Shown one piece after another: positions 1 to 64,000 of a stretch of 64,000 bases of DNA. A program made the translations under genes and the position numbers. Origin of the DNA: Spinellus fusiger (taxonomy: Eukaryota > Mucoromycota > Mucoromycetes > Mucorales > Phycomycetaceae); assembly GCA_025094145.1 (NCBI GenBank), contig JALLLS010000018.1, positions 124,001-188,000 on the forward strand, in the 5' to 3' direction. The notes beneath the pieces are model-generated. The model did no database searches. It saw nothing but the letters and a program-made list of their open reading frames with translations, and had not been told where the DNA came from. Position 1 is the first letter of the stretch; every line of letters starts with the position of its first letter.

Positions 1-1810
1 GTAACTAAAATGCATGTATAGAGTTCAATAGATCACTGGTGAGTGAGAGTTAACGCATTACAGTTACACATGGAAGGAGTTGTGAAGGACATGTCCCTGT
101 CACTTGCCAAACCCTCTACTTTGAATAAAGAGTAAAATGTAATTCTTGTCAATCCAAACAAAGGTAGTGAGAAAAGACTCGGGTGATATTCTTAGGCAGC
201 ACAAATAAAACAAAAAAGTTTTAATTAAATAGGCTGGGTATTTATTATTTGTAGTTTTACAGAAATAAATAGACATATTCAACACTCAGTGTTAATATCT
301 GAATTAATAATAATATAGTTTCTACAACAAACTAAATCAGTAAAACATTCTATGAATAATAATAAATAGTGTAATAATAATAAATAGTACAATAATAATA
401 AATAGTACAATACTAATAAATAGTACAATACTAATAGATAGTGTAATAATAATAAATAGTACAATACTAATAAATAGTGTAGTAATAATAAAGTGTAATA
501 GATAGTGTAATATCCATCTGCTTTTGAAAAAGAGAAAAAGTTTCTAACTGACGAATGATTGGTAAGACTGTGTTTGGTATAAACAGCAGTTCAATCAACA
601 TCCTACCTGTAATATCCACAGTGTAATCGGCAATAGACTCCTTACTACCAATAGTTTTCTATTTATTCTTACACAGCTTCTCTTCTCTTCTCTTTTCAAT
701 TAGACTCAAAGACACTCGATTGGGTTCAAATCAAAGATTTCTGATGATCAGCTCCATCTGATACTGATACCATTTTAGTCTTTCCACAGTTGGGTGGGTC
801 TGGAAGTATAATAACGTTCATCATTTGTTTAAAAATAATAGATAAAAACAAAGAGCTTAAACAACTGAACATAAACAGAGAAAACAGTAATAATCAATAA
901 AGGTTCTTATAGCACCTGTACCATAATTCTATTGATCTTAAACTCGTGGATGAAAGTAGATATTAAGATTGAGAGCTCCTTTTTTGTTGCTGTAACCGAC
1001 GAGTCTTCAACTAATGAAATAGTTTATCAATAATAAACATAAACTTAACTATCAGGTCATACAGTGCTGATATAGAAGGATCAAGTGGGTTGAAACTAAA
1101 AAAAAATAAGTACTGTTGGTGGTCAATATCAGGCTCCCATAAATCCTCAAGAATAGAAAAAGGTAATTTCCTATTATCTTATAGAAATCTATATGCATCT
1201 TATTCTCATGAAAATCAACATATATCTTATTTGATCAAATTTAAATTAGAATTAATTGTTTTACATTTACAGTCAAGAACAGGCATTGTGTTGTTATATC
1301 CTTGCATGTTATACATAGACTCAAATTTATGACTATGGATACTGTCAAATACTGATAATAATGCTTATATTCACTAGATTATATACTGAAAATAATTTCT
1401 TCTTTTATCTTTGTAAATACATAAATGATCTATTGTATTTATTATCTCTCTTTTAGTTGTTAGCTGATGATAGAAAAGAAGATACAACGTCTTTAGACAT
1501 CTTCACCAAGTGTAACAGTTTGTTTAAAATTATGCAACTGCTCCGTTCTTTTTAAAAGTCCTACCATCTTTATTACCATTTATTGGGCTTCAACCTAACT
1601 ATTTAGATCTCATCCTAAAATTAGACAATTAGAAATTTAGTTTGACGATCCGAGAGAAAGTAACAAACAAATCAAATGTTATTTATGAACATTTTAATAC
1701 TTTCCTTTTGAACAAGACTTCTATCAGTCAAGTCTTGCATCCTTTTTCTAGTGCAGAACAAGGGCCCAAGTTTGGAAGAAATAGTGAATACAGAGACCAC
1801 AGCTATACTC
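1..1810. other. AT-rich intergenic DNA
   Basis: No coding region can be supported here. Open frames are short, lack similarity to families I know, and are explained by low GC content. The only structured part is the trinucleotide-rich block described separately. Confidence 0.6.
355..505. repeat. degenerate AATAATAAATAGT tandem repeat
   Basis: About ten imperfect copies of a unit of 12-15 bases (AATAATAAATAGT with variable ACA/GTG) follow each other. The antisense frame gives a Tyr/Leu-rich pseudo-protein that is only the translation of the repeat. Confidence 0.85.
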
Positions 1811-2765
1811 TACACACCAGGAGATTTTTCTGGCCTTTAAGCGATGATATCTCCTTCCTTTTACGTCTAAAAATATCTTGCCTTTTATGGAAATGCATTT
1901 AAAACGAAAGGTTTGTGGATATCAAAAATAATATTTCCTTTTGTGGATACCTCAGTATCAAATTGTATTATCAATAGAATATATTGTTTATGGATAAAAT
2001 TATTTATTATAATAGTATAGCTAATACTATAGTATGACTATAGCTACTGCCCAAGTGCATTCCCTCATAGCAATAGAATATACACCCTAAAAGCCTTGTG
2101 CTTTATCCTTGGGAGATAGATAACTATGCTCAGGAGTATACTCTAGACAGCCTAGACACCTTAGACAATATAGAAGAAAGAAAAGACCACCTGAGACTGA
2201 CTTGAAAGGAATCTTTACTTGCCTAATAACAGAAGAGTGTATTAGTAATAATTCAATAAGAGAGATAGTATGCTTACCTTGTACTTAATACTTGTCTTGG
2301 GAATAATAAGCCATGTTTCATCTATTGGAAGAAGAGTCAGTACTATGCCTTATGGAATACATTGAACTCAAGCCCAGATGAAAAGCTCTTCTAACAGTTA
2401 CTCTTATTTTTGTTCTCAAGATCTGCCACACTTATAACACAAATATTCTCACTGAGGTATTAGTGAATTTCAACAATATCCGCGCTTGCCAAAGTTGCGG
2501 AATTGTTTGGAACAGAGATGTGAATGCATCAAAAGGTATCTATACAGCCACATAAGAATAGATATTCGTATTCATATTATATATCGCCACATCGAAAGTG
2601 ATTTCCTTCGGGATTCAGATATTTACAGGTAAATCTACATAATCTTTATTTAAGAACTAACATGAATACATCTCACTTTTTTTGCTCCTTTTCAAATTTA
2701 TGTCATTTCTAAACAATTGTATTTCGACTATTTCCTTTTCTATCATAAAGACCTCCTGGTGTGTA
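1811..2765 (+). mobile_element. TACACACC-TIR element, deletion derivative with TnpB/Fanzor-like remnant
   Basis: The left end reads TACACACCAGGAGATT and the right end is its inverted, slightly diverged counterpart (ACCTCCTGGTGTGTA). The left ~560 bases match the left arm of the larger copy at 7298-9350. Sequence then jumps, at the short shared word ATGAA near 2380, straight into the last intron and final exon of the nuclease gene of that copy. It therefore looks like an internally deleted, non-autonomous form of the 7298-9350 element. The family name is mine. Confidence 0.7.
2421..2555 (+). pseudogene. TnpB/Fanzor-like C-terminal fragment (final exon only)
   Basis: The frame starts right after an intron acceptor (TTCTCAAG) and encodes the second half of a zinc ribbon and the last RuvC motif: CHTY at the first half-site, CQSCG at the second, then VWNRDVNASKG, matching the TnpB/Fanzor RuvC-III signature (W-N-R-D-x-N-A). 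It ends at TAA 2553-2555. The second Cys of the first half-site is Tyr, whereas the copy at 8547-9135 keeps it and has lost a Cys of the second pair. With no upstream catalytic part it cannot be functional. Confidence 0.7.
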
Positions 2766-4704
2766 ACAGAGTTGATACCAAGAAATCTTGGTCCTCAAAA
2801 GTCATAAATACACTACTTCTCTCTCTCTCTCTCTCTATTTCATTCATTTTCATATATAGAATTACATCAAGTCAAAATAACTATATAAAAGAAATCAAAA
2901 ATCTTTCTGGTTTTATGTAGCATGCAATATTCAAAACACAAGTCTTTATTGACTACTTTATCTTGAAGCATCTAGATAGTATTACAAACGGCTCAATGTA
3001 GAAGCTATCGAAACATATATACCATCTCAAAAGCATGTGTTAGTTGAACACTACAAAATAAATATTCAATGCATGATGCAAAACATAGCTGTTTTATTCA
3101 ATTTCTTTATCTTTAAAACAGTTAGAATACAATGGTACAACTATGTTGGTTCATAGTGTGCGCTTGAGACAAGGGTCAATACTCTAATCAACGGATCCAA
3201 GAAATATGACAAAAAAGAAGAAAAAGAAAGAAAGAAAGAAACTAGATGACCTTCTATTTGTTGATATAAATGAGTACAATACCTCCAAGGTTAGTATAGA
3301 AATGTTCATGCACACATATGTATAAGCATACCATTTTTTTTATTAATGAGATGCTGTCAGCATATTTTATATAGACATGTAATTCCTGCCTTTAGAAAGA
3401 CCTTGAAACCCTAGATTTTGGAATGGACGATATATACTATATCCATCAAATATTGATCTTTAACAGATGCAATACTGGCTAGAATTGGGATATCATGACT
3501 GCCAAAAGAAAATGTATAGCCTCTTGCCACATTTCTATGAAACGGTGAAAGCTGCTTTTGTCTTCAAAAGACAAAACACCCCCTCGAAAGTAGTTACTGC
3601 TTCTCACTATGGTTGGATAAGTGCTTAAAGATTCCTACAGGGTAAGTATATACATGCATTATCTAAAAGACAACAGTATGTGTGTGTATGTGTGTGTTAT
3701 TAATGCAATCAAATGTTATTTATGGACATTTCAGGTAAACCCATCCAAAAATGATATTTGATTTGTCTGATATTTTCTCTTATGTCGTCGTCTAGTTTTC
3801 ATATTCGGATTGTCTCAAACTAAATTTTCAATTGTCTATTATTATTATTGGATAAGAACCTGTGTCTAGATTATATCATGAGGAGTCTATCCAACTGATC
3901 AGATGAGCAACAAATTATAGACAAAAACTTTATCCTATTTTCTGTAAATTTTAATACTGACGTGTGCTTTTATTAGACAGTCTGTGAATGTACAGGTCAG
4001 GTAACATACAGTAAATAAGGCTCAATGGGGCATTTGTTTGAGTTGATAGTGGCAATAAAAACACTTTGATAATCATAAGAATATCAAATAATATAGATTA
4101 GGAAGTATATAGTAGAGAAATAATATACTTTATTTAATAATAACACACTCTTCTACCTTTCATTTACAAACCAAATAGCCTATAAAGCACCCAAGAATAT
4201 GTTTGATCTCACCAGCCACTACTTTGATGTTTTTGCCTTAATAAAATAGAACTCATTTAAAACTGGATGAGTAGTGTATTTATGTCTATTAAGTTGAATA
4301 TTGAATATTGAATACTTTATTAATCACCTAAATTGAGTGACTCAATTCAAAGCATCTGATGGGAGATGATATAGAAAATAAGTAAAATTAAATATCTGAA
4401 TATTATAGAAAGATTCATGGAAGTTTATAAAGCTTAACAAGATAGTTTTTACATGTGTACATATTGAGGATTATTATTTATTTTTTGTTAGATGATAAAT
4501 TAAAAATAGTAATGATGAGTCTATAGTTTTAAGTAAGAATGTATATCCAGAAGCTAAATTGAGGTGAGGCTTCTTTTTCCATGTCATTTTAATTCAATGA
4601 CTATTTGATGGGATGCTTGGATCTGCCTGCCTTTTCTTAATACCTTTTTATTTATTTATTATTAAAGAATTCTATTGAGCGCTTACCTTTTTTTGTTGGT
4701 AATA
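2766..4704. other. intergenic DNA without recognisable gene
   Basis: AT-rich sequence with short homopurine runs (3215-3240) and a TG microsatellite (3678-3696). Open frames are short and show no family motif. It lies downstream of the SUMO protease gene and probably includes its 3' untranslated region. Confidence 0.5.
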
Positions 4705-6052
4705 TCATTTATTATCACTGTGCTCTTCTTCTGGCAGTGTTAGTGCAATGTGTCGATGCCATCTTCTGCGCAGACTATGTAAGATTTTTAGTAGCCGAGA
4801 GCGCATGTATGGGATAGCAGCTACATTCCATCTTCTTTTGCTACATTTTGAAGACTTTGCCAAAGTTAGTAATACCTCATTTCCTTGTTGGTGTTTACCT
4901 TTAATAGTTTAATATTTTTTGTTGGATTCATTAAAAACATTTCCACAAAATGCAGCAAGTATAGCCCACAGTCAGTTCCATTCTTTTGTAGAGGAACCTA
5001 TGCAAAATAATTAAATAAATGCACATGAAGAACAATAGGCATACATTTGAATGTATAAGCTCGGGCTTGAGGAACAGTTTTTTTCTGGTCTCTTCTTTAG
5101 ACAACGCTTCATACTCTAGGTAATCAGAAAGTAGTTTCATATTTTCAGTTCTATCTTCATCAAGGGAGTCCAATACAAATATATAGGGCCTAAGAAGAAA
5201 AAGATATAAATTTGAAATAAGAAAATATTACTCAAGATATAAAAAAAATCTTACTTGTTGAAGGCTTCTTCGTCTGTACCTTCCTTGTAATCAATACTAT
5301 CCTCATCCTCATCCTCATCAAGATAGCTGTTGGAAATACATCTGTTGATATTACACACTATAAGTAGATACCAGTGATGACTTTCAATAGAATGAGTCTA
5401 GAGTTATAATAGCATGTATTACTTACCATTCATTCACTGGTATAATAACGTATTTCTTTTTGAAAATATCGACTTTTGAAGTCCATTTACGAAGATCACA
5501 AAATGAATTATCCGTGTCTGCTTTATCAAGTAAATCACTGAAGAAATAACAACTAAAAATGTGCGTGTCTTCGATTGTTTCTGGATTTGTCCTGGATACC
5601 AAATCACAAAACCTAATGAAATTCATAGATATATTATTAGAATAAGTAATAAAACTACACGAACAACTTACCGTCGTGCACCAAAATCAATAAGACAGTC
5701 ATTTAAGTATTCTCCTTCTTGTAATTTCATTTCTTCGCTTTTTGTAATGAGAAATTTGCTTCTTTCCTTTCCTTCGAATGGATAGCAGAATAAACTAATA
5801 GAATTAATCAGTAAAAAATGAATAAATGAATAAATAGATTAAAAATACTCTACACTTTCTGATTGCGTGAACTGTAAGACTCTGATTCAGTAGATGAGCT
5901 TGACTCTGACTCGGCTGTAAGATCGACTGTTTCTGAATCAGCTGTAAGATCAATTGTTTCGGGTTGTATCGCTTCAGAAATATTTAAGGATGAAATACAA
6001 TATTCACTTAGACCTGTTATATAAACAGAGAAAGAGAGAAAAAGAGAGAGAA

Positions 6053-6085
<33 letters not shown>

Positions 6086-7152
6086 AAGAGAGAAAGAGAG
6101 AAAAGAGAATATGTCAGTGTTGAGATAGAATATTTCTGATGCTTAAAAAGAAAGTCAATTACTAAGAGAGCAGCTTTATTACTAGAATATCATTACCTTG
6201 TGGTGCAGTAGAAGGATCCTTCTCATCTGATTTTTTCTCTTTATCAACCTGGTCGGCTGTCTATAGTCAGTATATAAAACTCTCTATTAATAAAATAAAA
6301 TAAAAATAAAACCTAAAAAATCAATCTTTGTCCAACTTACCACATACTCTTGTTGATGTTTTCTCTTCTTTTTGGGTCGAGAAACTGTTCTCTCTTGAGA
6401 AATCTACATAGAATGACTTAAATTCCATAATCCTAAAGGAGTATATAATGATGTCTTCCCCTACTTTCTTTGTTGGTACTGTATTATAAAAAGTCAACTC
6501 ATTATTGCAATGGATAAATGATTTACCTGTCTTTCCATTGGCACTTGAATCAAAGTAATCATGTAAAGATAGTGACTGTTGCTTATTCTTAAGGCGTAAT
6601 TTGTCTGAAATATCCCACTCAGTCTTAATTAAAATAACAAAAGTTAGAATGCAATGCAGATTAAAAGATGGAGGATCGTATTACTGTTATAAGCTTACAT
6701 TTAATTTACGTTTTCTCGAGACAGAGTGGCCCGTGCCTATGTGATCTGTCAGAATATAATTTTAAATAAGCCATCTATTATAACAACATACCTTTTACTT
6801 TGTTAAGTGAGTCATGGTGGTGCTCTTCCTGCCTGGCTTTATTGGAATAAGATACCTGCTAGGTAGAGAGATCAGCCAAAAGCAGAGAAGAGTGACAAGG
6901 AATGCCTAAATATCCTACTGTTCCAGGGATTTTTATTTTTATGCCTTTTTTCACACAGCCATATACAGATTGAAGCAGTTGTCCACCGGGTGTGAGAGGT
7001 GGTGTTTGCAAGTTCGGAGTGCTCTTAATACATTCACATGAGTTGTTAGTATTCTATCATTGACATGCTACTGTGATTTCAGACTTTAGTATTACTTCTC
7101 TCTTCTTCTTTGTCTGGAGATCTTCTTGTCTATTTTCAATAGCAATATCCAT
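4705..7152 (-). CDS. Ulp2/SENP6-7-type SUMO-specific cysteine protease
   Basis: A C48-family peptidase that would cleave SUMO from nuclear proteins or trim chains. Thirteen exons on the minus strand can be joined in frame to about 453 residues: 7152-7096, 6855-6792, 6745-6699, 6604-6527, 6403-6341, 6260-6197, 6013-5854, 5794-5672, 5612-5427, 5380-5255, 5189-5045, 4997-4899, 4854-4705. The catalytic part runs in order: YPFEGKERSKF and LQEGEYLNDCLIDF (substrate face), YVIIPVNE then HHWYLLIVCN (catalytic His), FVLDSLDE (catalytic Asp), and QKNGTDCGLYLLHF (oxyanion Gln and nucleophile Cys). An acidic Glu/Asp insert between His and Asp fits the Ulp2/SENP6-7 branch. The N-terminal half is low complexity, with a basic stretch RPKKKRKHQQ (likely nuclear signal) and tandem TIDLTAD/TVDLTAE motifs like SUMO-interacting motifs. 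The start and the exon 4 acceptor are inferred; the catalytic exons are firm. Confidence 0.87.
6031..6104. repeat. GA-rich microsatellite in an intron of the SUMO protease gene
   Basis: Long (GA)n/(GAAA)n run within the intron between exons 6 and 7 (6014-6196). The open frame across it (Arg/Glu/Lys repeats) is an artefact of the repeat. Confidence 0.85.
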
Positions 7153-7631
7153 TGTTGTTGACAAATGACTGGAATGGGTTGTGAATGGTACTGAATGAGT
7201 TTATCGTTACAAGAATTTATTATTGGCAGTATTCAAGTCACGTGAATGACCGATTAAAACAGCTTGAAATCAGGAAGATAAAAAATAGAGATGAGTCTAC
7301 ACACCAGGAGATTTTCTGGCCTTTAATCAGTGACACAATCATCCCTTTACGTCCAAAAATATTTTGCTTTTTATGGAACTGTGTTTAAAATCAAAAGGTC
7401 TGCGGATGTCCAAATTATTATTTCCTTTTGTGGATACCTCAATATCAAATTGTATTATCAGTAAAATATATTGTTTATAAATAAAATTGTTTATTGTAAT
7501 AGTATAGATAATACTATAGTATGACTATAGCTGCTGCCCAAGTGCATTCCTTCATAGCAATAGAATATACACCCTAGATACCCTAGACAGTATAGAAGAC
7601 CACCTGAGACTGATTTGAAAGGAGTATTTAC

Positions 7632-7904
7632 TTGCCTAATAACAATACATTGAGTGCCTTGTGGAATACAATGAGCTCAAGCCCAGATGAAGACACTGCT
7701 TACCTTTTTATCACTAGAATAGTCCTTGGTAGTGTCTATCACCTCCTTCTATTGTTTCTCTTTGTTAATAATGGCACATTACCTTGCTCAGCTATGCTCA
7801 TCTTGATGATTACTTGGGTGTTAAGTTGTATAGACAGTGTAAGAAATAACAAAAGGAGGGAAGTGTCAAAACAAATAATAATATTTCTTTCTCTATTCTG
7901 GTGA
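7632..7904 (+). CDS. short conserved frame inside the TACACACC element, function unknown
   Basis: A 90-codon frame whose inner part (MSSSPDEDTAYLFITRI, a hydrophobic segment, then CIDSVRNNKRREVSKQ) is also open in the copy at 46634-46930 with mostly amino-acid-level substitutions. The nominal start is not ATG; an internal ATG (MSSSP...) at about 7668 is more plausible. I do not recognise the family. It could be an exon of the element's own gene or chance openness in young copies. Confidence 0.3.
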   Translation: MPNNNTLSALWNTMSSSPDEDTAYLFITRIVLGSVYHLLLLFLFVNNGTLPCSAMLILMITWVLSCIDSVRNNKRREVSKQIIIFLSLFW

Positions 7905-8084
7905 TGTATACACTAGCCTCCACTCATAAAATTCATAAGTCAGATTCACGTCAAATTTATAAGTCAAACAATTCACACTCTATATAACTTTGATCCTTAT
8001 AGCTTGATGAGATATATATGAAAGTAGCCTCAAGATATATACTATGTAACTTTGTAAAATATATCTTTTATTCTGCAATAAAGG

Positions 8085-8270
8085 TGCACTGTGGTTATCA
8101 ACAAGACCACTAGAGAGATGAATCTGTAGTGGTTCGGTCTCTAGCAGGGACTACGAAAGAGAGTATTATTATAAAGGATAGTCTAGGGAAATCAAAGACC
8201 GTACATGAACAGGAACACAACACACAATTTGATCACAACAGGTAACTAGGCAACTGTTCTTTAAGCAATT
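8085..8270 (-). repeat. LTR-like repeat, fragment
   Basis: Reverse complement of the 3' half of the repeats at 21088-21501 and 47326-47719 (shared words TTGCTTAAAGAACAGTTGCC, CCCTGCTAGAGAC, GTTGATAACCACAGTGC). It interrupts the TACACACC element upstream of its nuclease frame. Confidence 0.65.
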
Positions 8271-8546
8271 CTTTTCTTTCTAGAATGTTGTTGTAGTCTG
8301 CATTACTTTGGTAGTTCTGATTAAGTAAATGACTTGTGAAATTTAGTTTTGTTCTCTTCTGTTCGGATATAAATACCTGCCAACCACACTGTCTGTTTTT
8401 CTCCATAACTTCTACCCTCTTTAACTTATTTGCCTTTGTCTGGCATATAAACCAACAGCTGTGATCTGGTGAGTGTTTGTGTATGTTTATTATGTCTGAC
8501 ATGTTAGTCAGTTTCTATTTTATATTCTTTTACTATAATAAACCCA

Positions 8547-9135
8547 GTGAATCCGTTACAAAGGCAAAGGCAAGAAGAAGGGGCCAGTGCAAGGGTAATA
8601 CGACACACACATAGAGAGTATGTTGATACACCTCGAGCTAATTATTTTTACTATTATTTTATTGAAAAGGGGTATTGGCACCTAAGAATATTGGAGTATG
8701 ATCCTACCAAGCTGCTAGTCATTGCTTATGGCACAGGAATGAAAAGAAAAGATGCTGTCAAATTTAAAGGCCATCGTGTTGGTTTGACAAGAATATTATA
8801 TCAATCATTGAAAAAGAGACAAATGGGTGGAGATCTTCTTGTGGTTGATGTTGATGAGTTACTTACATCGAGAGTAAACATGATTGACCTCTCACTCAAT
8901 ATGAAAAGCTCTTCTAACAGTTACTCTGTTTTATTTTGTTGTTCTCAAGATCTGCCATACTTGCAACACAGACAGCCTCACCGAGGTATTAGTAAATTTC
9001 AACAGTATCCGCACTTACCAAAGTTGCGGAATTGTTTGGAACAGAGATGTGAATGCATCAAAGAATATCTATACAATTGCAGAAGAGTGTTTAAAGGGTC
9101 GCCACCGACCAGCTCCATTCTATCGAGAAGCATAG
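8547..9135 (+). CDS. TnpB/Fanzor-like RNA-guided nuclease, C-terminal half
   Basis: Two exons (8547-8873 and 8950-9135) joined by a 76-nt GT-AG intron give one continuous frame. Exon 1 has the beta-strand stretch LLVIAYGTGMKRKD, the KGHRVG segment and VVDVDELLTSR, corresponding to the RuvC-II glutamate followed by the T-S-x of TnpB/Fanzor proteins. Exon 2 starts at ICHTC, the first zinc half-site, and continues to YQSCG (second half-site, one Cys replaced by Tyr) and VWNRDVNASKN, the RuvC-III aspartate motif. The RuvC-I region and everything N-terminal are missing, and the frame entry at 8547 is not ATG, so the gene is truncated, possibly by the LTR-like insertion just upstream. TnpB and Fanzor are RNA-guided DNA nucleases of transposons; activity of this copy is unlikely. 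Assignment rests on motifs and their order. Confidence 0.65.
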
Positions 9136-9470
9136 ATATTCTTTGATGCATTCATATTATATATCGCCACATTGAAAGTGATTTCCTCCGGGATTCAGAT
9201 ATTTACAGGTAAATTATAATAATCTTTATTTGTTTAAGAACTAACATGAATACATCTCTATTTTTGCTCCTTTTCAAATCGATGTGTCATTTCTTAAACA
9301 ATTGTATTTCGACTATTTCCTTTTATATCCTAAAGACCTCCTGGTGTGTACATAACTTCTTATACTAATATCTAATTTTGTCCCTAATAACTTCATTGGA
9401 TTGAATTATCATAAATGTTTTATACCGAGAAGAATAGTTTTTATTCAACTTATGGCACATGGAAAATAAA

Positions 9471-10808
9471 TAGTGACCCGACAAAAGTAATGTAATTTTT
9501 CAAATGCAGATTTCCTTCTTTTTTTTTATAGATATATACTTTTCTTAATAGGGCTATATCTTCATGAGTTCATTAGGTAGAAACATAAAACTTTCAATAC
9601 ATAAAGATAGTGGTGTTTATAATAAATAAAAGTGGTTTTATTGTAAGGTTACTTAGTAACTACTGTTATTATTTGACATCTATCACTAAATGACATCTCC
9701 GCCCTATGCTGGTAATAAGGGTGTCTATTGCCTTTGATGTTTTACCTTACTCTAGTAACAAAACAGCTTCTAACTTCTGTTTGGTGGTATTCAAACTTCT
9801 GTCCTTCCTAATGGTCTTCTTGAGGTGGGCCCACAGATGCTCAATTGGATTGAGATCAGTATTTTAAGGGCTATTAAAGAGCTATCACTATACTATTTAC
9901 TATCTTCTAGTTGAGTTGTTTTACTCGTATCCGGTTTAGTACTATCCTCCTGTAAGTGGTAACTGACTCCAGGGTTTATAGTAGAGAGAATTACTTGAGT
10001 TTATAAAAGTAGACTTCTCCCAAGATATCAATGTACTTGTTGGAGTTTATACAGTCTACTACGATCCAACACCCAACACCTTCCTCGCTAAAACAGTCCC
10101 ATACAATCGCTCCACCACCTCCTAATTTTCTTGCTTTCAAGGTATTCTTAGGCTCAAAAGTCATACCACACTACTGCCTGATAATTTTAATGCTACTACC
10201 ATGGCTTTGGAGCTCGACTGTGGACTCATCAGACCAGAAGACCTCTTGTCACTGCTCATGGGCCCACTGGAGTCTTAATTTTATGCCATTCTTTTTTTTC
10301 TTTCTTTCAAAAGAGGCTTGACTACCAGACTAAATAAATGGAATCACATTCCATCAAGGTACTACTTCCAAGTCTTGTCTGATACCTTGATAGCCATGCT
10401 TGCCCCGATGGCTACCTTAGTCTCGTGGGAGTTGCTCATTGCTGTTCTCCTCAACCACTAGAGGGCCCTGTTGTTGAGTTTTCTTTTTCTGCTCCTATTG
10501 GGTGAAGGTTCAAATCAGTTGGTTTCTATGCAGTGCTCTACCATGTCTCTCACAATGAAAGCAGGCATGTTGAACATACAAGATGCCTTGGCCATGGTAA
10601 TTTTCATGTTCATCACCTAATGCAGGACAGCTAAACAAGTTTCAAAGCGTGTATCCTTTCTATACATCTCGGGGGTCTTGGTGAAGATGTTCATGGTGTT
10701 GGATGAGTTAGACAATATATGAAAAGTAATGTTATGAATAAGAAAAATAGCCCAGAACTTTTTCTTTTTTCTTTTTATTAAAAAACGGTTATTTATTGAG
10801 GGTCACTT
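9471..10808 (-). mobile_element. Tc1/mariner-type element, copy 1 (degenerate)
   Basis: The left end GTGACCCGACAAAAGTAATG matches the ends of the copies at 30910 and 51185; the right end (GGGTCACTTTTT, inverted) is diverged. Reverse-strand translation shows broken Tc1-type DDE transposase: a VGCWIVVDCINSNKY segment, an N-terminal EMYRKDT-like region and many stops. No intact transposase. It sits immediately downstream of FMO copy 1, as the other copies do next to FMO copies 2 and 3. Confidence 0.75.
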
Positions 10809-11120
10809 TTTTTACAATAATTATACCTGATTGAATAAATATTTAAATGTTGAATAAACAGATATTAGAATTGCAAACATAGGTAGATACTACAAGTGAT
10901 TATATTTGAATAGACAAGGATACTACTATTTATAATCAATATTTATGATTATCATTGCCAGTTATATATGATATGAATGTTCCTTATGTCTAGTAGAGTC
11001 ATCAAAAAATTCTTTTGAGTGAATGCAACTGGCGACTGTTTAATATCAGTTTTTAAATAGAGTATGATGTTTAATGTTGCAAAATAATTTCTTTATTAAA
11101 AAATAACTTTGTAATATACT
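10809..11120. other. short AT-rich spacer between Tc1 element and FMO copy 1
   Basis: No gene; contains the presumed 3' untranslated sequence of FMO copy 1. Confidence 0.5.
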
Positions 11121-13061
11121 TTAGTACTGTACTTCATTTACAGAAGAACGATTTCTAACATTTTCTTTTAATTTTATTAGCATAGAGTCCAGACTTTGTT
11201 TAATGTTTGATAAAAGTTTATCCCAAACATGTTTTGAATATTTGTGATGATTGATGATGGGTGGTAATTCACTATGATTCAGTTTCTTTGCATGATGATT
11301 TGCCCAAACAACAAGATTCTCACATCGAAGTGTTTCATCATTATGACTAATATTAATGGATAACAGACAGGCTTCTCTTCTCTAGTATAGCTGTACATAT
11401 CTTCTTTCGTGGGCAACAATGCTTTACCACTCCACACACGACTTAGGAATTTAGCTTGAAAATCAAATAATGGAATTGTTACCAAGTGGTTGGGGGCGCC
11501 CACAAAAGCAAGTGTAGGATCAGGAATAAGGAAAATCTTATAGAATGAGTTGAGGACAAATTGTCCATCTGTTACTGGCTCTTCCAAGCTTTCATGTCCA
11601 TTCTGCTTGTATTCATCATGTGTCTCAACAGTGAGTTTCTCCAACGAGCTATAATCGCTTGTGAATCCAGTACAGAATATCACCTTGTCAATGTCACTGA
11701 GAACTGTTCCATCTGAAAATGTGATTGAGCCATCCACCTCACCGTTGATATTTGAGAAGCTTTTCACCATGGGTAAGATGGTTGTTGTTCTTGGTATACC
11801 CGAGCGAACAAGGTTAATAATATCGCTCTCTACAACATGTGGACCACGATAAGACATATACACATTCTTGGCAATTCCATCAAGTTGTCTAACCACATCA
11901 ATAGCTGATACACCTCCTCCTACAATAAGCACATTCTACAGCAAAGTATTAGATAATTAACTTGATTTAGTATTCTCAATTAGACGGTCTTAATCAATAA
12001 TTACCAAAGCTTTGTATGTTTCAGGGCGTCTGTACTGCTTTGAATGAATAGACTTATCAAGCCATTTAGTATCAAATTCCTTGAGAGAGTCAAAGTCGGG
12101 TACTTTTGGGTTCTGGTGGATTCCAGTTGCATAGACTACAGCATCAAAGCTTTCAGACCAGCGTTTTATTTTAACTCTATCTCCATTGCGTTCTGATTTG
12201 CATAGCACCAATTTCCATATATCTGATCCATCACTGTCTTTGGTCTTGTAAACATGCTCGACATTGGTGCAGAATTCAATGAGTGAATCAATACTCATGT
12301 CTTTGGCATAATTATTATAGTATTTTTGCATCTCATAATGCATTATATATTGGCTTTTGATGCTTTCATCACAATAGTCTATAAAGTGACTAGTACTGTA
12401 TGGAGTGTTGGTGAATAAGTCGTAATAGCAGGCTGATGGTGGGTGTCTCTTAAGCAGTGATCTTTCAACTTCTTCTGTCAAATCGACTTCTTCTTCTTAA
12501 AGTTCATTGACTTGAGATACTTTGCTTGGTCCTGGAGCAAGAGAACTAGTTGGCATTTCTGGCTTGAGAGAAGGAGTCTCAGAGAAGGCCCTAAGATATT
12601 GATTAAAATGAGTAACTATTGATGACACTAAACATGCATAGATATGTTACCAAACACCACCAACACGATCATTTCTGTCAAATGCTCTGACCTCCAAGCC
12701 CTGTTCTTTAAGAGCATTGATACTGGCTAACTAAAAATAAATGTGTTAAATAGTCACCAATCATGATCTTTCACCGGAAGAAGTAGTAGGATCAACTTAC
12801 ACCAGATGGACCTGTTCCAATAACAGCTACACGACGAATAGTCTTCTTGAACTTGTAAGGATTCTCCAGAGCTTTTATGGACATATCAAGTGCAGTCTGA
12901 GCCACTTCTTCAATAGAAAGAGTTGGAATAGATGGTACAGGGTAATGTGGATTTACAGGTGCTTCAGGTTTAGATTTATTAGCTTCTTCAATAGCTAAGG
13001 CATCTAAGGCATCTTGAGGATTGATTTGGTGGCAGAGACATATAGCTTCCATACTTGACAT
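11121..13061 (-). pseudogene. flavin-containing monooxygenase (FMO family), copy 1, decaying
   Basis: FMOs use FAD, NADPH and oxygen to oxygenate N or S centres. Four exons: 13061-12801, 12730-12651, 12590-12005, and 11935 downwards. Exon 1 ends in the FAD-binding VIGTGPSG; exon 2 reads INALKEQGLEVRAFDRND and RVGGVW; exon 3 has VVYATGIHQNPKVPDFDS in place of the family signature; exon 4 starts NVLIVGGGVSAID (NADPH-binding) and includes VIFCTGFTSDY. Start is the ATG at 13061, about 45 nt after a conserved TATAAAAAC. Lesions: an in-frame TAA near 12499 where copies 2 and 3 have CAA, and an apparent frameshift near 11345, after which the other frame carries the homologous C-terminus to a stop at 11121-11123. 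The exon 4 acceptor (TGTAG) is intact here but lost in the other copies. Confidence 0.8.
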
Positions 13062-13096
13062 GGTATTCAAGTAATAATATAAAGTGTGAGAAAAAC

Positions 13097-13105
13097 AGTG
13101 TTGTT
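13097..13105 (-). promoter_or_regulatory. TATA-like box of FMO copy 1
   Basis: CTATAAAAAC lies about 40 nt upstream of the ATG and is retained upstream of all three FMO copies. Confidence 0.5.
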
Positions 13106-15007
13106 TTTATAGCTTTTTACATAATGCACTTATTCTTGGTACGCCTATCAAATAAAGTGACGCGGTGAATGCAATATGTTTTTATTTTATTTTATTTTAT
13201 AAAAGAAATCTGTGTAAAATTATCATTTTTAGGAAGAGGTCGAAGTCTCACACATTACATTGAGAGATGCACTCAAAAGCCAATTTCAGTCTGATAAATT
13301 AGAGATAAAATATAATCAAAAACTGAGATGAATTAAATAAGAGAGAAGATATCAATAGTAAAAAGTCTAGGACAAAAGAAAGAAAGAAAATGATTCAAAA
13401 CTGAGCATGAACTATTATGAAAGAGGTTATATTAACCACCAACTTCGGGTTACACCTCCAGATAGCAAAAAAAAAATGCCCAAGACTACTTGGTAAGACT
13501 TCATAAATAACAAGATATAAATGGGAAAATTAAGACTATAAAAAAGTCTCAAGAATATCTAATAGAATAGGACTCTTGTCGAAGAGCCAATTTCAGGCCA
13601 ATTTCCAAGTAGTTAGCTTGGCAGGGCAAACAAAAAGATAATGAACACTCAACTCTTTAAACTATTCACATCCAGGGCAAAAATAGTAGGTGGGTGACAT
13701 TGTCTTCTATAAGAGATGAAGAGTTCACTTTATAATTTTTTTTAGCTGTTCCTGACATTATCTGATCTCTAGCGGGATGATCCATCTTGAGTAAAGCTAT
13801 TTATTTTTAGATCTAACCTTTCTGCTATTGCAAATTGGGAAGTAGGTTGCTCTGTATATTGATGTATACAGAAAATCGTTACCAATATTTATTGAGAAAT
13901 GTATTTTCATTATTACCAGACACATCTTATGACTCTGGGGGTTTTTTTTAACACTAGTTGTTCTCTGCCAGATTTTCCTGCTAGTCTGATCATTATAGTA
14001 AAAAACTAAGTGGAATCCTTAACAAAGATTTCTTTCTTAATATCAATGTTAATGTCAATATTTCTTTTTTAAACAAGCAGATACTATATCAAGCTAGTTT
14101 TTTGTGCGCAAATAATTTATGGAAATAGTGTAATGTAGGGCAGCTGTAGTCGCTAAGCCGTCTGTTTAAATTGGGGAATCCATAGCCTCAGTGATATTTG
14201 ATAGCCTTAAGAATCTTTCATTATACAATAAGTAAATTTTATAATTCAAGATTTATAAAACTAAATAAAAACAAGTCTATTTTCATTAGCTTTCAAGATA
14301 GTTATTGTAGAGGTACGATCGCTCAAGATATTCCTATAAGTTTAGATACTATATTACTGTATTTTGAGCTCAAATTTGGATAGTTTTTCTTTCTTTTTCG
14401 GATGCACTGACTTTATTATTCAGAGTTTGTATTTTTCAGAGTTTCATCAATGGGATTTAGGAAGGGCAAATAAGGCGGCATAAAAAGACATTCTTTAACA
14501 GAGAAAAATCAATTGACCCTAAGGATAATGGTTGCTTGTACAACGTTCTCCGTAAAAGATTGCTAAGAATAGATTAATCATTCAATAAACTTTTAGGACC
14601 ACTGTATGGTTTAAAAATATTTTATGAACATAGTCCAAAATAAGATATAGATACTCATTGAAGAAAGTCTTAAAAATATAAAGAATCTGTTCAAATTTGG
14701 TCAAGACAGTCTGAAAAACAAAACCATCCAAATTTGAACTCAAAATACTGTATTTATTTACTACACTGAGAAATTGTATGCAACTCTCCAAACTTTCAAG
14801 CCTGGGGAGATTGGAGACATACATGCTCTAATTTACTATAATCACACTATTTTTGGAAAACATTAGCATAAATATTGAAAAAAGTTTGATACAGAGAATT
14901 TAAAATAAAATAAACAATACTGTATGTGAAGATAGAAGAAAAAGATATGAACTATGAAAGCAATTGCATATACCAACATGAAGCACTCCGTGGCATAGTA
15001 AAGAGAA
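13106..15007. other. intergenic DNA without recognisable gene
   Basis: AT-rich, with a repeated ATTTT run near 13180-13200. The open frames at 14198-14383 and 14582-14824 show no family motif and no conserved copy elsewhere in the window. Confidence 0.5.
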
Positions 15008-15560
15008 ATGACACAACCAGTTGTTCAAATACTAAAAACAAAAGCCAAAGCGACCTATTTTAAGATATATTTCTCTTTATGGTGTAGTCAATGTAATAGT
15101 AAAGACTTCAAAACTCACAACATTAAAAGAAAAAGAACAAAAGGTACTTCAACAGTAAAAAAAAAGAGCAAAAGTGGCACTTTTACTGGCCACTATTTCA
15201 ATTTTATTGCAATGACACTGGATGTTATGGATAAACACGAGGAATTCAAAGGACATTATTTTTTGGTGGATAATGCACCAACCCATAAGCACTTGGATAT
15301 AAATATTTATAAAAGCATATTGAAACTCGTGGCTATGGCTGTATTTATCTTCCATCCTATTCGCTAGAATTAAACCCAATTGAACAGTTTTGGTTCATCA
15401 CAATAAACAAGCTGAAGAGAGAAAATTAATTAGAGGAAGAAACTTTGAGTTTCATAATCCAAAATTCATGTAGTGTGCTCATAAATGGCCTAAGAGGTTT
15501 TTGTGGGCACTCTGTATCAACATTTGATGATTGTCTTAATCATAGACCTATTTAATAAAA
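15008..15560 (+). pseudogene. IS630/Tc1-superfamily DDE transposase relic
   Basis: A frame to 15367 shows TFTGHYFNFIAMTLDVMDKH and then GHYFLVDNAPTHKHLDI, the strand-Asp-Asn-Ala-x-x-His block of DDE_3-type transposases. After a frameshift the sequence gives LELNPIEQFW with a following basic KLKREN stretch, the third acidic-residue region (N-P-I-E-x-F-W). The N-terminal DNA-binding part is not identifiable. It belongs to a different subfamily from the other Tc1-like copies in the window. Confidence 0.7.
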
Positions 15561-15649
15561 TAAAAACATTTTGGAACATTCGGACTATTTTTTTTTATAT
15601 AATTACTTTTTATATAATTACTGAAAAATCACTTTTTAAGAAGGGTGAA

Positions 15650-16030
15650 TCCGGCTGATTGATTGGTTAATGGATAACTAGATGGTGAAAAGAAACACAT
15701 CAGATTAGGGTTCTTTAATTACTAGCCTACACAAATCCCTGACTTGAACTCAATTGAACATGTCTGATACGCCTTGGAAATATGAATTGAAGAAAGAAAG
15801 GTATCTATTATCAATGTAGAAAGTTGGTATTGAACTTGCACAACGATGAGTTCTGAGTATGACAGACAAATGCCAGGCTGTTATTGATGCCAAAGAAGGC
15901 CATACAAAGTATTAACTGTATTATTATTATTTCATTTTCTATAACTAAATATATTAAGCTTTGTTGAGCTTAAGTGTGAAGCTTATAGATCATATGTAAA
16001 GTGTTTTATTTGATGTTGAGCATGTCCTAT
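15650..16030 (+). mobile_element. Tc1-like element relic, family B (3' part)
   Basis: Sequence from about 15730 reads DLNSIEHV (DDE transposase third motif region), and 15830-16030 matches, in reverse complement, 36735-36960 (shared CATACTCAGAACTCATC, GCAAGTTCAA and the end AGGACATG-TCAACAT-AAATAAAAC). It is a 3' fragment of the same family as 36735-37650. Confidence 0.65.
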
Positions 16031-17145
16031 CTATTTCGTCCTGATATTTATTTTCAAAATTATTCAACTCAATTGAGTGTGGCTGTATTAACACTTTCTT
16101 GAACAAGTATGTTAATCCAAATTATATACCTAATAACTTTTCTTTAGTAAACCATTGTCAAAATAGATATAAAAGCTGTTGTAAGTATGGCTATCTGCGC
16201 AAAAGTCATTAAAATTGTTCAAATAATGATAGATACCAAACAGAAAGTAGAGACATTATGATATGACCAAGAAATGGCAGCTTACTGTAAAGAATGAGTG
16301 AGATGAATCAGCTATACAATCCTATGAGCTATTTACTTCTTTCTCCTACAGGACAGTTAGGTTTGGAATATAAATACATACTTATTTAATGACCAAAATG
16401 TCAAGAGAAGCACACTAAAACACTACTGCTTCAGATTGATATACAGAAATGACTCCAATCACTTGCATGTATTTGGAAAGCTCTCTTTATCAGTATAGAG
16501 TATATACTAACATTGAACAAGGTTGTCTGAATTATATACGGCACAACCAAGACACATTGAGAAGAGATATATTGAGTAGTGCAGGATGCTGTTACCTCAG
16601 ACCCCATTTATTAAAGAAACGAGAGGTGAACATTTAACAGTTTATAAATAAATAAATAAAACAGCTACAAAATCAATGGTATTGAATAAAGCATCCAAGT
16701 CGTAGCGTATTTAATACAGTTGATAGATCTTTTAGAGATAATATAAAAGTACAACAGCCTGCATTAGAATGTATGTCTTTTGGTGGTGATTTCCTTGAAG
16801 TTCTTCTATCTGTAATAATCATTAAAGTATAAAAGAAGTATAAAAGAATAAAAAACAAGTTGAATAAATAAGAGCAGAGTTAATTGTACGTTAACTAAAC
16901 CAATACCTTTGGACCTAAGAAGCTATTGACAACACCATCACATCAATGGATAATAAATAATAGCTGACACTATTCAGTGTTGCTAATAAAATAAATATTT
17001 ATTTCCTCTTTTTCACTGTATTTCTATCTATTCTTTCTGAACTAAAGATGCTACACACTCAACAAGATGTTAATGAAGTAAAGAATATACAACATGCCTA
17101 TAGATTCAACCTAGGATTCTTACATGTATTTGATTTTTATAATAG

Positions 17146-19234
17146 ACTGATGAAGAGCCTATAGCAAGTTCCTTGGGTGAAAATCATGCCAGAATAATGA
17201 CAATCAAGATATCTTTACGTGATACTGCTTGGAGTTCTGAATATTCACCTGTTTTAAAATGTCTGGTCCATAACATCAATACCATTGTTTCTCACACATA
17301 TGCGTTCTCCAAGTATATATTGATCCATCTACTCGAAAATGAAGATGGATCTTCTTTGAATGATTGCATAACTAAGGATTTCTTCCGTGAGGTATTTTTG
17401 TCACTCATTGATAAGCAAATCAGAGAGGGTAGTGCTTCCGGTAAAACACGTCTCACACCCAAGGTGCGTCAAATAAGAGAGAAGATCAACCCTCTGAAAA
17501 ATGACTACTGCCAATATGCATCCTACACTCCACTCAAAATAATCAATGCTCAACAAATCTCCATTTATGAAAGCACCAAGATACACACATCCTACATCAA
17601 TAATATTGTGTCTCAATTTGGGAATCGTCTTAGAATGTTCTTCAACATCATCCTGCGACAAAAAGAAAGAAATGCCACATTGACCCATGCCATGAAAACC
17701 AAAAACTATTCTGAGGAGGCTATTGCAGATATTATTAGATTAAATGTGTTGGATGTGTGCATGCAAATCAAACTAGACATTTCGACAAAAACTGTTCCCA
17801 ATGCACCCGTAGATTTTTGAACAAAAAGGCCATTAGCCAAGTACAAGAACTGCTAGCCTGCTATCCTCCCAGTTATAGATTTTCCAAAAAAAATCCATCT
17901 ATTATGATGTTAAAGCCAATCCAACCAAGCACATGTACACATTTGCTAAACTGGCCCAACTATACGAAGAGAATGGAAACAGATCTTTTAGTTGTTTCTC
18001 ACTTCGTAAAAGCTTCGTTCCCTCTCACATTACGATAGATACTAAGATACTCAACTACCCTATCTTGAAAAACAAAAGCTACACGGGCGAAAAGTTTGAT
18101 CTTTGGGGTCAAGTCGTCAATCTAAAATCAAAGGTGTTCAAAAGTCAAGGTATAGATAGATCAATGAGATTCCAAGGTACAATAGAAACCGATGGTGTGG
18201 CAGTGTCGGTGATCAAGCAAAACTTTATGTCGAGACGTTCCTCGGGTGGTAGTCGCAAAGCACTTATTGATGAGGATCACATTGAGTCTATTGAAGAGTT
18301 ATCTCAAGCTGCGTTAGTAGAGACAAAAGACAGATGTGTACTCATCGATCCGGGTCGTCGAGACATATTATTCTGTATGCAAGAAAACAGTACACCCGAT
18401 AATAAATCCATCTACAGGTATACACGTAATCAACGAGCCAAAGAAACAAAGTCAACCCATTTCAAGAAGCTTCGACAGAACCTCAAGCCTCCATCCACCC
18501 AAAGACTAGAAGACAAACCTAGTCAAGTTCCTGCTTCAACAGTAAAACTCAAAGAGTTCATCAAATACATACAAACAAAAGCAAGTGTGTCGGAGGACTT
18601 GATATTGTATTACGGCAATGAAACAATGAAGGATGATAATGGGCAAACAAAAGACAGTGGTATAAAAGAAAAAGGCCCCTCAAGTGCCAATTCTCTTATT
18701 ATGAAACAATCGCTACTACCATTTCGAAAGATTAAGCTATCGAGTCATATCAATAGATTGCAGTCTGATAAACGACTAGCCCGAAACTTGAGAGCCAAGT
18801 TTGGAGAAGATCCGGTGTTGATCTTGGGCGACTGGTCAAGCACAAATATGAAGTTCCATGAACCAATAAAGGGAAAAAGCATGCGGAGGATGTTGAAGAA
18901 AGAAGGATTCAAACTCTATCTTATCAATGAATTCAAAACATAGAGTCTGTGTCCTGAGTGCAAGTACTCACCTTTGGAAACATTTAAACATGTCAAGAAC
19001 CCCAGGCCCTATCAACGAACAAAAATGCCCAAAGTTAAATGTCATGGTCTTCTCAGGTCATTTCTTCTTAATTTTATATTAAAAAAGAAACTCATTTCTC
19101 TCCTTTCAAATAGGTGTTCAAACTAAAATTGTATGAAAGACAAGACATTGAGGCTTTGGAGTCGTGATCTAGCTGCTACATTGAACTTTAGACATATTCT
19201 AATGTCTCAAAGGGAAAATGGCACCCTCTCATAG
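17146..19234 (+). pseudogene. Fanzor-type RNA-guided nuclease (OMEGA family), frameshifted
   Basis: Fanzor proteins are eukaryotic relatives of TnpB: RNA-guided RuvC nucleases carried by transposons. The coding trace starts after a plausible acceptor at 17145 and has an N-terminal helical region to about 17820, with frameshifts near 17818 and 17905. The main frame (17933-18943) has VLIDPGRRDILF with the RuvC-I Asp at 18347-18349, then PVLILGDWSSTNMKF and LYLINEFKT with the RuvC-II Glu at 18929-18931. A TAG (18941-18943) interrupts the next codon; the same frame continues SLCPEC, a 57-nt GT-AG intron (19057-19113), then RCSN-stop-NC, completing a C-x2-C/C-x4-C zinc ribbon, and LWSRDLAATLNF with the RuvC-III Asp at 19166-19168. 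It ends at TAG 19232-19234. All three catalytic acids and the zinc cysteines remain, yet two stops and two frameshifts make this copy inactive. Family call is by motifs. Confidence 0.75.
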
Positions 19235-19239
19235 TGTTT

Positions 19240-19462
19240 TTGTAGATAGAACAAAAGAAAGCATGACTCCATAGATACACCTAGAACCAATAAAAGGTCC
19301 CAAGCCTTCTGGTTCATCTCCATCCTTCTCTCTCATTATCGCTGGAGCCTCGGTTGACTAACTGACGGAAACCCATGATACAGGTAAACTACCTAAAAAG
19401 TGATAATGAAGTGTATCTTATTCGATTTTGTCATGCAAAAAGATATTATAATATCTAGTATA
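19240..19462 (+). ncRNA. candidate OMEGA guide-RNA region 3' of the Fanzor gene
   Basis: This block after the nuclease stop codon is retained in copy B (30158-30330, inverted) and copy C (39050-39250, inverted), including CCAAGCCTTCTGGTT, a GTTGACTAACTGA-type stretch, AAACTA(C/T)CTA and the final palindrome. In OMEGA systems the guide RNA is transcribed from the region overlapping the nuclease 3' end and the right element end, so position and conservation fit. Transcription is not shown; it may only be the right-end DNA recognised for mobilisation. Confidence 0.35.
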
Positions 19463-19495
19463 AAGAATTGGTACTTGTTTTTATTTTGAATTCAC

Positions 19496-19625
19496 TACAC
19501 ACCAGAAGATTTTTGGGATATATAAAGAAGTCCATGGAGAATAGTATTACGATATTTCTCTGATTAGACAATGTGTTTGAAAAGGCCTTTTCGTTGTCTA
19601 AATGGACTATTTCAAACCATGTAAA
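19496..19625 (+). repeat. TACACACC element end fragment (TGGGATATATAA type)
   Basis: TACACACCAGAAGATTTTTG followed by GGATATATAAAGAA and CTAAATGGACTATTTCAAA matches the left end of 28915-30157. No partner end was found downstream, so this is a solitary fragment. Confidence 0.6.
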
Positions 19626-21087
19626 AGAATTATTATGCTATGTATTAAAGGTCAGAAAAATCCTTAAGTGTGTAGACAAAATCTTCACATCATTTGATAT
19701 CTCACTACCAACCCTTATTGATGTCGATGTTAATGAGTTCATCTTAATACTATCAGTAATCTTATTTAGGGTTTAGGTATAAGAGTATGGGAAATCCAAG
19801 AAAATATATTTTCTTTAGTTCATTCATATTTGTTTCGGGGTCTACATTTTTTTATACATTTATACTCAGCATATTTACCACTAAAACTGCTTCAGAACAT
19901 AGCATTATCAACATTAGAATTCATGATGAAAGTCAACTAGTTTTAGAAAAGGTTAATATTAAATATAATAAACATTTGACTACTACTATTAATTTTTATG
20001 AGCTCATATTACAATCTAACATATCGAACTATAGAATACCGCCCTTCATGAAACAAATAAGGTATACATGAATATACTTTTCTCACACTTATTCTATGAT
20101 CTCTCTCTCTAAAAGCCTTCTCTTCCTTCCACTCTATTTTACCATCTTTTGTGAAAATAGTCTCATAATAGCGCTTTATTATTTTATTCACAGTAAAAAA
20201 AAGATTCATGCTCAATCTGATCTACAGATTAGTATAGGGCCTGTTGTGTATAATGAACACAGGCACACTTTCTTATAGAGATACAGTACTATGAGTGTTG
20301 GCTTCTATCTGGGTTATTAGAGAATTCCTTGGCGTCGATAAAAGAAGAAAACAATAGAAAAACTATCACAATAAGAAGCAATAACAACTGTGAATGTACA
20401 TTTATTCACTGAAAAGGTAGTCAGGTATTATTATTATTATTTAAAAAAAATCATATAAAATTCATATATTTATAACATATATGTACTATTTGGCAATTAA
20501 CAACTGTTAGAGGCTCTTTGGTCTATATAAGAGAGGTTAATAACACCAAAAGTTCACAAAAAGAGATATTTAGAGAATGTACCTGCAGATGACAGTTTTC
20601 AAAACTCGTTAAACAAAAATCACCAAGAGAGATAGAATACCTTTATAGAACAAAACCAGATAAATAATAATGCAGCACATGTAGTAATCAAGAAGATCAA
20701 ATGGAAGTCTGAAGGCTTTATAAATATATCTATATTTTGTCTGGACAGTTACTTTTCTCTACGAGTAGTACACGGATTCGGGTATAAAATCAATGATCTA
20801 TTTAATACAAAATAAAACACTATAGGCACCGCTTTTAAGAAGTGCCAACTATCTTCCATAGTATATGTTTTTCTTTCACAGAGAGTCTCTCCTACCCTGA
20901 GTTCTGTCTTACAGCAATACCAGTGACAGTGGGCATTGCTCACAACTGTATGTGTCCTCAGAATTGTCCGATTCACTAAGAGTATCCTCGTTTAGAGTTT
21001 TGATAACATCATGAATACGTCCCTTTGCTTTGTATTCCCTTGCTGATACTCATTCTTTTTGAAACTTATATTTTTATATAATATCCA
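19626..21087. other. intergenic DNA without recognisable gene
   Basis: Open frames at 19787-20071 and 20096-20278 have no motif I recognise and no second copy. A TTATTATTATT run lies near 20428. Confidence 0.45.
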
Positions 21088-21501
21088 TGATATAGCCGAG
21101 GCTATATCATGGATAGTCGACGTTTTGCCATGCATGCACGGTGTTGGAGATGGATGAGATATAAGTAGATATAGCTAACAACACAAGAAAAACGGTGTAT
21201 AAAAACCACATTATTTGAACATTCAATAAAGTATCGACCTTTTTTTTAACGTTAAGTATCGTTAGAACTATTGAGAGAAGCAAGGATTGCTTAAAGAATA
21301 GTTGCCTAGTTACCTGTTGTGCTCAAATCATGTGTTGTGTCTCCGCTCCCGTACCCCTTGGATTCTCTTTTGCCAGACTTTGTGTCAAAACTCTATTTCG
21401 TCGTCCCTGCTAGAGACTGAATTACTACCAATTCATCTCTCTAGTAGTCCTGTTGATAACCTCTAGTGGTTCTGTTGATAACCACAGTGCTCTTTATTAC
21501 A
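21088..21501 (+). repeat. LTR-like repeat, copy 2
   Basis: Begins TGATATAGCC and ends CTTTATTACA, the TG...CA form of an LTR. It matches 47326-47719 over almost its whole length (GTCGACGTTTTGCCATGCAT, ACATTCAATAAAGTATCGAC, TCGTCCCTGCTAGAGAC). It contains a TATAAAAACC box, an AATAAA signal and, at its start, a palindrome ATCCATGATATAGCC/GGCTATATCATGGAT. A short internal duplication (TGTTGATAACC twice) is private to this copy. No gag or pol sequence is adjacent, so it would be a solo LTR. No target duplication is evident. Confidence 0.55.
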
Positions 21502-22470
21502 TATCTAATCATATTTAATCATAGACTTCTCTCATTAAAAGATTCAGGTTCTCCTAAATTACTCTATTTGTACATTTTAAAGTAGCTTATCTACACACTC
21601 ATTTATTTCCTTTAAGATCCTATAGAGCGTTCATTATGCCCAACACATGAATAATAAAAAGATTCAAGCTATACAGAGAAGCAGAGAGAACAGTATAGAC
21701 AGTGAGGCCACACACTGACGCAAAGAAAACAGTTTAGATATTCTGTTTTATTTGGGTATTAATACAAATACCTTGCGGCACTTTCTGTTATTTGGGGACA
21801 GAGAAAGAAAGAGATACAAAACAAATCTACAAAACAAAAGAACCAGAACTATTAGACTTGTATCCGCCTCTATTCTCCAATTTTAAGCTTCTCTAATGAT
21901 TGTGACAATGAGTGTAAGGAAGACAAGGAAGTAGGCCAGAAACTGTTCATTTACAATCTGCTATTACTTGTACACTCAATACCAAAACAAGACTAAGGTT
22001 AAATCTGTAATTACCTTAATGATTCTATGGTTGGTCAAAGTACCATAGGAGTTTCATAAAGCAAATCCAGAAGGTAGGACATAAGAAAGAAAACAAACGA
22101 TTACATAGTCAATTGGATAGCTCTGAGGTAGTGCTAGTGATAGTTGTGTCCAAAGATAGGCTGATACATATGGACAAATTCTCGGGCGTCTTCTTGGAGT
22201 GTTATCTGTTTGGTTGTATTGGCATAGTCGATGTTTTCCAGGTAGACGTCTCATTCTTAACTAAACAAGCTTACCTCTATCATGCCTAGTAGCTGGAAGA
22301 TATACACTCCCAAGTAATAAGTGACTAATTTTTTTGAGAAATAAAGGCATATCTATCAGTCAAAGATGTTCATAATAAGATGTTCATAGAATAATACAGT
22401 ATTCTGAGTTGTTCTTTAGATGATTGTCTAAATTCTTATTATAAAAAATATTGCTTAGTAATTTGTAGCA
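21502..22470. other. intergenic DNA without recognisable gene
   Basis: Nothing beyond short unsupported open frames. Confidence 0.45.
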
Positions 22471-22474
22471 AAGC

Positions 22475-23030
22475 CTTTATTCTTCATCATAGCGGAGCAC
22501 CTCCTTGGCATACCATCCACTAAATTCTCCAGAAATTCATTTGGGATCTTCTTCCATTTACTACACAAGCACCGTTCAAGCTGTTTTGCATTGGTTATGC
22601 TTGTGAGTAATTGACATACTAGGTTGTCTTGATGATGAGCATGAAGAAAATCCGAGTTTATTCATGTATTTTAGAAGTGCTATGGTAAATATCCACACCT
22701 GCATCATTCATATCTTTCAAATGATAGGCAATTGTTTGCATAGGGTTTCTGCAAATAGACAGAATGATAGCCAGTTTTGAAGTAGATGACACCTTTTCAT
22801 GTTTTCCTGTATGTATTTTGAGTTGAAATATGCCTTTATTTTCATACAATAGAACAATCTGTGCTCTTTGGGATGTCGACCATCAGCAATCTCTTGATAA
22901 GTAGCATGTCTTTTCTATTGTGCTATGATTTGACCTCTAATAAACATAGTATGATCTCTTCTTTTGATGGGACTATCTTTATGTTCTTGGCTAAGATTCT
23001 ACTTATTTCAATTGCTTAAGGTCATTGTTT
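22475..23030 (-). pseudogene. Tc1-like transposase relic, family D
   Basis: Reverse-strand reading near 22570-22480 gives LERCLCSKWKKIPNEFLENL then VDGMPRRCSAMMKNKGFAT, the typical C-terminus of Tc1-type transposases (N-L-V-x-S-M-P-R-R-C). Upstream to 23030 the frame is broken by many stops. A smaller piece of the same C-terminus occurs at 57595-57720. Confidence 0.65.
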
Positions 23031-23849
23031 GAATAAGCTATAAAAGAAAAGAAAAAGACCTCTATTTTATTTTTGAAGAATAAAATAGAATTTCATCTTT
23101 TGTCTAGTCACTTTATTACATAGGACTGAAGTATAAGATCTACTCCAATGGCTAGTCTACGAACCTTAATAGAAATGTGATCAAAAGTTGCTATATATGA
23201 GTCAACGGCATGTTGTCGTTGTTGGTACACAAAAGAAAGAGTGGTTACAGTAATGTCGGTAGTCATCTGATTGATGTTTTGACAATATTAACAGGTCTAA
23301 AACAGACAAAAGACTAATTTTCTGGCTTTCTTCGAATATTATCAATAGAATCGAGTAATGAAAGTTATTGGATATAGAAATGAGTTGTTTTTCAAAGAAG
23401 CACACATAACTTCAAGAGATTTACGGTGGGAAAACATTGAATTACATGAGAGAAAGATGATTGATTTAACTATTTCCAAATAATAAACTATATCCAGTTT
23501 GTTAGAGCTAAGGATTTTCAGACTATTGATAGGCCAACTCATATTGGCCTATTGTACTGTCTTCTATTAGTACTATTCAAATATTCATTGTTATTTAGAT
23601 TGATAGACTCACTCCATGTTTAAAATACACATTCGTGGCGATGAATAACTTTTATTAGCATTGGCAGGTAGAAAGAGACGAACACAATTTTATAAAGTAA
23701 TGAGACAAAATCAGTAAGCCTATTTTATATGTATATTCTTATTTTCACTTTCATTTTCATACTTTATCTTGATAGTTTTATAGCTTTGTGAGTTTATTAG
23801 ATAGAGACGTAATACCTTCAATAAAGAATAGAAGTGCTGATAGTTTAAA
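23031..23849. other. intergenic DNA without recognisable gene
   Basis: AT-rich; the antisense open frames at 23202-23542 overlap one another and show no family motif. Confidence 0.4.
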
Positions 23850-24070
23850 AATAAGTTTTATTTCAAGGTCAATTGCTAACTACTATTCATCTTTGGAATT
23901 TATCACAGACTAACATCTCTGCCCCATATTAGAAACAAGCACATTGAAATAGGCGAGATGGATCGGTCAAGATGGAGTTCATGTTTAGCACCTGGCACAG
24001 GATAGCTGGGCTAGTCTCAATGTCAACATCTTTTCAATACATATCAGTTATTCTAAAGAATAAATTCACA
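23850..24070 (-). repeat. Tc1 element relic (family of 30910-31980)
   Basis: AAGTTTTATTTCAAGGTCAA, GCTAACTACTATT and ACATCTC(T/C)GCCC(C/T)AT line up with the 3' part of the elements at 9640-9720 and 31060-31145. The fragment is short and strongly diverged. Confidence 0.55.
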
Positions 24071-24561
24071 GTGTTGGATATCACAGGAATTTTAGAAATA
24101 ATAAATAGAAAAAACCAGTTTTATGATAAGAGAAGAAATAGTGTATGTTATTGATTGATTTATGGTATAAAAATAGTGGAGAATTTAAATAAATAAATAT
24201 AAAAATAAAATAAAAATAAAAAAGACAGGCCTCTTTTGTTTTTTCACTTTTTATCCTAGAAATCCCTAAATATGTAGTGATTTCAACTGAGAGTTAGTTT
24301 TTCAGTATAACATATGGTTAACATAGCACAACTCTTTCATACAACTGTTGTGACTTGTCTGTTGCACAGATGAATAATTGAGTCAGTATCAAAGTTGACA
24401 TTTCTTTTTTTTATTCTTTTTTTTTTATAATAACGTGTTTCTAGCTCTGAGTTTATTTGGTGACGATTTTTATAAGGAAAAGATCATTTTCTGTGAATTA
24501 TCTATAAATACAAATCTTTAGTCACAGACCTTGATAAAAAGTTTATATAAAAATATTTCTT
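24071..24561. other. promoter-side intergenic DNA of the KMO gene
   Basis: AT-rich with poly-A/T runs. A TATA-like CTATAAATAC at 24502-24511 lies about 50 nt before the KMO start codon. Confidence 0.45.
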
Positions 24562-26280
<1,719 letters not shown>

Positions 26281-26299
26281 ACCATACTAATAAACTATA

Positions 26300-28870
26300 C
26301 TATAGTACTGTTTGATAATTATGTAGAGCAAGTGTGTCTTGTAGTCTTTTCCATGTTACAATTCTTTGTCCAAATGAGCCCAACTCCCATACTCGTGCTC
26401 TACGTGGCCATCCAATATGAGCAGCACCATAACCACCTACACCCATTCCACCACTATAACATAGTTGAATGCCTTGCTGTTGAAGGCAATAGTCATTCAC
26501 ATGGTCACTTCCACTAATGATGTGAGCTGTTAAAACTCTTATAAAAAACATTACCATGATGTTGCTTTGATATCTCCAGCTACATCCACAAGAATAAATG
26601 AGCTGCTGGTGTTATAAAAATGACTTACCTTTGATAATAGTATCCAGTACAGAGAAGGTCTTATTCTTTTTTGGACTTGAGACAACTTCACGTTGATCTC
26701 CCAAGTGCGGTAATGAATGATCTTCCACACCATGGTATTCCCTATATAAGAATAAACAAATAGTGATTCTTTAGTACTGTTATAAACACACCGTCTCTTA
26801 CTGCAAATAATAATAATAATAATAATAACAATGGAAAAAAGTAGTTACCATATAGGAGCATGGAAAAAGGCAATAGCATTTGGCTTTTGTGTCTTGTTGA
26901 TACCAAGAAACTCTGCTGAAGTAGTTTGTGACCAGTCAAGTTGCTCTTTCTGAATATAATTTGTCTTTGTACCATCGTCTTTGGAACGTGTGTCCAAGAA
27001 ATAAAGCGTAAAAGTATGATCCCTTTTTTAAAAAATAAATAAAATAAAATAAAATAAAAATAAGACATCATAATAGTTATTACATAATATTCATTATCCA
27101 GAGCAAGCCTTACATAAAAGTGGTATTCGAATGGATTTTAATTGCAAAATTAATAATCCCAGGCACATGGAGAGGACTTTTCTTGTTTCTATTATATGGT
27201 ATTCTCTCCATCACCTCAAAGAGTTCTTCACGAGTAAGATCCCCTTTATCATCATGATTACCAAAGAGAGCTACCTATAGAAATATAAAGCAATGAGACA
27301 GTATGCCATCGATCTGAAAATTACCCAAGGTACTTTGCGTTGAACAATAGGTTGAGTAAATTTAAAAGTTGCTGCTCTAGCATCAGTTACAGTCTCTAGA
27401 GAGATAACAATGATTAATAAATAGATAATAAAATCTACTATACTATATCATTACCATCTATATTATCACCACTAAAAACAACAAGATCCGGATTCTCTTT
27501 ATCCATGAGTTGTTCGATGGCCGCTAGTGTAGTGGCATCTCCTTTGCATTCAGTCTGTACATAAATAATTAGCTTTTAAACTTTCCATTTGTATTTACAT
27601 TTATAAGCATATCCTTGCATTCTCCCTCTTCATTTGTGAAATGTAAGTCTGCTAGTTGCAGAATCTTAAAAGTGCCATCTTCGCGAAATATCAAAGGTGT
27701 ACGTCTAGGAAGCTCTTGTATCGATGTATAATTTTTATTCACTTACTCTCTTCTTAATCAATACTACTTACGGGCATAACCACGTCGGATAAACAGGAAG
27801 GTAGGCTCACCAAATCCACCATCTCCATTGGAATTACTATTAAGATCCGTGTCTAGTCTTTCCCATCCAAAAGGTATGGTGGCATTTGGCCCATACTCAA
27901 TGGCCATGTCTTGAACAGCACTATGTATGTCTTCTTCTGTGGGAGAAGACTGTATTTTGTACCAAAGATGAATAGATGCACCACGGAAAGTAATATAGTT
28001 AAGGTCCAAGTCCACTTTTAAATAACCTTCAGGTTCTGTCTGATCATCCAGGACAAGAACAACACTTTAAATAACAGTATAAGACATACTGCTTGTATTA
28101 TTTTTCACTTACTCTGTTACGGGAGGTTGGCTCTTTTCTCGCTTATAAAATAAGTAGACATGCATGCCCACCACGACATCTTTATTACAGTCTCCTTCAA
28201 CACGCTCCCATCCCTAGTTGTGAGCTTTACTCAATATCAACATGGTAATATACCTCCATATAACAAAGCTTAGTGAAGCATGCCTTTGCAGTCAAGGCAG
28301 TGATAGGGTCTTTATAGCATGAATAATGAATAAAATAAGATATACTTGTCATGCTTAAAGAGATAATAAGCAGTTACCTTTGGGGCCATCCTGACTATAA
28401 AATAAATAGAGTGGTGTTCCACCTATGCCATGATTGAGGTTTATAGGCACTCTTTTATATTCAGCTGCCACGACAGGATGTTCGCCCTTTTTAACGACAA
28501 TCGAGGTTATGGGATTTGCTGATACTGACACGTCTTTTGTATAATAAAGCCAAATAGGGTTCTCATTACTGCCAGCGTCATTCTGATTCAGATCTACATC
28601 TAGACGTGTCCAATGAGGTAATGACGGTGGTGTTGATGTCATCAGGATTTGTATATCCGTAATAGGATTCTCTGTTGGATCTTCTTTGATATGAAGGTAG
28701 ACTGGACTGCGACCCGTGTCTTCGTTCAAATCAATTTCTATTCTTCTATAACCAGGATACCCAGGACATGTATATTCAAGTTCACATGTCACAAGCTTAA
28801 CTTCAGTAATGTAGCCTTTTACAACATTTGATAATGTCAAAAATACTATGAAAGCAGTAAACAATTGCAT
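26300..28870 (-). CDS. DCR2-like calcineurin-type metallophosphatase with N-terminal beta-prism repeats
   Basis: A secreted or vacuolar-type phosphoesterase. The ATG at 28870 starts a signal peptide (MQLFTAFIVFLTLSNVVKG). Exon 1 (28870-28378) then has three repeats of the pattern Y/W-x-R-(I/L/V)-(D/P)-(V/I)-(D/N)-L-N followed by YLHIKED, WLYYTKD or YLFYSQD, resembling MABP-type beta-prism repeats; two more follow downstream. The phosphatase half starts at about 27700: ILQLADLHF (D-x-H), DLVVFSGDNIDG, ALFGNHDDKG, FFHAPIW then EYHG, and finally ISGSDHVNDYC. In the family the last motif is G-H-D-H; here the first His is Ser. The exon junction just before it (26540-26580) could not be joined in frame, so the end may be mis-spliced in my model or mutated. 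Multiple short introns throughout. The start lies 45 bases from the end of the element at 28915. Confidence 0.8.
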
Positions 28871-28914
28871 TAATAAAGGATAAATGAGAAGAAAAGGGCA
28901 TACAAATATAAGAG

Positions 28915-30157
28915 TACACACCCAAAGATTTTTGGGATATATAAGGAAATATCCTGAGAATAAAATCGCAATATTTATTTGATTGGCTAATGTGTTTTGA
29001 AATGCTTCTTCGCTGTCTAAATGGGCTATTTCAAACTCTACTTGCCTGTTTTAGCAATAGCTATTGACTTTGCAATTAAATGCTATAGAATTGGCTGTAA
29101 AGACAAGAAATAGAACAAGAATCACCACAAAATTAAAACTCAGTCACTGCATTTATTGTTTAGCATAATGTGTTATCCATAAGCCCATAGTATTTGCAGT
29201 ATAGCACTACTTAAGAAAGATTTATTATAGAACACACACAGAATTAACTCAATCATTGTCCATAAAATAGAACCAAACTCACTTACATTGAAAACTGTAT
29301 AATCATTCATTGACTCAATATTCATAATCACTTCAACTAACTCATTGTAACTGGTATTAACAATAGTACTTAATGATAACAGAGTATTGTTTCTAATACT
29401 GTCCTTTAGGCTCAAGGCAAATAGAGTGTAAATTGTTTGACTTGTAAATTTGACGTGAATTTGACTTGTGAATTTTATGAGTGAGGGCTATAGTGTATGC
29501 CTCACCAGTATAAAGAGAGAAATTATTTGTTTTGATACTTCCCTCCTTTTGTTATTTCTTACACTGCACATACAACTTAACACCCAAGTACTAGTCAAGA
29601 TAAGCATAACTGAGCAAGGTAATGTGACATTATTAACAAAGAGAAACAATAGAAGGAGGTGATAGACACTACCAAAGACTATTCTAGTGATAAAAAAGTA
29701 ATTAGTGTCTTCATTTCAGCTTGATCTCATTTTATTCCACAAGACACTCATTGTATTGTTATTAGGCAAGTAAAGACTCTTCTCAAGTCAGTCTCAGGTG
29801 GTCTTTTATACTGTCTAGGGTCTCTAGGGTATATTCTCTAGTTTTATTTATCTCCCAAGGATAAAGCACAAAGCTTTTAGGGTATAGATTCTATTGCTAT
29901 GAGGGAATGCACTTGGGCAGTAGCTATAGCTATACTATAGTATTATCTATACTATTACAATAAACAATTTTATTTATAAACAATATATTTTACTGATAAT
30001 ACAATTTGATATTGAGGTATCCACAAAAGGAAATAATAATTTGGACATCCGCAGACCTTTTGATTTTAAACACAGTTCCATAAAAAGCAAAATATTTTTG
30101 GACGTAAAGGGATGATTGTGTCACTGATTAAAGGCCAGAAAAATCTCCTGGTGTGTA
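28915..30157 (-). mobile_element. TACACACC-TIR element
   Basis: The left end is TACACACCCAAAGATTTTTG followed by GGATATATAAGG, the right end (inverted) TACACACCAGGAGATTTTTC. Its right 600 bases are nearly identical, inverted, to the left arm of 7298-9350, and 29173-29415 matches 46927-47133. No nuclease or transposase is present. Both ends are intact, so it is a complete non-autonomous member of about 1.24 kb. Confidence 0.72.
29173..29415 (-). CDS. short conserved frame inside TACACACC element, function unknown
   Basis: The frame SLKDSIRNNTLLSLSTIVNT followed by NVSEFGSILWTM is also open at 46927-47133, with several amino-acid changes. The nominal start is not ATG. I do not recognise the family; it may be a relic exon of the element's gene. 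Confidence 0.25.
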   Translation of the reverse strand: MSLKDSIRNNTLLSLSTIVNTSYNELVEVIMNIESMNDYTVFNVSEFGSILWTMIELILCVFYNKSFLSSAILQILWAYG

Positions 30158-30907
30158 GACATTATAATGTCTCTTGACATGACACACTATATCACTTTTT
30201 AGATAGTTTAATTGTGGCAAAGGCCTCCATCAGTTAGTTAATCGAGATTCCGTTGATCGCTAGGGAAGGAGAAAGAATGATAAACCAGAAGGCTTGGACC
30301 TTTTCTTGGTTCTAATTGTATCATTTGTGTCATGCTATCTTTTGTTGTATCTACAAAAGCCCTCTAGACAGATGTCAATTTCCCTTGGAGACAACAGACT
30401 GTGTCCAGAGTATAATGTAGCAGCGAGATTAAGATTCCAAAGCTTCAATGTCTTGTCTTTTATATAATGTTGGTTTGAACACCTTTGATTTTAAATTGAT
30501 GATGTGGCCCCAAAGATCAAACTTTTAGCCCGTATAGCTATTGTTTTTTTTAAGATGTGGTAGTTAAGTATCTTGGTGTCTATCGTAATGTGAAAATCGA
30601 TGAGGCTTTTAAGAAGTGGGAATCAATTGAAAGATTTTTTTCTATTCTCTTCTCATAGTTGGACCAACCTAGCAAATGAGTACATGTGTTTGGTTGGATT
30701 GGCTTACATCATAATAGATGGAGTGTTTTATTTTTATTTTATTTTATATACCAAATCCGTAGCTAGGAAGATATCAAGCTAGTAGATCTTGCACTTGGCC
30801 AATGGCTTTTCTTTATTTTTCAAGAAATCTATGGGTGCATTGGGAACACTTTTTGTTGAGATATCGAGTTTGATTTGCATATCTACATCCAACATTTAAT
30901 CTGATAA
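30158..30907 (-). mobile_element. Fanzor-like element, copy B (internally deleted)
   Basis: Reverse complement of parts of element A: 30907-30470 matches 17735-18140 (N-terminal and middle coding, ending near TTTAAAATCAAAGGTGTTCA), then a jump to the sequence after 19115, including the RuvC-III region and the 3' conserved block. The deletion removes the RuvC-I and RuvC-II regions. The left side is cut by the Tc1 insertion at 30910. The right end is the palindrome AGACATTATAATGTCT, directly abutting the TACACACC element. Confidence 0.7.
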
Positions 30908-30909
30908 TA

Positions 30910-31980
30910 AAGTGACCCGACAAAAGTAATGGAATTTTTCAAATTCAGATTTCCTTTTTTTTTAGATATATACTTTTCTTAATAGGGCTATATCTTCATG
31001 AATTCATTAGATAGAAACATAAAACTTTCAATATATAAAGATAGTGGTGTTTATAATGAATAAAAGTGGTTTTATTGCAAGGTTGCTTAGTAACTACTGT
31101 TATTATTTGATATCTATCACTAAATGACATCTCCGCCCTATGCTGGTAATAAGGGTGTCTATTGCCTTTGATATTTTACCTTACTCTAGTACCAAAACAG
31201 CTTCTAACTTCTGTTTGGTGGTATTCACACTTCTTTCCTTCCTAATGGTCTTCTTGAGGTGGGCCCACAGATGCTCAATTAGATTGAGATTGAGACTTTG
31301 AGAGGGCCAGTAAGGAAGAGTTTCCACACTCATTACTTTCTTCCATTCACACTCTGGTGCCTCTGTCATAGCTCATCAGCTCCACTTTAAACTCATCGGA
31401 CCAGACAACTTTCTGCCACTGCTCACAGGCCCACTAGAGCCTTTCCTTCCCATATTTCTTGGTGAGAAGAGGCTTCACCACTGGAATGAAAGAGTGGAGA
31501 CACATTTCATCAAGGTACCTCTTCAGAGTCTTTTCTGATACCTTGATGGCCATGTCTGTCATGCTGGCCTACTTGGTCTGATGGGAGTCGCTCACAATTA
31601 TTTTTATTAACCATCTGAGGGCTCTAGCGTCCAAATTTCTCTTGCATCCACCCCTGGACGAAGGTATCACCAAGCCTGTCTTCTTAAAGTGCTTCAAGAT
31701 ATTCCATACAGTGGTAGTAGGCACGTTGAACATTTGAGATGTTTCGATCTAAGTAGATTTCAGGTTCAGCACCTCATGCAAGATAGCTGAACAAGTTTCA
31801 AAGCTAGTCTATTTCCCATACATCTCGGGGGTCTTGGTGAAGATGTTCTCAGTATTGAATAAGTGAGACATTATAAGAAAAGAAGTGTTATGAAAAAAGA
31901 AAGAAAGATAGTGTCTATTATCTTTGGTATAGAAATATCCCGGGATTTTATCAAATTCTATTACTTTTGTCGGGTCACTT
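30910..31980 (-). mobile_element. Tc1/mariner-type element, copy 2, complete ends, dead transposase
   Basis: Ends are perfect inverted repeats (AAGTGACCCGACAAAAGTAA, both ends) flanked by TA at 30908-30909 and 31981-31982, the target duplication of this superfamily; length 1071. On the minus strand a transposase trace starts MSHLFNTENIFTKTPEMYGK and has a helix-turn-helix-like region, VVWSDEF (first acidic block region) and SQSLNLNLIEHLWAHLKKT (third acidic block). Several in-frame stops and a frameshift make it inactive. It is inserted at the edge of Fanzor copy B. Confidence 0.85.
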
Positions 31981-32093
31981 TATTTGGAAAGAAAAAGAGA
32001 TTTATGCAAAAAAAAATAATGAAAAAAAAAGTATATTTTTAATGCGACATCATTTTGGCAAACACTGTACTTTATTCAAAAGACTAGATCATT

Positions 32094-33976
32094 CTAGCTT
32101 TTTGTCTTTTCTAACATGTCATCCATATCTCTTTTATAGGTTAATAAAATTTCAGTAAGAATACGTTTTAAATGTTTATGATTGCCGGCAATGGGTGGTG
32201 ATTCACTGTTTTTCAGTTGTTTTATATGATGATTTACCCAAATTATTATTGCCTCACATCGAAAAAGTTCAATATCCGGGTGAAAATTGGGTGAATAACA
32301 GATAAGCTTATCTTCTGTTTTATATCTGTACATATTTTCTTTTGTAGGCAACAATGCTTTACCACTCCATACATAACTTATAAATTTAGCTTGGAATTCA
32401 CAGAATTGAATTGTTATCTTATGAGTAGGAGTTCCCACAAAAGCAAGCGTAGGATCAGGAATTAGAAATGTCATAGAATAGGTTGAAGACAAATTGTCCA
32501 TCTGTTACTGGCTCTTCCAAACTTTCATGTCCATTCTGCTTGTATTCATCATGTGTCTCAACAGTGAGTTTCTCCAACGAGCTATAATCGCTTGTGAATC
32601 CAGTACAGAATATCACCTTGTCAATGTTACTGAGAACTGTTCCATCTGAAAATGTGATTGAGCCATCCACCTCACCGTTGATATTTGAGAAGCTTTTCAC
32701 CATGGGTAAGATGGTTGTTGTTTTTGGTATACCCGAGCGAAAAACTCTAATAACAATACTCTGATGGATATGAGGGCCTCGATAAGACATATACACATTC
32801 TTGGCAATTCCATCAAGATATTTAGTAGTATCAATAGCTGATACACCTCCTCCTACAATAAGCACATTATACAGCAAAGTATTAGATAATTAACTTGATT
32901 TAGTATTCTCAATTAGATAGTCTTAATCAATAATTACCAAATCTTTGTATGTTTCAGGGCGTCTGTACTGCTTTGAATGAATAGACTTATCAGGCCATTT
33001 AGTATCAAATTCCTTGAGAGAGTCAAAGTCGGGTACTTTTGGGTTCTGGTGGATTCCAGTTGCATAGACTACAGCATCAAAGCTTTCAGACCAGCGTTTT
33101 ATTTTAACTCTATCTCCATTGCGTTCTGATTTGCATAGCACCAATTTCCATATATCTGATTCATCACTGTCTTTGGTCTTGTAAACATGCTCGACATTGG
33201 TGCAAAATTCAATGAGTGAATCAATGTTCATGTCTTTGACATAATTATTATAGTATTGTTGCAGCTCATAATGCATCATATATCCTTGTTTGCTACTTTT
33301 ATCGTGGTATCCATAATAGTGATTCATACTGTATGGAGATGTGGTAAACAATGCCTTATAACAAGCTGATGGTGGGTGTCTCTCAAGCAGTGATCTTTCG
33401 ACTTCTTCTTCTTGAAGTTCATTGACTTGAGATACTTTGCTTGGTCCTGGAGCAAGAGACCTAGTTGGCATTTCTGGCTTGAGAGAAGGAGTCTCTGAGA
33501 AAGCCCTAAGATATTGATTAAAATGAGTAACTATTGATGACACTAAACATGCATAGATATGTTACCAAACACCACCAACACGATCATTTCTGTCAAATGC
33601 TCTGACCTCCAAGCCCTGTTCTTTAAGAGCATTGATACTGGCTAACTAAAAATAAATGTGTTAAATAGTCACCAATCATGATCTTTCACCGGAAGAAGTA
33701 GTAGGATCAACTTACACCAGATGGACCTGTTCCAATAACAGCTACACGACGGATAGTCTTCTTGAACTTGTAGGGATTCTCCAGAGCTTTTATGGACATA
33801 TCAAGTGCAGTCTGAGCCACTTCTTCAATAGAAAGAGTTGGAACAGATGGTACAGGGTAATGTGGATTTACAGGTGCTTCAGGTTTAGATTTATTAGCTT
33901 CTTCAATAGCTAAGGCATCTATGGCATCTTGAGGATTGATTTGGTGGCAGGGACATATAGCTTCCATATTTGACAT
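32094..33976 (-). pseudogene. flavin-containing monooxygenase, copy 2, decaying
   Basis: Same exon layout as copy 1 and nearly identical to copy 3 (49174-51071, inverted). Start is the ATG at 33976 (MSNMEAICPCHQ). Exon 1 ends VIGTGPSG, exon 3 contains VVYATGIHQNPKVPDFDS, exon 4 NVLIVGGGVSAIDTTKYL and VIFCTGFTSDY. Lesions: the exon 4 acceptor reads TGTAT instead of TGTAG; a 2-base loss near 32475 compared with copy 1 shifts the frame before LIPDPTLAFVGTP; and 12 bases (four codons after EEEVE) are missing against copy 3. The C-terminus then continues in the shifted frame to a stop at 32094. Probably not functional unless alternative splicing rescues it. Confidence 0.8.
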
Positions 33977-34025
33977 GGTATTCAAGTAATAGTATAAAGT
34001 GTAAGAAAATCAGTGTTGTTTTTAT

Positions 34026-34642
34026 AGTTCTATATTTTTATTTTTATTTTTATTGATTTGGTTTGATTACTTGATTTGATTACTTAGTTTGTAAGTTTTT
34101 CATTAAATGATTTCTTAAGATATTGTGTTAGTACTTTTTTTTTTAAAAAAAAAATACTAATGATGATTGAGTCTTCACAATAATAAACTGCTCTCATGGA
34201 CACTTATTTTTTATGCACCATAGAAAACATAAGTAAAATAATAAAGGTCTGTCACACCAGATTCTATTGTTACTTTAATCAGTTGAGATACTTTCTTGTA
34301 TAAACTTACACACTTATTCTATTTGTCCTTTTTTGATCATTAAAAGAAATTTCAGTCTTCTTTTCTTAATACTGAAAAATAATGAGGTATTTTTTTTATA
34401 TTAAGTACATAACCATCGTCACTGTTTAACGTTAAATCATATGTTGAATTAGTTTTTTAATACGATTTGGTACAAGGTCACTAAGAACATTGTTGTACAA
34501 ATGAACAGTATCACAGATACTGTTTAAGTAAACTCATGAACACATGAGGGGATTATTGATGATAAAACTATATGCTATGGAAATAGCACTTGGTGGCAGA
34601 ACTGAAGATAAGAATAATAGATCGAGGCTCTAGACTAAACTA
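34026..34642. other. intergenic DNA upstream of FMO copy 2
   Basis: AT-rich with TTTTTA/TTTTTATT repeats (34030-34055) and a poly-T/poly-A inverted stretch (34135-34155). No gene recognised. Confidence 0.45.
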
Positions 34643-36000
34643 CAGTGACTCGTGGAAATCTTACGTAGATTTTTCATTTTCCGATATACTTCTGTAATAG
34701 GAAATACTCATTCTTTGTCATAAAAACACACATTAAACACACAGTAGAGACTTCAAAATCAGATGAAGTATAAAGAAAGTCAATAGAATAATAAAAATAA
34801 TTTTATTGGGTAGAAACCATTAGTATTTGGTGTTTCCACCATTGGCCTCAATGACGGCCCTACATCTCCGATGCATGCTGGAAATGAGGGCGTCTGTGGT
34901 GTCCTTGGGGATTTTCTCCCATTCTTCCAACAGAAGCACCTCCAAATCCTGGAGAGTGCTTCTTGGGGTCATCCTCTTGCAGATAGCCCTGTCAAGCACC
35001 TCTCAAAGGTGCTCTATGGGGTTGAGATCGGGGCTCTGGGAAGGCCACCCCTCCATGGTGGCAATGGTCTCTTGTGCCTTCCACAACCTGGACTCTCTGA
35101 TCTTGTGGCAGGTGGCGTTGTCCTCTTGAAGAACATAATCCACCTCTGGATTTAGTGCCTTGAGTCGGGCCAGCTCAGGGCAGTATTCCTTCTTCAAGAT
35201 CTCAATGTATCTTGCAATATCAATACTGCCCTTCACAGGCGCCAATCTCCCGACACCTTCACCAGAGAAAGATCCCCACACCATTACGCTGCCACTTCCA
35301 AACTTCACAGTGGGCTTGAAGTTCTTCGGTAGCAGTCCTTCATTCACTTTTCGTACTACTCTGGTACGGTTGTTGGTGGTGACCAACTGGTATCTGGACT
35401 CATCGGACCAGATGACCGTCTTCCAGTCGTCCTCGGTCCAGTGGAGGTGGGCCTTAGCCTAATCAAGCTTCAGCTTCTTGTGCTTGATGCTGAGAAGGTT
35501 TCTTGACCACCCTGGAAGAAAGCAGGCCAATATTCTTCGTCTTTCTAAAAGTGCTCATGGACACTTTGGTGGTCATCTGGCTGCGAAGCTGATTCATTGT
35601 CTGGAATGAATCTCTTGCCACTTCGCGGGCAACTTCTCTCTCGTCCCTCTCTGTCAGAATGGGCTTGCGCCCAGTGCTCTTCTTGGCCTTGAAGCAGCTA
35701 GTTTCTTTATATCTCTTTACGATAAAGGAAACCGACTGCGCACTGACTCCAAACCTAGCAGAAATGGCAGCCTGGCTGGTCCCATTTACGGTGGCCTCGT
35801 GAGCAATGAGGCATCGAGTGAAGTCATAGATATTCTTTTTTCTGTTTCCAAGAGGTCTCATGAGTTGTTTGGCGGTGTTAGATGTGGTAGACATTAGAGT
35901 AGAACAGCGATAAATAAAGAATGTTTAATATAAAAATAAAATTCAAGGGTAAAATTAGGGTCTGAATTTGAAACGTCCCTTGTTTTTTTTACCCCCACTG
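34643..36000 (-). mobile_element. Tc1-like element, family C
   Basis: The termini CAGTG/CACTG are flanked by TA at 34641-34642 and 36001-36002, giving about 1358 bases; the inverted repeats beyond five bases are weak. GC content is clearly higher than in the flanks, and the transposase is the best preserved in the window, so the insertion is probably younger than the other Tc1 families. Confidence 0.65.
34826..35894 (-). pseudogene. Tc1-type DDE transposase, family C, nearly intact
   Basis: Cut-and-paste transposase. Frame 35894-35463 begins MSTTSNTAKQLMRPLGNRKK and carries the paired helix-turn-helix part (EATVNGTSQAAISARFGVS, then SIVKRY-like, KSTGRKPILTERDEREVAR). Frame 35386-35003 has the catalytic part: VMVWGSFSGEGVG (after the first Asp region), YVLQEDNATCHK (second Asp) and WPSQSPDLNPIEHL (third acid). 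The two frames are separated by an in-frame stop near 35463 (TAATCAAGC context) and at least one shift near 35000, where the C-terminal part (SMHRRC-type end near 34880) continues in another frame. Few lesions compared with the other families. Confidence 0.8.
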
Positions 36001-36012
36001 TATTTTACTTTT

Positions 36013-36722
36013 TTTCTTGTTCTTCTTAGTTCCTGCCCCACCACAAGACATTCATCCCATTGACTATTGTCTAAATCTTTTGCCGCGCACGGTTAAGTCT
36101 TTTGTTGAATGGCGAGATCTTTGGCCCAGTTTGTTAATACTGCTGCAAGCCATTGATTGAGCCACGTCTACTCGAGACTAAGGTAGAGCCATCAGCTGGT
36201 AGCTTGCTCATTGAGGCTGCTGATGGGTGTGTTGAGCGGGAACGCCAATGCTACAATAGAGTGCAAAGGACTCCTTCAGCAACAGACGCTGTATCCTCAC
36301 TTCTCCTCTGATCTCTCCTCTACCACCCATTCTTAGCCCGTTTAGCAAAGCCAGAAGTTGCTAGTGTAGTTGGTGTATTTGTTTTCAGCATTGTCCAAGT
36401 TGCTCTAAGTATCCCTCTTTGGATTTTGAACCACTACAGGATGATAGTTATTTTCTGGTGTCCTGGTTTCCTTGTTGACTTTATGGTCTTTTGGATGTCT
36501 ATTCATGATTTTCATTTTACCATCATTTTTTTCATTTTTTTTCCTTATTTTTCCCTCATTGAGGTTTTATATTCTCTTTTCTTTCTGTTTCCTCCTCTTT
36601 GCATTATTATTTTTCACTTTTGTATTTGAAGTGTTTTTATGTATATCCCTTTTTTTTCAAAAGTTCTCATAGGGTGGCTGATATGCCCAATGCGCGAATA
36701 GCAAACCACACCCAAAATAAAA
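36013..36722 (+). mobile_element. LINE 3' fragment (5'-truncated copy)
   Basis: About 710 bases nearly identical to 53535-54245, starting inside the C-terminal region of the LINE ORF2 and ending at CACACCCAAAATAAAAAA, an A-rich tail. 5' truncation and an A-rich end are typical of target-primed reverse transcription. Confidence 0.7.
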
Positions 36723-36734
36723 AAAACATACTTT

Positions 36735-37650
36735 GAACTTTATATAGGACATGTTCAACATTAAATAAAACATTTCACATTTGATCTAGAAGCTTCATAA
36801 TCAATCATACTAAAGCTCAATATCTTTAATTATTGAGAATAAAATAATAATAATAGAATTGATATTTTTGGGCCTTCCTTGGCATTAATGACAGTCTGGC
36901 ATCTATCTGTCATACTCAGAACTCATCATTGTGCAAGTTCAACACCAACCCTCTCCCACTCTTCTGCAAGTAGAGTTTTCAAACTTTCAACATTGGTAAT
37001 AGATGCTCCTCTTTCTTTAATTTGTCTCTCAAAGGCACATCAGACATGTTCAATTGGACTCAAGTCAGGACTTTGTACGGGCCAGTACTCAAAGCACCCT
37101 AATTTGATGTGTCTCTTTCCACCCTCTGGCATAGGCCCCAGTATGACAGATAGCACACTTGTCCAACAAAGCCGTTTCTCTTTGTGTTTTTCGGTTTACG
37201 TTGGTTTGTGTTCTACAGAAAAGGATACATACTCTAACTGATTGCAGTGGCTGATAATGGTGTCTCTGCATACATCCACCTCAAACTTCAACATTTCCAA
37301 TTTCAGTTGATTCTATGAGACAAATAGGTCCTTTCTAATGACTTTTTCCAGGTGTCTGAGGTTCCTCTCACTGAGCTTTTATTTATTTATTTATTAGGTT
37401 TTCTATAACTCTTCAAATGTAACAGTGGCCTATGTTCTTTGATGTTTCTGATACTATTTTGAACTGTGAGCTTATTCATCATAATTATGCTTTCAATGAC
37501 AGTCGATTTTAATCCAGCCTTCAACTGGTAATAAATGCCCCATCATCTATCTTTTGCCTTTTAATATTTTCCACAAGTGTGAGTTTCTGAATATCTATCT
37601 GGCATGTTGTTTTGGTTGAATAATATTTAGAAAGAAAAAGAGCTTTTCTT
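36735..37650 (-). mobile_element. Tc1-like element, family B, degenerate
   Basis: Reverse-strand reading near 37090-37040 gives YWPVQSPDLSPIEHV, the conserved end of the DDE domain, followed by a region matching 15830-15950. The remainder to 37650 is broken by stops and contains a basic N-terminal stretch. One end matches the end of the copy at 15650-16030. Confidence 0.65.
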
Positions 37651-37694
37651 TCTATTAAAATCTAAGCAAGTATTAAAATCAACTGTGTGTGGCT

Positions 37695-37722
37695 GTATAT
37701 CCCATAAATCTTTAGGTGTGTA
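37695..37722 (-). repeat. TACACACC element end fragment
   Basis: Reverse complement reads TACACACCTAAAGATTTATG then GGATATAC, matching the TGGGATATATAA-type end. No partner end identified. Confidence 0.5.
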
Positions 37723-39044
37723 AATAGGATGCGTTATTTACAAAATGACACATATTAAAAGACAAATAACAGAATCTAGCTAGGAATGCAAAAGCAGCTT
37801 GATACAGTATTTTACTCTAAAAAGAGACGACTGTAAATTGAATTTGAGACGATGCACTAATTTTTATAGATGATTGTGCGTTCGTTTTGAGACAAAGTAT
37901 GAGTTTTGAGACAAAATAAATATAGTAGTTGGACAGTTTACCTATAAATCTCACTAAAAAGTATGAGTGAGGTTAGTATTATTCTCTTGTAATTTCGAAC
38001 TTCATCCACATTCACTCATAATAGCTCTTTATGTTAATTTCTTAAGATATGGTATACTATAGTGGTCAATCCAATACAGTGTTTTATGGATTCACAGTAT
38101 CCTTTTGTTTTATTTATATAGCAATGGCATGAACAAGTGGTTTTCATAGGCTGTATTAATTTTTCTTCCAATACAATGTACTTTTGTAGGTCTATGATTA
38201 AAGTGTCCACAGCTACTACATTAGACAGAACTTCCTCTCTTTTGTCTCTTGTGCCAACTACATAGACACTCTTTTTTAGCCATTGTTTCACTCATCCAAG
38301 ATACAAGACAAATCATTGAACTTTTGTGTGTTTTTGTTTAGTACCTTTTATTGAACTGTCATTTATTTATTTAAAAAAGTTTAATTTTAGGTTAAAACCC
38401 TGTAACTCAAGTACTGTAGACCCGTGCCAGGTGTTACACGAGTCTTTTCTTTCTGAAAAAGAGGATTTGATATGCCACCATGTTGACTGAAGCAGAAATG
38501 TCACTCTATCAGCCTTTCTTATTGATCCTTTTTTTATAGCACTAAGATGGTTTGTACTATTCATTACAACCACATTAAATAAATACAAAGAAACTTTCTA
38601 TATCAGCTGTTTCAAGTAAATCAACAGACAAATACACATTGCCTAAGATAGTGTCAAATATGGAATGTAGATCTATTTATATTTTTATATTTTTATATTT
38701 TTATATTTTTACAATTAAGTTCTATGCATTGAATATTCATTAAGAAGCACAAGCAGGTCATATATTTAGGAGATTAAAGGATAGAATGACATATTTGAAC
38801 TTTTTAGACTCACAAAAATAAATTTAGTTATGCTTGATTTTATAAAGTATGCAAGCTATATTGTAAACAAGATGAAAGGTAGCTGAAACACATTTTATTC
38901 CATGATCACCTTGTGATCTATGTGCAATTTTACCTATTGTATATTCTATGAAAAGATGAAATACAATAGAATAATGATGGTGATGGGCACAGAAGATCAT
39001 TTACTACAGAGATAAAAGTGTATTTCTTTCATCTGTTTTATTTA
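37723..39044. other. intergenic DNA; two unassigned minus-strand frames
   Basis: Frames at 38291-38034 (KKSVYVVGTRDKREEVLSNV, then a Cys-rich CSCHC stretch) and 38588-38367 look more protein-like than neighbouring noise and could be pieces of one broken transposase, but I cannot assign them. A TTTTTATA tandem run lies at 38681-38710. Confidence 0.3.
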
Positions 39045-39440
39045 TATATTTACTAAACATTATACTACCTTTTTGCATTACAAAATCCAATAAGACACAC
39101 TATATCAGTTTCTAGATAGTTTGTCTGTACCGTGGGTTTCTGTCAGTCAGTCAACTGAGGCTCCAACGATCACTGGGGAGAAAGAAGGAAGGAAGGGAGA
39201 TGAACCAAAAGGCTTGGAATTTTTCTTAGTTCTAGTAGTATCTTTATATTTTCTTTGTTATTCAACCTCTTTGTTATTCTTTTATACTATTTTAATCTAA
39301 TTGTTACTGCAGATAGAATAACTTGGAGGAAATAACCACCAAAAGGCATACATTCTAATGCAGCCTATTGTACTCTTATATTATCTCTAGAATATATCAA
39401 TTGCATTCAAATACACTACAGCTTATCATAGTGCTTCATC
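39045..39440 (-). mobile_element. Fanzor-like element, copy C (short non-coding derivative)
   Basis: Reverse complement joins the left arm of element A (16634-16830: AACAGCTACAAGATCAATGG, CTGCATTAGAATGTATGCCT) directly to its right arm (from about 19265: CCAAGCCTTTTGGTTCATCT through ATATAGTGTGTCTTATTGGA). The whole nuclease gene is missing. It is a MITE-like derivative of about 0.4 kb, which marks both ends of the parental element. Confidence 0.65.
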
Positions 39441-40440
39441 CCAGACCATTGATCTTGTAGCTGTTTTTTACTATTTGCTAACTGTTAGTTTCCTGTTTTT
39501 ATTTATTTTAAATATAAGATCTATTTTTGCCTGCCAAAGACTTTGAATTTATAGACAGACAGACACAAGATCTTAACTTGGCTCTAATGATCCAATGTAT
39601 ACTTACAAAATAATCTCTCTCTCTCTCTTACCCCAATTCCTTGGATTTCTCAAGCAAATGATTCCATCTACCTTTGGAAAGATGCACTGTTAGTATTGGC
39701 CCAGACTGATTACTGTAGCTGGGATAAATCTACTCTTGCCCCATCTATTGGGTGTCAATAGTATGTCTGACTTTGACTATGAGCTAGTGACTGCAAATGC
39801 ACATGAGAGAAATCAGCCGCTGAGTAGTTTGATTTGTTACAGGTAGATTTCCCCTTTCACCACGGGTGTAGTCTGAGATCAAATTGAAAGCACAGGCAAA
39901 GTATGATGGTTGATTCACTCTTTCTTAATAAAATGATCTCAGATACACTGGAATAGTAATGAACAGTTTGGACATAGACCAATGGTCTTCTTGTGTGGGG
40001 CTGCGTGGATAGTATCTTCAGGGGTGATTGCTATTTTTAACAATTAAGTTTGTTATGAGTGTCAGTATTAGTAGCACTGCTGTTGTGGTGATGATTTTCT
40101 TCTTCTTTTCTGCTTTTACCATATTCTATTCTACTCTATTCTATTCTGTGTGTGCATTGGATAGATACACTGGTAATTCAATTCATCCTCACCAACCCAC
40201 ATTAGCTGTCCCTAGTAGCCAAAACTATATATATAGTTATATATATAAAATAGTCCTGCATTAATGATATTCATGACCTTAGTACTGCCACTGCCCAACC
40301 TATTCTATTCTTCATAGAAAAGGTAAACTTTTCTATTGATCTTTTTCAGCTCAACCTACTGTAGAATGTCCTTAGTCATCTAGAAAATATAATAAAAGAA
40401 GCCAATATTCCGCCTATCAGCCTCTCTTACTCTGATTGTC
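39441..40440. other. intergenic DNA upstream of the mitochondrial carrier gene
   Basis: Mixed composition, rising in GC towards the gene. CT microsatellite at 39608-39628. A short frame at 40028-40264 has no recognised motif. Confidence 0.4.
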
Positions 40441-40470
40441 TACACTTGACACAAACCCATAAACATTTCA

Positions 40471-41785
40471 GTGAACGATATTGCACTCCAACAACAACAA
40501 CAGCAGCAGCAGCAGCAGCAACAACAACAGCAACAACAGAGCCTACTCAGCATGATCACACATACTGTGGAAAACACCCGCTGGTCACTACCACCCTTCT
40601 GGAGGGATATTCTTTCCTATGAAGCAACCAGACATCTTGTGTCTGGAGGACTTGCTGGTGCAGTCTCTCGGACAGTAGTAAGTCCAATGGAGAGAATAAA
40701 AATCCTGTTTCAGGTAAGGCATAACAAGATTCCTTTTTTTTCTTTTTCTTTTTTTTGCAAGGCACAGCAAAGACCACTTGATGATAGCCTAACTAAGCAA
40801 AATAAACCCCGCAGATTCAAGGGCCTGAACCTGCAGTTTACAGGGGAGTGTTTCCTACCCTTGCCAAGATATGGAGAGAAGAGGGATTTCTCGGCTACAT
40901 GAAAGGCAACGGCACCAATGTCATTCGTATTATCCCTTACAGTGCATCACAATTTGCTGCCTACGAGTATTTTAAAGCATTGCTAATGGAACCAGGCAAA
41001 TCTGAACTTGATATCAAACGACGATTGACAGCAGGCGCAGGTGCAGGCATTGTGTCTGTAGTATGCACCTACCCACTGGACATTACCCGTACACGTCTTT
41101 CTGTTAGCTCAGCTCGGCTTTCTGGCAGTATCAACGAAGGTGCTATAAAGACACCCTCGCCAGGCATTGGTTCTACCATGCTGACCATCTACAAGACAGA
41201 GGGTGGTGTTCGTGGCCTATACAAGGGACTATGGCCCACCACACTAGTAAGTCCCACCTCTGGGCTTGGGTTGACTTATAAGCATATGTTTAGGGAGTAG
41301 CTCCTTATGTGGCACTTAATTTTCAATGCTATGAAGTGTTGAAGGTCTATCTTATTCCTCCAGAAGCTGACCAATCTTCGGTGGCACGAAAGTTAGTCTG
41401 TGGTGCACTTGCTGGTTCTATCGCACAGACAATTACATATCCTCTTGGTAAGTTCTACTCTCCTTTCTTTTTTCTTTTTTCATATTTCTTTTCATATTTC
41501 AAAGTATAAGAGTCACAAGCCTGGGTGTGTAGAAACAAACAGTTGGCATTGGAAAAAATAACTCTTGTTACAGATGTATTAAGAAGACGCATGCAAGTCA
41601 CTGGCATGGCATCCATTGAATATAAATACACCGGCACATGGGATGCTATCAAATGCATGGTGAAGAAAGAAGGCATTCTGTCACTGTACAAAGGGAATGC
41701 TGCAAACTACTTGAAAGTAGCACCTGCCATTGGTGTGAGCTTTGTTACTTATGAGTGGTGCAAAGATACAATGAGTGCTTGGTAA
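40471..41785 (+). CDS. mitochondrial carrier (SLC25 family, YPR011C/SLC25A42-like)
   Basis: Inner-membrane solute exchanger with three tandem carrier repeats. Repeat 1: HLVSGGLAGAVSRTVVSPME with P-x-(D/E)-x-x-(K/R), then KIWREEGFLGYMKGNGTNVI. Repeat 2: GAGAGIVSVVCTYPLDITRT, then GGVRGLYKGLWPTTL. Repeat 3: LVCGALAGSIAQTITYPL joined by an intron to DVLRRRMQ, then LSLYKGNAANYLKV; stop at 41783-41785. The best fit is the group transporting nucleotide-type substrates (APS/PAPS or CoA); substrate is inferred. The N-terminus has a run of about 18 Gln encoded by CAA/CAG. The reading frame has no ATG before the Gln run: either a small upstream exon precedes the acceptor at 40470, or translation starts at ATG 40552. 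The joint near 40820-40850, before VFPTLAKIW, is unresolved. Confidence 0.88.
40487..40541. repeat. CAA/CAG trinucleotide repeat (poly-Gln)
   Basis: About 18 consecutive Gln codons of mixed CAA/CAG in the N-terminal exon of the carrier. Confidence 0.9.
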
Positions 41786-42148
41786 ACAAAAAGAAAGTCT
41801 TCTTGCTTATTCCAACACACTGCTCTACACTGGCCACCCACTTTATATACAAAGCATGCTTATCACTGGAGCATACCTGAATGCTTTTTCTTGTACACTT
41901 TATAGCAAATTTCATAGATACTTTTAGACTTGCTTCATTACTACTACTACTACTTTCATCACTACTGCTGTCATTACTACTACTACCACTGCCACTACCA
42001 TTATTACCACTATCATTATTATCACCACCATTATTATGTTCTGGTTCTTCATTCAATGTAGAGAAACACCATTTATTAAACTAATTCAAATCCCGATCAG
42101 TAGAAGTCTTATCTCTGTAATTGCCTCTTTTTCTCCCTTTTCAACTGA

Positions 42149-43101
42149 ATGGAGACGTCAACAGAACAAACACAGTGTCCTGTAAAGGAAGAACGCAAAA
42201 GAGACATCAAGGTGTATAGTCCACCTAAGAATGCATCTCCTGTTGGTAAACACTCATAAACAATAGAAGCAAATAGAGAAAGGGATTCTCTGATGAGCAA
42301 CAGGAAAATAAACATTACCACTGTCTGTCTATTAGAACTACCAGAGTCATTCTACAAACTGGACTCGAATGAAGTGAAGAGTCTATATAAGTCTCAGATA
42401 GAGTATAGACAGACTATAGACAATGTGTAAGTAGTTTATGTAGCCCTGACTCATTAGCTTAGTCCATTACGTACGCAGAAGATGAGAGATGTAGAAGAAC
42501 AGGCAAAGATGAACAAATACCCACGTACCACTCTCCGTGTGCGTCTACCTGATGGTATGATACTGCAGGCGATCTTTGAATCAAAAGAAACAGGTAATAA
42601 GAATAGAAGAGTGAATTATGTTAAACCAGTGTCTTTTCTAGTGGCGGCTGTGTACGATGTCATACGCTCTACTCTAGAAACACCAGAGCGTGCATTTTTA
42701 CTTTGCATGCCTCCACGTACGAAGCTGCTTGAGCTTGGTGTCAATCTTCACAAGGCCAAATTAGCACCTGCTTCCAATGTTATGTTTGTATGGGTTGATA
42801 AGCAAACCTCTGGGCAAGGTAAGAGAGGGTAGAGAGAAGAGATAAAATAGATAAAAGAGGGAGAAAGGAAGATGTATGCTATTAAATAGGGTTGATTCTA
42901 GAATCCAGCATCCTTAAAAAAGAGTACATGGACATGCAAGAAGTGTTGGGAGGATCTCCTGCTGCAACTGCAACTACAACTGCAACTGCAACTGCTTCCT
43001 CCACCTCTTCTTCTTCAACCACTGCATCATCACCACAACAAAAGAGTTCAAAGTCAAATTCTGTTCCAAAATGGCTTCAGAAGGGTCTGTTTAAAAAATA
43101 A
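42149..43101 (+). CDS. UBX-domain protein of the TUG/ASPSCR1 (yeast Ubx4) type
   Basis: An adaptor for the AAA ATPase Cdc48/p97. Five exons (42149-42245, 42336-42426, 42463-42593, 42642-42818, 42902-43101) join to 231 residues. The N-terminus has a short Lys-rich lead and LPESFYKLDSNEVKSLYKSQ. Then VPLRTQKMRDVEEQAKMNKY leads into the UBX fold: TTLRVRLPDGMILQAIFES, VAAVYDVIRSTL and FLLCMPPRTKLLELGVNL. The tail has a Thr/Ala/Ser-rich linker and ends VPKWLQKGLFKK, like the conserved VPKWLK end of TUG proteins. It lacks the N-terminal ubiquitin-like domain of animal TUG, so it is a short form or an upstream part was missed. All splice sites are GT-AG. Confidence 0.85.
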
Positions 43102-45100
43102 ACATTTCTATTTGCACTTACATTTGTGCCTGTATTTGTATTTGTATTTGTATTTGTATTTGTTATTGCCGTTGTCAATAATAGAACTGCTGCTGCTGCT
43201 CCATTTACTAAAGTGACTTATCAAGAACAATCAACCTTCTAGATGAAGAGTCCTGTTTTCTATTGACTTGCTCTACCCTATCGTGATTCTACTCTTATGA
43301 ATTCCATGGTGATAGACCTTGCGTCCTCACACTAGATGAAGAGTATATATTTATATATATATATTCTCTCTCGTTATGCCTTTAAGCTTGTTCATCAACA
43401 GCAGCAACCACAGATACAATCACAGCCTTAGGATCAACCATCTTATCCTCATTTTGTCCTCATTCATGCCTGTTTCTCGATTTGAAAAGAAAGCAGCCAA
43501 AATATAAAGTTATTCAGTGCTTTGTACAGACTGCCTTGTTGATGATGTGATCCATAGGACTGCTGCTATTATCAAGTCAGAGAGATAGAATCACCTTGCC
43601 ACTGTGATCATCATCGCCAGAAGAATTGCTAAGAGTGACTTGCATCTCATCAGTCTGCCTGACTACCAAATTAAATAAAGACCAGACCACACCTTAGTTT
43701 GAGAGTCAAGCCATTCTTACAGAAATTACACACTCAAAGAACAACCCATCGTCAAAGAGTGACCCAGTGCCGAGGAATACACGATACTATCAGGGCCTCT
43801 TTATTTATTTATTCTTCGTAGCACATACGATGTTCTTGCAGGAAATATCAGCAAACACAAAGGAGCAAATGATCAACTTTGAAAAGTAGCCATTCTCAAA
43901 AAGAATAAGTTTGCTATTCCGAGACAAAACGAGTTAGGCCTGAGAAGCTGGATTGAATGCAAGCAAGCGGACTTGGCTCTGACGACTAGAAATCTGTGTG
44001 AAAGGTAAAATAGGCTTATTCATTGCTTGTCTGTGCTATTTTGTATTACACCCGACAGAGGATGAAACATTCATTTTATAGACGCCAAGCACTGGTGTCG
44101 AGTTGTATAAAGTGAAATTGAAGGATATCAAATCAGATCCAATGGCAATACATCAAATAAAACTAGTCAAGTAGCTTTATAGCTGAGAGACGATTGATAA
44201 AGGCAATAAAAGAAATAGATGACACTCCTTTTTAGAGCTATCTATCTATATATTATTATTATTGCTATTATTATTATTACTATTATTATTATTACTATTA
44301 TTATTATTATTACTATTATTATTATTACTATTATTATTATTATTACTATTATTATTACTATTATTTTACCTTGGCATCGCGCCAGCAGAAACAAAGACGC
44401 GTCCATGGTCTTATCTTTGTTAGAGTGTCAGTTAGTGAGCAATGTGGAAATACAGGCAGAAAATAGCATTCATTATCAAATAACTATTGAATCTCATCCT
44501 ATTTAGTATTTTAAACACCAAAACCCATGAATAGGATACTTTTTCTTATTGTCTTTGCTTAACTTCTTGGGGTGTGTTGAGCCATTGATCATTTCATCTG
44601 TCCAATAAATAAAGTCCGGAAATTAAGGTGTGGCAAAATCGCAGAAGCGCCGTTGCAGTGCACTGTGGGATGTCTGCTGACTGGTGCAAGAAGAAAAAAG
44701 AAAAAAACATGAGCGATTCATAGTCATCGGAAATGTTAACAAAATAGGAACGGACTAGCCGCCCAAGTGAATGGTTACATGGCAAGGAATTCTAGTGGTT
44801 CAAAAAAAAGTGGCTGGTGGAATATTAGTCAATCAGCGACAAGAATAGGAGTACCCACCCCTTTGTCCAACTATTTTAAGCTCATGGGTAGGATGTATTA
44901 CAGTGGCTGAAAGCAAACAGACTATGCTTGAATAGTAAGACAAAATAGAGTATTTTGTAATACCGGCAAAATCGACAGACATAGAGAAATGTGTAAGTGT
45001 GAACGAGTCAAATGGTTTGGAACGGACAAACATCCTTCGCGCAACGCCTGTACCTCTTTTTTTTCTCTCTCTCTCTTTTTCTGACACTTAAATCATACTC
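43102..45100. other. intergenic DNA; microsatellites only
   Basis: Contains a TTTGTA repeat (43133-43160) in the 3' flank of the UBX gene, a TATA/TC-rich stretch (43345-43375) and the TTATTATTACTA run listed separately. I see no supported gene; the GC-richer part around 43400-44150 has no motif I can name. Confidence 0.45.
44246..44366. repeat. ATT/ATTACT microsatellite
   Basis: Long (TTATTATTAC) trinucleotide array. The Ile-rich frame across it is an artefact. Confidence 0.9.
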
Positions 45101-45118
45101 TGGGAAAGAAAAAAAAGG

Positions 45119-45126
45119 TATATAAA
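45119..45126 (+). promoter_or_regulatory. TATA box of the CipC-like gene
   Basis: A canonical TATATAAA about 55 nt before the start codon, preceded by a pyrimidine-rich stretch at 45055-45080; fits a strongly expressed gene. Confidence 0.65.
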
Positions 45127-45178
45127 GGAAGGATTTCTCGGGGCATTTACAAATATCATCATCTTACCTATTATCAAC

Positions 45179-45602
45179 ATGTCCAACTACCACGAAGAAG
45201 CCTACAACAAAATCCACTCCGTTGAGGTTCCCCAGGAAGAGCACAAGGCCGAATGGACCCACCAGTTGTTGGCCGGTGCCGCTGCTTTCGAAGCCATGCG
45301 CCTCTACAACAAGAAGAAGGCTGAGACCGGTGGTGAGGATCAACACCACTTGGCCAAGGAGCTCCTTGCTGGTCTTGCCGGTGCTGCCGTTGACAACATC
45401 GCCGAGTCCAAGGGTATGGACTGGCTCGACAGACAAAAGGCCAAGCAGTAAGTTTCATTCTATTTTTACATCTGTACATATCTATCTATCTATATAAATA
45501 TAAACAATACCCCTGTTCTCCAAAGCTAAAACTACTTTCTCTAGCCACGCCAAGGAGGAAGCTGAGAAGCTCTACAGCGAGAGAACCGGTTACCAGTTCT
45601 AA
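45179..45602 (+). CDS. CipC-like protein (DUF3759)
   Basis: A small protein of the family named after the concanamycin-induced protein CipC of Aspergillus; stress-induced, function unknown. Two exons (45179-45447 and 45545-45602) give 108 residues. Visible features: N-terminal SNYHEEAYNKIHSVEVPQ, then a His/Ala-rich helical part EWTHQLLAGAAAFEAMRLYN, KELLAGLAGAAVDNIAESKG and a charged tail EEAEKLYSERTGYQF. Codon use is strongly biased to C/G-ending optimal codons, unlike the neighbouring genes, suggesting high expression. A TATA box sits 55 nt upstream. The ORFs on the opposite strand are shadows caused by the GC-rich third positions. Confidence 0.87.
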
Positions 45603-46210
45603 GCTTTTTACTTCGCCTTTTTTAATAATAGCATGACTTGTCTAATGTTATCACGTTAGATTTGACATATGTATTTAGTTGATGTACTCACCATTTTATA
45701 TAATAAAAAAAAGTATCTTCTTTTTTGTTCATTTTTATTGACGCGTTCAAATGGCCTTGTTTCCTACTCTCTTGTCATCTGTTGGTAGTCTATAGTCCAC
45801 TCAAAGCTCAAATGAGATCTGTTCACTAGAGTTGACCGGGAATTCAAAAGAAGGGTCGAGAGAATAAGTGTTTTGGAAGATGTGTTACGTGGCAGTAAAG
45901 CCTTTTGAGTAGAACAGAGTCTACCTAATGTGTATGTCCTGGAAGACATAAGAATGCACACAGATCCTGAACATACAAGAGAAGCACTGTCCATTGTCCA
46001 ATAGAGTATCTAACTAAAGACTATCAACACTACTTCTTTATTTTAATTTTTTAATTTCACAAAGCAATACTGAGTAAGCTGTCAATGCTATGAAAGACTA
46101 TTTTTAGGTTATGAATTTATCAATCTCTTTAAAACTATATGAAATTAAACGTAAATCTCCGTACAAATCCTCCAACTCGCTGTCTGTTATTCAAAACAAA
46201 TGATTGTTTC
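45603..46210. other. intergenic DNA downstream of the CipC-like gene
   Basis: Includes the probable polyadenylation region (ATAATAAAAAA near 45703). The antisense frame 45764-45994 has no recognisable motif. Confidence 0.45.
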
Positions 46211-46633
46211 TACACACCCAAAGATTTTCTGGCCTTTAAGCGATGATATCTCCTTTCTGTTACATTAATAAAAAACCTCACCTTTTATGGAACTGTGTTT
46301 AAAATCAAAAGGTCTGTGGATATCCAAATTATTATTTCCTTTTGTGGATACCTCACTATCAAATTGTATTATCAATAGAATATATTGCTTATGAATAAAA
46401 TTGTTTATTGTAATAGTATAGATAATAGTATAGTATGACTATAGCTACTGCCCAAGTGCATTCCCTCATAACAATAGAATCTATACCCTAAAAGCTTTGT
46501 GCTTTATCCTTGGGAGATATATAACACTAGAGAATATACCCTAGAGACCCTAGACAGTATAAAAGACCACCTGAGACTGACTTGAGAAGAGTCATTATTT
46601 ATTAACAATACAATGAGTGTCTTGTAGATTACA

Positions 46634-47133
46634 ATGAGCTCAAGCCCAGAGGAAGACATCACATACCTTTTCATCACTAGAATAGCCTTTGATGGTATCT
46701 ATCACTTCCTTCTATTGTTTCACTGTGTTAATAATAGTACATTACCTTGCTCAGTTATGCTCATCTTGACGAGTACTTGGGTGTTAAGTTGTATAGACAG
46801 TGTAAGAAATAACAAAAGGAGGGAAGTATCAAAACAAAATAATAATCTTTCTTTCTCTATTCTGGTGATGTATACACTAGCCTCCACTCATAAAATTCAT
46901 GTCATACAATTCACACTCTATTTGCCTTGAGCTTAAAGGACAGTATTAGAAACAATACCCTGTTATCATTAAGTACTATTGTTAATACCAGTTACAATGA
47001 GACAGTTGAGGTGATTATGAGTATTGAGTCAATGAATGAATACACAGTTCTCAATGTAAGAGAATTTGGTTCTATTTTATGGACAATGACCACTAGAGTT
47101 AACTCTATAAGTTCTGTAATACATCTTTCTTAA
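46634..47133 (+). CDS. pair of short conserved frames in the TACACACC element
   Basis: MSSSPEEDITYLFITRI then CIDSVRNNKRREVSKQ (to 46930) and, in an overlapping frame, SLKDSIRNNTLLSLSTIVNT then NVREFGSILWTM (46927-47133) correspond to the frames at 7632-7904 and 29173-29415. Function unknown; possibly remnants of one spliced gene of the parental element. Low confidence that they are translated. Confidence 0.25.
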
Positions 47134-47325
47134 GCAGTGTCATACTGCAAATACTGTGGGCTTAAAGACAACACATTATGTTAAACAATAAATACAGTGA
47201 TTGAGCTGCAATGTCAGGTTTACTTCTTCCTTTTATCTAACTTTATAGTGTTTAATTGCACAGTCCATAGTCAATGCCAAAACAGACAGACAGTGAAAAG
47301 GTTCTTTTAAAACACATTAACCAAC

Positions 47326-47719
47326 TGTGATATAGCCTCGGCTATAGTATGGACAGTCGACGTTTTGCCATGCATGCACGGTGTTGGAGATGTATGAGAT
47401 ATAAGTAGCACTAGATAACAACACAAGGAGAACAGTGTATAAAAACCACATCATTTGAACATTCAATAAAGTATCGACCTTTTTGTTAACGTTAAGTATC
47501 GTTGGAACTGTTGAGAGAAGCAAGGATTGCTTAAAAAATAGTTGCCTAGTTACCCGTTGTGCTCAAATCATGTGTTGTGTCTCCGTTCCCGTACCCCTTG
47601 GATTCCCTTTTGCCAGACTTTGTGTCAAAACTCTATTTCGTCGTCCCTGCTAGAGACTAAACTACTACCAATTCATTTCTCTAGTAGTCCTGTTGATAAC
47701 TTTAGTGCCCTTTATTACA
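47326..47719 (+). repeat. LTR-like repeat, copy 3
   Basis: TGTGATATAGCC...CTTTATTACA, nearly identical to 21088-21501. Inserted inside a TACACACC element; the flanking bases do not show an obvious target duplication. Confidence 0.6.
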
Positions 47720-47790
47720 CACCCAAGTAAATAATACAATCTCGTTGTTCATGTATTTCTTTATATATCCCAGAAATCTTTGGGTGTGTA

Positions 47791-49123
47791 AGCTATAGGA
47801 AGCTAAAGTGACAGCATTAATAAAGTATAAGTATAGATACACGCTATAAAAGTTATTTAATCTTTTAACCTTATTTTTAATACTGCATTGAGCACACACC
47901 ATTTTATATCTTAGAACAGTATCTATAAAGAGTTATCCGTTTTAGAATAACATGGAATACTGACAAAGTTAGACAGGGATAATTCCCAAATAAAGATGAT
48001 TGATTGAGAGATGATAGGTAAACAATGCACACTACTTTACATATTGCAGCTTGAGAGTATATCATAAATATACTCTGTCTAATATACCGATGAATAGAAA
48101 AAAAGTATCAAACAAAAAAGATAGTGTTTTTTTCATGAGATTATGCTATTGTTTAACTGAATATAAGATGAGCTGTTGACTACAGATCAATCAATAGCAT
48201 CGTAGGGACGATATCTATTCATTGAGTTAATTTGAGAGTGTTTGTGATAACACTACCTCATACATTCATAATCCCAATGCATGTTATTAGGCCATACTAT
48301 ATAATCAATTCAGCCCACAATCTGATATTGAACTATGCTCATGATTAAATGTGCCAGGACAGTGTAGAAAATCAGTAACAGTAACAACAAGCCTAATACT
48401 TGAGGTAAACCACTCGGCTTTGCTTAAGAAAAAGCTTCTTTAGATCATTCTACCATGTTCATCAGTGGGCAGAATTTTGCGATTTTATTGTATATTCATA
48501 TTATTATGATTTTATAGAGTTATTTATTGTGCTGCTAGATGTAATATATACTATAAATGGCCAATATTTTATTCTAGACTACCAAATAGCTGGCATTAAT
48601 CTGTATTTTAGGTTTACCTGTATCATAGTCTTTCATCCAACTGAGACAAAAGGACCAGCAATGATAACTGAGATGTTTAAGATTCTTAGTAATAGCCTTT
48701 ATTTATCTTATAACAGTTTGTTATGACTATAGCCACATTAACTCATGGATGAAGTTTTCAGACCTTTAATAGAAGAAGAAATCTCTGTAGTAATGAGATT
48801 AGCTTTATTACCAAACTAATTTGTACTTGATACGCCTATCTTTATTCAAATCACTTAACTATAAAGTCAGGTAAAATATGAAATCATCCAACTATCTCTT
48901 GTGGGTCATCTTTAATAAAATGTAAAGATAAAACAAGTCTGTGTTGAATCACTTGTGCTCCCTGCAATATACAAAAAATCTCTATGAGTAATTCACGATT
49001 GTTGAATGAAAATTTGTCGACATCAAAAAGAAAAAGGGCGGAGTACTAACTATTATAGTAAAAAAAATACTTAACGGGAAGACTATCTAACTATGCCGAT
49101 AGATATTTTTTTTTATAAAAAGC
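47791..49123. other. intergenic DNA without recognisable gene
   Basis: AT-rich. The frame 48529-48726 and others are unsupported. It includes the upstream region of FMO copy 3. Confidence 0.45.
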
Positions 49124-49130
49124 TATAAAA
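49124..49130 (+). promoter_or_regulatory. TATA-like box of FMO copy 3
   Basis: TATAAAA in GCTATAAAAACAACACTG, about 45 nt before the ATG; the same string precedes FMO copies 1 and 2. In copy 2 the identity with copy 3 ends just here, so the duplication boundary falls at the TATA box. Confidence 0.5.
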
Positions 49131-49173
49131 ACAACACTGATTTTCTTACACTTTATACTATTACTTGAATACC

Positions 49174-51071
49174 ATGTCAAATATGGAAGCTATATGTCCC
49201 TGCCACCAAATCAATCCTCAAGATGCCATAGATGCCTTAGCTATTGAAGAAGCTAATAAATCTAAACCTGAAGCACCTGTAAATCCACATTACCCTGTAC
49301 CATCTGTTCCAACTCTTTCTATTGAAGAAGTGGCTCAGACTGCACTTGATATGTCCATAAAAGCTCTGGAGAATCCCTACAAGTTCAAGAAGACTATCCG
49401 TCGTGTAGCTGTTATTGGAACAGGTCCATCTGGTGTAAGTTGATCCTACTACTTCTTCCGGTGAAAGATCATGATTGGTGACTATTTAACACACTTATTT
49501 TTAGTTAGCCAGTATCAATGCTCTTAAAGAACAGGGCTTGGAGGTCAGAGCATTTGACAGAAATGATCGTGTTGGTGGTGTTTGGTAACATATCTATGCA
49601 TGTTTAGTGTCATCAATAGTTACTCATTTTAATCAATATCTTAGGGCTTTCTCAGAGACTCCTTCTCTCAAGCCAGAAATGCCAACTAGGTCTCTTGCTC
49701 CAGGACCAAGCAAAGTATCTCAAGTCAATGAACTTCAAGAAGAAGAAGTCGAGTTGACAGAAGAAGTCGAAAGATCACTGCTTGAGAGACACCCACCATC
49801 AGCTTGTTATAAGGCATTGTTTACCACATCTCCATACAGTATGAATCACTATTATGGATACCACGATAAAAGTAGCAAACAAGGATATATGATGCATTAT
49901 GAGCTGCAACAATACTATAATAATTATGTCAAAGACATGAACATTGATTCACTCATTGAATTTTGCACCAATGTCGAGCATGTTTACAAGACCAAAGACA
50001 GTGATGAATCAGATATATGGAAATTGGTGCTATGCAAATCAGAACGCAATGGAGATAGAGTTAAAATAAAACGCTGGTCTGAAAGCTTTGATGCTGTAGT
50101 CTATGCAACTGAAATCCACCAGAACCCAAAAGTACCCGACTTTGACTCTCTCAAGGAATTTGATACTAAATGGCCTGATAAGTCTATTCATTCAAAGCAG
50201 TACAGACGCCCTGAAACATACAAAGATTTGGTAATTATTGATTAAGACTATCTAATTGAGAATACTAAATCAAGTTAATTATCTAATACTTTGCTGTATA
50301 ATGTGCTTATTGTAGGAGGAGGTGTATCAGCTATTGATACTACTAAATATCTTGATGGAATTGCCAAGAATGTGTATATGTCTTATCGAGGCCCTCATAT
50401 CCATCAGAGTATTGTTATTAGAGTTTTTCGCTCGGGTATACCAAAAACAACAACCATCTTACCCATGGTGAAAAGCTTCTCAAATATCAACGGTGAGGTG
50501 GATGGCTCAATCACATTTTCAGATGGAACAGTTCTCAGTGACATTGACAAGGTGATATTCTGTACTGGATTCACAAGCGATTATAGCTCGTTGGAGAAAC
50601 TCACTGTTGAGACACATGATGAATACAAGCAGAATGGACATGAAAGTTTGGAAGAGCCAGTAACAGATGGACAATTTGTCCAACCTATTCTATGACATTT
50701 CTAATTCCTGATCCTACGCTTGCTTTTGTGGGAACTCCTACTCATAAGATAACAATTCAATTCTGTGAATTCCAAGCTAGATTTATAAGTTATATATGGA
50801 GTGGTAAAGCATTGTTGCCTACAAAAGAAAATATGTACAGATATAAAACAGAAGATAAGCTTATCTGTTATTCACCCAATTTTCACCCGGATATTGAACT
50901 TTTTCGATGTGAGGCAATAATAATTTGGGTAAATCATCATATAAAACAACTGAAAAACAGTGAATCACCACCCATTGCCGGCAATCACAAACATTTAAAA
51001 CGTATTCTTACTGAAATTTTATTAACCTATAAAGAGATATGGATGACATGTTAGAAAAGACAAAAAGCTAG
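49174..51071 (+). pseudogene. flavin-containing monooxygenase, copy 3, decaying
   Basis: Inverted near-identical partner of copy 2. Exons: 49174-49434 ending VIGTGPSG; 49505-49586 (INALKEQGLEVRAFDRND, RVGGV); from about 49646 (WAFSETPSLKPEM) to 50231; and from about 50306 (NVLIVGGGVSAIDTTKYL). It keeps the four codons lost in copy 2. Lesions: the exon 4 acceptor is TGTAT; 4 bases in total are missing around 50680-50700 compared with copy 1, so the frame closes at 50695 before FLIPDPTLAFVG; one A is lost near 51035, shifting the last residues; and the Gly of ATGIHQNP is Glu (ATEIHQNP). A truncated Tc1 copy follows 113 bases downstream, as in copy 2. Confidence 0.8.
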
Positions 51072-51184
51072 AATGATCTAGTCTTTTGAATAAAGTACAG
51101 TGTTTGCCAAAATGATGTCGCATTAAAAATATACTTTTTTTTTCATTATTTTTTTTTGCATAAATCTCTTTTTCTTTCCAAATA

Positions 51185-51995
51185 AAGTGACCCGACAAAA
51201 GTAATGGAATTTGATAAAATCCCGGGATATTTCTATACCAAAGATAATAGACACTATCTTTCTTTCTTTTTTCATAACACTTCTTTCTTATAATGTCTCA
51301 CTTATTCAATACTGAGAACATCTTCACCAAGACCCCCGAAATGTATGGGAAATAGACTAGCTTTGAAACTTGTTCAGCTATCTTGCATGAGGTGCTGAAC
51401 TTGAAATCTACTTAGATCGAAGCATCTCAAATGTTCAACGTGCCTACTACCACTGTATGTAATATCTTGAAGCACTTTAAGAAGACAGGCTTGGTGATAC
51501 CTTCGTCCAGGGGTGGATGCAAGAGAAATTTGGACGCTAGAACCCTCAGATGGTTGATAAAAATAATTGTGAGCGACTCCCATCAGACCAAGTAGGCCAG
51601 CATGACAGACATGGCCATCAAGGTATCAGAAAAGACTCTGAAGAGGTACCTTGATGAAATGTGTCTCCACTCTTTCATTCCAGTGGTGAAGCCTCTTCTC
51701 ACCAAGAAATATGGGAAGGAAAGGCTCTAGTGGGCCTGTGAGCAGTGGCAGGAAGTTGTCTGGTCCGATGAGTTTAAAGTGGAGCTGATGAGCTATGACA
51801 GAGGCATCAGAGTGTGAATGGAAGAAAGTAATGAGTGTGGAAACTCTTCCTTACTGGCCCTCTCAAAGTCTCAATCTCAATCTAATTGAGCATCTGTGGG
51901 CCCACATCAAGAAGACCATTAGGAAGAACAGAATGGTCCACTGCACCAAACAGAAGTTGGAGGTGGCCCTGATCTTGAAACAAGGTAAAATATTC
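51185..51995 (+). mobile_element. Tc1/mariner-type element, copy 3, truncated by LINE
   Basis: The left end AAGTGACCCGACAAAAGTAA follows TA at 51183-51184. Sequence matches 31980-31170 inverted, including MSHLFNTENIFTKTPEMYGK and SQSLNLNLIEHLWAH. Similarity stops near 51995, where LINE ORF1 sequence begins, so the right end is missing. The transposase has the same stops as copy 2. Confidence 0.8.
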
Positions 51996-52019
51996 AAAGA
52001 AGTAAAAGACACCTTCATT

Positions 52020-52931
52020 GCCATGGCTTCTTCCGCTAAAGAACCACAGCCTAATGGCATCCCCTCTGCAAATAACACAAGTTGGGTCAGTATCACTTCC
52101 AACAAAGCAAACATCACTCTGACCCCGAGTAACACTCAGGGAACAAAAGTTTACGAGACACGTGTATGGCGTAGTGCATATTACCCAGGCACAGTTATCT
52201 TCGACGTGAGCGAGATCTCACCCACCCAACTATAGGTATATGAGGCATTGTTTGAACAATACCCCAGGAGACTTGGCGCTGCTTCCCAGAAAGAAAGGAA
52301 GAAGACCATCTTTGAGGTCGGATTTGCACCTGATGACTATGAAAGCATCAGCAGAGCCTGTGAGAAGGAGCTGTTTTTCAAGAAGGCCAACGCTACGGTA
52401 GTTGGTGTCTCGGCTCTCAGGCTCAAGGTGGATATCAGAAAGGTCTCTCTTTCAAGACTCTCTCTGATAGATCCACAGACCGTGATAGATGGCATTGGGG
52501 ACACGATGGTCTACTATGGCCGAGTCCTGGACGCGGGTGTCCTTTATGACACGGTGTGTTACACTTATGTGGGTGCAGGCTATGTGGTCCCGGATGTTGC
52601 TCTCTACACAGACTCAGAAGGTAACCTCATCACCTTTGAACAGCTCTCTTCCGCCCTCACCGATCTCTCTCCTTCCCTCACTTCTCCCTCGGCGCAAGTC
52701 AATTGGGAAACAGTGAATCAGACAGTGCAGCGTGTGGCCCAGAAGTTTATCCAGAAGCATTTCCCATGGCGAAACAAGCAATTGAAGATGCTGCAGAGTA
52801 AGCACAACAAGCTGATTTGTAGCAAGCCTCTTCTTGCCGTTCTCCACCAAGTCTTTTCTTCCCTCTATGCCACACTCATTACCCGTCTTTATAAAGATGC
52901 CCTTTTTCTTTCTCTATTTCCCTATTCTTGA
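52020..52931 (+). pseudogene. LINE ORF1-like (gag-type) protein, broken
   Basis: Two frames, 52021-52235 (MASSAKEPQPNGIPSANNTS...) and 52248-52931 (FEQYPRRLGAASQKERKKTI, ATVVGVSALRLKVDIRKVSL), are separated by a stop at 52233-52235. No zinc knuckle is visible. Position directly upstream of reverse transcriptase sequence suggests LINE ORF1; the end from about 52700 (VNQTVQRVAQKFIQKH) may already be ORF2-derived. Confidence 0.55.
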
Positions 52932-53627
52932 ATGAACACTACTATGTGCCTCCTACCCAAGAAAGGTGAGCCTACCCTCCTTCGCAACTGGCGCCCCCTT
53001 TCCTTAATCAATTGTGACGCTAAAATGTTTACACGGATGCTGAACTCGAGAATGGTCTGTGTGGCTGACCATGTCATTAATCCCTACCAAACTGGCTTCC
53101 TTCCTTCTCGCTTCATTGCTGACAATGGTCTAGCCTATGATTGGGCTCATCCCCAATACCTCCAGTATGTCCTTACCCGTTTCCGTTTCCGTTTTTCTAA
53201 TTCTCTGCAAGTGACTTGTGTCTACTATGTTCTCCCAGTCAGACCTCTCAGCGCGACGTATGACTGATTAAAGACGTTTAATAAAAAAGTGTCCTATATA
53301 AATAAATAAAAAAAGATAAGAAATAATCCGTTGGTGACAGTAGCCCGTGGACTCTATAGACCTGTTTGGGATCCAATTCTACTACCGTGCACGCGCAAAG
53401 AAAGACATTGTCTACTAAAATGGAGGATTGCTTGGTTACCACCAACACCCTCAGTTCATTGCCAATGTGGTCACCCTTCGGCTAACAGGGACCACTTCCT
53501 CAGATGCACATACATTGACCATGAACGCTCCACGTTCTTGTTCTTTTTAGTTCCTGCCCCATCACAAGACGTTCATCCAATTGACCATTGTTTAAATCTT
53601 TTGCCGCGCACGGTTGTCTTTTGTTGA
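52932..53627 (+). pseudogene. LINE ORF2 remnants (reverse transcriptase and C-terminal zinc region)
   Basis: MCLLPKKGEPTLLRNWRPLS then LINCDAKMFTRMLNSRM and INPYQTGFLPSRFIADNG are the conserved N-terminal RT blocks of LINEs (L-x-P-K-K-G, N-W-R-P-(I/L)-S, Q-x-G-F-x-x-x-R). The catalytic FADD block is absent, removed by a deletion after 53150. Frame 53331-53627 has HCQCGHPSANRDHFLRC, a C-x-C-x6-H-x3-C type zinc motif found near the C-terminus of such ORF2 proteins. Confidence 0.78.
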
Positions 53628-54257
53628 ATGGCGAGATCTTTGGCCCAGTTTGTTAATACTGCTGCAAGCCATTGATTGAGCCACGTCTACTCGAGACTTT
53701 AAGGTAGAGCCATCAGCTGGTAGCTTGCTCATTGAGGCTGCTGATGGGTGTGTTGAGCGGGAACACCAATGCTACAATAGAGTGCAAAGGACTCCTTCAG
53801 CAACAGACGCTGTATCCTCACTTCTCCTCCGATCTCTCCTCTACCACCCATTCTTAGCCCGTTTAGCAAAGCCAGAAGCTGCTAGTGTGGTTGGTGTATT
53901 TATTTTCAGCATTGTCCAAGTTGCTCTAAGTATCCCTCTTTGGATTTTGAACCACTACAGGATGATAGTTATCTTTCTGGTGTCCTGGTTTCCTTGTTGA
54001 CTTTATGGCCTTTTGGATGTCTATTCATGATTTTCATTTTACCATCATTTTTTTTCATTTTTTTCCCTTATTTTTCCCTCATTGAGGTTTTATATTCTCT
54101 TATTCTTCTGTTTCCTCTCTCTTTGCATTATTATTTTTCACTTTTGTATTTGAAGTGTTTCTATGTATATCCCTTTTTTTTTCAAAAGTTCTCATAGGGT
54201 GGCTGATATGCCCAATGCGCGAATAGCAAACCACACCCAAAAAAATAATATTTTAAA

Positions 54258-54840
54258 CTGTATCTCCCAAAGACAAAACACAAGGCTTTTAGGTTATGGA
54301 TTCTATTGCTATAAAGGAATTAACTTAGGCAGTATCTATAGTCATAATATAGTATTAATTATATTATTATTAGCTATATTATTATTATAAACAGTTCTAT
54401 TCATCAACACTTTTATTGATATGTTGTGAAGACTTTTGCCATGTTTGGAAGGATCACTCTCTTAAGAATTAGAACTCATCCATTGCCAAAACAAGAAGAG
54501 GACTCTATTGAACATCAAGAGATGTTGATAGTTCACAGTGTTTTCGATAGTTAACCCCTGAATACATACCACTAGAAAGGTATAAAAGACTTAAAAATTC
54601 TATTAAATAAATAACAGAGTTTAAATACACGTTCTACTGTTCTGTATACCTTTGGCTTAAAAACCCAAAGACGACAGATAATACAATCTGATATTGAGGT
54701 ATCCATAAAAAGAAATGAAAACTGGATAGTTGCAAATCATTTGATTTTAAACACAGTTCCATAAAAGGGCAAAATTCTGGATAGACTTAAAGGGAAGTTT
54801 GTGTCACTTATTAGAAGCCAGAAAAATCTCTTAGTGTGTA
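54258..54840 (-). repeat. TACACACC element fragment
   Basis: Inverted match to the left arm of the family (AAGGCTTTTAGG, AACACAGTTCCATAAAAG, GTGTCACTTATTAGAAGCCA) ending TACACACTAAGAGATTTTTC read on the minus strand. More diverged than the other copies, with one end missing. A Tc1-type GGGTCACTTTATT abuts it at 54841-54853. Confidence 0.65.
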
Positions 54841-54853
54841 GGGTCACTTTATT

Positions 54854-57800
54854 GAAAAATATTTTATTCGATTTCTTAACACCAATGAAAACCATAGATT
54901 ATGATATATCTATTAAAAAAACTTTTGGATTGATTCATTGGATAGTTAATTTCTAAAAGTTATTGATGCTTGGGCTGTGCAAGAATGACAGCATCACCAT
55001 AGAATAACATCAGATCTCTTCCAAAACCTTAATTTCCAAACCTCCTCCGTTTAATAAATTCAGAAACTACTATTATAGTTTATTTCTTTTCCTCGATCAT
55101 GTTCAAGTCTTTCGATACGACTCTCTGATTTCAAATCACAACATAAAAACTTTTTATTATTATTATTTAGCGATTTTAATTTTCTTGCTGCTGTGATGCT
55201 TTCGAAAGTTTTATCTATTATTCCTTTTCTTTTTTCTGTTCTTTCCTTTTTATTTTATTTTCCCCTTAACCATTTAGCTTGATCTCTCTTATAGGTACAT
55301 TTTAAAAAGAAATAAATAGAATAAGATAAAATGTGTGAATGACAGCACAAAAATAAACATACTTTAAACTTTATAAATTTCAATATTAGAAATAAGAATT
55401 CTATTCAAACATCAAATAAGTATTTTTCTTGTTGATCCAGGAATTGGAGTTTTCTATGCAAAACATATATATTACTATGATCATTAGAAAGTGGCACTTG
55501 AATTGACTATGAAGTGTTCAACTTGTATAATCTCTTGATCTCTATTATTAGAGTAGTATGCAACTACTTTTAAGATTGATCAGGCAGATAAGTTTAATGC
55601 TTTATAACACAGGATAGGATAGAATAAGGTGTATGCATAGTGAAACAGCATGCCACGTTTTAAACTATAAATTTATTAAAAGGGTGGATAGATTGAGTAA
55701 AAACATGGAATTTAATGCTCCTATGGCCTAAGAATAGACTATATAAAGAAGAGTCTTGCCCCAAGGCCCAGTAATCAGAAGACCAAAACTGATAATGATA
55801 GAACGGGATGATGCTAAATGTCTTAGTTTAAACTATTCATCATACCAAAGTTCTATTAAATATAGAGCTTTAATTGCTTTTCTAATTTGGCTCTTATTAT
55901 AAAGGTACACTTTTAAAATAGAAATAAATTGTGTTTATTTTAAAGAAATAATATATTTAGTATGTTCCATGAGCTATATTCAATTACTATTCCAATTGTT
56001 CGGTATATGTGATACCTATTTTCCATGTTCACCTATCACTTTCAGTCAACCTCCTTGTTTTTTTATTGTTTTAATAAGTTAATATGTTTTGACTATAATG
56101 TTTTTTAATTAGTGATGTTATTGACACTAATGGCTGTAGATATACAAAAAATTGTTCCAAGTTATTCAAATCAAACATGCGTATCCCATTTTACAGTACA
56201 AATCACATTTATACTCTTATCCATGTTATTGAAATGTACTACCTTGAGAGGTCTCTTTATGTTTGACAGATGGTTGAAAATCACGTTATTGCTAAGATTA
56301 TTGTTTGTCAGGTAATAATCTTAGACACCGGTTTTATTCACCTTAAAATAACAGCTATCTTTCACGTTTACATTACTCTTTTCTATCTTAACTTTTATAT
56401 ATAAAAACTTTGACCTTATGCTTATAATCATTAACTATGTCTATTTAATTATCTATCGGGAAGATATTTATCCTCTTTAAACTACACCTTTTCATTTTAG
56501 ACGTCTACACAACATCATCATGAGCTGGCTGTAACTCATTTGATAAGATTAGCAACTGTATGTTTCACAGAGAAAGAGAAAACCGAAGAGTTCCTAATAA
56601 GTACGATAAGTGACTGCATTATTACTTTTTTATTTTAAAGCTATCCCATAAATGAGCTGTCTCTGGATTGATCAAAGCTCTTCTGTCTCAAGTAGCTTGG
56701 ATTTGACGCTATATTTATGTCATTTCCTGTCTCTCTGTCTCTTTCTTTCTTTATGTCTTGATACAAATGATATTTAACTATCAGGTATTCAACAAATGTA
56801 CACACTACTGCATTTAATTTCAACCGTCATTATTGCAACATTCTTCCAGTTAAACTGTCCATATATACTTTCCAATGTCAATTTATTTTATTTATAAATA
56901 TAAAACAAAACCACCAGTGATATCTTTTCAGAAATTGAGAATTCAACAACGTGGGATCTTTTATTATTATTATTTTTGCATCTATTTCTCTATTTCTCCA
57001 TTTTTCATTTATTGGTATGAGATAACCTAATTAATTATTTTATGCGGAGTATACGTTGGGTGTGGTAACGAAGATCTGTTAAAGGAAAAGGTCTTGGGAG
57101 TTTTATTTTCTCCGAGTGGTAGTAGGCTGATGAAAGTGATCTCAGTAGTAAAATCAGACCCAGTCTGTCTCTAAAAGCGAGTCTAAGCAATTTCTATAAG
57201 ATACAGGAACAGTACAGACTGTACTGAGGATCTACGTGATTCTTCCCCCTCCCCCCCTCCCCATTAAACCCGATCATTGTTGTCCTACTTGATATTATTC
57301 TTGGGTTGGCGGTAGCTATCGAGATCTCAATAGGTAGCTTGGCACAGTGTTTGTTATTATTAAATTACATTGCATCACTTGAACTTCATTTTACTATTAA
57401 AGATAGTTATTTTTCGACTGAAAGACACAATAAGAAGAGTAATACTACATAGCAGAGTTTTCTTTGAATTGATAGAGGTGTAAACAAAGAGATGCTATTT
57501 CTATTGTTGATCTACACCAAGACTTGTCATATACAATCCAACCAAAAAATTAGCCTGACATTTATTGATTCTACCTTTTTGTAAAATGAAAATTAAAAAA
57601 AACCTTGGCATACCATCTATTAACAAATTCAATGAAAGGATAGGTAGTACATCCATGTTTTTAAGAAAATGCTAATCTTATTCATGGTTCAACCAACAGA
57701 CTAAAAGTAGGATGAATGTATACCAGATTTATAAGTTAATATACATCATTTATCATTGAACAATTCTTTGTATTCTTGGATGAACAGGGTTTTATTTTAT

Positions 57801-58406
57801 TATTCTTTCAACAGTATTAGATATAATAAGGATTTATAAAACACATTGCTTGTTATACCAATAAGAGCAATGTCTCATAAAAAAATAAAAAAAGTTTAAT
57901 TTTATTCTTCCTCTTTTATGGACCAAGAAAGGTTCATCTATTGTAAAATAACAGGAATAACAATATGTGTCTATTCTTTTTATTGTTGGTATTGGTAGCA
58001 ATTAAAATAGAACATTCTTAACATTAGCTTAATATTTCTACATTTTAATGAGTGCCTATTTATGCTACCCAATGCAATAAAAGCAAATAAGCCTTAGTAT
58101 AAAAGGGGGTATAGAAAGGCAAACTTGATAGTAAATGAAAATGAGGCAATTAATTAATCTATAAAGTTAACACTATTAATATTCACTTTTCCCTTTCTTC
58201 AGCACGATGGACTATCTTTCTTTAGCAAATTCTGTGTCTTTATTCAGTTTCCTTTAATGTGATCACAGAATACTTCCTAAAGAGATTTTGCTGGTTGAAG
58301 CAATCTTCTTTCTTTCCTTTATTTAGGCCTTTTTTTTTTCTTCTCTCTCTTGTGTTTTTTTTTCTTACTATTCTCTCCCTACTTTCATTCATTTCATTTT
58401 TCTATT
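54854..58406. other. gene desert upstream of the RING gene
   Basis: About 3.5 kb of AT-rich sequence. It contains a short Tc1 C-terminal relic (57595-57720: LLIDGMPR on the minus strand, related to 22475-23030), a C-rich run (57247-57262) and T-rich stretches at 58310-58400 near the RING gene start. No supported gene. Confidence 0.5.
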
Positions 58407-59786
58407 ATGCCACACTCGACAGATCCATTGTCTACTTCCTCACAGTCTTCTCAAATGTCAACACTAGCCAGATGTTGGAACTCATGTACTGATATATCAA
58501 ACATACATCTTACTTCCACAGTACTCACATTCCTTTTGCAGGTATGATTTCACTCGCTCTGTCAGTAGCCTAACTCTATGCTGATGCTAGGTCATTGGAA
58601 CAACCACTGTACTCTACACTTCATGGCATCTCTCCTGTGATCAACCCCTACAGCTGTTCCTAGCAGTGTACCTGATACATAAACTATTAGCGTATCCTCT
58701 CAACCTCTACCTTTACATGGTCTCAGATCAGTACTACAGAGAGACCTATTCAGCACATGTCACACACCCTTCGATCTCCCCAGTAGCCTGCTCTATACCC
58801 ATGGCCTCTACTCTGTCCAACTTACTGAACTTGATTCCACTCTTAATTTCCAACCAAATGCAGCTGAAATGGAGCACAGTTAAACGGTAAGCCGGTTTTG
58901 CTATTCATTACCTCCATAAAATAGCACAACTAATAAAACAGCTCAATGCACTGTACTCTGTAGAATCCAAACAGTGATGGATCAACTGGCTATTCTCTGG
59001 TTTATTGTAGGAAATTACTTTGTATTTAGCTCTACAACATGTCATCAAACAGCATCACCTGTCTACTACCTCTCCCTTGCTTTGACAGTCTATGGGTATT
59101 TTGTAGCAGCGTGTCCTCTTTTATACTGCATCTTCATTATGATTTGTTTGCCCTGTCTCTCCAGTAAGTAGACAAGTCTTGCTGATCCTATAGACTTACA
59201 CATAGCTAGGCTTGTGCCAAGGGTCGATGACGATCAAGCCCACCACCCCACCCCAGCAAACCAAATCACTGGATTTATTTCAATTCAAACCCTGCAGTGA
59301 TGACCACCACCCCACCCCGCATTCTCTTCCACAGGTACTACCTGCCTATTCCCAGTCCACACCCACACCCACGCCCACATCCACACCCACACCCACACCC
59401 ACACTCAATTCTCATACCCAAGATGTGGAGAGTTTGATACCCATACCACGCCTTACCGCCATACAATGCCTACTCATTTGGCTTGGCATCAGAGCCCCTT
59501 TTATACCTTCTCCTACTCTTTCTCTTCCTACCTATGAGTTTCAAAAAGAAGAATACCCAGAGTGTATTATTTGCTTATCTGACTATGAACATGGAGACAC
59601 TGTGTGTCGCCTTGGGTAAGATGGAAATCATTGTGTTTAATTTTCATTCTCTCATCTTTCTTTCTTTTTTTTCTTTTATGCCTATAATTGTTTATATCTA
59701 GATGCCGCCACCATTTTCATCATGCTTGTCTAACCCAATGGATTGATATTCATTCAATATGCCCCATGTGCAAATCCAAAATTTAA
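58407..59786 (+). CDS. membrane protein with C-terminal RING-H2 domain (putative E3 ubiquitin ligase)
   Basis: Five exons (58407-58541, 58591-58886, 58964-59163, 59210-59615, 59702-59786) join to 373 residues. The N-terminal half has four or so hydrophobic segments (VLTFLLQVIGTTTVLYTSW, LFLAVYLIHKLLAY, AILWFIVGNYFVF, YYLSLALTVYGYFVAAC with LLYCIFIMICL). A linker rich in Pro-Thr repeats follows (ACCCAC repeats at 59355-59402). The C-terminus is a complete RING-H2 domain: ECIICLSDYEHGDTVC, then CRHHFHHACLTQWI and CPMCKSKI, with C-x2-C, C-x-H-x2-H-x2-C and C-x2-C spacing. By family it would bind an E2 and ubiquitinate membrane-associated targets; substrates are unknown. A polyadenylation-type CAATAAAG lies at 59932-59939. 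Confidence 0.88.
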
Positions 59787-60436
59787 CATTGTGTCTGAAA
59801 AAAAAGGGTAAAAAAAAAAAGAATCCCTTAGTGATGGGGCTGAGAAATATATATCTCTGCATTTCATTCTTCAAGTGCCTACTGTACATAGTCCGCAGGT
59901 TGCATTTTTCTTTTTCTTGTCGACAGGATCACCAATAAAGAATTTATATCTGTGCTTTAGATACTATATGTCTGTGATTCAAGAGAATGATCAAGTAAAT
60001 CATTGAGTAATAGATACATGGATAAATAAATAAATAAATGGAGGGGAAATGGAGAAGGCTTTGGCGGGTTTTATTTAGTTATTTAGTTATTTATCTATTT
60101 ATTTGTATTACAGTTCAATGTCTCCTAAGAGATGAAACAAAAAAGTCAGGCTTCTGAATTGATTTGAAAGAAAAAAGAAAGATAAATAAGGGTATAGTAT
60201 TCTGTTAATTCAGTGGTATTCAGTGGTATTCAGTGGTATTCAGTGGTATTTTGTTGTTATTCAGTGATATTCACTGATATTTAGTGGTATTCTGTTATTC
60301 TGATATCTTCACTCTCTTTCTTTCTCCATGCCATTGTCTATTCCTGCTTAAAACCAGTCACACATTCCCTCAAGTCCATCTATCGACATGACATAAGCAC
60401 ACCCTTTTTTCTTCTTCTTGTGTCTCTCCTACTGTA
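59787..60436. other. intergenic DNA with short tandem repeats
   Basis: Holds the 3' region of the RING gene, a TTTATTTAGTTA-type repeat (60070-60105) and the 10-mer array at 60209-60250. The region just before 60437 (TTCTTCTTGTGTCTC...CTACTGTAG) looks like an intron end, so an upstream exon of the next gene may lie here. Confidence 0.45.
60209..60250. repeat. TTCAGTGGTA tandem repeat
   Basis: Four perfect copies of a 10-base unit followed by diverged ones to about 60300. Confidence 0.9.
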
Positions 60437-60437
60437 G

Positions 60438-61018
60438 TCGTATGCAGCAGAACAACTTGTATGGTGTCTATATTGAGCGTGCCAGTGTCAGAAACATGTT
60501 GGGTTTCATGTGTGCTGCACCTCATCCCAGAAAAAGTCTTCTTTCTGTCGTCTCATCAGACACCAGCCACACAAACCCCTTGTACTGCACTGTCTGTCGA
60601 TGTATAGCCTCCTCTGTTATCACTTACTACGTCCTCCACCTTACTATTCTCGATCCAACCCACAACACGCTAGAAGACTATGTGGCCTACGACAAGACAG
60701 TGGAGGATGTCATGGGCTGTAGTGCAGAGACCCTTCTTGAGGCATGTCTTGTCTCTACGTAAATGCCGCCCTCCCTTTCTCCTCTTATGCTTATTTATAT
60801 ACTAGTTAACAAAGACAGTCCCTGATCTGTTGGAACGCATTGAGCGTATTCTCTTAGGGGTTGTCTGTGACATTCTTCCTCGTCCCCACCCCAAGGTACA
60901 CTACCCACCACCACCAACCACCACCACTACCCACCACCACCAGCCACCAACAGATATGCATACTAACCAACGTATCCCACACTCTTTCTTTTATAGCACC
61001 ATACAATCAACACACTGA
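60438..61018 (+). CDS. conserved-looking protein of unknown family, partial model
   Basis: Coding starts after an acceptor at 60437 (first in-frame ATG 60442) with RMQQNNLYGVYIERASVRNM, LGFMCAAPHPRKSLLS, NPLYCTVCRCIASSVITYYV, and LEDYVAYDKTVEDVMGCSAE. An intron (about 60759-60805) leads to TVPDLLERIERILLGVVCDI then LPRPHPK. The composition, codon use and Cys/His content look like a real protein, but I do not recognise it. The C-x2-C-x-C cluster could bind metal. The 3' end is unresolved: a donor follows PHPK (AAGGTACAC) and a second exon may start after TTTTATAG at about 60998, where one frame is rich in hydrophobic residues. The first exon was not found. Confidence 0.5.
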
Positions 61019-61347
61019 TACTTCCATTGCACATACACCACGCACTCCACTTCTTTATAAAGAACAAGGGAGTCTTCTAGGAACACAATTTGTTATTATT
61101 ATTGTTTTATTTCTTCTGTACCCTATGTCCTTTCTTTTTCTTTTGTTTTGCATGTATGTATGTATGGTTGTATATCTGTTAGTCCATCTTTCTTGGTGTT
61201 TGGGTGTAGGCTCTGTCTTCCATAGAGAGATGTAGATTGTATAAGATACATTCCTTCTTTTTTTTTCTTTTTTATTATTTAAAAAAAAGAAAAAAAAAAA
61301 AGAAAAAAAAGAGAAAGAGAGAAAGAAAGGAGTGTAGGGAAACGGTC
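61019..61347. other. intergenic DNA between convergent genes
   Basis: Contains a hydrophobic frame that may belong to the upstream gene, and an A/G-rich stretch (61270-61330) at the 3' end of the eS19 gene. Confidence 0.4.
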
Positions 61348-61951
61348 TTACTCTTCGTCGTCAGAGTCAATCAAGGTCATGGCAATACGATCCAAATCTC
61401 TCTGGCCATCCTGAGTGATTCTGCGGCCACCTTTCTTGTCCTGCTCCAAGACACCAATCTTCTCAAGAGACTGGAGCACCTTGCGGTTGACAGAGCCAGA
61501 GGCCTCAACGTGGTGGGAGGGACGGAAGCCACGGTTGATGCGGCCACCGTGGACCTTGTTCAAGGCACCGACACCAACACTCTTGCGGATGTAGATGTGG
61601 CGGGCAACAGAGGCAGCACGGACGTAGTACCAGTCAGGGTCATAAGGAGACAACTCCTTGAAGGAGCCAGTCTTGACAATGTCCACGAACTTGGGGACCT
61701 CGAGCTTACCAGTACGCTTGAGGTAGGCAGAGTAGGCACGGATGAAATCTAGAGATGAGGAAGTCAGTGGATCGTCTTTTGGCTTTCTTTAACATTGCAA
61801 AAAAAAAATGAAAGGAAAAAGAAGAGAAAAAATGAATGAATGATGATGATCTATTCATCGTCATCGTCATCGCCATCGTTATCGTCATCGCCGTCTTCAT
61901 CTACTGATATTTACCGTGAGCGTTGACGTCCTTGACAGTGATACCAGTCAT
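61348..61951 (-). CDS. RPS19: ribosomal protein eS19
   Basis: Small-subunit cytosolic ribosomal protein needed for 18S rRNA maturation. Two exons (61951-61915 and 61748-61348) give 145 residues, the usual size. Exon 1 is MTGITVKDVNAH; exon 2 continues FIRAYSAYLKRTGKLEVPKF, ELSPYDPDWYYVRAASVARH, GVGALNKVHGGRINRGFRPS, and near the end GGRRITQDGQRDLDRIA. The tail is acidic (DSDDEE). Codon use is strongly biased, as expected for a ribosomal protein. The 166-nt intron holds a CGTCATCGCCATC-type repeat (61858-61900), and the first intron lies right after the conserved VKDVN, a common arrangement in ribosomal protein genes. Confidence 0.97.
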
Positions 61952-62402
61952 TGTAAGAGATAAAGAGAAAGTTTTCTAGGTGAACAAACAAACAAGCAAG
62001 AAAAAGAGGGCCGCCAAAAAAAATTTATGAGACGTCATCCCTAGAGGGCAGTCCTACAAGTCATGACCTCATCTCGGGTCAATTCAATAATGAAGTATTT
62101 ACAAGTGCTAAAGAATAACAATAAAATTAAAGGAGCGTCCAACGCCATTCTTCACAAAAGAGAAAAGAAAGACGAAAGACGAAAGAAAGACGAAAGAAAG
62201 ACGAAAAAGACTAAAAAAAGAAGTAATAATAATAATAATAAGTATCAAAAGGTCCCCTTTGCTTTATACCGTGGCACTGAAGAACACCAAAGAGCAGTCT
62301 GTCATTGCGTAGTAGTAAAGGTGGTTGGGTGGTTGGGTGGTTGGTGGTGTAGATAGATAGATAGGTCGATAGGAAGAGGGTATCAACAGTCCCCATGTTG
62401 AC
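61952..62402. other. shared 5' and 3' flanks of eS19 and kinase genes
   Basis: Contains the eS19 promoter, a GAAAGACGAAA tandem repeat (62160-62215), an AAT microsatellite (62222-62242) and GGTTGGGT repeats (62320-62345). No gene. Confidence 0.5.
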
Positions 62403-63434
62403 TTAGTGTTTGGGAGAGGGTGTCTCATGAGGAAAGACTTGGCGTACATAAGCACCCAACTCTGCTTGCTTTGCACACTGGAGTTCACCTGCAGCCATCC
62501 ACTGTTTGATTCTCTGTGACTGGAATGAGCCCATGGAGAGATGCACAAAGACAACTTACATTCAGAACAGCACGGGCATTGGGTCTACGGTGCATATCAG
62601 GATCCAACATCCATGTAATCAGCTCCAACATGGCAGGACTGGGCACTGTGAAGTTGAAGCTGGGCGGGTCGCTGTGGAGGATTTCGCCATAGATCTCCTC
62701 AGTCTCCTCCAGATAGTAGAGTGGAGGCACACGGTCCATCATTTCAATGGTAGTAATGGCCATGGACCACACATCGACATTCTCCTTGTAAGAAAGCTCG
62801 GCCACTACCTCAGGTGCCATCCACTTGGCTGTTCCTAGGCGGGCAGTGTTGACCTTGGAGATGGGAGTAGCCAAGCCAAAGTCGGCTGATGGAGAAATAC
62901 AAAGAGTTGTGTTAATGGCCTGCCTACAGACTACACTACACCTTGTCATTGATCCAAACTTACCCAACTTCACTTGTCCATTGCGGCCCAGGAGAATGTT
63001 TTCGCACTTGATATCACGGTGCATGTAGTTCTTGGCATGCAAGTAGACAATTCCCTCCAAACACTAACAAAGAAAACCATCGTCAGCCACTGTTCCTGTT
63101 CCTGTGTCCGTTCTACAGCAGGTACCTCTTTGGCAATGCGCACTGCCATTGTCTCGGGAAGGCCGTGGGTGGTGTCCACAAGCAGTCCAAACACAGAGCA
63201 TGTCATCAACTCCATGGCCATCCATACGTAATCCCCCCACAGAGTGGCTTCCTTTAGCTGGATGAGGTTTGTGTGGTTCAGACAGCCCATGATCCTCAGT
63301 TCACGCAGAACATAGGCATGGTGGGGAATATCACGGTCCTCAATAAAACAGCGCTTGATGGCCACCTGGCCCTTGTTGCCCTGCTTGGAGGCTCTTACTA
63401 CAGCACCATTGGCTCTAGAAAAGGCCATTCCATC

Positions 63435-63468
<34 letters not shown>

Positions 63469-63945
63469 TGGAGAAGAGAACAAAGATAGATAGAGAACAA
63501 AGTAAGCCATCCTGCTGCCTGTGTTTTATAGCTACAGAAGAAGAAAAGAAGAAAGTTACCCGCTGCCCACTTTACTCAGACCCGCATAGGTGTTGGCTGG
63601 GTTGGAGTCGACAATCTTGGATTCCGGCAAAGCCTTCCGCAGTTTAGCGTCAAAGACAGCGTGTGGCTTCTTTTGGACACGTAGAATCAGTGGCGGAAGA
63701 GGAAGAATGGACGGAGATTTGCCCACAGGAATCCACGGACGCTGAGAAAGAGAAAGATAAGAGAGAGAATTCATACCCAAGAAAAGAGTGTCTGGTTTGT
63801 GTAGAGCCAAGCTTACTTTTGGAAGGGTGGGTTTTGTGGGGGAATCTAGTTTTGGCGGTTCTTTTGGTGGTGGCGGTGTGCGTTTTTCCCATGACTCTTT
63901 AATAATATCTGGGATTTGCCAATTTCCGGGAGCTCTCCAAGGTGC
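62403..63945 (-). CDS. STE20-like serine/threonine protein kinase, 5' end outside the window
   Basis: Exons on the minus strand: 63945-63827, 63741-63560, 63414-63126, 63063-62964, 62885-62560, 62519-62403. The N-terminal part is Pro-rich (TPPPPKEPPKLD) with a PWRAPGNWQIPD segment. The kinase domain has the glycine loop KVGSGANGAVVRA split by an intron, VAIKRC (lysine), YVLRELRIMGCLNHTNLIQL (helix C), YMHRDIKCENILLGRNGQV (catalytic loop HRD-I-K-x-x-N), ADFGLATPI (magnesium loop), GTAKWMAPEV (activation-segment APE) and VDVWSMAITTIEMMDRVPP. The GTAKWMAPEV and RDIKCENILL pattern fits the STE20/PAK group. A C-terminal tail of about 38 residues follows. Key catalytic residues are all present. A CAA repeat lies in the intron at 63436-63470. 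The start codon is beyond 64000. Confidence 0.9.
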
Positions 63946-64000
63946 CTAAATGTTGTGTCAATGGTGCTGTGGGAAGAGGGGAGTGTGGTGGTGATTGTGA

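Follow-up and report, generated by a model that had tools for sequence, protein, structure and literature searches.

A decayed Fanzor1 gene of Spinellus fusiger in a probable Helitron-derived element with a candidate omega-RNA at its right end

Fanzor nucleases carry a DPG motif and a repositioned glutamate as their signatures (PMC10711439). The sections of the structural work that we draw on (PMC11423790) number the catalytic residues of Spizellomyces punctatus SpuFz1, report a seven-pair SL1 for each of the three Fanzor1 RNAs that are solved, give the RNA of Parasitella parasitica PpFz1 a length of 75 nt, and describe in PpFz1 an insertion of about 100 aa, FRI, that binds cyclophilin. According to the part of another source used here, the S. 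punctatus RNA extends 14-15 nt past the conserved region spanning the inverted repeat, and this extension is the guide; the same source suggests a cut-and-copy role of Fanzor beside HUH transposases such as Helitrons (PMC10432273). Bao and Jurka (2013) described Fanzor1 in the non-autonomous Chlamydomonas Helitrons CRe-1, CRe-2 and CRe-3. Among the rules for Helitron ends in the relevant section of their paper, Helitron1 has 5' TC and 3' CTRR, and Helitron2 has ATIRs at a distance of 0-2 bp to the 5' end and of 20-30 bp to the 3' end (PMC3627910). Fanzor1 in Helitrons is therefore known. What is uncommon in the locus presented here is its physical link to RepHel; in the literature searched, within the sections available, we found no RepHel-Fanzor1 linkage in mucoralean-type fungi.

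The window, i.e. the whole stretch of 64,000 nt analysed (G000:C90:124001-188000), belongs to an assembly of 38.08 Mb in 197 contigs. Its Fanzor1 gene lies on the forward strand and consists of the following parts:

17197-19234, forward strand: Fanzor1 gene, with two in-frame stops and two frame changes
17197..19056, forward strand: exon 1, broken by frame changes near 17814 and 17885 and by TAG at 18941-18943
18347-18349, forward strand: RuvC-I aspartate codon (IDPGRRD), aligned with SpuFz1 D383
18929-18931, forward strand: RuvC-II alternative glutamate codon (LINEFKT), aligned with SpuFz1 E541
18950, forward strand: start of CPEC
19057..19113, forward strand: intron of 57 nt, GT-AG, inside the zinc ribbon
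19114..19234, forward strand: exon 2, with TAA at 19124-19126 within it and the normal stop TAG at 19232-19234
19115-19132, forward strand: CSN-stop-NC
19166-19168, forward strand: RuvC-III aspartate codon (WSRDLAATLNF), aligned with SpuFz1 D606

Similarity far beyond chance confirms that this gene is a Fanzor1. In a search of solved chains, its central frame of 354 aa matched PpFz1 (E 1.4e-94), SpuFz1 (E 3e-38) and Guillardia theta GtFz1 (E 9.4e-5), and these three Fanzor1 proteins were the only matches at E up to 10. The N-terminal frame and the first half of the zinc ribbon match PpFz1 as well (E 4.4e-42 and 5.5e-8). Taken by itself, the last exon is not long enough to decide; its match to PpFz1 (E 0.027) ranked under chance WD40 matches. 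The same exon of a sister copy, L005, aligns as part of the full L005 protein. When spliced, the latter (664 aa) reaches E 1.3e-172 with PpFz1 and 1.8e-56 with SpuFz1, and at E 0.001 its solved relatives were again the three Fanzor1 proteins. Homology to PpFz1, SpuFz1 and GtFz1 covers the entire protein, the whole-length alignment being obtained through L005 and that of the window copy piecewise. Five window frames gave no family in a Pfam profile search and one chance match in NCBIfam. Because these profiles are uninformative for the window frames, the Fanzor1 call rests on the solved chains. RNA-guided DNA cleavage, the known role of this kind of protein, a relative of the CRISPR nucleases, would be the function of this family too.

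The initial annotation, made from the letters alone, had read TnpB/Fanzor motifs in their proper order on the forward strand, with all three RuvC acids kept, in a copy dead through two stops and two frameshifts. All of this stands: every motif was located and its codons mapped, the three acids lie opposite their SpuFz1 counterparts (in alignment with L005, all three at the same offset, 394, in PDB chain numbering), and both stops and both frame changes were found at the positions listed. The DPG motif, the repositioned glutamate and the third aspartate are all present in the window gene, and the ATG at 17197 is the start codon that fits the relatives. The window copy codes for no working protein. 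The GT-AG intron announced in the same annotation exists, but it sits within the zinc ribbon and not between the ribbon and the last motif. As for the profile search named there as a check, Pfam and NCBIfam yielded no useful match; the best solved matches are nevertheless Fanzor1 proteins, and no unrelated transposase appeared among them.

The ribbon lies between RuvC-II and RuvC-III (CPEC ... CHGLLRCSNxNC, with a stop in the window copy), and the intron splits it as CHGLLR / CSNxNC. This intron is present in 20 aligned tails, i.e. the window copy and 19 sisters. Its donor reads GT in 18 of them and AT in L005 and L092, and in the 18 loci with an identified acceptor it measures 53-63 nt. Removal of the intron yields CHGLLRCSNQNC in L005, facing CHGLLRCKNMSC in PpFz1.

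The search of the whole assembly for further copies, proposed together with the first reading, yielded at least 116 hits with the central frame as query. At no fewer than nine other places, 352-353 of the 354 residues match at 90-95% identity; such near-full matches support a recently amplified element and thus the earlier idea of recent activity. Intact sisters had been expected as well. A frame-by-frame comparison with the L005 protein took in 22 sister loci among the at least 116 matches, and L005 is the sole one open over residues 1-664. Its splice donor, though, reads AT, and none of the 22 loci scanned carries a fully canonical gene. L004 is open but without residues 43-130, L019 is open but begins at residue 370, and L002 is open up to residue 613; the remaining loci show frame changes, stops or missing parts. 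A second Fanzor1 family in the genome (L024, L025) is 49% identical to the window frame. In a large protein database, 7989 candidates were scored and 136 relatives found at E up to 0.001, the top full-length one (Pilaira anomala) being 50% identical and short parts up to 55%. Where named, the best 120 of the 136 come from Pilaira, Parasitella, Gilbertella, Rhizopus, Mucor, Thamnidium, Helicostylum and similar fungi, some also from Umbelopsis, Coemansia and Martensiomyces. This range of relatives would by itself point to a host that is probably mucoralean.

The ends of the element, a right-end RNA candidate and a Helitron link go beyond the initial annotation. All the features concerned lie on the forward strand:

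15612..19460, forward strand: whole element copy, left to right end, 3849 bp
15612..15645, forward strand: left end, ATATAATTACTGAAAAATCACTTTTTAAG...
15678..16087, forward strand: 3' remnant of a Tc1/mariner-like insertion inside the element, with its right TIR at 16062-16085 and TA beside
16293..16598, forward strand: RepHel region, 5' part, 81-86% identical to C143b and C13
16440-16634, forward strand: Rep N-terminal relic, with PF14214 similarity in sister frames
16667..16786, forward strand: RepHel region, 3' tail, 78-83% identical to C13 and C143b
19330..19460, forward strand: candidate omega-RNA scaffold, ending in TAGTA
19330-19347, forward strand: SL1, its 5' arm degenerate in the window copy
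19348-19368, forward strand: SL2
19441..19460, forward strand: right end, hairpin GAYATTATAATRTC followed by TAGTA
19441-19456, forward strand: terminal hairpin
19461..19476, forward strand: host right flank, where the guide would lie if SpuFz1 is a model (PMC10432273, in part)

Both ends are fixed. Similarity to sisters ends at 19459-19470 in 27 of the 29 loci aligned to the window; L024 and L025, of the other Fanzor family, are the two without the window right end. The hairpin is present in the right ends read. The left end is common to at least 40 places, the window copy included, and among 22 loci read the sequences to the left of it differ. Its 19-mer has 24 exact matches in the genome and 96 with up to 2 mismatches, compared with 25 for a reversed control. 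In L066, the sequence left of the left end is itself right-end-like.

No terminal inverted repeats were found, the best inverted match of the ends being a subterminal one of 11 bp (a length reached in 16 of 2000 shuffle pairs), with distances of 16 bp and 56 bp to the ends. At the 7 loci with both ends read, the longest word common to the flanks is 3-6 nt, so that no target duplication is seen. In a separate set of left boundaries from 13 loci, mostly not the true left end, one flank pair (L003) shares TTAAATA. A genome search with joined flanks gave no match spanning the join, i.e. no empty site.

Relative to its sisters, the window copy is short of about 850 bp at 15677/15678, as shown by L088 and L089, and most of the lost sequence is an insertion. 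We read its transposase tail at 15678..16087 by eye and take it to be of Tc1/mariner type. Its TIR CAGYCACACYCAATTGAATT occurs inverted at the opposite end of the insertion in sisters. An early reading took the left TIR of this mariner for the left end of the element; the discovery of the outer left end put that reading aside.

Upstream of Fanzor lies an internally deleted RepHel region, because both its sides match C143b and C13 and the middle is missing: about 2 kb of RepHel coding sequence (Rep and helicase-like) present in these two loci is absent between 16598 and 16667. The C143b (L114) and C13 (L115) RepHel loci are 88% alike over 2.57 kb. PF14214 (Helitron_like_N) has 27 matches in the genome, and several weak ones fall by coordinates inside Fanzor elements. 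In sister frames it reaches 9.5e-5 (L007), 2.5e-4 (L027), 0.013 (L038) and 0.091 (L014), none of which attains the curated cut-off. The window copy's own Rep relic frame has no PF14214 match, which counts against a Helitron derivative.

Joined RepHel loci are found as well. At C101 (L064), C143 (L061/L090) and C2 (L063/L092), RepHel runs in the same orientation into the 3' part of a Fanzor element, and these composites end in the shared Fanzor-element right end, beyond which the host flank differs in each of the three. C175 contains an ORF of 916 aa with PIF1 (PF05970, 1e-72) and the end of Helitron_like_N (PF14214, 2.5e-12). RepHel similarity stops there at L113 5558-5591, and a left end starts at 5590, after which comes an omega-RNA fragment; C175 shows no clear right end. 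Beside the RepHel of C101, C143 and C2 no left end was found at up to 4 mismatches, and neither a right end nor the omega-RNA core lies downstream of C143b and C13 within the stretch read. The link between RepHel and Fanzor is thus seen in four of six RepHel loci (C101, C143, C2 and C175; not C143b and C13), a count that leaves out C10, whose RepHel another repeat interrupts, as well as C84 and C136, where the stretch read is too short. None of the RepHel loci read is a proven autonomous copy with RepHel and both ends.

The superfamily traits of Helitrons, namely a 3' terminal hairpin, no TIRs and no TSD, are present. Compared with the Helitron1 rule, the 3' CTAG fits and the 5' TC is absent; the positions of the 11-bp repeat do not agree with the ATIR rule of Helitron2. 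Given the RepHel linkage, the fixed 3' hairpin end and the lack of TIRs, we class the element as a probable Helitron derivative and file it under neither Helitron1 nor Helitron2.

The right flanks point to a target preference. From 62 right flanks collected, 7 false ends were removed; in 27 of the remaining 55, ACT starts at +7 or +8, i.e. 6-7 nt downstream (the count of 27 is the same both ways). At other pairs of offsets, ACT occurs in 2.1 of the 55 flanks on average and in 5 at most. The left end also carries ACT, about 8 nt from its first conserved base, and this pattern would fit an enzyme that reads the left end and the target by one word. The window copy's right flank has no ACT at +7/+8, a further point against a Helitron derivative.

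Downstream of the stop codon, the right end holds a conserved and foldable block. With up to 2 mismatches allowed, its core GGTTGACTAACTGACGG occurs 237 times in the genome and the reversed pattern 5 times, and deletion copies missing most of the Fanzor gene still hold the right-end region. Rfam gave no match in the window at the gathering score. A three-helix model was compared with 500 shuffles on an alignment of 30 copies, 29 of them distinct. It pairs 91.8% of cells against 91.3 in shuffles (35/500 as high), has a covariation score of 0.113 against 0.101 (7/500), and shows 9 double-changed cells against 4.5 (23/500). The other two of the five measures have no excess, i.e. 2 double-change pairs (343/500) and 14 further pair types (500/500). 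Eight of the 9 double-changed cells lie in the terminal hairpin, and 8 of the 29 distinct rows are doubly changed at one pair. Covariation within the family therefore lends the RNA structure modest support.

The comparison across families is stronger. SL1 of L064 is predicted to form a 7-bp stem CCCCAGU/ACUGGGG with a UAUC loop, and SL1 of L098, from the second Fanzor1 family, an 8-bp stem GGUGUAGU/GCUACACU with the identical UAUC loop, so that the letters of the putative stem differ and its loop is kept. In L025 and L105, also of the second family, single-strand folds differ from the SL1 model. Folds of single sequences had z-scores of -0.3 to -2.3 (n=7), six of the seven having no clear advantage over shuffles.

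If the SpuFz1 case carries over, the guide would be the host right flank, and the target would then be the empty allele. If the scaffold were as short as that of PpFz1, the guide would start near GGTA, some 70 nt short of the right end. A bolder variant has the guide fixed inside the element, with the scaffold ending about 70 nt before the right end; beyond GGTAAACTA conservation drops and several of the 30 rows have indels, a mild argument against this variant.

We consider it quite probable that the decayed copy in the window is a non-autonomous one, of an element that derives from a Helitron and has a Fanzor1 RNA-guided nuclease as cargo. RepHel (HUH nuclease and helicase) supplied by rarer copies would have moved such elements in trans, by transposition of a single-strand, rolling-circle type. 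The enzyme would recognize the left end as well as host sites that resemble it, with ACT 6-7 nt downstream, and the right-end hairpin would be its stop signal. Fanzor, with the right-end RNA bound, would then cut a DNA site chosen by the guide, presumably the empty allele if the guide is the host flank, as the SpuFz1 case suggests, and such cutting would help the element to be retained. Copies that have lost internal parts but still have the ends and the RNA might act as ghost loci. More tentatively, and with less belief than doubt, we suggest a eukaryotic counterpart of the bacterial peel-and-paste and cut-and-copy, with a RepHel Helitron and a Fanzor1 united in a single element: RepHel would pick sites resembling the left end, and Fanzor, directed by the right-end RNA, would cut the empty allele and thereby keep the element in place.

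Several other explanations may be imagined. RepHel and Fanzor might be neighbors by chance, the adjacency being inherited by a few duplicated loci and the mobilizing enzyme being another one. That the link appears in just four of six loci, and that no left end was found beside the RepHel of three composites, would agree with this. We regard it as unlikely, since a shared right end is followed by three different host flanks and RepHel relics border a deletion within the Fanzor element itself. These relics, together with the composites, also stand against a Crypton-like tyrosine recombinase that would treat TAGTA, a core of 6-7 nt and ACT as half-sites, with RepHel as a bystander. TAGTA ... TACT is indeed inverted at the right junction, the right flank resembles the left end, and Cryptons are named among Fanzor1 partners in the part of PMC10711439 used here. 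PF00589 (Phage_integrase), a model that may miss Cryptons, has a single match in the genome (C135, E 3.8e-4, below the family cut-off), and we find such a recombinase quite improbable.

In a composite Tc1/mariner, the insertion with TIR CAGYCACACYCAATTGAATT would mobilize the whole unit. The mariner remnant and its junction with the element recur in at least 40 places, both element ends can be read as TA-flanked, and Fanzor1 in mariners is already on record (PMC3627910, in the section cited). Yet the mariner's own right TIR at 16085 is internal, the left end of the element lies outside the mariner, and the right end differs from the TIR, all of which makes the composite highly improbable. As for a host gene or a domesticated Fanzor that is no transposon cargo, nothing specific speaks for it, and at least 116 central-frame matches in one genome, many with stops, the fixed ends and a window copy unable to make protein reduce its chance to almost nil.

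The cut-and-copy idea of what Fanzor does in transposition becomes testable here, with RepHel-joined Fanzor1 elements, more than 200 RNA-core matches and a target preference that can be measured. In addition, the gene shows that a close relative of PpFz1 can lack the insertion that binds cyclophilin. PpFz1 (PDB 9cf0-9cf3) is the closest solved relative and has the same DPG, alternative glutamate, zinc ribbon and RuvC-III. Its FRI insertion is missing here, as judged from a gap in the alignment (16 residues opposite 94 in PpFz1), and the Parasitella proteins among the database matches listed have 802-849 aa, compared with 664 here. SpuFz1 (PDB 8gkh, 9ceu-9cez) shares the three catalytic acids. 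Its right-end RNA and many ghost loci (PMC10432273, in part) would have their counterparts here in a candidate RNA at the right end and in the deletion copies. The section of the same source that places SpuFz1 between 30-nt inverted repeats reports no transposase found there, whereas our element has a hairpin end, no TIRs and a link to RepHel.

The MuDr-type Fanzor1 elements ROr-4 (Rhizopus), PBl-3 (Phycomyces) and MCi-4 (Mucor) are mucoralean too, but the section describing them gives MuDR-like TIRs and 9-bp TSDs (PMC3627910), neither of which is seen here. The positions of the inverted repeats set our element apart from CRe-1, CRe-2 and CRe-3, as they do not fit Helitron2 (PMC3627910, in part). 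To judge by the corresponding section of that paper, the three Chlamydomonas elements are otherwise like ours, with Fanzor1 in an element of Helitron type (a probable one here), intact 3' ends, internal deletion and a T-rich left target; 5' truncation is frequent in Chlamydomonas. They are non-autonomous and share their ends with separate Helitrons, whereas in S. fusiger RepHel is joined to the Fanzor element itself, at several loci.

Besides the main Fanzor1-carrying element, which is Helitron-like and broken, the window contains further repeats and element fragments:

15002-15367 (+): ORF containing ...YFLVDNAPTH...
19496-19617: stretch resembling sequence of a second Fanzor1 family, in opposite orientation
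30190-30909 (-): older, internally deleted second copy of the main element
34636-36003 and 53322-54056: repeats shared with loci of Helitron Rep-helicase genes
36741-37701: Tc1/mariner-like copy
39051-39487 (-): third Fanzor element fragment

The second copy of the main element has 78% DNA identity to it, and Fanzor coding fragments are held in two of its frames. The third fragment consists of the right end and a stretch resembling window 16635-16873, at 79% identity. The Tc1/mariner-like copy is a relative of the one carried within the main element. The ORF presumably bears likeness to a Tc1-like transposase; a Pfam search with it gave chance matches only. The two repeats match sequence in the Rep-helicase locus of contig C13 (80-82%) and sequence 5´ of the Rep-helicase gene in C143 (89%).

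Among sister loci elsewhere in the genome, a left end immediately follows right-end-like sequence in L066 (G000:C1:816680-816910), and a right end precedes left-end-like sequence in L047 (G000:C195:97110-97360). These arrangements are tandem or nested insertions. A longer terminal palindrome, TACTAGAYATTATAATRTCTAGTA or near it, is a feature of a subset of copies, found at the right ends of L005, L011, L033, L052 and L092.

Additional Fanzor1 copies (L024, L025 and L096-L112) mostly show 41-65% identity to the central 354-aa frame of the main element; L109 lies above this range with 72%. In an alignment of 15 of these 19 loci there is a conserved RNA block that differs from that of the window family except in the loop of SL1, a stem-loop of the candidate omega-RNA scaffold. 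The stretch at 19496-19617, 36 bp past the right end of the main element, is 76-79% identical to sequence 3´ of the Fanzor gene in L024 and L025. A terminal repeat beside TA seems, when read by eye, to form the end of this second family, which on the same kind of reading may be mariner-like.
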